A stretch of 36,111 nucleotides of DNA, taken from positions 1-36,111 of IMG/VR virus record IMGVR_UViG_3300018053_000003. One strand, given 5' to 3'. The notes beneath the pieces were generated by a model. The model made no database searches, had not been told where the DNA came from, and saw only the letters and a program-made list of their open reading frames with translations. The stretch is from a virus. Positions within the stretch are counted from its first letter, which is position 1, and each line of letters starts with the position of its first letter. Below are positions 1 to 36,111 of this stretch, in pieces. The translations under genes and the position numbers were made by a program.

Positions 1-1
1 T

Positions 2-1987
2 CGCTTAGCGGCGTGGCTTAGTTTTTATACATCAGGTCAGTTCCGGGCAATTATGGAGGTAGATCAGGGGCGAGGTAACGACCATTCATATGGCTACGAT
101 CACTTCTATGGTCCTGGATTACAGGCGGCTAATAGCTACAGTCCAAATGCTTCTGCAATAACAGAACTGCGCAACTTGGCTAACGTCATAAACGGATACT
201 GGCAAAACGAGGTAGGCAATCCATCAGCGTTTCCAATGTCCGAATTTGGAGGTCGCGGTCCAGCTAGACATCTACTATTAATGGTATCGGCTGCTGAGGC
301 AACTGGAGATGTGGCTCTTATACAAGCCAGGGACAGGCTAATCAACCTTTGGATGAATTCCTCAACCTGGGATGCATCTAGGCCCCCCGGTGGAATGTAT
401 TTCTATGGCATAGGAGATACAGATCAAACTATTCTCGGACCAGGGGCTTATGACAGAGGAGGGCGTGTTGCTGCCACATTCCAAACTGGGATCATAACTG
501 AGGCGCTTGCCCAGGCGGCTAGAGTAACTGGTAGGCTGGACATTAAGCAGAGAATCGTTCAGATGGCGACCTTCTGCATCGCCAGGGCTATAGATCCGGT
601 ATTTCAATATCCTGGATCGTTTTTTGGTTTTTATGTAAATACCAGTAACCAGATATTCAGTTTCATAGATTACTCATTCTGGGACACGCAGGCACAGAGA
701 TCAGTGATTTTCTGGGACACCAACTATACTGCTTCTCTCGTCAATCTAATGGTGTATGCCTATAAATACACCGGGGATAACGAATTCCTAGGCTGGGCCT
801 TCTGGCTATGGGAGCGCCATAACGGTGGTCCTGGATTATTCTCAGGAAGTATTAGCAACCCATTTAGTTCTACTGCTGGCCGTACCGTTCCCAACGACGT
901 TTTGCATCATCGTGCTGATGTCAGATTTAGTTCATCCGACAATAATTTGCTGTTCGACTATAACAAAGGCGAGCTGCAATATGTTTATAGGTTGTTCGAG
1001 AACGGGGGATTCCCCACTGTTGAATCAGTATCAGATGTCCTGGCTCCGACTATCGTAACCGCGACGGTTACAAACATCACAAACACTACGGCCACCGTTA
1101 ACGTGACATGGAATGAGGCTGCTGATATTGAGATTCAATACGGAACTTCTATCCCTTACGCGAGCACAACTGGACTATTTCCAACAAAGCAGGCTGTTCA
1201 TGCTGTGTCGTTACAAGGGTTACCGTCGGCATCGACGATAAATTATAAAGTACTTGGGGCTGACGTAGCTGGCAATACAAACAGCACAGAACCGAACAGG
1301 ACATTTGCTACATTGGCTGCCGCCGATACTACAGCCCCAGTCATTACTGGGCTGCAATTGCTGGTATCTACTACCAGTATCGATGCGGTGTTCTCTACTA
1401 ATGAGCCTGCCAGGGGCAAGGTCCTTACTGGTACATTGTCTCCACCAACGACATCTACACCTGCTGCATATGCCGGTAGCTTTGTCACGTCGCACCGCAT
1501 AGTGGTAACTGGACTGCTTCCAGCAACAACGTACTTCGTCCAGCCAAGAGCTATTGATATTGCTAACAACGAAAATATCTCTCAGGCAATAGTACAGGTA
1601 ACCACTTTGCCAGTATCAACTACGGGGCGGCGCAGGGGGACATTTATAAGAAGGATAGTTGACAATCCTCCTACCTATCATGGTGTAGTTTGGGTAGATG
1701 TGCCGATTGGGTTCGAGAAGTTTTATGCTAACAGTAGAAAGCGTTCGATACTGGCGGACCTTACTGCTGGTCATCCGGCAGTGATTACAGATAGCGAACT
1801 GGCGGATCTTCAAGCTGGTAAATATGAGGAGTTTGAGTTCACTGTTCAGGCTGTGGATTTAGCAGAAGCCCAAGCGAAAGTAGAGTTGGAATGGAACAAT
1901 AGGCTGTCCGCAACCCAGGACGTATCGGAGTTTGCCATCTCAGGAAGGACGTGGGATAGCGCCGGTAACTGGAATCCGAATCCATAG
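2..1987 (+). CDS. Virion protein, toroid-like N-terminal region plus fibronectin type III repeats (5' truncated)
   Basis: The frame is open from base 2 with no stop before the ATG at 53, so the gene very probably starts upstream of the window. Residues 1-280 (counted from ATG 53) are rich in W, Y and G with helical stretches, resembling an alpha/alpha-toroid glycosidase-like fold. Two fibronectin-III-like modules follow at about 335-430 and 430-525, each opening with an APxI-type strand. The last 110 residues look like a separate virion-attachment domain. The next gene starts 2 bases after the stop, so it belongs to the structural operon. Role is inferred as a surface or receptor-interacting virion protein; the enzymatic idea is weak because no catalytic motif was recognised. 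Confidence 0.72.
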   Translation, partial: RLAAWLSFYTSGQFRAIMEVDQGRGNDHSYGYDHFYGPGLQAANSYSPNASAITELRNLANVINGYWQNEVGNPSAFPMSEFGGRGPARHLLLMVSAAEATGDVALIQARDRLINLWMNSSTWDASRPPGGMYFYGIGDTDQTILGPGAYDRGGRVAATFQTGIITEALAQAARVTGRLDIKQRIVQMATFCIARAIDPVFQYPGSFFGFYVNTSNQIFSFIDYSFWDTQAQRSVIFWDTNYTASLVNLMVYAYKYTGDNEFLGWAFWLWERHNGGPGLFSGSISNPFSSTAGRTVPNDVLHHRADVRFSSSDNNLLFDYNKGELQYVYRLFENGGFPTVESVSDVLAPTIVTATVTNITNTTATVNVTWNEAADIEIQYGTSIPYASTTGLFPTKQAVHAVSLQGLPSASTINYKVLGADVAGNTNSTEPNRTFATLAAADTTAPVITGLQLLVSTTSIDAVFSTNEPARGKVLTGTLSPPTTSTPAAYAGSFVTSHRIVVTGLLPATTYFVQPRAIDIANNENISQAIVQVTTLPVSTTGRRRGTFIRRIVDNPPTYHGVVWVDVPIGFEKFYANSRKRSILADLTAGHPAVITDSELADLQAGKYEEFEFTVQAVDLAEAQAKVELEWNNRLSATQDVSEFAISGRTWDSAGNWNPNP

Positions 1988-1989
1988 TC

Positions 1990-2322
1990 ATGAGACCTGC
2001 GATTGGTAGATCACTGCTAGTGCCTGGTACATACGAATTTGGGCCTTTCACTGTCAACGTCGAAGAATGGGGCATTACACTGAATTCTGTAAGCTTATTA
2101 GCGGGTCGTACATGGCGCTGTGAAATTGATATATCTCATGATGATGGCATGACTTGGAAAGAGGGTGGCTCTTGTACAGGGGCTGGGATCGGGCGTTCCG
2201 CTACTGCCGAAGCTAACTTTTCCCTAGGAAGTCATTTTAATGGTCTTGTACGCGGCAGGCTTATTGTTACCGGCATAGCGATAGCTGCTGCTGAGCTAAC
2301 GCTTTTGGAGGACAGGGCTTAA
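1990..2322 (+). CDS. Hypothetical structural protein, 110 aa
   Basis: It begins 2 bases after the fibronectin gene and ends 1 base before the next one, so it is in the same operon. The 110-residue product has alternating hydrophobic strands, tryptophans and no membrane segment, consistent with a small beta-rich virion protein. The segment around residues 40-60 (RTWRCEIDISHDDGMTWKEG) resembles a beta-sandwich of the kind found in fibre accessory proteins. No specific family is recognised. Confidence 0.7.
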   Translation: MRPAIGRSLLVPGTYEFGPFTVNVEEWGITLNSVSLLAGRTWRCEIDISHDDGMTWKEGGSCTGAGIGRSATAEANFSLGSHFNGLVRGRLIVTGIAIAAAELTLLEDRA

Positions 2323-2323
2323 G

Positions 2324-3040
2324 ATGGCTATTGCGTATCTGGAGACTGTCACCGCTACTGGTAATAATGTTACGTCAGTTACGACGCCTAGCATGAACAC
2401 TGTAAGCGGTAATGGCATAGTTGCTCAAATATCAATTGAGCATAGTTCTGGAGGTGCGTACTCTTCATTTACTGACAGCGTCAGCCACCCGTGGACCGCT
2501 TCCTATACAGGTGCTGGATCAGCCAGCACAATCCGGGAAAGGTACAACTCTAATATTACAGGTAATGCAGCACACACTTTCACGGTAACCCTTACTGAGC
2601 CAGGATACCCAACCTTAGCCGTGAGTGAGATATCAGGGCAGGACAATACTGGTGCACTGCATGTTGCGGCTACTGGCGATGCGACAAGTGGCACTACGCA
2701 CAACACAACTAACATAACGACGACTATAGCAGATTGTTTACTGTTTGGTGTTGCCGGTTCTAGCGGTTTCGACGGAGCCCACACATTTACTAATGCAGAT
2801 GTCAACTTCATTACCAGATCAAATACTCCATATGCGTCTGGGCAAACTGGATTGTTAGTCGCTACTCGCGTGACAACCGAAACCGGAACCTACAACGAAG
2901 CCTATCAAACTAGTGATACGGCTGCACCAAAACAAGCCACTAGCGCGTATAAGGCAGCCGCTGTTCCTGGTGGGCACCCAACGATACGTCGGCTTGGCGG
3001 GTTCTATCCAAGAACAAGTGGAAGTCAACGAGTTTTTTAA
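2324..3040 (+). CDS. Hypothetical structural protein, 238 aa, Thr/Ser-rich beta protein
   Basis: A 238-residue product very rich in Thr, Ser, Ala and Gly, with regular short strands and no long helices, signal peptide or membrane segment. This composition is typical of phage fibre or decoration proteins made of beta-sandwich domains. Residues 25-200 look like one jelly-roll-like domain and the basic C-terminus (RRLGGFYPR) is a short tail. It lies 1 base after the previous gene and its stop directly abuts the ATG of the 865-aa protein. The virion role is inferred from position and composition only. Confidence 0.7.
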   Translation: MAIAYLETVTATGNNVTSVTTPSMNTVSGNGIVAQISIEHSSGGAYSSFTDSVSHPWTASYTGAGSASTIRERYNSNITGNAAHTFTVTLTEPGYPTLAVSEISGQDNTGALHVAATGDATSGTTHNTTNITTTIADCLLFGVAGSSGFDGAHTFTNADVNFITRSNTPYASGQTGLLVATRVTTETGTYNEAYQTSDTAAPKQATSAYKAAAVPGGHPTIRRLGGFYPRTSGSQRVF

Positions 3041-5638
3041 ATGGCAAATCACGCTTCTCATGCTCTACCTTGGCCGGTAAAAAATGCCAGGTATACCGTT
3101 GCTGTGCCGTATCTTGATGCTGACGGCGATCCTCTAGACCCTACGACACCAGACACAGAGATAAGTAAGGATGGTGGCTCTTACGCTGATTGTGCAGAAG
3201 AAGTAACTACCATAGCCGGATCTAACGGGTCAGGGTTTATTACTTTATCTGGTGCAGAGACTGACTGCTCATTTTTCTTCCTGGCGGCCAAAGCGGCTAG
3301 CGGACCGAAAAGTACATTGCTCACAGACAAGCCGCGTGTGTTGCCACTGCTGTTCTCAGGTACTGCATCGGCAGGCGCGGCCGGCACACTCACTCTAGCT
3401 ACGGATATTCCGGCGGTGGCCGACCTGCTTGTAGGTTGTGTACTAAAAACTACCGGCGGTACAGGTGGCGGTGGCACTGGTGGAGCAAATAATCAAGCGC
3501 GCGTCATAACTGATTTTACTACTGGCCGAGTGGCCAGTGTTGTGCCGAACTGGGAAACTACGCCAGATGGGACTACTACATATGAGGTTCTTCGCACTGA
3601 GATGTCAATTATCAGCTACGCTGATATTAAGCTGTGGGGTGGCTCAGCTCCCAATGCTTTGATCTCAGGCAGGCCTGATGTTAACGCGCAGGTTGTAGGT
3701 GACAAGACAGGATACGCTCTGACACAAGCATTTCCGGCTAATTTCTCTGCACTGGTCATAGATGGTACAGGAATAGTTGATTCTAACGTTGAAGAGTGGA
3801 ATGCCAATGCCGTACCTGCAGAGCATACTGCTGGCTATCCTGTAGTGACAGTAAAAGATGGAGCTGGAACAGGGGAAATAAATACCAATGCCGGTAAGGT
3901 GGTTGGAGTGGAGCTTGTCGACGCTCTAACTACGTACACTGGAAATACTCCGCAAAGTGGAGATGCTTATTCCGTTGTCAATAGCGGAACTCACGGTAAT
4001 GCTGCCCTCAAAACACTAATAGATACAGTAGATAACTTTGTGGATTCAGAGGTTTCAGCAATTCAGGCAATAGTAAATAAGCTTGATACTGCTCTGGAAT
4101 CAGACGGGCCAGTTTATAGATTTACTTTGAATTCTCTCGAACTTGCCCCCACTGGGGGATCTGCTCCTACAGCATTAGCAATAGCCGATGCTGTTTGGGA
4201 TGAGGCGCTGGCGCCTCATCTGTCGGCAGGATCTACCGGTGAAAAGCTTAACGCCGCAGGTGCCGCAGGTGACCCATGGTCCACGACATTACCTGCGTCG
4301 TATACTACTAATCAGGCTGGATTTATATTAGGCACAAATCTTAACGCCACAGTAGGATCACGTTCTACACAGACATCTGTAGACATTATTGACGATTTTC
4401 TAGATACAGAAGCCGCTGCAATATTGGCCTCCGTTGACACTGAGGTTGGTGCAATAAAAACCAAGACTGACCAACTAACATTTGGTGTAACTAATGTCCT
4501 AAATATAAATGCGACTCACTGGAAAGGCACCGCCTTACCGGCGGAGCATACATTAGGGTATCCAGTAGTTACGGTTAAGGATGGAGCTGGTGCCGGTGAG
4601 ATTAATACCAACGCTGGTAAGGTTGTAGGTGTTGAGCTGGTAGATGCCATCACTGCCTACACTGGCAACACCCCTCAGACTGGTGATTCTTTTGCGGTAG
4701 TAAATAGTGGCACGCATGGCAATGCGGCGCTGAAGGTCTTAATTGATACCATAGATAATTTTGTTGATACAGAAGTTGCTCAGATATTAGGAGCTGTTGA
4801 TACAGAAATAGCTTCGCTATTGACTATCGCTAATAAGCTAGACACGGCATTAGAGGTGGATGGTGCTGTTTACCGGTTCACTCTTAATTCACTTGAGTTA
4901 GCTCCAACTGGTGGTTCCGCGCCAACGGCGGCCACTATTGCAGCAGCGGTATGGAATTCAATCATGGCCGACTTCCTAGCGGCCGGTTCTACAGGAAATA
5001 AACTCAATGCCGCAGCGTCTGCTGGTGACCCATGGAATACGACACTACCTGCAACCTATCCGGTGAACACTGCCGGTCATATCATTGGGTCTGCGATAAA
5101 GAGCAAGGTTGACCAGCTAACATTTAGCACGGTTAATAGATTAGACGCCAACTCTCAAATAGTCGCAGGAGGGATTCCAGCGAATGCTTTCGCGATAGGA
5201 GCAATCGACGATAATGCGTTTGCCATAGCTGCGGCAAACAAAATAAGAGATGCGATTCTTAATGCGTCTCGTGGAGCGTTTAGTACGCCTACTACAATCG
5301 GCGAGGCTATTGGAGCGACTCTCGACTCATCGCATGGTCTTACAGTACTTGAGAACCTAGTAGATGATGTTGAGGCCGGGATAACCGCACTTCAGAACAC
5401 CGTAAACTTGCTCACTACGGCACAGGCACAACCAGGTACCGGTGCGCCACCGGCGGCGATAGCTCCTTATTTGGCGGTTCTTTATATGTACAAATTCATG
5501 AGGAATCTGCATCGGACCAACAAAATAACTGGGTTGCTGGAGTTCCTAAACGACGCTGGAACAACGGTAGAACAGAAAGTGCAGATAACTGATATTAACG
5601 ACGTTACCACATTCGGAAAGATTGTTCAGGGTCCTTAA
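3041..5638 (+). CDS. Large virion protein with two tandem internal repeats, 865 aa
   Basis: This 865-residue protein contains two similar units of roughly 190-240 residues, starting near residues 251 (about base 3791) and 490 (about base 4510). Each carries PAEH-x3-YPVVTVKDGAG, an AVVNSGTHGNAALK-type segment, KLDTALE and a TLNSLELAPTGGSAPT block, then an AVW motif followed by AAGSTGxKLNAA and GDPWxTTLP. Such VWDEAL/GDPWST repeat proteins are frequent in phage structural modules and are thought to be fibre or neck appendage proteins. A glycine-rich stretch (residues 140-150) separates the N-terminal domain. The C-terminus ends in a helical segment followed by a small beta region. Exact location in the virion is not known. 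Confidence 0.75.
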   Translation: MANHASHALPWPVKNARYTVAVPYLDADGDPLDPTTPDTEISKDGGSYADCAEEVTTIAGSNGSGFITLSGAETDCSFFFLAAKAASGPKSTLLTDKPRVLPLLFSGTASAGAAGTLTLATDIPAVADLLVGCVLKTTGGTGGGGTGGANNQARVITDFTTGRVASVVPNWETTPDGTTTYEVLRTEMSIISYADIKLWGGSAPNALISGRPDVNAQVVGDKTGYALTQAFPANFSALVIDGTGIVDSNVEEWNANAVPAEHTAGYPVVTVKDGAGTGEINTNAGKVVGVELVDALTTYTGNTPQSGDAYSVVNSGTHGNAALKTLIDTVDNFVDSEVSAIQAIVNKLDTALESDGPVYRFTLNSLELAPTGGSAPTALAIADAVWDEALAPHLSAGSTGEKLNAAGAAGDPWSTTLPASYTTNQAGFILGTNLNATVGSRSTQTSVDIIDDFLDTEAAAILASVDTEVGAIKTKTDQLTFGVTNVLNINATHWKGTALPAEHTLGYPVVTVKDGAGAGEINTNAGKVVGVELVDAITAYTGNTPQTGDSFAVVNSGTHGNAALKVLIDTIDNFVDTEVAQILGAVDTEIASLLTIANKLDTALEVDGAVYRFTLNSLELAPTGGSAPTAATIAAAVWNSIMADFLAAGSTGNKLNAAASAGDPWNTTLPATYPVNTAGHIIGSAIKSKVDQLTFSTVNRLDANSQIVAGGIPANAFAIGAIDDNAFAIAAANKIRDAILNASRGAFSTPTTIGEAIGATLDSSHGLTVLENLVDDVEAGITALQNTVNLLTTAQAQPGTGAPPAAIAPYLAVLYMYKFMRNLHRTNKITGLLEFLNDAGTTVEQKVQITDINDVTTFGKIVQGP

Positions 5639-5860
5639 ATGTTAGATTCTCTGAACGAGCGTGCGTCGGCAGTTTTAATAGGCATGCCCTGGCGTAAGAG
5701 TAACGTTCCTGTGTCGATCGGCATCGTTCTGGATGCTGATGACAGAATGCAGTCCGGGTTTATGTATGCAGCATTCACCCCGTTTGGGACTAATGTAGCC
5801 ACATCCGGGATAAGGATACTGAGAGTAATGGGACAGTCTCGTGTTTTGAGAGTGAGATGA
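5639..5860 (+). CDS. Small conserved phage structural-module protein, 73 aa
   Basis: Starts immediately after the TAA of the large repeat protein. The 73-residue product opens with an N-x-R-A-S-A-x-L-I-G-M-P-W pattern that recalls small phage proteins placed between head and tail genes. It is mostly beta and basic at the C-terminus. No enzymatic motif is visible. Function unknown; virion or head-tail junction role is inferred from location. Confidence 0.65.
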   Translation: MLDSLNERASAVLIGMPWRKSNVPVSIGIVLDADDRMQSGFMYAAFTPFGTNVATSGIRILRVMGQSRVLRVR

Positions 5861-5864
5861 GCGT

Positions 5865-6179
5865 ATGGCTCAAGATGCTTTTCATAGAGACGCGCTAGGC
5901 TACTGGGTAGAGCAAGCTCCTAATTCCCAGGTCGATTGGACTCTGGACTGGATAGATGAGCTAGGCATAGATTCAATCTTGACTAGTGCATGGGTTGTGC
6001 AGGCGGGATTGATTTTGCTCCAGCACAGCAACACAGCAACTACTACGACTATTTGGATCAACATTCCAATAGGAACCGCAATTGGTGCATACGCCGTAAC
6101 AAATAATATTACCTCTGTAAATAACCCACCTCGCATAATGCCAAGAAGTTTTCGGGTAGTAGTAAGGGCGACTCTCTAA
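5865..6179 (+). CDS. Small phage structural protein, single beta domain, 104 aa
   Basis: The product has the pattern W-x-L-D-W-I-D-x-L-G-I-D-S-I followed by alternating Thr-rich strands and a final R-x-F-R-V-V-V-R-A. This matches the layout of a common class of about 100-residue phage proteins (WLxxDxI, then AxVTNxIT) found near tail completion genes. The start at 5865 follows the previous stop by 4 bases, and its TAA abuts the next ATG. Function unknown; probably a fibre or head-tail accessory protein. Confidence 0.65.
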   Translation: MAQDAFHRDALGYWVEQAPNSQVDWTLDWIDELGIDSILTSAWVVQAGLILLQHSNTATTTTIWINIPIGTAIGAYAVTNNITSVNNPPRIMPRSFRVVVRATL

Positions 6180-6614
6180 ATGGCCACAATCCGTGAGCAA
6201 CTAGTACTTCAGGCCGTGAGCATGCTGCGTGATTTGGTAACTGTACCTGAAGCAAATGTGTTCCGGTCGCGTTTAATTCCTATTACTCGTGATATTACCC
6301 CGGCAATTGTCGTGCGTGAGCGTGAGGATTCAATAGGCAATGAAGCTCCATTCGGGATGCTTGACCATACTCTGTCTTTGGACATCGAGATACATGTCAG
6401 GGGAGATGAGCCATCTGTATTGGCCGATCCAATAGTTCACGATGTTCACAAAAGGCTGATGGTTGACCAACTTTTCACCGGGTTGGCTTTAGATACACAA
6501 CTAAATGGTATTACTTTTAATCTTAACGATGCCGATCTAGAGGCTGGCCTGATTACCATGAACTACGTGGTTAGGTACTTTACCAGGTCAGATAATCTGA
6601 GCCTGGTGTCATGA
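6180..6614 (+). CDS. Tail terminator-like protein (lambda gpU position)
   Basis: A 144-residue product placed just before the major tail protein gene, where tail terminator proteins lie in siphoviruses. It has an N-terminal helix, the strand pattern VFRSRLIPITRDITPAIVV, and a later segment in which Asp/Glu-rich loops precede two strands (ITFNLNDADLEAG ... MNYVVRYFT). This alpha/beta plan fits the gpU-type terminator fold that caps the tail tube. Assignment rests on length, strand order and synteny rather than a signature residue set. Confidence 0.6.
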   Translation: MATIREQLVLQAVSMLRDLVTVPEANVFRSRLIPITRDITPAIVVREREDSIGNEAPFGMLDHTLSLDIEIHVRGDEPSVLADPIVHDVHKRLMVDQLFTGLALDTQLNGITFNLNDADLEAGLITMNYVVRYFTRSDNLSLVS

Positions 6615-6706
6615 CACCAGCAACACAAAAGTTTCACTTGGCCCTAATAAGGATAGCCAAGACATTTATTGCAGCCTGGGAAGACTGGCTGAAATCTCAA
6701 GTCTGA
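6611..6706 (+). CDS. Small helical phage protein, 31 aa
   Basis: The ATG at 6611 overlaps the TGA of the terminator gene in an ATGA junction, indicating translational coupling. The 31-residue product is one amphipathic helix with the core RIAKTFIAAWEDWL. Very small proteins of this kind often accompany tail genes. No function is known. Confidence 0.5.
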   Translation: MTPATQKFHLALIRIAKTFIAAWEDWLKSQV

Positions 6707-6800
6707 GTTTTTGTAGAATTACCCCGAGCACGCGGTTGACTACGCGCTATTAAGCGCCTCGTTTCCATTTGCCTCCTCGGTTCCATATGAGGATAAGTAA
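6707..6800 (+). promoter_or_regulatory. Leader of the major tail protein gene with hairpins over the ribosome binding site
   Basis: This 94-base gap holds a 5-bp hairpin with a 4-base loop (GCGCT at 6744-6748, AGCGC at 6753-6757), a weaker CGCG/CGCG pair just before it, and CCTC at 6772-6775 able to pair with the GAGG of the Shine-Dalgarno at 6789-6792. Such structure before an abundant virion protein suggests mRNA stabilisation or translation control. No clear -35/-10 pair was seen. Confidence 0.4.
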
Positions 6801-7442
6801 ATGGCAACAGCATCAATTTGGTCTAAGGTCGCGGTCGCTATCCAATCAGCACTTGGGGCGGCTAAAACTATTACTGCAATTACTAAAGCGAGTCCTGGCG
6901 TTGTAACCAGTACTGCACATGGTATTGCTAACGGAGCGTATGTCCTGATGACAATCCAGGGGATGACTCAATTGGATGGTCGTGTGTTTAGAGTTGCCAA
7001 CCAGGCGGCGAACACAATCGAGCTGGAGGGAGAAAACACGACTCTCTATGATACTTTTAGCTCTGGGACTATGCAGGAGATAACATACGGAACGAACATG
7101 ACGACGGCACGTGGACTGACGGCGTCAGGTGGAGACTTTAATTTTATCGATACCACCACAATTCATGACGATATCCAGAAGCGAATCCCAGGCGTAGCCA
7201 ATGCTGCATCATTCCAATTTGAGAGCATTTGGGATGTGTCAGATGCTGGGCTAATCGCATTGAAGGCGGCATCTGATGTTAAGGGCACAAGGGCTGTCAG
7301 GATCACTTTTGCGAACGGTCAGAAGATTGTGTTTAACGGGTTTGCTGGGGCAACGTTGTTACCGACTGGTAGTGCACAAGATTTGGTGACAACGGCTGTG
7401 AACATAGAAATGTTCGGTAAGCCGACGACGTACGCAACCTGA
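6801..7442 (+). CDS. Major tail tube protein
   Basis: A 213-residue protein immediately upstream of the tail chaperones and tape measure, the canonical place for the major tail protein. It contains an inserted domain at about residues 20-75 with the pattern SPGVVTSTAHGIANG, then GMTQLDGRVF, as seen in many phage tail tube subunits. After this a tube-fold segment carries RIPGVANAASFQFESIWDVSD and the final strands ending in NIEMFGKP. GAGGATAAG provides the ribosome binding site 7 bases before ATG. It forms the tail tube around the tape measure. Confidence 0.82.
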   Translation: MATASIWSKVAVAIQSALGAAKTITAITKASPGVVTSTAHGIANGAYVLMTIQGMTQLDGRVFRVANQAANTIELEGENTTLYDTFSSGTMQEITYGTNMTTARGLTASGGDFNFIDTTTIHDDIQKRIPGVANAASFQFESIWDVSDAGLIALKAASDVKGTRAVRITFANGQKIVFNGFAGATLLPTGSAQDLVTTAVNIEMFGKPTTYAT

Positions 7443-7447
7443 TATAT

Positions 7448-7543
7448 ATGAATGGCCGGAAACTCTCGCAAGAATCGATTCAAAAGATGGTTGAAACCAA
7501 GAAATTGAACTTTACCAAAAAGCACCACGGTGGTTCCAAATGA
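7448..7543 (+). CDS. Small basic protein, 31 aa
   Basis: A short frame between the tail tube and chaperone genes that ends in an ATGA overlap with the next start (ATG 7540, TGA 7541-7543). The product is highly charged and Lys/His-rich at its C-terminus (KKHHGGSK). The upstream ribosome binding site is weak, so the coding call rests mainly on the coupling. Function unknown. Confidence 0.4.
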   Translation: MNGRKLSQESIQKMVETKKLNFTKKHHGGSK

Positions 7544-7875
7544 CCGTCCTACTAAAGTCCCAAATCCAATCTCCTATCCTGCCTTCCGAAACCTGTGACG
7601 TCCCTGAGCTCGGTGGCGAGATAATCGTACGCGGCCTATTGCTGCGTGATCGTCTTGCTCTTGCAGTGAGCGGGAGTGACAACAAATTCAGCAACCTTTC
7701 TGCGATGCTCGCCTGTACTGTAGTGGATGCTGAGAGCAAAGCAATCTTCACACAGGATCAGTGGGAGGAGTTCGGGTCCGCTCACTTTGAGGCTGCACTA
7801 AAACTGTTCGGAATTGCTCAGAAGCTTTCCGGAATGGGTAGCGACGGCTCCGAAAAAAAAAATAGCGAATCCTGA
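7540..7875 (+). CDS. Tail assembly chaperone G-like protein
   Basis: The 111-residue product sits between the tail tube and tape measure genes, the position of lambda gene G. Such chaperones bind the tape measure and recruit tube subunits and are not part of the mature tail. The protein has an N-terminal beta region then helices, and its last codons run through ten adenines at 7853-7862 before a stop at 7873-7875. Ribosomes that stay in frame give this short form; those that slip on the A run make the longer GT form. Confidence 0.75.
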   Translation: MTVLLKSQIQSPILPSETCDVPELGGEIIVRGLLLRDRLALAVSGSDNKFSNLSAMLACTVVDAESKAIFTQDQWEEFGSAHFEAALKLFGIAQKLSGMGSDGSEKKNSES

Positions 7876-8176
7876 GTTACGTTTTGCCATGCAGTTAGCA
7901 TTGCAGTTCGGGCGTACTCTTAAAGAACTAGGCGAATCAATGACAGCAGAAGAGTTTGGCTTATGGTGGGCATTGTGGAAAGAGGAGCCGTTCGGAGAAT
8001 GGGCGCACTATTTCCGCTCGTCGCTAATTTGTTCAACTCTTGCCAACTACGCTGGCAAGTGTCGTAAAGAAGGAGCGCAACCAGCCAACCCTATGGACTT
8101 CATGGTCTTTCATAAGACTGAAGAAAAAGCTGATGTGGACCCTGACCCGATAGAGTTTTTTAATCAGTTTAAATAA
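7814..8176 (+). CDS. Tail assembly chaperone T-frame, made as GT fusion
   Basis: The open frame runs from a non-ATG codon inside gene G to the tape measure start and resembles minor tail protein T (core WWALWKEEPFGEWAHYF, then NYAGKCRK). Its N-terminal part in this frame overlaps G and is unlikely to be used on its own; no ATG with a ribosome site precedes the conserved part. Expression as a G-T fusion of about 211-212 residues after slipping at 7853-7862 is inferred from the well-known frameshift in this gene pair across tailed phages. The stop overlaps the tape measure ATG by 1 base. Confidence 0.7.
   Translation: MLRSFPEWVATAPKKKIANPELRFAMQLALQFGRTLKELGESMTAEEFGLWWALWKEEPFGEWAHYFRSSLICSTLANYAGKCRKEGAQPANPMDFMVFHKTEEKADVDPDPIEFFNQFK
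7853..7862 (+). promoter_or_regulatory. Putative frameshift slippery site (A10) for G to GT
   Basis: Ten consecutive A residues lie at the end of the G frame. The downstream T frame is +1 (equivalently -2) relative to G. The -1 frame is closed at once by TAG at 7863-7865, so the usual lambda-type -1 slip cannot produce GT here. Tandem AAA codons in P and A sites can re-pair after either a +1 or a -2 move. Confidence 0.6.
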
Positions 8177-10647
8177 TGGCTATACCTCCGGTAGTAATCT
8201 CGTTTGAAGCGAGGTTTGCCCAATTCCAGGCTTCGCTAGATCAGATCGCTCGTAGTTCTAGGAGGACTGTCGGGCAGATAGAAAGCTCTTTTCGTGGGTT
8301 ACGATCGATAGGTGGGGTTTTAGCGTCAGCATTCGGCGCGCACCAGCTCGTGCGATTTAGCTCCGCTATTATTACAGCGGCGGAAGAGCTAAATACCATC
8401 AATGAACGGACTGGAGTTGCGGTTGAGGAGCTAGCTGGACTCCAATTTGCGGCACAGCAAACCGGCACTTCTACAGAGGCCTTAGCAAAGGGCATAAAGG
8501 AACTCGATCGCTCCATAGTAGAGATGGGTGCTGGTGCTGACAAGGCATCGGCGAAACTATTTCAGCAGTTAGGTTTAAGCGATCTTGCTAGGGGCGCAAG
8601 TTCTGGAACAGAAGCATTGTTGCGGCTTGCTGATGTTTTTCCGCAACTCACTGCGGCACAGCGAGAGTTCGTAGCAGGAAAACTAGGTAAGTCTTTCTTC
8701 GAGTTAATCCCTGCATTATCAGGTGGCAGGAAGGCTCTAGAAGATTTTATCAAGGAAGGGCAGAGGCTCAATCCTATTACGAAGGAGATGGCGAAAAACG
8801 CCGATGACTTTAACGACAATCTCACAAAGATTGGAGTTGGTCTAAAAGGTATTTTACTCCCTGCGTTTCTACCTGCGTTGCAGGCTTTTAACCAATTCAT
8901 AGACAAGGTAAATGAAGCATCCAGAGCTGCCGGTGGGTTATTTAAGCTATTACAGGCAGGTGTTTCAATTGCGGATATAAATAAAGGCGCGGATAAGATT
9001 GCCGAATTAGAGAAAAAAATATCTGATGTGACAAAGAGAAGGGAAACTCTAGAGAAGTTCGGTGGCATAGGTAAATTCATATCTGGAGAAGAACAGCACA
9101 CTGAAGACTTTCTGCGTAGGCAGCTGGATATTCTAAAAAACGCCCAATCAGCACGAGAGAGAGCTAGAGACCTAGAGGCAGGAGGTGATCCTGCTAAGCC
9201 AAAATCCAAGCCCATTAAGCTTGATCTCGGTACTGAGGATGCCACCAAAACAGCAAAGGCACTTCTGGATAAAAGCCTGAGTGACGTAGAAAACGCGATT
9301 AATGCAGAGAAGGATTTGCTCTCTGATCGTGTGCAAATTATCAGTGCATATTACGAATCAGATTTTCTAAGTGCAGAGAGATTTTTCGGAGCCAGGAGCG
9401 ATGCGATAGAGGAGTCTGTATCAAAAACTATTGCGCTATATGACAAAGAAATAGCAGCGCTGCGAGACTTCTCTAGAAGTGCCGACCCTAAGGAGCAAAT
9501 TGAGGCATCGACCAAGATCGTCGACCTTATTGCAAAAAAGCAGAAGGCACAAGCAGATGCTGCACAGCAGGGAATTGCTTCCTTTCTTGAGGAAACAAAA
9601 GCTGCCCAGGAGTACATAGACAAGCTCAATGAGATAAGCGCTGAGCTATCTGAACAGGAGGGTGATTTAAGACGCGCTGCTGAGCTGCGTTTTGCTACGT
9701 CTAATAGGCAGATAACACGCCAGGCGATTGGGGCGGGAGATGAGCGCGCGCTTGGTGATATAGCTGATCTGAGAAAATTCACTCTCGCCCAAGCAGAGCT
9801 TAACGAGCTAAAAGAAAAAGCGGAAAAGATAAACGCTAACCTGGCTACTCAAGAACGACGCATAGAAATAGAACGACAATTTGGGGCGTCTACGGAACTT
9901 GATGCGCTATCTAAAACCTCTGATGCGAGACAGGATGCTGTACGCCAACTTGAGGCGATTGTAATCAGTTATGAAGCAGTAGCTGCAGCCTCAGGAAACC
10001 AAAAGCTAATTCAGGATGCCGCAGGGTTAAGAACAAGTCTAGAGGAGCTAGCTGCACAGTCAGATTTAGTTGCGAAAAAGTTTCAAGCAGTGTTTGACGA
10101 CTCTCTAGCAGATTTCTTTGTTGATACTCTGACAGGAACAAAAGACGTATCTGAGGCATTCAAGGACATGGTCAATTCGATTCTTAGAGATATCGCAAGA
10201 ATATTTGTGGAGAAGACTATCTCTGGGCCAATTGCCCGTGGACTAGCTCAGGGTTTTAGCGGAATGTTTCACACTGGCGGAATTGTAGGAGAAGCGTCAT
10301 CTGGCCGTATGGCTCCATTGTCAACATTTGCAAATGTTCCCAGATATCATGCTGGCGGTGTAGCCGGAGAGGTCCCTATTTTTGCTACTGCTGGAGAGGG
10401 CATTTTTACTCCAGAGCAAATGAAACGGCTTGGGCCGGCAGGTGGCATTACGGTTAATGTTCACCCACAGCCTGGGGAAACAGCTCAAGTACGTGAGCGC
10501 CAGGATGGCCAAGGGAATATGAATATCGATGTGATTATCGAGAGAATAGAATCTAAACTTGGTGCCAATATTTCGCGCGGGAGAGGCATATCTCCAATTC
10601 TTGAGCGTCAATTCGGTTTGTCACGTGTGCCAGGGAGTGTCAGATAA
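8176..10647 (+). CDS. Tail tape measure protein
   Basis: At 823 residues this is the second largest tail-module protein after J. It begins with FEARFAQFQASLDQI, then helical regions including GIKELDRSIVEMG and ITKEMAKNADDFNDNL, long charged coiled-coil stretches (residues 270-640) and a C-terminal module with FKDMVNSILRDIARIFVEKT followed by glycine-rich FHTGGIVG and YHAGGVAGEVP...GEGIFTPEQM. That C-terminal signature is common in lambda-like tape measure proteins. It sets tail length and is ejected with DNA. The ATG overlaps the stop of the T frame by 1 base. Confidence 0.9.
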   Translation: MAIPPVVISFEARFAQFQASLDQIARSSRRTVGQIESSFRGLRSIGGVLASAFGAHQLVRFSSAIITAAEELNTINERTGVAVEELAGLQFAAQQTGTSTEALAKGIKELDRSIVEMGAGADKASAKLFQQLGLSDLARGASSGTEALLRLADVFPQLTAAQREFVAGKLGKSFFELIPALSGGRKALEDFIKEGQRLNPITKEMAKNADDFNDNLTKIGVGLKGILLPAFLPALQAFNQFIDKVNEASRAAGGLFKLLQAGVSIADINKGADKIAELEKKISDVTKRRETLEKFGGIGKFISGEEQHTEDFLRRQLDILKNAQSARERARDLEAGGDPAKPKSKPIKLDLGTEDATKTAKALLDKSLSDVENAINAEKDLLSDRVQIISAYYESDFLSAERFFGARSDAIEESVSKTIALYDKEIAALRDFSRSADPKEQIEASTKIVDLIAKKQKAQADAAQQGIASFLEETKAAQEYIDKLNEISAELSEQEGDLRRAAELRFATSNRQITRQAIGAGDERALGDIADLRKFTLAQAELNELKEKAEKINANLATQERRIEIERQFGASTELDALSKTSDARQDAVRQLEAIVISYEAVAAASGNQKLIQDAAGLRTSLEELAAQSDLVAKKFQAVFDDSLADFFVDTLTGTKDVSEAFKDMVNSILRDIARIFVEKTISGPIARGLAQGFSGMFHTGGIVGEASSGRMAPLSTFANVPRYHAGGVAGEVPIFATAGEGIFTPEQMKRLGPAGGITVNVHPQPGETAQVRERQDGQGNMNIDVIIERIESKLGANISRGRGISPILERQFGLSRVPGSVR

Positions 10648-11022
10648 ATGGCAGCGTGGCCCTCTACTCTTCCGTCTCCGCTAATGGATTCCTATTCAAT
10701 TGAACCGGAAGACCCATTGGTGCGTACGGATTTCGAATCTGGCCCTGCTAGGGTTCGGCGCAGATATACAGCAGCACCAAGTCTCATAAGAGGAAAGATA
10801 CGTTTGACAAAAACACAATTCGGAATATTCGAAAAATTTCATAAGAACGATCTCAAGGATGGGGCAGAGTCGATTACTAGCATGCCTATGCTTAACGGGG
10901 TTGGCATAAGTCTAGTCACAGCGCGCTGTGTCGGAATGTGGTCCGCGAGTGTAGTTCCTCAGAGCAATGTATGGGATGTTGTGATTGCGCTTGAGGTTGC
11001 TTCGAGGCCGTTACCTGCTTAA
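10648..11022 (+). CDS. Minor tail protein (lambda gpM position)
   Basis: The 124-residue product starts right after the tape measure stop and ends in an overlap with the next ATG. The opening WPSTLPSPLMDSYSIEP and the later LVRTDFESGPARVRRRYT are typical of short phage tail proteins found directly after the tape measure in phages with DUF1833 and NlpC/P60 neighbours. It probably joins the distal tail tube to the tip. No catalytic residues are expected. Confidence 0.7.
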   Translation: MAAWPSTLPSPLMDSYSIEPEDPLVRTDFESGPARVRRRYTAAPSLIRGKIRLTKTQFGIFEKFHKNDLKDGAESITSMPMLNGVGISLVTARCVGMWSASVVPQSNVWDVVIALEVASRPLPA

Positions 11023-11546
11023 TGCCGAATACAACTTTAACCCAGGCCATCAAAGAGGCCTATGCAGCGGCCCCTACCGACACAGTTATTCTACATACTT
11101 TAGAACTTCGGCATGTAGCACTTACCGTGCCGATTCGTGTAGTTCTAGATAATCAAGACTGGGTGTTGACGCTTGAGGCTGGTGCACCAGTAAATCCTGG
11201 ACAGGCAGTGACATTTATCAAATTCCGCTTTGATTTTAGAATTCCTGACATCACAGATGGATCATCTCCAGAGATGGAGGTCAGTATGGATAACGTTGAC
11301 CGTTCAATAGTAGATGGACTAGAAGCAGCAAATGCTAGTCCATCTAAACTGGAACTGACGTACCGTCAATACACGAACTTGATTACGAGTGCTCCGCAGA
11401 ATAACCCGCCATTACATCTGATTGTAAATCACTGCGAGGTTAACTTGTTCAGGGCAACGCTTAGGGCAGGGTTCGGGGACACGGTTAATAAATCATTCCC
11501 TGGAGAAACTTACGATGTTGGGAGATTTCCTGGGTTGGTAGTTTAA
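11022..11546 (+). CDS. Minor tail protein, DUF1833 family (lambda gpL position)
   Basis: A 174-residue protein with the DUF1833 plan: an N-terminal helix with AYAAAPTDTVILHTLELRH, a central strand run with TFIKFRFDFRIPDI, then PEMEVSMDNVDRSIVDGLE, and a final G-x-FPGL. It lies between the gpM-like and NlpC/P60 proteins as in other phages with this tail tip set. It is expected to contribute to the tail tip complex. Its start overlaps the previous stop. Confidence 0.8.
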   Translation: MPNTTLTQAIKEAYAAAPTDTVILHTLELRHVALTVPIRVVLDNQDWVLTLEAGAPVNPGQAVTFIKFRFDFRIPDITDGSSPEMEVSMDNVDRSIVDGLEAANASPSKLELTYRQYTNLITSAPQNNPPLHLIVNHCEVNLFRATLRAGFGDTVNKSFPGETYDVGRFPGLVV

Positions 11547-11599
11547 ATATGATTACTTGCTATTGTTTGCTTCCAAAGTAGCCAGCGTTGCCAGAAGCA

Positions 11600-11880
11600 T
11601 GTTGTATGCGGTTGGGGTAGGCTGTCATTCGGCGGGGTCACCTAGCCATCGCCCCTGTGCACCCATGACTTTGGTTGGAACCATTTAGTGCACGACCCCA
11701 CGAATTATGCCTACCCCAAACTGCCGCTCCCGCCTGCCCATTAATTACCCGGCGATTTGCGGTCGACTCCGGGCTCACCTACGTCGCGTCGTTGCTTTCC
11801 TGGCGTCCGCGGTAGGGCTACCGTTCTTGGACTTCGACCAGCCAAGACTCTGGTGGGGCTCTACAGCACGTAGATTAACA
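11600..11880 (+). ncRNA. Candidate structured RNA between tail genes
   Basis: The 335-base gap after the DUF1833 gene has no credible gene but strong nested pairing. The outer helix joins 11608-11622 to 11709-11724 (15 pairs with one bulge). Inside it GGGGTC (11634-11639) pairs with GACCCC (11694-11699) and GTGCAC (11657-11662) with GTGCAC (11688-11693), around a short TGGT/ACCA hairpin. A second domain is bounded by CTACGT (11779-11784) and ACGTAG (11868-11873) and contains CGGTA/TACCG (11810-11823). The last arm lies 8 bases before the NlpC/P60 ATG, where a ribosome binding site would be. No group I intron core was recognised and both flanking genes look intact. Confidence 0.55.
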
Positions 11881-11881
11881 T

Positions 11882-12286
11882 ATGCACTGGGCAGTTGACT
11901 ATATCGGGCGTGAATGGGTAAGCGGCGCTCAAGGCCCTGACACATTCGATTGCTGGGGATTCTTGCGCTATGTCCAGAGAGAAAGGTTTGGGATAAATAT
12001 TCCGGTGGTGGATTTAGATGATGTTGACCCGAGAATTGCGCTAAGAGCATTCAATGGAAACCGCCAGTGGTTACGAGTTTCTTCCCCGCAAGAAGGTGAT
12101 TGCGTGCGCCTTTCGTATTCTACTGATCCTCATGTCGGTGTCTGGATTGATGCCGACGGTGGCGGGCTGTTACATTGCGTGGAACATACAGGTGTGATTT
12201 TTAACAACCTAAGTGCGTTGCGCCTAAACGGTTGGAAGCGTATTAAATACTATCGCTACTCTCGTGACATGAAATATACAAGATGA
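11882..12286 (+). CDS. NlpC/P60 family tail tip peptidase (lambda gpK-like)
   Basis: The 134-residue protein opens with HWAVDYIGREWVSG and has the catalytic cysteine in FDCWGF (about residue 24). The candidate catalytic histidine is in PHVGVW (about residue 80), with further polar residues at HCVEH. This is the NlpC/P60 cysteine peptidase plan used by tail tip proteins to cut peptidoglycan crosslinks during DNA entry. The N-terminal domain of lambda gpK is missing, as in many phages of this type. The usual ribosome binding site is poor and overlaps the predicted RNA stem, suggesting controlled translation. Confidence 0.85.
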   Translation: MHWAVDYIGREWVSGAQGPDTFDCWGFLRYVQRERFGINIPVVDLDDVDPRIALRAFNGNRQWLRVSSPQEGDCVRLSYSTDPHVGVWIDADGGGLLHCVEHTGVIFNNLSALRLNGWKRIKYYRYSRDMKYTR

Positions 12287-13494
12287 GTAACTTTGGCGTA
12301 GTTGCCACCATGGCAGAGCTTAGAGCTTTTTGCATTTCTGCTACAGATACAATTCTGTATATGATGGGTTTTAGAGCAGATAATGATGGCGGCCAAGGAC
12401 TGTTTTTCTGGGACTCTTCATCTTCTGATGAAGATAACTCTGGAACAGTAATAATGTCTACAGGATATGCTGGATGTGGGCGCTGGAAACGCTTATACAA
12501 TGGCTCCACGGTCTACCCTGAATGGTTCGGCGCCATTGGTGATGGCGTCACAGATGATCAGGAGGCTATAACAAACTGCATCAAAGCTGATTCCAACATT
12601 GTTCTAAGGCCTGTTACCTACAACTTGAATTCCATCTCTGGACCTAATGAAGCATTGACCATACCGAACAGAAGAACCATATGGGCCTACGGCACTAAAT
12701 TTAAGATGGGGGCGTCTTTAGACACAGATAAGATCTGCTTACTTATCTCTGATAAAACATGGTTGGCTGGAGTAAGTGATGTCAGCATATTCGGGCTGAA
12801 TATTGACGGGAATAGAACAAACAGGAAAGGTGGCACCAGCTCCGGGCACGGTATCTTTATTTCCTGTTGCGACAACATAAGACTGACTGACGTAACATCA
12901 GCAAATAACCCATGTGATGGAATAGAAGTAACTGGAGATACGACTTATGCCGGTGATTTGTCAAACAACGTGAGATTGCAAAATTGCCTGGTTCATAACA
13001 ACTTTAGAAACGGGCTGAGCGTAACAGGGACCAGGGGATTCAGATGCTATGGTATGGTGGCTACTGGCACGAACGGTGCATCTCCGCAGGCTGGAATCGA
13101 TGTGGAGCCTAATGGGCCTAGCAGCCCAAACGTAGACTTTCGGTTCTACGGAACTCGCTGCGCAGCAAACGCCGGAGACGGATTCTTGGTAGCCAATAGT
13201 GAGTCTCTAAGCACTGGGATAATCGATGGTCTCACATCAACTGGGAACGGCCTTTACGGATTTGAGAGTACGGCAAAACCTAATGACGTAATTTTGAAAG
13301 GTTCATTTGGCGGATCTAATAAGTCTGGAGATTTTGCTCCAGGTTCAGTCGACATACTTTCTTTGCGAACAAGCACGTCCTCAGTAGACATCCGTGGCGA
13401 GGCTTTTAATCTCCTCAGGGAAGACCAAGAATTTAGGGATCTTATAACTGAGGTGGTGCTGAATACACTCGCAACCTACAGGAGGGCGAGTTGA
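12283..13494 (+). CDS. Tailspike, pectate-lyase-like beta-helix
   Basis: The start overlaps the NlpC/P60 stop (ATGA). The 403-residue product has an N-terminal domain with ATMAELRAF and GRWKRL, then the pectate lyase superfamily opening WFGAIGDGVTDDQEAI at about residue 83, followed by rungs of a right-handed beta-helix with repeated G-x-x-I/V and N-rich turns. Such spikes bind and often cleave capsule or lipopolysaccharide. The C-terminal 30 residues form a helix that may aid trimerisation or attachment. It occupies the place between gpK and gpJ where lambda has gpI. Confidence 0.8.
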   Translation: MSNFGVVATMAELRAFCISATDTILYMMGFRADNDGGQGLFFWDSSSSDEDNSGTVIMSTGYAGCGRWKRLYNGSTVYPEWFGAIGDGVTDDQEAITNCIKADSNIVLRPVTYNLNSISGPNEALTIPNRRTIWAYGTKFKMGASLDTDKICLLISDKTWLAGVSDVSIFGLNIDGNRTNRKGGTSSGHGIFISCCDNIRLTDVTSANNPCDGIEVTGDTTYAGDLSNNVRLQNCLVHNNFRNGLSVTGTRGFRCYGMVATGTNGASPQAGIDVEPNGPSSPNVDFRFYGTRCAANAGDGFLVANSESLSTGIIDGLTSTGNGLYGFESTAKPNDVILKGSFGGSNKSGDFAPGSVDILSLRTSTSSVDIRGEAFNLLREDQEFRDLITEVVLNTLATYRRAS

Positions 13495-13506
13495 GTAAAA
13501 ATTCCG

Positions 13507-16500
13507 GTGCTGGCAGACAGACTCGAACTGATAACAAAAATGTTAGCCTCTGTAGTCTATTGTAACAATCCATTCCATCCAATTCTCGGGCGCGAGATCA
13601 CCTATCTTAAAAGACGCCGCAGAGTTAATAGCCTAGCCCCGAAAACAGAGTCCCCTTTTATTGCCATTCTTAATGGTGAACCTCTGTTGAGGGCGGAATG
13701 GAGGAAAACTTGCGTAGGTGACGGTGACGCTCTGGCATTCGTAACTCTCCCGCAAGGCGGAGGTGGTGGATCAAATCCACTGCGCATCGTGCTCACTATT
13801 GCGGTCCTGGTAGTAGCCAGTTGGGCTGGCGGTGCTCTCGCTGGAGCAGGTGTTTCCGGCTTCGGGGTAGCTGTAGCTAAAGCTGGGATCGTACTAGGTG
13901 GAGTAGCTCTAGTAAACGCCGTAATACCCCCACCAAAGGTTCCCACGCCCAAGTCGGCGCGCGATATCGCTGCAGCTAGTCCTACCTATTCCCTCGCCTC
14001 CCAAGGCAACCAAGCGCGTCTAGGCCAAGCTATACCGGTCATTTATGGACGGCATCTCATATATCCAGACTTCGGTGCGCAACCATATACCGAGTTCTCT
14101 GGTAACGAGCAGTTTCTTTATCAGTTATTTGTTGTTGGTCAAGGCAAGTACACGATTGAGTCCATACGGATAGAAGATACTTCAATCGCTTCATTTCCAG
14201 GCGTCAACACTGAAGTTGTGCAGCCTGGCGGTGCTGTCACACTCTTCCCAACTAATGTAGTTACGTCTGTAGAAGTTACCGGTCAAGAGGCTTTGACCAG
14301 CGTAGCCCTTGGTCCATTCGTTGTGAATGCATCTGGCACCCTGATCAATCGCATCGGGATTGATATAGTTGAGCCAAAAGGCAGCTATTTTGCCAACGAT
14401 GCCGGTGGCCTGGACGCCAGGACTGTGCAATGGCAAGTAGAAGCCAGGGTTATTGATAATGCTGGCGTTCCAGTTGGTGGATTCTCAATATTAGGGGTAG
14501 AGACAGTAACTGCCGCTACTACAACCCCGCAACGCAGGTCGTTTGGCTACGATGTGGCACCGGGCAGATATGATGTAAAGTTTACCCGCATCAATGCTAA
14601 AGATACATCTACGCGTGCTGGTAACGATCTCAACTGGATAGGGCTGCGTGGATACATGCCTGGAACCCAGTTTTATGGCAATGTCACTATGCTTGCGGTT
14701 CGCATGCAGGCGACCAATAGCCTATCCGAGCTTAGCTCGAGGCGCATCAATCTTATTGTGACGCGTAAGCTGCGCTCATGGTCAACCGCGTCAGGGTATT
14801 CGGCTGAAGCTGATTCCAGATCAATAGCGTGGGCCGCCTTAGATATGCTCACGAATGCCGACTACGGAGCAGGGTTATCTGATACGCGCATCAACCTTGC
14901 TCAGCTAGAGGCACTCAATTCCGTCTGGACATCGCGGAGTGATCAATTCAACGCGGTTTTTGATGGCCAGATGACGCTATGGGAAGCACTGACTCATGTA
15001 ATGCGTGCGGGCCGATCTGTACCAATTATACAGGGTGGTATCTACCATTTTGTGCGAGACCAGTTGCAGACAGTGCCAGTTGCCATGTTCAACTCGCGCA
15101 ACATTATCAGGAACTCGTTTTCCATCGAGTACCTGATGACAACTGATGAGACCCGGGACTCAGCAGAAAGCGAATTTTTTGATGAGGTGACGTGGAAGCC
15201 TAAACCAGTTAAAGCGGTGCTCCCAGGGGGCACAGATTTAAAACCGGCTAAATTGCCGGTTTTTTTTGGCATTACCGGATTCAATCAGGGATGGCGCGAG
15301 ACTATGCACGCCGCTGCTCAGAACCGGTACAGACGAAAGATTATCAGGTTCTCAACCGAGATGGATGGTTTCATCCCGACATTTGGTGACCTGATAGCAA
15401 TATCTCATGATGTTCCTGCGTGGGCTCAAAGCGGTCACGTTACTGGGTGGGTGGCCGGACCTCAAGAGGTAACCACGAGCGAGCCTTTAGATTTCTCGGC
15501 TGGTGGCACGCATCAAATAGCTCTGAATAAACGCGATGGCACTCCAGATGGACCATTTACTGCTACGGCAGGTTCTTCTAGTACAAAAGCTATTCTAGCA
15601 ACGGCCCCGAGCTTCACTCCGTACACCGGAGAAGCGGAAGAGAAAACACGTTATGTATTTGGCCCTGCGACTAAGTACTGGCAACTTGCTAGAGCCATTG
15701 AAATTAAGCCACGCGACATGGAGACAGTGGAAATTGTCTCTATAAATGAGGATGCATTAGTTCATAGTGCGGACGGTGGGACGGTACCGGATCAGAGCAT
15801 CAATTGGTCTCTGCCAGTTCCACCGACAGCTCCAGTAGTCCCGGTTGGGTCCTTGTTTCTGGTGGCTGGTGGTACACCAGATGCCGCTACTATTTCAGCC
15901 TCATGGGGTCCGGCCGCTGGCGCTGCGTACTATGTAGTAGATCATTCTGTCGATGGCGTGGCATGGACGCGCATAGCGGAAGTGACTCTAACCAATCATG
16001 TGCTCTTTGCACCTATTGGATTGAGCCATGTTAGGGTAGCTGGCTTTGGCCGTGCCTTAGGCCCGTTCGTAAGTGCTTCGATTACGATTACAGGGAATTC
16101 AGTTGCGCCTTCAATTCCCCCTACCATAACAGGGTTTACAGCTACGTCTGGGCTAACGTCGATCTTTCTAGAGTGGATAGATCCCGCTTACGCAAATGCA
16201 AGTCACTACGAGCTGTTCAGAAATACAGTAAATGTCTTTGGGACAGCTACACAACTGCCATCACTGCTCCCTCCAACTACGATATGGGCCGATGCAATCG
16301 GGCAGACTAATCAAACCAGATTCTACTGGATTAGGATCATTAGCAAAAAAGGGGTTGCAGGGGCGGTAGCAGGTCCAGCTACCGCTACTACAGGGAAGAT
16401 CGGGAACGTCGATCTAAACGACCTAATCGTCACAGCAGCAAAGTTAGCGGATGGATCAGTATCCACTCTTAAACTGGGTGACGATTCTGTCACTGCACAG

Positions 16501-17712
16501 AAGTTATTTACCACCCAATATGGGGCGGCTCTTAATCTCGATCCTGGATTTGCTGACCCTTCAGCATGGGAACTGAATGGGGCCATACCACCAGGCTTTT
16601 TTGTTACTGGATTGACTGACGGTCAGGTAGGCACAACTGCATTACGCTCTGGCTCGCCGAACCCGGATGGCACTGTTTATTCCGGAGCGCAACGTATACC
16701 AATAGACACCTCTAAAACCTCTCGCGTGCGTGCTTGGGTACGCAGTAATTCAGCGGCGGATGGAAGTTTATGGATCGGTTTGGCGATATTCGATGCTGCT
16801 GGGTCAGGTTTAACTAACCAGTGGGTGGCAGCAGCAAACCGGCCAGCCAGCACTGGTTGGTTTGCCTACACAGGCCAAGCAACATCAGCCGATTTTGTAG
16901 CTAACGCGCGAACTATGGCCCCTATAGTAGCGCTGAATGTGCAGTCTAGTTTAGGGTTCATGGAAATCCAGGACTTACGGATCGAGGAGGCAGTTCCGGC
17001 AACATTAATAGCTCAGCTTGCCGTTGGCACGGCGCATATAGCTGACGCCTCTATCACTGCCGCAAAAGTCGCAACTGCCGCTATTGGCACTGCAGCTATT
17101 CAAAATCTGGCAGTCACCAATGCCCTCATTGGGAATGCAGCTATTGATCATGTAAAGATTGCTGATGGCCAAATAATAACTACGAAGATCGACAACGCAG
17201 CGATAACAACCGGGAAAATAGCTAACCTAGCAGTTACCACTGCGCAAATTGCAGACGCAAACATAACCACGCTTAAGGTCGCCGGGCAAGCGATAACGGT
17301 TCCGGTTACCGCATTTACTGCTGGTGAAATTTCTGTAGGAGGACAAACCAATATTCAGAGCTTCGTAATTAACTCTACTGGAGCTCCGCTATTTATTATG
17401 TGTACTTGTGGGCTACGTGGGTCGGCTAATAACCAATCGCAAGTGATAGAAGTATTTGTGGTTATGGATATACGTCTCGTTCGGTCCGATGGATATGTTG
17501 TGCTCGATTGGACCCCTGCTATGCATTTAACGGTGCCTAAAGCTAAAGACGAAGAAATAGGAAGTTTTAGTGCATTTGCAACCACAGGCGCCATTAGTAC
17601 GCAGACACAGGCCGGCGGTGTCTGGCAGTATTTTTTCCAGGCCAGATCAAATAGTGCCGGTCCTTGTTTTGCTGCAAACCCTAGCATGATAGCAATCGAA
17701 GCTAAGCGATAA
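13507..17712 (+). CDS. Tip attachment / host specificity protein J
   Basis: At 1401 residues this is the largest product of the window. It starts with an ubiquitin-like segment (FHPILGREITYL ... AILNGEPLLR), then LPQGGGGGSNPLR and a hydrophobic Gly/Ala-rich stretch (about residues 95-145), followed by the J core with GQAIPVIYGRHL. Fibronectin-III-like domains lie at about 770-980, and from about 1155 there are repeated AxIxxAxI units of a stalk. Candidate starts are GTG 13507 and ATG 13540; neither has a good ribosome binding site, whereas AGGAGG at 13480-13485 serves a TTG at 13491 that opens a 24-codon frame ending at 13565. It contacts the host receptor. Confidence 0.85.
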   Translation: MLADRLELITKMLASVVYCNNPFHPILGREITYLKRRRRVNSLAPKTESPFIAILNGEPLLRAEWRKTCVGDGDALAFVTLPQGGGGGSNPLRIVLTIAVLVVASWAGGALAGAGVSGFGVAVAKAGIVLGGVALVNAVIPPPKVPTPKSARDIAAASPTYSLASQGNQARLGQAIPVIYGRHLIYPDFGAQPYTEFSGNEQFLYQLFVVGQGKYTIESIRIEDTSIASFPGVNTEVVQPGGAVTLFPTNVVTSVEVTGQEALTSVALGPFVVNASGTLINRIGIDIVEPKGSYFANDAGGLDARTVQWQVEARVIDNAGVPVGGFSILGVETVTAATTTPQRRSFGYDVAPGRYDVKFTRINAKDTSTRAGNDLNWIGLRGYMPGTQFYGNVTMLAVRMQATNSLSELSSRRINLIVTRKLRSWSTASGYSAEADSRSIAWAALDMLTNADYGAGLSDTRINLAQLEALNSVWTSRSDQFNAVFDGQMTLWEALTHVMRAGRSVPIIQGGIYHFVRDQLQTVPVAMFNSRNIIRNSFSIEYLMTTDETRDSAESEFFDEVTWKPKPVKAVLPGGTDLKPAKLPVFFGITGFNQGWRETMHAAAQNRYRRKIIRFSTEMDGFIPTFGDLIAISHDVPAWAQSGHVTGWVAGPQEVTTSEPLDFSAGGTHQIALNKRDGTPDGPFTATAGSSSTKAILATAPSFTPYTGEAEEKTRYVFGPATKYWQLARAIEIKPRDMETVEIVSINEDALVHSADGGTVPDQSINWSLPVPPTAPVVPVGSLFLVAGGTPDAATISASWGPAAGAAYYVVDHSVDGVAWTRIAEVTLTNHVLFAPIGLSHVRVAGFGRALGPFVSASITITGNSVAPSIPPTITGFTATSGLTSIFLEWIDPAYANASHYELFRNTVNVFGTATQLPSLLPPTTIWADAIGQTNQTRFYWIRIISKKGVAGAVAGPATATTGKIGNVDLNDLIVTAAKLADGSVSTLKLGDDSVTAQKLFTTQYGAALNLDPGFADPSAWELNGAIPPGFFVTGLTDGQVGTTALRSGSPNPDGTVYSGAQRIPIDTSKTSRVRAWVRSNSAADGSLWIGLAIFDAAGSGLTNQWVAAANRPASTGWFAYTGQATSADFVANARTMAPIVALNVQSSLGFMEIQDLRIEEAVPATLIAQLAVGTAHIADASITAAKVATAAIGTAAIQNLAVTNALIGNAAIDHVKIADGQIITTKIDNAAITTGKIANLAVTTAQIADANITTLKVAGQAITVPVTAFTAGEISVGGQTNIQSFVINSTGAPLFIMCTCGLRGSANNQSQVIEVFVVMDIRLVRSDGYVVLDWTPAMHLTVPKAKDEEIGSFSAFATTGAISTQTQAGGVWQYFFQARSNSAGPCFAANPSMIAIEAKR
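15240..15267 (+). terminator. Terminator-like hairpin inside gene J
   Basis: A 9-bp stem (15240-15248 with 15255-15263), 6-base loop and an unbroken run of eight T residues (15260-15267) lie inside the J coding region, encoding KPAKLPVFF. The layout is that of an intrinsic terminator on the coding strand, but no biological role is shown. Confidence 0.4.
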
Positions 17713-17713
17713 G

Positions 17714-18142
17714 ATGGCTATATACATAGTTTATGACACGGCCACTGGTGTTATACGCCGTACCGGAAGTTGTCCAGACGACATGGTCTCTGTCCAGCCA
17801 CAGTCTGGTCAATCAGTGATGCAGGGTCAAGCAGATAATTCCACTCAGTACATTTCCGGCGGTTTAGTGACAAACAAACCAGCGCTAGGTGCGACAATTG
17901 ATTTAACAACAGTTGTTGCTAACGGAGTTGCAGTAGTGACTATTTCTAACCTTACCGGCGTGACAAATTACCGTGTAATTGGGCCAATCATATCAGATAA
18001 CATCGGACCGACAGCATCGACCGGTAGCGTCAGCGAAGGCACTCTTCAAGTTGATTTTGATTTGCCCGGAACATATTTAATTCTGCTAGAAGCAGTTAAC
18101 AAACTCAGTCAGACTTTTACGATTACTGCAACTGCACCATGA
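17714..18142 (+). CDS. Hypothetical tail-fibre-associated protein, 142 aa
   Basis: It starts 1 base after the J stop. The N-terminus (MAIYIVYDTATGVIRRTGSCP) resembles small proteins that follow J in many siphoviruses, and the rest is beta-rich with Thr/Ser. A Gly/Ser segment near residues 100-108 and a final strand (TITATAP) suggest an immunoglobulin-like fold. A role in the distal tail is inferred from position. Confidence 0.6.
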   Translation: MAIYIVYDTATGVIRRTGSCPDDMVSVQPQSGQSVMQGQADNSTQYISGGLVTNKPALGATIDLTTVVANGVAVVTISNLTGVTNYRVIGPIISDNIGPTASTGSVSEGTLQVDFDLPGTYLILLEAVNKLSQTFTITATAP

Positions 18143-18149
18143 TAGCACC

Positions 18150-18371
18150 ATGAGAGTTCATATTCGAGCGAGCGCAGAAGAGCGATCTGGGCGTAAGAGT
18201 CGCGATGAACTCGTGGACATTAAAACAAGGCCGATGTTTGCCGAACTGCGAAATCGAACTCCATCAGAGGTAGAAGCATGGGTGGAAGAGAATGTAGCGC
18301 TAGCCGATACTCAGGCTAAAGACTTGCTAAAACTTTTGGCTATGGCGGTAGTAGTACTTTTGCGTAAGTAA
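18150..18371 (+). CDS. Hypothetical protein, 73 aa, end of the tail operon
   Basis: The ATG lies 7 bases after the previous stop. The product is charged and helical, with a C-terminal hydrophobic helix (LLKLLAMAVVVLLRK) that could insert in a membrane. It is the last rightward gene before the convergent cargo genes. A tail accessory or membrane role is possible; no family is recognised. Confidence 0.6.
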   Translation: MRVHIRASAEERSGRKSRDELVDIKTRPMFAELRNRTPSEVEAWVEENVALADTQAKDLLKLLAMAVVVLLRK

Positions 18372-18398
18372 GAGCAATTGGCAGCTAGAGCCTAAATA

Positions 18399-18890
18399 TC
18401 AGATTCTTTTCCTTAGCACGCCTACCAGCGTGAGCAATCCAATACCCATTAGCAATAGCGTAGCAGGCTCAGGAACCGATGCTACCGGTATTTGATACGG
18501 AGATATCTCTGCTCCAGTAAACTTGAACAGCGGCTCTGGAAATGGGAACGCTGAGCCAATAGATGATGTGAACCATCCTGGACCAACCCTCTTTACATCA
18601 CCCTCAAAGCCTAGAAGATCTCCGATTAGCGCAGTCATAAAAGATTCTCCAGTGCCATTTTCTTCTAAGAAGAGATGATGCAGGCGAAAATCTGGAGTTG
18701 GGCCTAGTACGTATTGGAATTCCCCTAAGCTCGTGATGCTGAAAGCCTGGTTGGCCGGAATGTCCATCACGTCTGATGTGAATGTTATATTGTCAATCGT
18801 GAAATGCGGCTGAGCAATAATGATGTTGGCCGCAACTGGCGTGGACAGAATAAAAGCTAGGGCGGCTGTTGATAGCCTCGGCATTTTCAT
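18399..18890 (-). CDS. PEP-CTERM sorting domain protein
   Basis: The 163-residue product has an N-terminal signal peptide (MKMPRLSTAALAFILSTPVAA) and a complete C-terminal PEP-CTERM signal: VPEPATLLL, a hydrophobic helix, then RKRI. In Gram-negative bacteria this signal is read by exosortase (EpsH/XrtA family) and is linked to exopolysaccharide production. The middle region is beta-rich and unidentified. A ribosome site (AAGGAA) lies just before ATG. The gene lies between the tail operon and the attP candidate, a usual place for lysogenic conversion cargo. The host exosortase would be needed for processing. Confidence 0.8.
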   Translation of the reverse strand: MKMPRLSTAALAFILSTPVAANIIIAQPHFTIDNITFTSDVMDIPANQAFSITSLGEFQYVLGPTPDFRLHHLFLEENGTGESFMTALIGDLLGFEGDVKRVGPGWFTSSIGSAFPFPEPLFKFTGAEISPYQIPVASVPEPATLLLMGIGLLTLVGVLRKRI

Positions 18891-18899
18891 TTAAATTCC

Positions 18900-19169
18900 T
18901 TATCGTTTCAAGAGTTTATTTTCGGAGCGCAGGCATTTATTAGTATCTTCTAACACCAAATACTTCCCAGACATTTCAGACAGTTTACTCCTGAGTGCTT
19001 CGTTCTCTTGCTGTAAGTTTTCAATTTTCCCGCGCAGCAATACTATCTCAGTTCCAGCCTCAACATCGGCGGTGTCGCGTAGGTATTCAACCTCAAAGCG
19101 CAAGCGTTTATTTTCGGCGCTTATGTCTTGGGGCAAATTCTTGCCCGTCTCTATGCTAAAATCTTCCAT
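18900..19169 (-). CDS. Coiled-coil protein, 89 aa
   Basis: The sequence from residue 17 onward is a long coiled coil with Leu/Ile heptads (LRFEVEYL, IVLLRGKIENLQQENEALRSKL, LRSENKLLK). A strong GGAGG site lies 7 bases before ATG at 19169. It is read in the same direction as the PEP-CTERM gene and 9 bases upstream of it, so the two probably form a cargo transcript. No DNA-binding motif or membrane segment is seen; the partner is unknown. Confidence 0.7.
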   Translation of the reverse strand: MEDFSIETGKNLPQDISAENKRLRFEVEYLRDTADVEAGTEIVLLRGKIENLQQENEALRSKLSEMSGKYLVLEDTNKCLRSENKLLKR

Positions 19170-19255
19170 TTACGCCTCCAGTGCCCAAACAACAAGTGCG
19201 TTAAAGTTACTGATTCCATTGATTTCTGTGAAATAAAGCAATCTGTGAGAACGCT

Positions 19256-19299
19256 ATCATAATCCGTGGGTCCGGGGTTCAAATCCCTGATTCGCCACA
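19256..19299 (+). other. Putative attP core: 3' half of tRNA-Met(CAT)
   Basis: The segment reads as an anticodon loop with CAT (ATCATAA), TCCGT, a 5-base variable loop, a T arm (CGGGG/CCCTG with loop TTCAAAT), acceptor arm ATTCGCC and discriminator A, then CAA. The matching 5' anticodon strand is broken (ACGCT instead of ACGGA), as expected if the phage carries only the 3' part and restores the host gene on integration. It lies 1.4 kb from the integrase stop. Confidence 0.65.
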
Positions 19300-19343
19300 A
19301 GAAGTTTTAAGGTGTGGGCAAATAGTTAGCTTGATGAGCAGGC

Positions 19344-19757
19344 CTAGGCTTTTCCTTGTATGAACCGAATCCAACAGTGTTGGAGGTCCACTTTCTCAAC
19401 AGTGCCATCACCCTTTTCAACCAGAGCAATACGCCCTTCATTAGAGAATTGGTGAAATACTCCAACCCAGAATATTTGGTGCCCATGCACTTCACACTTA
19501 CGGGTCATAGCTTTATCCTCCTTCACATGGGCAAAATTGATAATCCGCGAGAAGTATTCTGGCCCCCATCCTTTCCCGTCAGTTGTACCGTTCCATTCCC
19601 ACTCTATTATCTGCTGCATCCATCCATACCCAACACCGGCTGTGGCAGCCCTGCGCATGTTTCTGATGAATTCAAACTCAGCCGAAGATACGGCGGTGCC
19701 AGGTTGCTGGAGCCATTGGTTAATCTTATCCTCTAATGTCATCTCTCTCCGATCCAT
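19344..19757 (-). CDS. Hypothetical phage protein, 137 aa
   Basis: Start chosen at ATG 19757, 1 base after the TAA of the upstream gene; a later ATG (19742) with a GGAGAGA site is an alternative. The protein has an N-terminal helix pair (EDKINQWLQQPG, FIRNMRRAATAGVGYGWMQQI) followed by Trp-rich strands ending in LQHCWIRFIQ. No family is recognised. It is the last gene of the leftward early operon before the att candidate. Confidence 0.6.
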   Translation of the reverse strand: MDRREMTLEDKINQWLQQPGTAVSSAEFEFIRNMRRAATAGVGYGWMQQIIEWEWNGTTDGKGWGPEYFSRIINFAHVKEDKAMTRKCEVHGHQIFWVGVFHQFSNEGRIALVEKGDGTVEKVDLQHCWIRFIQGKA

Positions 19758-19758
19758 T

Positions 19759-20064
19759 TTAGCGTCGATCCGGGTGGCTTTTAGGCAATGGATATCCTTT
19801 ACTCTCAATCGCAGGGCCGCCATCTAGAGCGCAGCGGAATCCCCAATTGGGCATGGTCCCAGAAAGAGGTTCCATGCCCAGATCTCCAATTGCCACATGA
19901 GCTTCACGATAAGTGTCCATTAGAGCCACGCGTAACGGGCCGTGGCTGAATGAGTGCAATCCTAAAGCGTAAAACCTACCCATTGCGAACGTAGCTATCG
20001 GCAGCTTTTGGTCAACGTGCTTAAGTACGTCTATTAAATCGGCCACGGTAATAATTTCACTCAT
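19759..20064 (-). CDS. Hypothetical phage protein, 101 aa
   Basis: The start is preceded by GATGGTGAC and the product opens with a helix carrying ITVADLIDVLKHVDQKLPIA. This N-terminal layout (TVAxLIxxL ... LPxDA) is frequent in small phage proteins of about 70-100 residues of unknown role. It belongs to the leftward operon, between two hypothetical genes. Confidence 0.65.
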   Translation of the reverse strand: MSEIITVADLIDVLKHVDQKLPIATFAMGRFYALGLHSFSHGPLRVALMDTYREAHVAIGDLGMEPLSGTMPNWGFRCALDGGPAIESKGYPLPKSHPDRR

Positions 20065-20080
20065 AGTGTCACCATCATTT

Positions 20081-20293
20081 TTACTGCGGATAGCTTGTAT
20101 GCCAAGACACAGACTCTAGATGCCTTAAAGCCTTGCGATGAGTCAACCAGTCATCATAAGCTTTTGGTAGAGTTGTTCCCCATCCCTCAGACTCTGGATC
20201 AAAGCATCTCCAAATTAGTTCGCGTTCGCCACTTATAGATAACCAGCTTCCGCGCTCAATATGTGGTTTGATAAGATTGTCTTCGGTGCTCAT
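20081..20293 (-). CDS. Hypothetical protein, 70 aa
   Basis: ATG at 20293 follows GAGGATG and is preferred over an in-frame GTG 6 bases earlier. The 70-residue product is Trp-rich (about six Trp) with an ELIWRCFDP segment and a basic helix near the end. It shows no membrane segment. It lies in the leftward operon after the zinc-ribbon gene. Confidence 0.55.
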   Translation of the reverse strand: MSTEDNLIKPHIERGSWLSISGERELIWRCFDPESEGWGTTLPKAYDDWLTHRKALRHLESVSWHTSYPQ

Positions 20294-20308
20294 AGCCACA
20301 TCCTCTAT

Positions 20309-20662
20309 TTAATGGGCCTTGCGTATTGCGCGCTCTATGGCAACCCGTCTACGGTAGGAGCCAAAAAGCAGGCCTGGGGCTTCATGGGAGAATGCCTCAG
20401 CGTCAGCCATTACATCTTCAATCATGTTCCCATGCTGCCAACATGAGCATGGGATGTGAGCCAACACGAATTCGCGTAGAGTTAGGCACCTTGAGCAAGT
20501 TTTAAAAGTGTTAATATCATTCCACTTTCCCCGAACGTGCTCGTACTTTTCACCAGGAACTATTCTGCCGCCGCACTCATCACATTCGTGAGATTTACGC
20601 GCCAGCCTAACTTCTTTGTGGTAGAACTCTGGCGAATCGTAATCGCAGTAGCAAGAATTCAT
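20309..20662 (-). CDS. Zinc-ribbon phage protein, 117 aa
   Basis: The product contains CYCDYD at the N-terminus, CDECGGRI (about residues 27-34) and later CSRC and CSC, giving several pairs of metal ligands. The region ARKSHECDECGGRIVPGEKY is characteristic of a small phage zinc-ribbon family of unknown role. The ATG overlaps the integrase stop (ATGA), so it is translated with integrase. Confidence 0.7.
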   Translation of the reverse strand: MNSCYCDYDSPEFYHKEVRLARKSHECDECGGRIVPGEKYEHVRGKWNDINTFKTCSRCLTLREFVLAHIPCSCWQHGNMIEDVMADAEAFSHEAPGLLFGSYRRRVAIERAIRKAH

Positions 20663-21609
20663 AGCTTTATCCTCTTAACCGCCTCCACGGCCTTCTCATC
20701 ATCCAGGTAAGCGTAGCGCCTAGTAGTCTGAATGTTCTTGTGCCCAAGAATCTGGGCTACCTCATCGAGCCTAGTGCCAGTGTTGAGCAGTAGACTTGCA
20801 AAAGTTCTGCGAAGGTCATGAAAGTTTACCTCCGGCCTGCCCAAGCGCTCCAGCGCGGCTTTATAGTGCCCGTATAGGGTTCTTCTATGTTGCCTAAACG
20901 GAATCCATTCCAGAGCTTCTATGAGAGATTCTGAGATCGGCACGTAGCGGGATTCCCCGCTCTTTGAGTCGCGCACAAAGAACCTGCCGTCCTTGATGGA
21001 TGCTTGGTCAAGGGCCATGATTTCACCCTGTCGCAGCCCGCTCATCACAGCTACGAGCATCCAGCGTTTGGCTTCGTCGTCCTTTATTTCAGCGTATAGC
21101 CTGGGAATAAAGGTATTCTCCAGTCGTACTTTCCTCTGGTTATTTTCTGGGAGCAGACAGAACTTTCTCCCGTAATCCAAATCAACCCAGCCGAGCTCAA
21201 TGGCGAGATTACACATACGCTTGAGTATTGCCAAGCGCCTGTTGATAGTTGCTGGCTTGAGCCTTCCCCGGTTGAACTTGACGTAGTTCGCTGCGACATC
21301 TGGAATTTCCTCGATGCTTTTTCCGGCGATCCACCGGTGTAGGTTGGCCATATGGCTTTTCCATTGGGCTTTCGCTTTGAGTCCAGGCAGCTCGCGCTCC
21401 ATGTACTCTCTTACCACTTCGGAAATAAGGCGTTTTGGTTTTATTCCGAGCCTGGAGGAGCGATATATGTTACGGACGCATTCTGCTTGCCTGGCTTCTG
21501 CATCCTGCCGCGAGGTTCCTTTTGGAAGACGCTCATCAACCACTCGTCTGCCCCGGCGGTAGATACGTACGCGATATCTGCCTGCTGCTTGATCGTAAGA
21601 GATCGACAT
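20659..21609 (-). CDS. int: Tyrosine site-specific integrase
   Basis: A 316-residue tyrosine recombinase. The N-terminal part (IYRRGRRVVDERLPKG) is an arm-type/AT-hook-like domain, residues 60-150 form the SAM-like core-binding domain, and the catalytic domain carries Arg in SGLRQGEI (about residue 190), a Lys in the beta hairpin DSKSGESRYV, HDLRRTF (about 263-269), LGHKN (about 287) and nucleophile Tyr in RRYAYL (about 299). It would recombine attP near 19.3 kb with a host tRNA gene. The start codon lies inside the excisionase-like frame. Confidence 0.93.
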   Translation of the reverse strand: MSISYDQAAGRYRVRIYRRGRRVVDERLPKGTSRQDAEARQAECVRNIYRSSRLGIKPKRLISEVVREYMERELPGLKAKAQWKSHMANLHRWIAGKSIEEIPDVAANYVKFNRGRLKPATINRRLAILKRMCNLAIELGWVDLDYGRKFCLLPENNQRKVRLENTFIPRLYAEIKDDEAKRWMLVAVMSGLRQGEIMALDQASIKDGRFFVRDSKSGESRYVPISESLIEALEWIPFRQHRRTLYGHYKAALERLGRPEVNFHDLRRTFASLLLNTGTRLDEVAQILGHKNIQTTRRYAYLDDEKAVEAVKRIKL

Positions 21610-21773
21610 GCTCTGCTCCTGGCGGTAATGTACCGGTCGACTTCGGCCTCCTGCACTGCGTAACGGCGCTGTGAGACTTGGACAAGCTGGATAAGCCCTA
21701 CTCCAGCCAAGCGCATTAGAGTTCGCCTGGAGATTGTAAGCCGATCAGCGGCTTCCTGGAGTCTTAGCATCAT
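21441..21773 (-). CDS. Excisionase-like helix-turn-helix protein
   Basis: Residues 1-50 form a MerR/excisionase-type winged helix: LRLQEAADRLTISRRTLMRLAGVGLIQ with the wing QVSQRRYAVQEAEVDRYI. Next to integrase this fits a recombination directionality factor or an int regulator. The frame continues 169 bases into the integrase gene; residues from about 55 on overlap int and look unconserved, so that part may be incidental. Confidence in the HTH identity is higher than in the length. Confidence 0.7.
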   Translation of the reverse strand: MMLRLQEAADRLTISRRTLMRLAGVGLIQLVQVSQRRYAVQEAEVDRYITARSRACRSLTIKQQADIAYVSTAGADEWLMSVFQKEPRGRMQKPGKQNASVTYIAPPGSE

Positions 21774-21792
21774 TGGCTATACAAGCCCCATG

Positions 21793-21822
21793 CCGCGCCA
21801 AGCCACACCGGGCCGCGCCAAA
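21793..21822. repeat. Two 10-bp direct repeats upstream of the excisionase-like gene
   Basis: GCCGCGCCAA occurs at 21793-21802 and again at 21813-21822, a 20-bp spacing equal to two helical turns. The pair lies 20 bases upstream of the HTH gene, so it could be a binding site for the HTH protein or another regulator. Confidence 0.4.
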
Positions 21823-21838
21823 AAAGGTATCCATTTTT

Positions 21839-22021
21839 TCATCGGCACCTCCTATGATGTGAGAAAGTACATCTCAAGTCGTAGGCTAGCGCAGCGGCGT
21901 GCGCCACGGCGTCAGCTCGGTTATGGCGGCGAAGGTTGAACACCACGCCAACCAAGTGAAGGCCGGCTAACAGCCCGTGAACGAAACAGGCTAGTGAGTC
22001 AATTTCATGGTTTGCTTGCAT
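21839..22021 (-). CDS. Small hypothetical protein, 60 aa
   Basis: The ATG overlaps the end of the ATPase gene by 17 bases. The 60-residue product has an aliphatic helix (FVHGLLAGLHLVGVVFNLRR) followed by a His/Arg-rich helix, a pattern seen in small phage proteins lying near integrase. It might be weakly membrane-associated. Function is unknown. Confidence 0.45.
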   Translation of the reverse strand: MQANHEIDSLACFVHGLLAGLHLVGVVFNLRRHNRADAVAHAAALAYDLRCTFSHHRRCR

Positions 22022-23111
22022 TTTTTTCTGCGTTAAATTGAAGAGTGGCTTCAGCTAGCTGAATAAACTCATTCGCTTCTGCCTTCTCAATTTCTCGGAC
22101 GAAGTCATCGTCTACTGATGATTGCGGTATATTCAATACTGTCCGGCGTAACAAATATCGCTCGCGCAATGTTGCCACGTCAGCCGGTAGCATCTGACTT
22201 TTAAGATGCGGAGTTATCTCTTTATTCACAGCCTTGAGCGCAACTATCGTATGTGCAATTTCTATTTGTGCTGACATGCTGCGCAGTGTTTCTGTCGATA
22301 TCGACGCGCGACTCCGCTCTTCTTGGGCTAAAGTCTCGGCATCAATAGATGCCGTTTCCTCACCGGTGGCAATGCGCGCTTGAGTAGCACCAAGTAGTCC
22401 TAGCAACGGCGAGCAAATAGAATTGAATGTCGGGTTGATAAACGAGCGCCCAGACAATATCCCTGTGCGATCCTTCTCTGCGTAGGCGACTATGTCCGCT
22501 ACCGCGTTAGTTTTTTTCGGTCGGATAGCCTCCATCCTGATCAGGATGTGTGGCTCATACGGTGTTTCGCCTTCGGCGCGCATTGCCACCCCAACAGCCT
22601 TAACTTCTTCCGTTTCTTCGTCTTCTTCGAAAACCGTCTTTTGGCGACCGCAAATAATGACGTGCAGCGAAGTTGATAATAAAAAAGCCATCAAATCCTT
22701 GTAAGGCTTTTTGATACGCCCCCAGGCGTTTATTGGGATCGTCCCTATTCTCGTAAGCTTGCCACCGAACGCGGCTATGGCCGCTTCCCATATATGGGTG
22801 ATGGAGTCGAGCACTATAACGCTGTGCTCTTCTGGTTTAAGAGCGCGAACTGCACAGAGCACTTCGGTAATAGAGCGGGTGTAGGCGGCATCAAAATCAA
22901 AAGCCTCTGGATGCACGGCGCGCGCCGGTACAGACTGACAGTAAAAGTCCGTTCCGCGCTCGGTATCAACGAATGCCACACGCTTGCCTGATAGCTTTGC
23001 TAGCCCTTCGGCGATCAGTAGGGCCGTAAATGTCTTACCCGACCCGGCGGGGCCGTATAGGCCTATTTTCAGTGCGGCCTGTTCGGCTTTGGCTTTTCTG
23101 AATCCAGACAC
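22005..23111 (-). CDS. RecA-like ATPase, Sak4-type recombination protein
   Basis: The 368-residue protein has Walker A GPAGSGKT at about residues 20-27 and a Walker B strand SVIVLDS at about 96-102, with a following ITHIWEAA helix. The fold pattern IGLYGPAGSGKT ... AFVDTERG is that of phage P-loop ATPases of the RecA/Rad51-like Sak4 group, which assist single-strand annealing and recombination. The C-terminal 120 residues are helical and charged. It lies in the leftward early operon as recombination genes do in lambda, but a partner nuclease was not seen. Confidence 0.8.
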   Translation of the reverse strand: MSGFRKAKAEQAALKIGLYGPAGSGKTFTALLIAEGLAKLSGKRVAFVDTERGTDFYCQSVPARAVHPEAFDFDAAYTRSITEVLCAVRALKPEEHSVIVLDSITHIWEAAIAAFGGKLTRIGTIPINAWGRIKKPYKDLMAFLLSTSLHVIICGRQKTVFEEDEETEEVKAVGVAMRAEGETPYEPHILIRMEAIRPKKTNAVADIVAYAEKDRTGILSGRSFINPTFNSICSPLLGLLGATQARIATGEETASIDAETLAQEERSRASISTETLRSMSAQIEIAHTIVALKAVNKEITPHLKSQMLPADVATLRERYLLRRTVLNIPQSSVDDDFVREIEKAEANEFIQLAEATLQFNAEKNASKP

Positions 23112-23137
23112 TTTCTATGTTCTCCTTAAGTTAAAGG

Positions 23138-23368
23138 TTACTTGCCATCGTCTTCTAGCATTACCAATGGTTCGCCGTCTATTTGATAGGATAGAAGGCG
23201 TGGTCTATTTCTTACCCACTCGTCTTTGCTCAAACACTCTCCGGTATTCCTATTCCATTTGTATAAATACGTCGCTACTTGCTTCGCAGTAACTTTCGCC
23301 CGTACTTGCGCCCTTCTTCTCTGCTCATATCCTATTTCGTAAACTACTGTGCCGTTTTCACCAGACAT
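23138..23368 (-). CDS. Hypothetical protein, 76 aa
   Basis: Start chosen at ATG 23368, which has GGAG 8 bases upstream and avoids overlap with the next upstream gene; a longer frame to 23449 is possible. The product is basic in the middle (QRRRAQVRAKV) and acidic at its end (MLEDDGK). No family is recognised. It ends 26 bases before the ATPase gene. Confidence 0.6.
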   Translation of the reverse strand: MSGENGTVVYEIGYEQRRRAQVRAKVTAKQVATYLYKWNRNTGECLSKDEWVRNRPRLLSYQIDGEPLVMLEDDGK

Positions 23369-23405
23369 TAAAGTTGCTCCAAACTTGAATTGTTGTAACC
23401 TACTG

Positions 23406-23573
23406 TCATCCGCATCCGTAGACCAAACACTTGTAAATTCCAGATGCAAGTAATCCTAGCCCAAGCAAGACCGTCAGTGCCATTAGGCAAGCAATAACGC
23501 CGCACACGAAAAGTCCCTCATCAAACATATACTTGTCTTTAATAGCCCGGTCTTCTTTAGAGTCCATATTCAT
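23406..23573 (-). CDS. Small membrane protein, 55 aa
   Basis: ATG at 23573 is preceded by AAGGATAGG. Residues 1-20 are charged (MNMDSKEDRAIKDKYMFDEG) and residues 21-47 form one long hydrophobic helix containing VCGVIACLMALTVLLGLGLL. A single-span phage membrane protein is inferred; the role is unknown. It lies 37 bases upstream of the 76-aa gene in the leftward operon. Confidence 0.6.
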   Translation of the reverse strand: MNMDSKEDRAIKDKYMFDEGLFVCGVIACLMALTVLLGLGLLASGIYKCLVYGCG

Positions 23574-23597
23574 TTTGACCTATCCTTTCGATAATAG

Positions 23598-23777
23598 TCA
23601 TTCTGCCACTTGTCCCGGATTGGTTAATTGAAGCCTTTCTTTATCCGTCTCAGGTGTCAATTTAGATTCGTGCATATACCCCTCCGCGCCGTCAGATAAG
23701 CGTTTTATCAAGATGTAGCCATCGCGGTCTACATGGCCAATTAATTCCACTTCACTTCCGAACACAGTTTTAGCCAT
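23598..23777 (-). CDS. Hypothetical protein, 59 aa, SH3-like
   Basis: ATG at 23777 is preferred over an in-frame TTG 33 bases upstream. The product (AKTVFGSEVELIGHVDRDGYILIKRLSDG) has a run of short strands with Gly turns as in an SH3-like barrel, then a polar tail. No catalytic motif. It belongs to the leftward early operon. Confidence 0.6.
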   Translation of the reverse strand: MAKTVFGSEVELIGHVDRDGYILIKRLSDGAEGYMHESKLTPETDKERLQLTNPGQVAE

Positions 23778-23851
23778 TTTTGGCTCGTATCTGTATAAGC
23801 AGTTCGTCAAAAACTACGGCCAAACATTTAACTTATGGACCATCATGACGC

Positions 23852-24043
23852 CTACAAATAATGCCACGGTCTAATCACCGCATGCCCAACCGCCAGATGC
23901 AAATCTGCGGCGGCGATCCTGGCTGTAATCCCCAAGGCCTCGTAGTGGTCAACGATTTCGCCGGGGCTGGTGTGTAGTGCCCATGACATGCGGACTAGCT
24001 CAGGGGATACTGGCAGAGACATGAATTCTTCTCGGAATGTCAT
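23852..24043 (-). CDS. Hypothetical protein, 63 aa
   Basis: ATG 24043 overlaps the TAA of the preceding gene and has AGAGG 8 bases upstream; an ATG 6 bases earlier is less well placed. The product is helical with ARIAAADLHLAVGHAV near the C-terminus. It is translationally coupled to the preceding gene. Function unknown. Confidence 0.55.
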   Translation of the reverse strand: MTFREEFMSLPVSPELVRMSWALHTSPGEIVDHYEALGITARIAAADLHLAVGHAVIRPWHYL

Positions 24044-24249
24044 TACCATGTCCTCTTTGCAGTTTTAAGGTACGGGTTGCCGTTTGCGTCTACTAAATCA
24101 AGATAGCCCATCACGCGTAAGAATCCGCCTCCTTTAAGACCGAGTGCCTTTAGCGCCATGGCGGTCCGCTGAATGCTAGCGTTAGAGACTGGCTGCCGCT
24201 TGCGCGTTGCTTCAATAATTAACGCCACTACAGCATCATCTAAAGTCAT
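24043..24249 (-). CDS. Hypothetical protein, 68 aa
   Basis: ATG 24249 overlaps the stop of the upstream gene by 4 bases. The helical N-terminus (LDDAVVALIIEATRKRQPVSNASIQRTAMAL) is followed by a Gly-rich turn and a strand region (YLDLVDANGNPYLK), a plan that could be a small winged-helix domain. Family not recognised. Confidence 0.6.
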   Translation of the reverse strand: MTLDDAVVALIIEATRKRQPVSNASIQRTAMALKALGLKGGGFLRVMGYLDLVDANGNPYLKTAKRTW

Positions 24250-24440
24250 TTGTCGTCTCCGGTAGCCAATAAGATGGCTTTACGATTCTTCTGGTATTGG
24301 GCCTGTACGTCATTAAGGAAATCGCCTTTAGCAAGCATCATTACTTCTCTAAGTACTCCATTGGTCTCTTTAAGCTCCTGTAGTAACGCAGGAGCGGCCG
24401 CAATTAGGCGGGCATTTGCTAAGTCCTCAAAATCAAGCAC
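24246..24440 (-). CDS. 3' part of a frameshifted phage gene of the HTPGPW...NARLIAAAP type
   Basis: The frame carries EDLANARLIAAAPALLQEL, which in many phage proteins forms the C-terminal half of a small protein beginning with HTPGPW. Here the HTPGPW part lies just upstream in another reading frame (24445-24567), and the nominal GTG start at 24440 has no ribosome binding site. The two pieces would give one continuous protein after a single-base shift between about 24473 and 24447. It may be a pseudogene, a sequencing indel or a programmed shift. Confidence 0.55.
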   Translation of the reverse strand: MLDFEDLANARLIAAAPALLQELKETNGVLREVMMLAKGDFLNDVQAQYQKNRKAILLATGDDK

Positions 24441-24444
24441 CGAA

Positions 24445-24567
24445 CTAATAGTGGCGTGGCGAGCCGCATGTAGCTACACGTCTATGCAGTCCGCCACGCG
24501 GCAGGCGTTGTGCAATAACACCTCTACCGTCTACTCTCCATGGTCCAGGTGTGTGCTTCGTGTCCAT
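24445..24567 (-). CDS. 5' part of the frameshifted HTPGPW-type gene
   Basis: A 40-codon frame starting at ATG 24567 with MDTKHTPGPWRVDGRGVIA and stopping at TAG 24445-24447. HTPGPWRV is a recurrent N-terminal motif of small phage proteins that end with NARLIAAAP-LL, exactly what follows in the other frame. Alone it is about half the usual length. Confidence 0.5.
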   Translation of the reverse strand: MDTKHTPGPWRVDGRGVIAQRLPRGGLHRRVATCGSPRHY

Positions 24568-24576
24568 TTATCATAC

Positions 24577-24663
24577 TCATGTCGTTTCATTGACTGTGGC
24601 CACTGGCTTAAATAAGCCCAGCGCCACCAAGTCTTTCTCGCACAGCCTAACTTCCGCTCCCAT
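24577..24663 (-). CDS. Possible 28-aa coupled ORF
   Basis: ATG 24663 lies within the 3' end of the lipoprotein gene. The 28-residue product (MGAEVRLCEKDLVALGLFKP...) stops 9 bases before the HTPGPW start. The call rests on placement only. Confidence 0.25.
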   Translation of the reverse strand: MGAEVRLCEKDLVALGLFKPVATVNETT

Positions 24664-24823
24664 CGCCAGCCGCGCACAGATTCATCGGATCATAAATGGT
24701 TCCATGCGCGTTTCCATCGTCGTAGCACTCCATACCAGGAGACTCTCCTGTGTAGAACCCATGCGGGAAGGCAGCGCAACCAGAAAGTGCCAGTGCGGCA
24801 GATAGTGCGAGTAATGTCTTCAA
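24647..24823 (-). CDS. Small predicted lipoprotein, 58 aa
   Basis: The start is TTG 24823 with an excellent AAGGAG site 7 bases upstream, which decides the start codon. The product opens with a lipoprotein signal: MKTLLALSAALALSGC, whose lipobox LSGC predicts lipidation at Cys16. The mature part (about 43 residues) has two more Cys and is acidic. It is coupled to the 55-aa gene through an ATTGA overlap. Early phage lipoproteins can act in superinfection exclusion; that is inference here. It is not proline-rich, so an Rz1 spanin is unlikely. Confidence 0.6.
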   Translation of the reverse strand: MKTLLALSAALALSGCAAFPHGFYTGESPGMECYDDGNAHGTIYDPMNLCAAGDGSGS

Positions 24824-24987
24824 TTAAAACTCCTTTTGCAGTTATGCGTATGAGCTACATACATGCTCATGATGTGTGAATCCTGGAGATGCTGAAAGTG
24901 GTAAGTAAGCTCCATACGGAGCCACTCTTTACGCCACCCTGGGCTACAAAAATATCTCGCCAAATAGTTTTTAGATGGTCTTAGCAT
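24820..24987 (-). CDS. Small hypothetical protein, 55 aa
   Basis: ATG 24987 overlaps the stop of the 35-aa gene (ATGCTAA) and its own TGA overlaps the TTG start of the lipoprotein. The product is helical and aromatic/His-rich (WRKEWLRMELTYHFQHLQD). A longer frame to 25059 is a read-through without a ribosome site. Function unknown; the call rests on the overlap chain. Confidence 0.5.
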   Translation of the reverse strand: MLRPSKNYLARYFCSPGWRKEWLRMELTYHFQHLQDSHIMSMYVAHTHNCKRSFN

Positions 24988-25088
24988 TTTGGTGGCGTTT
25001 GCTTGGTAGGTGCTTGTCTCGGGCACAGTAAGCCGATTACAGGGGCGGTAAACCACCATTTCGGGAAAAGCGTGTAGTTCGTGGTCAT
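24981..25088 (-). CDS. Small hypothetical protein, 35 aa
   Basis: First ORF after the leftward promoter, with AGGAG 8 bases before ATG 25088. The 35-residue product has a short hydrophobic stretch (WWFTAPVIGLLCP) that could touch a membrane and a Lys/Pro-rich tail. About 150 bases of untranslated leader precede it. Function unknown. Confidence 0.45.
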   Translation of the reverse strand: MTTNYTLFPKWWFTAPVIGLLCPRQAPTKQTPPKC

Positions 25089-25235
25089 TTCAAAAACTCC
25101 TGTGCGCTTTTGTGTTCCCCGCCTGGCCCTTCGTGTGCCTTCCCTTCGGAGCAGAGCCTAAGCCCTACACGTCTGCCACTTTGCGCTTGCCTACTTGATT
25201 CGGCGTGGCTTCGGGGCGGGTGGTACGTGGCAGGT

Positions 25236-25263
25236 ACTTTACCATATTGGTAATGCTTGTCAA
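25236..25263 (-). promoter_or_regulatory. Leftward early promoter (PL)
   Basis: On the - strand, TTGACA (25263-25258, perfect -35) and TAAAGT (25241-25236) are separated by 16 bases. An operator fills the spacer and a second one overlaps the -35. It would drive the leftward genes from 25088 to 19344 and be shut by the repressor. Confidence 0.7.
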
Positions 25264-25277
25264 TACCTATTTGGTAA
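25239..25277. promoter_or_regulatory. Left operators, two 15-bp sites
   Basis: TTACCATATTGGTAA (25239-25253) and ATACCTATTTGGTAA (25263-25277) are inverted repeats with TACC/GGTA half-sites, 24 bp centre to centre. They overlap the leftward promoter and match the sites found upstream of the cro-like gene. Confidence 0.7.
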
Positions 25278-25280
25278 TAT

Positions 25281-25601
25281 TTATTTAGTTTTTTGAATCG
25301 GCCAGGGGATTTTAAGCAAGCCAAGGGCACGCTCCACATCGATCTGGTCTCTGGTCATGAGCGTTTCTATTAGTAGGTCCTCTACGCCATGCTCATGATC
25401 CATCCATCCGCGCTCAAGCCCGCAGACTTTCTCTATCTTTCGCGCAGCTTTGTCGCCCATAGACTTCTTGTGTAGCCATTGCGATATCACACTCGCATTC
25501 TCGTATCCGAGCATGTTGGCTAGCACTAGTTGCTGATTAGGGAATTTCTCCTTAATCAACCTGTGCAGATTCTCTCTTCTAATTTCTGTAATTACTTTCA
25601 A
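25281..25601 (-). CDS. CI-like phage repressor without peptidase domain
   Basis: Start chosen at TTG 25601, because the conserved part begins KVITEIRRENLHRLI and the upstream extension covers operator DNA. The 106-residue protein has a helix-turn-helix: QLVLANMLGYENASVISQWLHKKSMGDKAARKIEKVCGL, then GWMDHEHG typical of CI-type N-terminal domains. The S24 autocleavage domain is absent, so SOS induction by self-cleavage is not expected. It should bind the TTACC-N5-GGTAA sites and block both early promoters. It is transcribed away from the cro-like gene. Confidence 0.78.
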   Translation of the reverse strand: MKVITEIRRENLHRLIKEKFPNQQLVLANMLGYENASVISQWLHKKSMGDKAARKIEKVCGLERGWMDHEHGVEDLLIETLMTRDQIDVERALGLLKIPWPIQKTK

Positions 25602-25639
25602 ATGGTTAGCTATCTGAAAGACCACGAAAGTAGTAGGTT

Positions 25640-25705
25640 CTACTAAAATGGTAAAGATAGCAAAATGGTAAAATAATGCTTGCAATAAAATTACCATTAC
25701 GGTAA
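25640..25705. promoter_or_regulatory. Right operators, three related 15-bp sites
   Basis: CTACTAAAATGGTAA (25640-25654), ATAGCAAAATGGTAA (25657-25671) and TTACCATTACGGTAA (25691-25705) share the GGTAA half. The last is a full palindrome within the rightward promoter; the two weaker ones lie toward the repressor gene, 17 bp apart. The layout recalls OR1-OR3 of lambda. Confidence 0.65.
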
Positions 25706-25708
25706 AGT
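25680..25708 (+). promoter_or_regulatory. Rightward early promoter (PR), leaderless cro transcript
   Basis: TTGCAA (25680-25685), a 17-base spacer holding most of the strongest right operator, and TAAAGT (25703-25708). The start of transcription is expected near 25715, the A of the cro-like ATG. TTGCAA is its own reverse complement, and on the - strand it is followed 17 bases later by TGCTAT, a possible repressor promoter. Confidence 0.6.
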
Positions 25709-25714
25709 TCAAAC

Positions 25715-25954
25715 ATGGACTTTAAACAATTCTTTGAAGCTTTATCCCCGCCAGAGCAGAAGCGATTTGCCGAGATTTCCGGAGGGAAAGTCGATTACTT
25801 GCGTACACACTTAGCCGCGCCAGCACGTAGGCGGCGTGTACCTAGAAAAGACTTGATGGAGGGACTGCATAGGGCTTTACGTGAGTTTGGCGTGGATTGC
25901 GAAAAGGAATCTCTACTCGCTTACTTCTATGAAAATTGCGAGGAGCGCACATGA
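25715..25954 (+). CDS. Cro-like DNA-binding protein
   Basis: The 79-residue protein is divergent from the repressor and is the first gene of the rightward operon. Residues 5-45 show a helix-turn-helix-like plan (FFEALSPPEQKRFAEISGGKVDYLRTHLA), then a basic segment RRRRVPRK and a last helix, as in phage Cro/YdaS-type regulators. No Shine-Dalgarno is present and the predicted transcript starts at the ATG, suggesting leaderless translation. It is expected to repress the repressor gene and moderate early transcription. Confidence 0.65.
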   Translation: MDFKQFFEALSPPEQKRFAEISGGKVDYLRTHLAAPARRRRVPRKDLMEGLHRALREFGVDCEKESLLAYFYENCEERT

Positions 25955-26427
25955 GCTTCGGCCTTGCGAGGGCAGCACAAATTCTTCGTCGCGCTAAAAA
26001 GCGCGGGCAAATTGCGGAAATTGGTCCAGGTATGCTTTGTTTTTATTGTAGCGTGCAAGCAACTGAATACGACCATCGTGACTATAACAAACCGCTGGAT
26101 GTGGACCCAGTATGTCACTCATGTAATTTGCTGCTAGGACCGGCTATCCCATGGGATGGAGTTGAGGTTTGCGAGATAAACCAGACTCGCAATATTGAGG
26201 TCCAGAAGGCGATAAGTAAATTCGGTTCTCAGTCGGCCCTAGCTAAAAAACTTTCAGATCTTACCGGTAAGCCTTACAAGCAGCAGCATGTCAACTATTG
26301 GCTAGACAATGACGTGTCAGTAAACGCCGCTTGTGGTTTAAGAAAGCTCATGCCTGAGCTTGATTTCGAAGGACTGCTCTACCACAACAAGCGCGTTAAA
26401 GAAGTTAATGGCGGGTTCCCAGGCTAA
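25951..26427 (+). CDS. Zinc-finger/HNH-like domain fused to YdaS-type HTH
   Basis: Start ATG 25951 overlaps the cro-like stop (ATGA). Residues 30-60 carry CFYC, then TEYDHRDYNKPLDV and CHSCN: two CxxC pairs around an HxD element, like small HNH or recombination-endonuclease-VII-type zinc folds. Residues 85-150 form a YdaS/Cro-type helix-turn-helix (AISKFGSQSALAKKLSD ... QQHVNYWLDND). The pair suggests a DNA-binding regulator with a metal-binding head, in the place of lambda cII. Whether the HNH-like part cuts DNA is unknown; only one His is evident. Confidence 0.65.
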   Translation: MSFGLARAAQILRRAKKRGQIAEIGPGMLCFYCSVQATEYDHRDYNKPLDVDPVCHSCNLLLGPAIPWDGVEVCEINQTRNIEVQKAISKFGSQSALAKKLSDLTGKPYKQQHVNYWLDNDVSVNAACGLRKLMPELDFEGLLYHNKRVKEVNGGFPG

Positions 26428-26621
26428 TGGATGACGGTGCGAACGACTGTTCCCTGCCTGGACGGGATGATTCTCGGCCCGCCACCCTTACCATTGCAGA
26501 GTATGCCGCATGGGTACGAAAACTCAAATTTAGCCACGCGCTCGGCCTCTTATCTACGGACGATTGGCTCAAGGCTCTTGCCGAACTTCAGGCGCGTTTC
26601 ATGGTGCAAAAGAAACCGTAA
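26427..26621 (+). CDS. Hypothetical protein, 64 aa
   Basis: ATG overlaps the preceding TAA by 1 base (TAATG). The N-terminal 20 residues are acidic and the remainder is helical with an AEYAAWVRKLKFSHALGLLS segment. No family is recognised. Rightward early operon. Confidence 0.6.
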   Translation: MDDGANDCSLPGRDDSRPATLTIAEYAAWVRKLKFSHALGLLSTDDWLKALAELQARFMVQKKP

Positions 26622-26885
26622 ATGAACTGGTATGCAAAAGTCATAGATGTGCTAAACATTGAGCAAGACTGGAAATCGGTTGTGTTTAAGATAGCCAAGG
26701 AACATCCAAAATCTGTGTTTATGGCGTGTGATCTTAAAGAATCCCAGGACTGGTGGAAGGACGTAAAGCAGCTAATTATCAACGACAGGTTTATCGACGC
26801 AGTAAAGCTGTACCGAAGTAAGACTGGGCTTAGTCTAAAAGAATCCAAATACGCGTGTGACCAGATTAAGGCAGAGCGGATATGA
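26622..26885 (+). CDS. Protein with ribosomal L7/L12 C-terminal-like motif, 87 aa
   Basis: Starts right after the previous TAA. The last 35 residues (FIDAVKLYRSKTGLSLKESK...) match the shape of the L7/L12 C-terminal domain (helix, TGLGLKEAK turn, helix), a motif reused in small phage and bacterial proteins for protein contacts. The first 50 residues are Trp/Lys-rich and unassigned. Possible binding to translation factors is speculation. Confidence 0.6.
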   Translation: MNWYAKVIDVLNIEQDWKSVVFKIAKEHPKSVFMACDLKESQDWWKDVKQLIINDRFIDAVKLYRSKTGLSLKESKYACDQIKAERI

Positions 26886-27100
26886 CCAAGGAAACTAAAC
26901 GCCTGTTCTATTGTGCTCCAGCCAGATGCTGGAAGCAGGTTGTGCCTAACGACTCAACAGCCGTGGCTACTTGGGTACAGCGTCCTTGGGACGAACAATC
27001 TGTACGCATGGTGCTTAGCGGCTCAGGTTGGTTCATGCGCAACGGACACGATTTCGCGGATAACGCCGCCATGCAGGCTGCGTTTCAGAGTGGCTCATGA
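26882..27100 (+). CDS. Hypothetical protein, 72 aa
   Basis: ATG overlaps the previous stop (ATGA). The sequence is Trp-rich with RLFYCAPARCWKQV at the start and GWFMRNGHDFAD near the end. A stretch of two Cys could bind metal but spacing is not typical. Function unknown. Confidence 0.55.
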   Translation: MTKETKRLFYCAPARCWKQVVPNDSTAVATWVQRPWDEQSVRMVLSGSGWFMRNGHDFADNAAMQAAFQSGS

Positions 27101-27150
27101 ACGCAACCTTACTCAAAACCGCAGCGGTTCTCAGGAATGGTGGCTCATGA
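27097..27150 (+). CDS. Possible 17-aa ORF between repeats
   Basis: ATG 27097 overlaps the previous TGA and the TGA 27148-27150 overlaps the next ATG. The frame is bounded by a 16-bp direct repeat, so it may be a by-product of a small duplication rather than a gene. Confidence 0.25.
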   Translation: MNATLLKTAAVLRNGGS

Positions 27151-27338
27151 ACGCATCAAAGATGAAAGCACCCAAAGTCATTAGAGTCTACTGGAATCCT
27201 GATTTCAAGACGTTCGAAGAGCTTCGAGACGATGGTCAAGTAGAGCCTTTAAGGAACGAGCCTGAAGCCACCAAATCAGCATCGAAAAACAGGGTTCAGC
27301 TTCAGCGCCAATTATATGTACCGTACGACGATTTCTAA
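27147..27338 (+). CDS. Hypothetical protein, 63 aa
   Basis: Start chosen at ATG 27147 after AGGAATGG; a longer frame from 26913 overlaps two other genes and is rejected. The product has KVIRVYWNPDFKTFEELRDDG, then a polar Lys/Arg-rich half ending in YVPYDDF. No family is recognised. Confidence 0.5.
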   Translation: MNASKMKAPKVIRVYWNPDFKTFEELRDDGQVEPLRNEPEATKSASKNRVQLQRQLYVPYDDF

Positions 27339-27339
27339 A

Positions 27340-27534
27340 ATGAAAACAGTTTGGCACCGAGAAGATGCATGGGCTGCTTTTTTGCTGTGCTGGCTCCTAT
27401 CAGTGGCACTTTTGTATGCTGCCATAGCCATGGACATTGATTGGATAATCAGCTTTATCGTGACTTGGATAAATGCTACTGCGGTGGTCCATTTCTATCA
27501 TCGCTGGAGGCCGATATTTCACTTCGAATATTAA
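27340..27534 (+). CDS. Small membrane protein, 64 aa, two transmembrane segments
   Basis: ATG 27340 follows the previous TAA by 1 base. Two hydrophobic helices (AAFLLCWLLSVALLYAAIAM and IISFIVTWINATAVVHFY) are joined by a short Asp-rich turn and followed by basic residues. Small two-span proteins in phages can be holins or anti-holins, but this one lies in the early operon with no endolysin nearby, so no role is assigned. Confidence 0.55.
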   Translation: MKTVWHREDAWAAFLLCWLLSVALLYAAIAMDIDWIISFIVTWINATAVVHFYHRWRPIFHFEY

Positions 27535-27555
27535 AGTTCTCTGGAGACGTATGAA

Positions 27556-27951
27556 ATGAGACGTGACCTGCTTACTGATCTTGCGGTAGCGCTCGAAACC
27601 TTACCCAAAACTAACTGGGGAAATTTCGATATGGGTTGTTGGGTGAGCGGCGATATAGGTCCAGAAAGCCCAACACTGACCTGCGGGACAGTTTGCTGTG
27701 CTATTGGACTTGCATCATCCATACCATCATTCAAAGCTGCCGGGTTAATGATTAGCAACGGCTACCCGCACTTTCGTACGGCGGTATCCTACGTGGCAAT
27801 AGCTCATTTATTAAATATTGCGCATACCTCCGCGGAACTGCTGTTCTGCCCTGGCTCTTACGACTCTTCTGATATGGATGACAAATGTACTGCGACACCA
27901 TTAGATGTCGCCGCTCGCATCCGCGAGTTTTTATGTCAGGAGCCTTCATAA
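27556..27951 (+). CDS. Conserved hypothetical phage protein, 131 aa
   Basis: The product contains CGTVCCAIGLASSIP in the middle and HLLNIAHTSAELLFCPGSY followed by a C-terminal helix DVAARIREFL. This order (CGTxxCxxG, AxxLLGI ... LFxPxxY, AARIxxF) recurs in phage and plasmid proteins of unknown function. Seven cysteines suggest metal binding. It precedes a strong terminator. Confidence 0.65.
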   Translation: MRRDLLTDLAVALETLPKTNWGNFDMGCWVSGDIGPESPTLTCGTVCCAIGLASSIPSFKAAGLMISNGYPHFRTAVSYVAIAHLLNIAHTSAELLFCPGSYDSSDMDDKCTATPLDVAARIREFLCQEPS

Positions 27952-27966
27952 AATGTTTTGCGGGTC

Positions 27967-28049
27967 CCGCAGGTGTTTCTTCCTATGTCGCACCTGCGGT
28001 TTTGCGCCCCTGGGTGCGCTAGCCTAGCGGCTTTGGGGGCGCTTTTTTT
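27967..28049 (+). terminator. Intrinsic terminator, two successive hairpins
   Basis: First hairpin: CCGCAGGTG (27967-27975) with CACCTGCGG (27991-27999), followed by TTTT. Second: GCGCCCC (28004-28010) with GGGGCGC (28036-28042) followed by TTTTTTT (28043-28049). Both fit intrinsic terminators, the second with the better T run; a spurious 24-codon frame crosses the region. Confidence 0.7.
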
Positions 28050-28065
28050 CTTTCTGGAGACGGCC

Positions 28066-28281
28066 ATGGCAAAAGAGATATTTGTCATCCATTATAAGTG
28101 GCACGGAGAGCGTGGTTGGAATATCGGGTACAGCCACACCTTGGATGAAGCCATGGATTCGACTGACCGTATGCGAAGCCAATCCTTGTTGGCAGTTTAT
28201 CGTATTGAAAAAGTAACCACTGACGACGATGGATTCGAAACAACTCAGCTTGTTGCTGAAAGCGCGGTGATCCATGGCTAG
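28066..28281 (+). CDS. Hypothetical protein, 71 aa, tandem paralogue A
   Basis: ATG 28066 is preceded by CTGGAGACG. The product begins KEIFVIHYKWHGERGW, then HTLDEAMDS and a YRIEKVTTDDDG segment. The next gene repeats the same outline (HY-W-G, TxxEA, I-TVDD-G), suggesting an old tandem duplication. Function unknown. Confidence 0.55.
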   Translation: MAKEIFVIHYKWHGERGWNIGYSHTLDEAMDSTDRMRSQSLLAVYRIEKVTTDDDGFETTQLVAESAVIHG

Positions 28282-28498
28282 CTTAGGCTTCGATACGCAT
28301 TACACATGGGCTGGCAATTTCAGGCCACGTGTGAGGCACACTCAAACCATAGAGGAGGCCAGGGCATGGTTGTATGCGAACAAGGGTGGCCTTGGAAGTT
28401 CGCACATAGATGAAAGAACAGTGGATGACAATGGCACGATTACTGTTAAACGGGTGTCGTTGGCTCCAGTATCGTTTCCAATTACATATTCATGTTGA
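28274..28498 (+). CDS. Hypothetical protein, 74 aa, tandem paralogue B
   Basis: The start overlaps the previous gene by 8 bases. The product has FDTHYTWAGNF, HTQTIEEARAWL and IDERTVDDNG, matching paralogue A in order and spacing. It ends just before the tRNA-like element. Function unknown. Confidence 0.5.
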   Translation: MASLGFDTHYTWAGNFRPRVRHTQTIEEARAWLYANKGGLGSSHIDERTVDDNGTITVKRVSLAPVSFPITYSC

Positions 28499-28517
28499 GC
28501 CATTGCCTGGATGATGC

Positions 28518-28601
28518 AGCGGGATAGCTAAAAGGTGGAGCGACGAGGGAATGCTTACGACATCTCCGAAAGATAGCCGGGTTCGAGTCCCGGCCCCGCT
28601 G
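28518..28601 (+). tRNA. Degenerate type II tRNA-like element
   Basis: Acceptor AGCGGGA (28518-28524) pairs with CCCCGCT (28594-28600) with one mismatch, followed by G73-like G. The D arm resembles TAGCT-GG-AGC, the T arm is perfect (CCGGG TTCGAGT CCCGG) and a long variable arm forms ATCT/AGAT. The anticodon arm does not pair in any register; TGCT is present where Ser-GCT would be read. It could be a decayed tRNA-Ser or a tRNA mimic. Confidence 0.45.
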
Positions 28602-28609
28602 GCACCCAC

Positions 28610-28831
28610 ATGAATATAGAAGACGCAATGCCAGGCATTCGTGTCAAATATGTCCCGGTAGATGGCAGCACTGCGTATAGGCGTGGTGCTACTGGAGTTA
28701 TTACAGACAGCAATGACCGTTTCGTATTCGTGCTATTTGATCTGGGTAACAGAAAGTATGGTTTGCCGTGTTATCCGGAAAACCTGGTGACAGAATTATG
28801 CCAACCTTCACACAAAGTAAAGCGCGCGTAG
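28610..28831 (+). CDS. Hypothetical protein, 73 aa, SH3/KOW-like
   Basis: Starts 8 bases after the tRNA-like element. Short strands with Gly turns (PGIRVKYVP, GATGVITDSNDRFVFVLFD) recall a small beta barrel of KOW or SH3 type. The C-terminus is basic (HKVKR). No enzymatic signature. Function unknown. Confidence 0.55.
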   Translation: MNIEDAMPGIRVKYVPVDGSTAYRRGATGVITDSNDRFVFVLFDLGNRKYGLPCYPENLVTELCQPSHKVKRA

Positions 28832-28971
28832 TGGCGCGCCAAGAAGCGGATTACCCGCCATTCGAGGAGCGTATAAAGCTCCCCTATGACGAACAAAGGA
28901 AGCTAGGGCTGCTGGTGCTCGGGCGTAGATGGTTGGGCCATGTTCCGGCCGGGGTAGGGAAAAAAAGGTGA
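28798..28971 (+). CDS. Hypothetical protein, 57 aa
   Basis: ATG 28798 is preferred; it overlaps the previous gene by 34 bases. The product is basic with YPPFEERIKLPYDEQRKLG in the middle and a Gly/Lys-rich tail (GVGKKR). Its stop TGA overlaps the thermonuclease ATG by 1 base. Function unknown. Confidence 0.45.
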   Translation: MPTFTQSKARVVARQEADYPPFEERIKLPYDEQRKLGLLVLGRRWLGHVPAGVGKKR

Positions 28972-29420
28972 TGAGCAGCTTACCGGTTGTGTCGATGGCT
29001 TATATGTTCGTAATCCTAGCGTGCCTGACACAGGCGAACGCAGCGGAACGTTCCTGGTGCTATCCCATAGCCCAGCCTATCGATTACGCAGACGGAGATA
29101 GTTTTCGTTCTCAATTTGTTGTTTGGCCTAACCCGCGGCTGAGCCTAACGGCGCTTGTCAGAATCAATGGGATTGATGCGCCAGAGATGAAAGCTAAAGC
29201 TGCGTGCGAGCGTAAAGCTGCGCAGGAAGCCACTGACGTTGTTATTCAGTTCTTGGCGCTACCAGAAGCGCTGGTATGTATCGAGGGCAAGGAAAAATAT
29301 GGACGCCAGCTGGTATCTGTGTTCGCTGGAGAAACGAACCTGAGCGAACTATTGATTCGACATGGGCTGGCGAAGCCTTACAAGGGCGGGAAACGTGGGC
29401 CATGGTGCGAAGATAAATAG
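28971..29420 (+). CDS. Exported thermonuclease (SNase family)
   Basis: Start chosen at ATG 28971, which gives a clean signal peptide: MSSLPVVSMAYMFVILACLTQANAA. The mature domain has DGDSF, VRINGIDAPEM (Arg/Asp/Glu metal and phosphate ligands as in staphylococcal nuclease), ERKAAQEAT and EKYGRQL, which holds the second catalytic Arg. The length (about 149 residues) fits the family. It should cut nucleic acids in the periplasm or outside the cell. Such nucleases are frequent in plasmids and integrative elements and less common in phages. Confidence 0.82.
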   Translation: MSSLPVVSMAYMFVILACLTQANAAERSWCYPIAQPIDYADGDSFRSQFVVWPNPRLSLTALVRINGIDAPEMKAKAACERKAAQEATDVVIQFLALPEALVCIEGKEKYGRQLVSVFAGETNLSELLIRHGLAKPYKGGKRGPWCEDK

Positions 29421-29460
29421 AAGCCATGCACGCTGGCGCATATGTGGGAATGAATCAGTA

Positions 29461-29526
29461 ATGCTGACCAATTTCCCCCCTAGCCACGATGGTGACTGCC
29501 AAATGGCAGGGGTAAAAAGGCAGTGA
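29461..29526 (+). CDS. Possible 21-aa leader ORF of the methyltransferase
   Basis: ATG 29461 to TGA 29524-29526, which overlaps the methyltransferase ATG (TGATG). Product MLTNFPPSHDGDCQMAGVKR plus one residue. It may couple translation; coding nature is uncertain. Confidence 0.25.
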   Translation: MLTNFPPSHDGDCQMAGVKRQ

Positions 29527-30857
29527 TGCATATCGGCGAATGCCGTGATGTCATGCGCGAGTTGATCGCACAGGGGGTCAAGGTGCAGTGCGTTGTAACT
29601 AGCCCCCCGTATTGGGGCTTGCGCGATTACGGGACAGCGACTTGGGAAGGCGGCGACGCCGAGTGCGATCACGTGAAGGCAGGCAAGGTCAGCTCAGCGT
29701 CCACGCTGCGTAACGATGGGCGCGAGCACACCGGACCATACGAGGGTGAAAAAGCAACGTACACGCCGTTTCCCTATCGCGACATCTGCGGCAAATGCGG
29801 TGCCCGCCGCGTGGACAAGCAGCTCGGGCTTGAACCTCGGCACGATTGCGGAGCTTGGACCCAAGCAGAAGTGGTGTCCGAGAGCGCGGTCGAAGAAGAA
29901 ATTGACGCTTCGGTCTATGACGAGGAGACGGGGGACTGGCTCCGCTACGAAAAACGCCGGAGACAACGGCGCATCCGCACGCAGCGCATTAAGCAGTTGT
30001 GCGGCGAGTGCTATGTGTGCGACATGGTCGAGGTGTTCCGGCTGGTGTGCAAGCTGCTCGATGACTCGGGCACACTCTGGCTAAATCTCGGCGACTCTTA
30101 CATCAACGGCGGCAAGGGTGTCTACCAGTCAAGCCGAGCGACCGCCAAAGACTCGAAGCAGCGCTCGAATCTCGCGAACGACTTCATCGGGGCGCCCAAC
30201 CGGCGGCCACAGCCGGGCTTAAAAAACAAGGATCTGTGCATGATGCCGGCGCGCGTCGCGCTTGCGTTGCAAGCAGATGGATGGTATCTGCGCCAAGACA
30301 TCATCTGGCACAAGCCAAATACGATGCCAGAGAGTGTGACCGACCGCTGCACCAAGGCGCACGAGTACCTGTTCCTGTTGACGAAGAGCGAGCGCTACTA
30401 CTTCGACGCCGAGGCGATCAAGGAACCCTCGTCCTATACTACGTACGCTCGGCTTCCTGGCAACAAGACTCACAAAGGGCTGACCGCCTACGAGCAAGGG
30501 CATATCGAGCATCGCACAAAGGCCGGACTGGTGAACTATGCCGAGCGCATGCGCGCATCCTGGAAAACGCCTGACGGCTCGGTGATTCCGGTGTGGTGCA
30601 ACAAGCGCTCTGTCTGGACCATCTCCAGCGAGAGATTTTCTGGAGCCCACTTCGCTACATTTCCTAAGAAGCTGGTCGAGCCCTGCATTCTCGCCGGGTC
30701 CAGGCCTGGCGATATCGTTTTCGACCCATTCATCGGCTCCGGCACCGTCGGCCAAGTCGCCGAGAATCTCGGTCGCCAATGGATCGGCATCGACTTAAAT
30801 CCAGAGTACGCCAAGCTAGCTAGGGTAAGGACTGCACAGATGGTTATGGCGCTGTGA
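29526..30857 (+). CDS. DNA methyltransferase (N4/N6 type, beta-class order)
   Basis: The 443-residue enzyme starts at ATG 29526. Motif IV TSPPYWGLRDYG lies at residues 25-36, and motif I FDPFIGSGTVGQVA near residue 399, so the catalytic motif precedes the AdoMet motif (beta-class order). A cysteine-rich part (CGKCGARR ... HDC ... CGECYVC, residues 91-170) interrupts the usual LGLEP-to-MVEVFR junction with a highly charged insert. SPPY is used by N4-cytosine and some N6-adenine enzymes. No restriction partner is near, so it probably protects phage DNA. GC content is clearly higher than neighbouring genes, indicating recent acquisition. Confidence 0.85.
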   Translation: MHIGECRDVMRELIAQGVKVQCVVTSPPYWGLRDYGTATWEGGDAECDHVKAGKVSSASTLRNDGREHTGPYEGEKATYTPFPYRDICGKCGARRVDKQLGLEPRHDCGAWTQAEVVSESAVEEEIDASVYDEETGDWLRYEKRRRQRRIRTQRIKQLCGECYVCDMVEVFRLVCKLLDDSGTLWLNLGDSYINGGKGVYQSSRATAKDSKQRSNLANDFIGAPNRRPQPGLKNKDLCMMPARVALALQADGWYLRQDIIWHKPNTMPESVTDRCTKAHEYLFLLTKSERYYFDAEAIKEPSSYTTYARLPGNKTHKGLTAYEQGHIEHRTKAGLVNYAERMRASWKTPDGSVIPVWCNKRSVWTISSERFSGAHFATFPKKLVEPCILAGSRPGDIVFDPFIGSGTVGQVAENLGRQWIGIDLNPEYAKLARVRTAQMVMAL

Positions 30858-30882
30858 CCAATTACTTAGTTGCACGAGAAAG

Positions 30883-31182
30883 ATGTGGGTTTTGATGAGC
30901 ACCATTAATGTTTTGCTGTTTCTTGCTCTAGGCAATCCAGCCGAATGCGTGGACTGGGCAGCCTTCAGCTACTACGCTGCAGAGGCGCGCGATGCTGGCA
31001 TGCCTCACAAACAATACAGAGATAGCGTAATCAGTATCGCCAGCCGCGTGGAGTTCTCCGACAGGCTGCGTGAGTTGCCGTATGCGTTGACACTATTGGA
31101 CAACGCCTTCGCATCGAAGCTTTCGCCTGAAGGCGTTTACCAAAAAACACTTAAAGCATGCCAGGGAAAGAAGTCGGCATGA
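30883..31182 (+). CDS. Hypothetical secreted protein, 99 aa
   Basis: A hydrophobic N-terminus (MSTINVLLFLALGNPAE in the ATG 30895 version) suggests export; ATG 30883 adds four residues. The rest is helical with two Cys and contains WAAFSYYAAEARDAG. No family is recognised. It is the first of a coupled set ending with the sigma factor. Confidence 0.55.
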   Translation: MWVLMSTINVLLFLALGNPAECVDWAAFSYYAAEARDAGMPHKQYRDSVISIASRVEFSDRLRELPYALTLLDNAFASKLSPEGVYQKTLKACQGKKSA

Positions 31183-31394
31183 CAGGCGGCGAATCAGTTT
31201 GGTGGCATAGTTGTGACGAGAGGTACTGGGCGGCGCTAAATATAAATGTCCAGCGTAAAGGCAAAAGCTACCAAAGGCAAGCTGAGCGGTCTGGCCAGAT
31301 AAATGCTAACCGGAAGGGATGCACTGGTGATCTAAGACGCCTATGCCATCAAACTGATTCGCCATTTATAAAGACACGTCAGGTGGCGGTATGA
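31179..31394 (+). CDS. Hypothetical protein, 71 aa
   Basis: ATG 31179 overlaps the previous stop (ATGA); an upstream ATG at 31158 is less likely. The product is basic (about 15 Lys/Arg) with WWHSCDERYWAALN and a central KGKSYQRQAE. It could bind nucleic acid. Its own stop overlaps the next ATG. Function unknown. Confidence 0.5.
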   Translation: MTGGESVWWHSCDERYWAALNINVQRKGKSYQRQAERSGQINANRKGCTGDLRRLCHQTDSPFIKTRQVAV

Positions 31395-31564
31395 ATTGGT
31401 TTTCTAATTGGTTCTCTGGGATTACAAAGGAAAAGCTATTAGCTGAGGTAACGTGGCTACGGCGTAAGTTGGAGGAGGAAAAGATTAAAAACGCCGAGCT
31501 AGTGGTTTTATGCGAAAAGCTGAAGGCTGAGCTAGCGTATCCACAAAGGCAATATCACCCATGA
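31391..31564 (+). CDS. Small coiled-coil protein, 57 aa
   Basis: ATGA overlaps on both sides: with the stop at 31394 and with the sigma factor ATG at 31561. The protein has an aromatic N-terminus (MNWFSNWFSG) that could touch a membrane and then a coiled coil LLAEVTWLRRKLEEEKIKNA. This layout is like small phage accessory proteins. Function unknown; a regulator of the following sigma factor is possible but only from proximity. Confidence 0.55.
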   Translation: MNWFSNWFSGITKEKLLAEVTWLRRKLEEEKIKNAELVVLCEKLKAELAYPQRQYHP

Positions 31565-32427
31565 GACAACCGACTGAAGAGCATATACGAGCTAGCCTAC
31601 AGTACTTGCCTCTCATAGCTAGAGAGGCATGGCGAATGTCGGAGAAGCTTCCCAATGACCGGTTTGACGACCTATTTCAAAGCGGATGGTTTGGTCTAGT
31701 GGATGCATTAGCTGGTTACGAGCCTAGAAAGGGAGCGTGTTTTATAACTTACGCAGTGACCCGTATTCGTGGTGAAATGGCTGACCTTTTAAGGCATGAC
31801 GACCACATGAACCATACCGACAGGACTGCATGGCGCAAATTAGATAATGCTTACTGGGCGCTGGCAAATTCTCTGGGGCGAGAGCCTAAGGCATCCGAAC
31901 TAGCAGCATCTGCTGGTACACCATTGTCCATGGTTTATGAGCTTCAGGAGCTGAATGACTATAGACGTCACATCTTATACGCGGACTTAGACACTGACGA
32001 TACAGAGTGGTTAGAGTCAGTGTCGGCTGACTATAAAAATGATCCGTTCAATTTAGTGGCAGAGAAGGAACTGGAAGAACTCATTCCATTGCTTCTTAAG
32101 AAGCTCCGTAAGCGTTGGAGGATAGCGCTAGATATGCATTATCAGCAAGGTAAGACTATGTCTGAAATTGCAGTAGTTCTGGGCGTAACCGAATCTCGTA
32201 TCTGCCAGATTTGTCGTGCTGCTGTTGATGAATTGCGTAACAGACTTAAAGGATTTCTGCCGGTTGAGAAACAGAAGGATCTAGAGCATCAGCGGCGTCT
32301 GAATCTGGCACTGGAACGCGAGTGGTACGTAGCTAACGCTGAGAAATTGCGAGAGCGAAGAATAGTTAGGTATCAAGCCAAGAAGGCAGCTGCGCGACGT
32401 GTATTGCAAGTCGTGGTCTCATTGTGA
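31561..32427 (+). CDS. FliA-like (sigma-28 type) RNA polymerase sigma factor
   Basis: 288 residues. Region 2 carries DDLFQSGWFGLVDALAGYEP and ITYAVTRIRGEMADLLR (about 35-80), region 3 carries LGREPKASELAASAG (about 104-118), and region 4 has MSEIAVVLGVTESRICQICR with its helix-turn-helix (about 198-222). Order and sequence are those of FliA/WhiG-type sigma-70 factors. Residues 235-288 form an extra basic helical tail not present in FliA. It should redirect host RNA polymerase to phage promoters, likely the late genes. It is coupled to its neighbours by overlaps at both ends. Confidence 0.85.
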   Translation: MRQPTEEHIRASLQYLPLIAREAWRMSEKLPNDRFDDLFQSGWFGLVDALAGYEPRKGACFITYAVTRIRGEMADLLRHDDHMNHTDRTAWRKLDNAYWALANSLGREPKASELAASAGTPLSMVYELQELNDYRRHILYADLDTDDTEWLESVSADYKNDPFNLVAEKELEELIPLLLKKLRKRWRIALDMHYQQGKTMSEIAVVLGVTESRICQICRAAVDELRNRLKGFLPVEKQKDLEHQRRLNLALEREWYVANAEKLRERRIVRYQAKKAAARRVLQVVVSL

Positions 32428-32663
32428 GTGACATTGACGCCGCATGGCGCGATTACAAGTCTCACTGGCACTGCTCGTTGAACCACAGGGCTGATGAGAT
32501 CATGGCGTTTGCGTACAAGAACGGATATCTACAAGGACTTGTAGCGGCAATGGAATCCCGGGATGAGGATGAATTACGGGCAATCACTATGGTGGCAATT
32601 GCACATCTGAAAGCGATTGCTGCAATTGCTCAGGCTGAGCTGTCAACGATGCCATGCAAATGA
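32424..32663 (+). CDS. Hypothetical protein, 79 aa
   Basis: GTG start overlapping the sigma factor TGA. The product is helical, Ala-rich at its end (AIAHLKAIAAIAQAELS) and has Trp/His residues near the N-terminus. Its 3' end overlaps the next gene by 10 bases. Function unknown. Confidence 0.55.
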   Translation: MSDIDAAWRDYKSHWHCSLNHRADEIMAFAYKNGYLQGLVAAMESRDEDELRAITMVAIAHLKAIAAIAQAELSTMPCK

Positions 32664-32890
32664 TTACGGTTACCTTATCACGCTACGGCCACGAGCGCGA
32701 AGTTACGGTATCCGATATGGATATGGTACGGGAACTCGTAAAGGTGTACGGACATCACGCTGTGCGTAACCATCGTGGGGATATTTACATATTGCCTGAG
32801 CAGCGTGATAAGGTAAGGAGGCAGCGTGTCAAAGATATGGCTAGGCGTGATGCCAAACGCAAGAAGGAGATGGAGATGTCAGCCATATGA
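32654..32890 (+). CDS. Hypothetical basic protein, 78 aa
   Basis: Begins with a short beta part (ITVTLSRYGHEREVTVSDMDMV) then ends in a very basic helix (QRVKDMARRDAKRKKEMEM). The tail suggests nucleic acid or RNA polymerase binding, but no family is recognised. The stop overlaps the next ATG. Confidence 0.55.
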   Translation: MQMITVTLSRYGHEREVTVSDMDMVRELVKVYGHHAVRNHRGDIYILPEQRDKVRRQRVKDMARRDAKRKKEMEMSAI

Positions 32891-33060
32891 CCGAAATCAA
32901 ATATCGCCTTAAGGACAAGACCGAGCTCGAGGCTACTTTCTATTGCCACGACCTTGTTAAGTTCGAGGCGTGGCTTTTCGAGAATTGGGGTAAATGCGCA
33001 GAAATTCATTTTCGCACTGATTTGCCTGATCGGCTTATTTTACTGGAACGAAACAAGTGA
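32887..33060 (+). CDS. Hypothetical protein, 57 aa
   Basis: ATGA overlap with the preceding gene and GTGA overlap with the next, a strong sign of coding. The product begins TEIKYRLKDKTELEATFYCHDL and is mixed alpha/beta with two Cys. No family is recognised. Confidence 0.55.
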   Translation: MTEIKYRLKDKTELEATFYCHDLVKFEAWLFENWGKCAEIHFRTDLPDRLILLERNK

Positions 33061-33422
33061 AACCTAATACTCGTTCTAACTTGGGCATGTTCGTAGCTTC
33101 TTTATGCGCCACGCTAATAATCGTGCTGCTTGTGGCGCGTTGCTCTAACGCAGATGGCTTAGCTGAAGACACTCAGACACCATGCGTAACTATTATCGAC
33201 ATGTCTCTAGTTGCTCGTGCCATGGCACAGCGTGGAGTAGCAGCGGAGCTGACGCTCGCATCAATGACAGACATGTACGCCGTACAGTACGGGTTCATTC
33301 TGGAAGACCTAATCGGTACTATTCAAATGGCTTATCAAACGAATGCGGATAACAAAACCTTTGCCAGGATGATGGGAATGGCTTGTGAGGGAGGAATTAG
33401 GCCTGGGGATGGGAGGTTGTGA
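33057..33422 (+). CDS. Membrane-anchored hypothetical protein, 121 aa
   Basis: GTG start overlapping the previous TGA. An N-terminal anchor (LGMFVASLCATLIIVLLVARC) is followed by a soluble helical part. Cys after VAR could be a weak lipobox, but Arg at -1 is unusual. The C-terminal end CEGGIRPGDGRL recurs in degraded form 260 bases downstream. Function unknown. Confidence 0.55.
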   Translation: MKPNTRSNLGMFVASLCATLIIVLLVARCSNADGLAEDTQTPCVTIIDMSLVARAMAQRGVAAELTLASMTDMYAVQYGFILEDLIGTIQMAYQTNADNKTFARMMGMACEGGIRPGDGRL

Positions 33423-33598
33423 TGATTCACGTTACTTACAGAATACTTTTTAGCCGTGATCCAAAAAAGGAATACTTGGCCACGTTCTCGACCCAGGATC
33501 AATATGACAAATGGCAGTACATATGCATGATATGCAGCCAGTCAGTCGCGTTAATCAGATTTCAGCGGACAACAGATTGTGAAAATACTAGCCATTGA
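33422..33598 (+). CDS. Small hypothetical protein, 58 aa
   Basis: TGATG overlap with the preceding stop. The product starts with IHVTYRILFSRDPKKEYLATF and contains a CMIC pair. Its 3' end overlaps the RuvC-like fragment by 20 bases. Function unknown. Confidence 0.5.
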   Translation: MIHVTYRILFSRDPKKEYLATFSTQDQYDKWQYICMICSQSVALIRFQRTTDCENTSH

Positions 33599-33662
33599 CC
33601 CGGGACCTACAGAAAGCGCATGGGTGTCTTATGGGAGTGATACACAGTCATGCGAAGGTTGA
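33579..33662 (+). pseudogene. Remnant of a RuvC-like resolvase, N-terminal 27 codons
   Basis: GTG 33579 opens a frame reading KILAIDPGPTESAWVSYGSD, the first strand of phage RuvC-like Holliday junction resolvases (catalytic Asp in IDPG). It stops after 27 codons at 33660-33662, while intact RuvC proteins have over 150 residues. The following bases repeat the 3' end of the upstream gene, pointing to deletion by recombination. An intact RusA follows. Confidence 0.5.
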
Positions 33663-33689
33663 ATTAGGCCTGTGGATTGGATGCTTTGA

Positions 33690-34067
33690 ATGGAAATACG
33701 AATTGTAGGAATCCCGGTTGCACAAGGCAGGCCGCGTTTTTCGCGTGTCAATGGATTCATGCGTGCCTACGATCCGACGAAGTCTCGGGAATGGAAGGAG
33801 GCTGTCAAGTTGCAAGCTATAGACCAAGGCATAACGCCAATGCGTGGTGCATTAAAAATGACGGCTGTTTTTAACCTGCCTCGCCCTAAGTCATTGCCTA
33901 CGAAGGTAATTCACCATATAAAAAAACCTGATTGTTCTAATTTTATCAAAGGGGTCGAGGATGCCTTAAGAGGTATTGCATTCGATGACGACTCACAAAT
34001 CGTTGAACTACATATTCGCAAGATGTACGGCATTCCAGGTGTAGATATAACCATAAATGAGGTGTGA
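33690..34067 (+). CDS. rusA: RusA-like Holliday junction resolvase
   Basis: The 125-residue protein has the RusA plan: N-terminal strand IRIVGIPVAQGRPRF, then KPDCSNFIKGVEDALRG and IAFDDDSQIVEL, and a C-terminal VDITI. The DDDSQ acid cluster corresponds to the second acidic part of the site (Asp91 region in E. coli RusA). The first motif is D-x-S-N where E. coli RusA has D-x-D-N, so one of the usual acidic ligands is replaced by Ser. It would cut Holliday junctions or branched replication intermediates as a homodimer. Confidence 0.82.
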   Translation: MEIRIVGIPVAQGRPRFSRVNGFMRAYDPTKSREWKEAVKLQAIDQGITPMRGALKMTAVFNLPRPKSLPTKVIHHIKKPDCSNFIKGVEDALRGIAFDDDSQIVELHIRKMYGIPGVDITINEV

Positions 34068-34069
34068 AA

Positions 34070-34402
34070 ATGAACAGTCCTGATGTAATTCCCATAGGGG
34101 AATTAGAAGGAAGGGAAACGAGGTTATCTGAAGGTGAAGTTCGTATTGATTCGCTAAACAAATACATGTCTGAGCGTGTTAATTTAAGTGTAGTGCGTGA
34201 ATCTCTAGGCCATCTAGAATCTCTATGTCATGCCAAGATAGAAGCATCAGAAGATTTCTCAGATGCATGTAAGGCCGTTGCCGAAAAATGCGGAATAGGT
34301 AAAAGTGTAATTTCCGCCTATGTAACCTCAATTGCTAAGGAAACTGCCGAAAAGGAAAAACTTTATGCAGAACAATTAGAGTTGTTGTTTAGCGAAATTT
34401 GA
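34070..34402 (+). CDS. Conserved hypothetical phage protein, 110 aa
   Basis: ATG 34070 has GAGGTG 5-7 bases upstream and is preferred over a GTG at 34064 that overlaps the RusA stop. The protein is helical and reads YMSERVNLSVVRESLGHLESL then KAVAEKCGIGKSVISAYV, with a HTH-like turn in the latter. Similar phage proteins next to replication and resolvase genes are of unknown role. A recombination or regulatory role is only suggested by place. Confidence 0.6.
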   Translation: MNSPDVIPIGELEGRETRLSEGEVRIDSLNKYMSERVNLSVVRESLGHLESLCHAKIEASEDFSDACKAVAEKCGIGKSVISAYVTSIAKETAEKEKLYAEQLELLFSEI

Positions 34403-34413
34403 GGAGTTTTATT

Positions 34414-34629
34414 ATGGCATTCGAGATAGAAAAGGGAATTCCCATTCCTCCTAAAGACTCAAAAAATAATCATTACCCTATTAAGGGCATGGCTATAGGC
34501 GATTCTTTTTTATTTGTTAATCCAAAACCAAGTAGCAGGTCAGCAATGCATTCCGTAGCAAGATGGTTCGGCATGGTCGTAACCATAAGAAAGGTTAGCG
34601 AAGGTCTAAGAGTATGGCGTATTAAGTAA
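34414..34629 (+). CDS. Conserved hypothetical phage protein, 71 aa
   Basis: ATG 34414 follows GAGGAG and gives a product beginning AFEIEKGIPIPPK, a frequent opening of small phage proteins that continue with a GDSF turn (here MAIGDSFLFVNP). These look like a small DNA-binding or SH3-like fold with a basic C-terminus. The stop overlaps the next ATG. Confidence 0.6.
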   Translation: MAFEIEKGIPIPPKDSKNNHYPIKGMAIGDSFLFVNPKPSSRSAMHSVARWFGMVVTIRKVSEGLRVWRIK

Positions 34630-34703
34630 TGGATATCGAATATCTTAGGGCGATGATTGAAACGCTATTGCTGGTGCTTTTGCTGGCTCACTGGGTCAAC
34701 TGA
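34629..34703 (+). CDS. Single-span microprotein, 24 aa
   Basis: TAATG overlap at its start and TGATG overlap at its end. The product is a membrane helix (RAMIETLLLVLLLAHWVN). Coding nature is supported by the overlaps on both sides and the hydrophobic composition; function unknown. Confidence 0.45.
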   Translation: MDIEYLRAMIETLLLVLLLAHWVN

Positions 34704-35002
34704 TGATGTCTACAGAACAAGAAATACTTAAGGTTCTTCGTCATAATGGAAAGTTTATGACAAGGCCAACTCTCGTTTCCCATTTTCCAGATGTAGGAGA
34801 TTGGGTGGTTAAAGAGGCCCTCAGGCAGCTCAAGAATTCCGGCCAGGTAGATTTCAGAGAGTCGGCAGGTGGCCGACATCCAACGGCGTACCGGATAGCA
34901 ACTAGTAAAGGATGGCAGGCTTTAACCGAGTGCCTGGGGCTTAATTTTGTTCCTGAGTTTCAGGGTAAGAAAACAGTCAGGACACATAGGATTGAGATGT
35001 GA
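34703..35002 (+). CDS. Winged-helix DNA-binding protein, 99 aa
   Basis: The product has the wHTH plan: EQEILKVLRHNGKFMTRPTLV, DWVVKEALRQLKNSGQVDF, then a wing with GGRHPTAYRI. Such small proteins next to replication genes in phages are often regulators. TGATG coupling joins it to the microprotein upstream. Confidence 0.6.
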   Translation: MMSTEQEILKVLRHNGKFMTRPTLVSHFPDVGDWVVKEALRQLKNSGQVDFRESAGGRHPTAYRIATSKGWQALTECLGLNFVPEFQGKKTVRTHRIEM

Positions 35003-35124
35003 AAACTTACAGTGAGAAATTAAGAGACCCACGGTGGCAGAAGAAACAGTTAGCCATTATGAATAATGCCGATTTCACTTGCGGCAGGATATGCCAGACC
35101 GTATCATCAGGGCCGCAATTCTGA
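34999..35124 (+). CDS. Short HNH-type N-terminal fragment, 41 aa
   Basis: GTG start overlapping the previous TGA. The product KTYSEKLRDPRWQKKQLAIMN matches the opening of small phage HNH/zinc proteins of the form TYAEKLKDPRWQKKRLEIL, and CGRIC resembles the first Cys pair. It then runs into the replication gene in another frame and stops, so it is probably a decayed copy of such a gene. Confidence 0.4.
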   Translation: MKTYSEKLRDPRWQKKQLAIMNNADFTCGRICQTVSSGPQF

Positions 35125-35903
35125 CTAGTGATGCGGTTAATGCTTTAACTTGGGCTGCCGAGGTTTTTTATCGGCGACTCATGAGTGTTGTTGATGATTA
35201 TGGCCGATATGACGGAAGGGTCCAGGTGTTGAGGGCTGCGCTATATCCCCTCGCCATTGGTCGGGTGTCTGAGCCGGACTTAGCAAAGTGGATTCTGGAG
35301 ACAGATGAAGCGGGGCTAGTAAGGAGGTACATCGTCGATGGTAAGCCATACCTGGAGGTTCCTAAATTCGGTGTTAAGGTGCGGGCAAAAGTAAGTAAAT
35401 GGCCGGACCCGCCGCCAAATGTTGGCAGATGTCAGCAGATGTTAGCAGATGCCCCCGTATTCGTATTCGAAGACGTAGTCGTATTCGAAGACGTAGTCGA
35501 TCTATCTCCTAACGGAGATTTGTCGGGCAAAACGCCCGACGCTGCCCATCTCGGGGAGCAAAAACCTGTGGATAAACTGCCTGATAAAGTCCATAGAAAC
35601 GCGGCTTACAAGCCTTATGTTGTTGATGCTAAAAGCGTTTTGGATTACCTGAATAAAGCTACTGGAAGCAACTTTCAGTTGCGAAACAGAAGCGGGGAAC
35701 TGACTGCTAGCGCCGTCAAAGTAATCAACAGGCTACAGGCCGGTTACACGGCCATAGAACTTAGGGAAGTTGTATTCTCCAAGGCTGAGCAATGGGGAGA
35801 TGATGACAAGATGCGAGAATTTCTAAGGCCTGAAACTTTGTTTTCAAAGGAGAACTTTGAGCAATACCTTGGCGCGATCCAGAGGCCTTTGAATCCAAAT
35901 TAA
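35091..35903 (+). CDS. Phage replication protein with conserved phage C-terminal (Phg_2220_C-like) domain
   Basis: ATG 35091 is chosen over an in-frame TTG upstream. Residues 1-105 (IRAAILTSDAVNALTWAAEVFYRRL, then a winged-helix-like region) form the DNA-binding part shared with initiators like lambda O and DnaD-type proteins. A linker at residues 110-180 is encoded by repetitive DNA. Residues 182-265 contain VLDYLNKATGSNF and AVKVINRLQAGYTA, typical of the conserved phage C-terminal domain. It probably recognises the phage origin and loads the host helicase. Of genes with a recognisable role it is the last in the window. Confidence 0.78.
   Translation: MPDRIIRAAILTSDAVNALTWAAEVFYRRLMSVVDDYGRYDGRVQVLRAALYPLAIGRVSEPDLAKWILETDEAGLVRRYIVDGKPYLEVPKFGVKVRAKVSKWPDPPPNVGRCQQMLADAPVFVFEDVVVFEDVVDLSPNGDLSGKTPDAAHLGEQKPVDKLPDKVHRNAAYKPYVVDAKSVLDYLNKATGSNFQLRNRSGELTASAVKVINRLQAGYTAIELREVVFSKAEQWGDDDKMREFLRPETLFSKENFEQYLGAIQRPLNPN
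35419..35540. other. Candidate replication origin inside the replication gene
   Basis: Three 10-bp near-identical units (ATGTTGGCAG, ATGTCAGCAG, ATGTTAGCAG; 35419-35448), two exact 18-bp units (35463-35480 and 35481-35498), and two hairpins (ATCTCC/GGAGAT at 35504-35519; GTCGGGC/GCCCGAC at 35522-35540) lie in the linker of the replication protein. In lambda the origin with its iterons lies in gene O in the same way. Confidence 0.5.
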
Positions 35904-35947
35904 AAATTTACCTAAGCTTTAAACGGTAACCGAAATTATTAGTAAAT

Positions 35948-35961
35948 TTCTTCGCGAAGAA
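35948..35961. repeat. 14-bp palindrome between the replication gene and the last ORF
   Basis: TTCTTCGCGAAGAA is an exact palindrome in the 76-base gap. A little upstream TTACC and GGTAA half-sites of the operator type are 12 bp apart. A protein site is more likely than a terminator because the palindrome has no loop or T run. Confidence 0.35.
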
Positions 35962-35979
35962 GGGACGAGATTTTGACTG

Positions 35980-36111
35980 ATGGACTGTCCTGAATGTGGC
36001 TCTGTTTTAGCTAAAACAGCTAAACACTGTGGCTGTGGTTGGCGTTTCAGCAAGCATAAAGTTGGCGGGCGCGAACCTTCGCAAGGGTCATGCGAATGGC
36101 AAAGCGGGGCA
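35980..36111 (+). CDS. Zinc-ribbon protein, 3' truncated by window end
   Basis: ATG 35980 opens a frame still open at the window end (44 codons). CPECGSVL and CGCGW give two Cys pairs, forming a zinc ribbon like those at the N-terminus of phage primase/helicase-associated or HNH proteins. Position after the replication protein suggests a replication role. The remainder is not visible. Confidence 0.5.
   Translation, partial: MDCPECGSVLAKTAKHCGCGWRFSKHKVGGREPSQGSCEWQSGA

Follow-up and report, generated by a model that had tools for sequence, protein, structure and literature searches.

Elements of the ERIC/IRU type are intergenic imperfect palindromes. Phage morons are, by definition, additions that bring a gene (PMC4378225). 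The window analysed here, that is the whole stretch of 36,111 bases of an IMG/VR virus record, contains a gene-free insert of 335 nt (11547-11881) that fills the gap from the stop of a DUF1833 gene (11546) to the ATG of an NlpC/P60 gene (11882), just as a preliminary description of this DNA had stated. The upstream neighbour on the plus strand (11022-11546) is a DUF1833 tail gene of phrog_396, minor tail protein (Pfam PF08875, 4.6e-31; PHROG, 3.9e-33), and the downstream neighbour on the same strand (11882-12286) encodes an NlpC/P60 tail peptidase (PF00877, 2.4e-9) that has no Shine-Dalgarno sequence and is uncoupled from DUF1833. On the 3' side of NlpC/P60 follow the gene of a beta-helix protein and then a J-like tail tip gene. 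Since no gene separates NlpC from the J-like gene in the relatives that were inspected, the beta-helix gene (12283-13494) seems to be another lineage-specific insertion next door.

The two genes are usually adjacent, as the preliminary description had also claimed. In a survey of 214 IMG/VR loci that carry both, 151 of them distinct, the gap is 45 nt or less in 145 of the 151 distinct loci, and mostly the genes overlap or touch each other; in three isolates, BcepGomr and two Achromobacter phages, they overlap by 4 nt. The insert thus interrupts a pair that is normally contiguous, as is characteristic of morons. One relative has a gap of 69 nt, and gaps above 100 nt are found in five distinct junction sequences that represent four independent events, with 260, 324, 733, and 809 nt. 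None of these four other long inserts is similar to the one in the window, and in all four groups the most gene-like reading frames run antisense to the tail operon. The cargo at L225 (3044-3776) comprises an antisense ParE-like toxin (Pfam PF15781, 1.3e-22) and an adjacent HTH protein, the 809-nt cargo of the L157 group (L157:1875-2683; also L160 and L161) has an antisense ORF of 219 aa that belongs to no known family, L179 has an antisense ORF of about 72 aa, and the AT-richer 324-nt cargo at L136 (3044-3367) has an antisense ORF of about 90 aa with NPYG repeats and a signal-peptide-like start. Four independent groups with antisense ORFs at this place indicate that the DUF1833-NlpC junction is a recurrent moron site, and as a few relatives have gained extra genes there, the insert in the window is probably also a cargo or the remnant of one, and not a known control RNA. 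Antisense cargo, in one case a toxin-antitoxin-like pair, has thus landed repeatedly between these tightly coupled tail-tip genes.

The explanation that fits best, with a probability of about 0.5, is that the insert is foreign DNA, a gene-free or decayed moron-type cargo at this recurrent site for accessory genes. Its GC content is 0.555 as compared to 0.486 in the genome, and the part from 11608 to 11881 reaches 0.59, a value that only 2.2% of the windows of this genome attain, so that this part has the deviant base composition of a moron. Another GC-rich, compositionally deviant island lies at 29461-30550 and contains a DNA methyltransferase-like gene. What is missing is the defining content of a moron. 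The small ORFs of the insert match no family, none of the six frames has a coding signal when judged by the phage's own codon use, the codon scores being lower than those of all phage genes tested, and simple consensus scans, for promoters restricted to sigma-70-type sites, detected neither promoter-like nor terminator-like sites in it. The latter agrees with the earlier view that the structure is not a simple terminator. There is also no tRNA in the 335 bases; elsewhere, in a gene-poor stretch (28518-28601), the window has a tRNA-like sequence, with AGCGGG/CCCGCT as its acceptor and GCCGGGTTCGAGTCCCGGC as a perfect T arm, that is called by neither ARAGORN nor Rfam. As the definition of a moron requires a gene (PMC4378225), the insert is termed moron-like cargo here and is not filed as a moron. 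Further points against the cargo interpretation are that no search found a source or homologue of the insert, and that its GC content, taken over the full length, is not exceptional for this genome, 4.7% of the windows being equally high.

The L157 group shows how such a cargo may arrive, as the tail of DUF1833, with a stop, is present there a second time before NlpC. The two copies align over 30 columns (0 of 1000 shuffles as good), the second copy of the last codons is mostly synonymously diverged, and the cargo is absent from relatives whose DUF1833 is 91-98% identical, so cargo may come with a spare copy of the tail of the upstream gene. In the window there is a shorter and weaker version of such a scar. 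The left copy, GTAGTTTAA-ATATG (11538-11551), covers the last DUF1833 codons, the stop, and the junction, and it aligns to a right copy, GTAGATTAACATATG (11870-11884), that ends in the start codon of NlpC (p ~0.013 relative to shuffles). The repeat is imperfect, has 15 columns, keeps the same register around stop and start codons, and places ATATG at both ends of the insert; judged from its sequence, it is possibly a recombination scar or a target duplication. In L136, 10 nt of the gene tail are repeated exactly (TTAATTTCCC, p 0.004), and L179 and L225 have no such repeat. With two loci lacking the repeat, and with the short length and the p value of the one in the window, the latter is suggestive only. 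If the insert is moron-like cargo, a recombination event at the DUF1833 end would have brought it in and left the short repeat of gene tail, stop, and start codon; the hairpin described below would have arrived with this cargo, which may by now be gene-free or decayed. The chief effect on the phage would be the broken stop-start coupling of DUF1833 and NlpC, with a probably lowered translation of NlpC. The present NlpC start has an anti-Shine-Dalgarno energy of +0.3 kcal/mol, one of the weakest values among the scanned starts, whereas the original-looking start context that follows the DUF1833 stop, at ATG 11549, has -5.7 kcal/mol, and this difference suggests that NlpC is now uncoupled and translated more weakly.

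The most conspicuous feature of the insert is an imperfect palindrome of 120 nt (11608-11727) that can form a long hairpin with 41 pairs as plus-strand RNA and 43 pairs as minus-strand RNA. Its outer helix indeed has the 15 pairs of the preliminary description, the 3' end of which has to be shifted from 11724 to 11727: 11608-11612 pairs with 11723-11727 and 11613-11622 with 11709-11718, with a 4-nt bulge between them. The nested inner helices that had been noticed are there as well, at 11627-11631/11701-11705, 11634-11639/11694-11699, and 11657-11662/11688-11693. The stretch 11603-11728 folds better than 200 of 200 dinucleotide shuffles on both strands (z -3.74 on plus, -4.87 on minus; -4.06 with DNA folding parameters), and no other of the 658 windows of 126 nt scanned on both strands of this genome reaches so low a folding energy, a first rank that is somewhat favoured by the deliberate positioning of the hairpin window. 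In that genome-wide scan, the z values of which are rougher (25 shuffles per window), three other windows are more extreme than the minus strand of the hairpin and eight are more extreme than its plus strand. As several of them lie inside genes, strong folding by itself does not prove an RNA. Strong folding is also seen at short tandem repeats within an ORF at 35425-35499. The whole 336-nt region is only slightly better than shuffles (z -1.74, 6 of 100 equally good), and its folding signal comes entirely from 11608-11727, so that the claim of pairing far above chance and the comparison with shuffled controls hold for the hairpin (0 of 200) and fail for the supposed second domain treated below (108 of 200 as good).

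A hairpin of this kind might be an independent structured noncoding RNA that constitutes the cargo and is most likely encoded on the minus strand like the other cargo genes at this junction, which are antisense. In agreement with this, the structure that surpasses all shuffles has its lower energy on the minus strand (-60.2 versus -55.3 kcal/mol), where five of its pairs are G-U, as compared to two on the plus strand. On the other hand, a DNA palindrome alone also gives a strong hairpin, no promoter-like or terminator-like site accompanies it, there is no homologue besides an identical copy, and the insert matches nothing in Rfam, neither at the gathering threshold nor at E up to 5; this was the covariance-model search that the preliminary description had proposed, and no family came out of it. 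An independent RNA is therefore possible but unlikely, and the more specific idea of a moron with a new structured ncRNA family as cargo, transcribed antisense to the tail operon, is rather unlikely.

A mobile palindrome of the MITE or ERIC kind, taken over from intergenic DNA of the host and possibly with ATATG as a 5-nt target duplication, would account for the 120-nt imperfect palindrome, the step in GC content, and the ATATG on both sides. The ends of the insert have no terminal inverted repeats, though, and no second copy exists in the phage, in 768 proteobacterial genomes searched by blastn (399 of Burkholderiales and 369 of the wider class), or in the genome pattern scan. The matches in these genomes were 20-47 nt long, and the ones that were inspected are apparently due to chance or to coding sequence; a search centred on methane- or ammonia-oxidiser-like genomes covered only eight genomes. 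Searches of phages and plasmids with blastn gave no match, tblastn with the frames of the insert gave nothing meaningful, a degenerate-pattern scan with one frame found no match in 84,980 genomes, and a one-sequence covariance model found none in 274 genomes. Scans of viral contigs with degenerate patterns of two reading frames returned only one contig, IMGVR_UViG_3300018078_000134, which has the only other copy of the insert. Aligned with the window over 4,058 bases, this contig shows eight differences, which all fall within its first 36 bases, so that the two copies of the insert are identical and provide no variation for an analysis of covariation; this second sequence supports a real population rather than a one-off assembly error. 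The element is thus present in a single copy in the phage and in no copy in the genomes searched, among which the host is not included, whereas a repeat element should occur in several. A PEP-CTERM-like sorting signal (VPEPATLLLMGIGLLTLVGVLRKR) at the end of a protein encoded on the minus strand at 18399-18890, unusual in a phage, may hint towards the host.

A pattern of the hairpin arms, searched in viral and genome contigs, found only unrelated hairpins that share just the arms. Several of the loci in Marinobacter (L018, L024, L027, L028, L044, L046) and Saccharospirillum (L043) have hairpin repeats that look intergenic, are about 110 nt long, and have the arms TGGGGTAGGC.../...GCCTACCCCA, in L043 with a second such hairpin at 566-684, and in Pauljensenia hongkongensis (L019, L020, L026, L030), ATTGGGGTAGGCAA and its complement are clustered with many repeats in short stretches. 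The intergenic hairpins with the same arm word in Marinobacter and Saccharospirillum could speak for a mobile palindrome, but what they share is only the arms, i.e. the chosen search pattern, and the weak covariance-model matches at these loci largely reflect the pattern by which they were fetched. An attC-like reading was dropped, as by eye the hairpin arms have no GTTRRRY/RYYYAAC core. Taken together, a mobile palindrome is unlikely, though hardly less probable than an independent RNA.

It had further been proposed that a second structured domain, with a closing arm (11868-11873) at the ribosome site, controls the translation of NlpC, i.e. that the insert is a cis-acting leader RNA. Its position directly 5' of NlpC, the coupling of which it abolishes, would suit such a function, and CTACGT (11779-11784) is in fact complementary to ACGTAG (11868-11873) before the NlpC start. 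Despite these complementary arms, the region 11729-11878 is no more strongly folded than shuffled sequence (z 0.10 on plus with 108 of 200 as good, 0.90 on minus), and with the +0.3 kcal/mol mentioned above, there is no Shine-Dalgarno sequence that the arm could hide. Neither the domain nor the proposed control is supported by this, the relatives manage without any leader, and a function of the insert as cis-regulator of NlpC is unlikely, leaving a leader RNA with a low probability. Least probable is a self-splicing or otherwise excised element. If the DNA between the two ATATG copies were removed precisely, the normal stop-start junction TTTAAATATGCAC and the better Shine-Dalgarno sequence of ATG 11549 (-5.7 kcal/mol) would be regained, but neither a group I nor a group II intron was matched by cmscan (E up to 5), contrary to the suggested intron-like remnant, and no endonuclease or maturase gene lies within or beside the insert.

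In comparison with the known systems, group I and II introns and the phage RNAs of Rfam are like the moron-like cargo in that they are structured and leave the flanking genes intact, whereas none of the covariance models matches the insert at a level that would be of use. With ERIC/IRU-type elements it shares the intergenic site and the imperfect palindrome, which is some 120 nt long, but the palindrome is not repeated in the searched genomes and has no sequence match, and the insert includes about 200 nt of non-palindromic flank. From phage morons (PMC4378225) it differs in having no recognisable gene, promoter, or terminator; like them, it is extra DNA of deviant base composition between two genes that related phages have side by side, and genuine genes sit at the same junction in other phages. 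One phage thus carries a gene-free, hairpin-bearing insert at this tail-tip site, and should the hairpin turn out to be expressed as RNA, this would be a moron with RNA as its only cargo.
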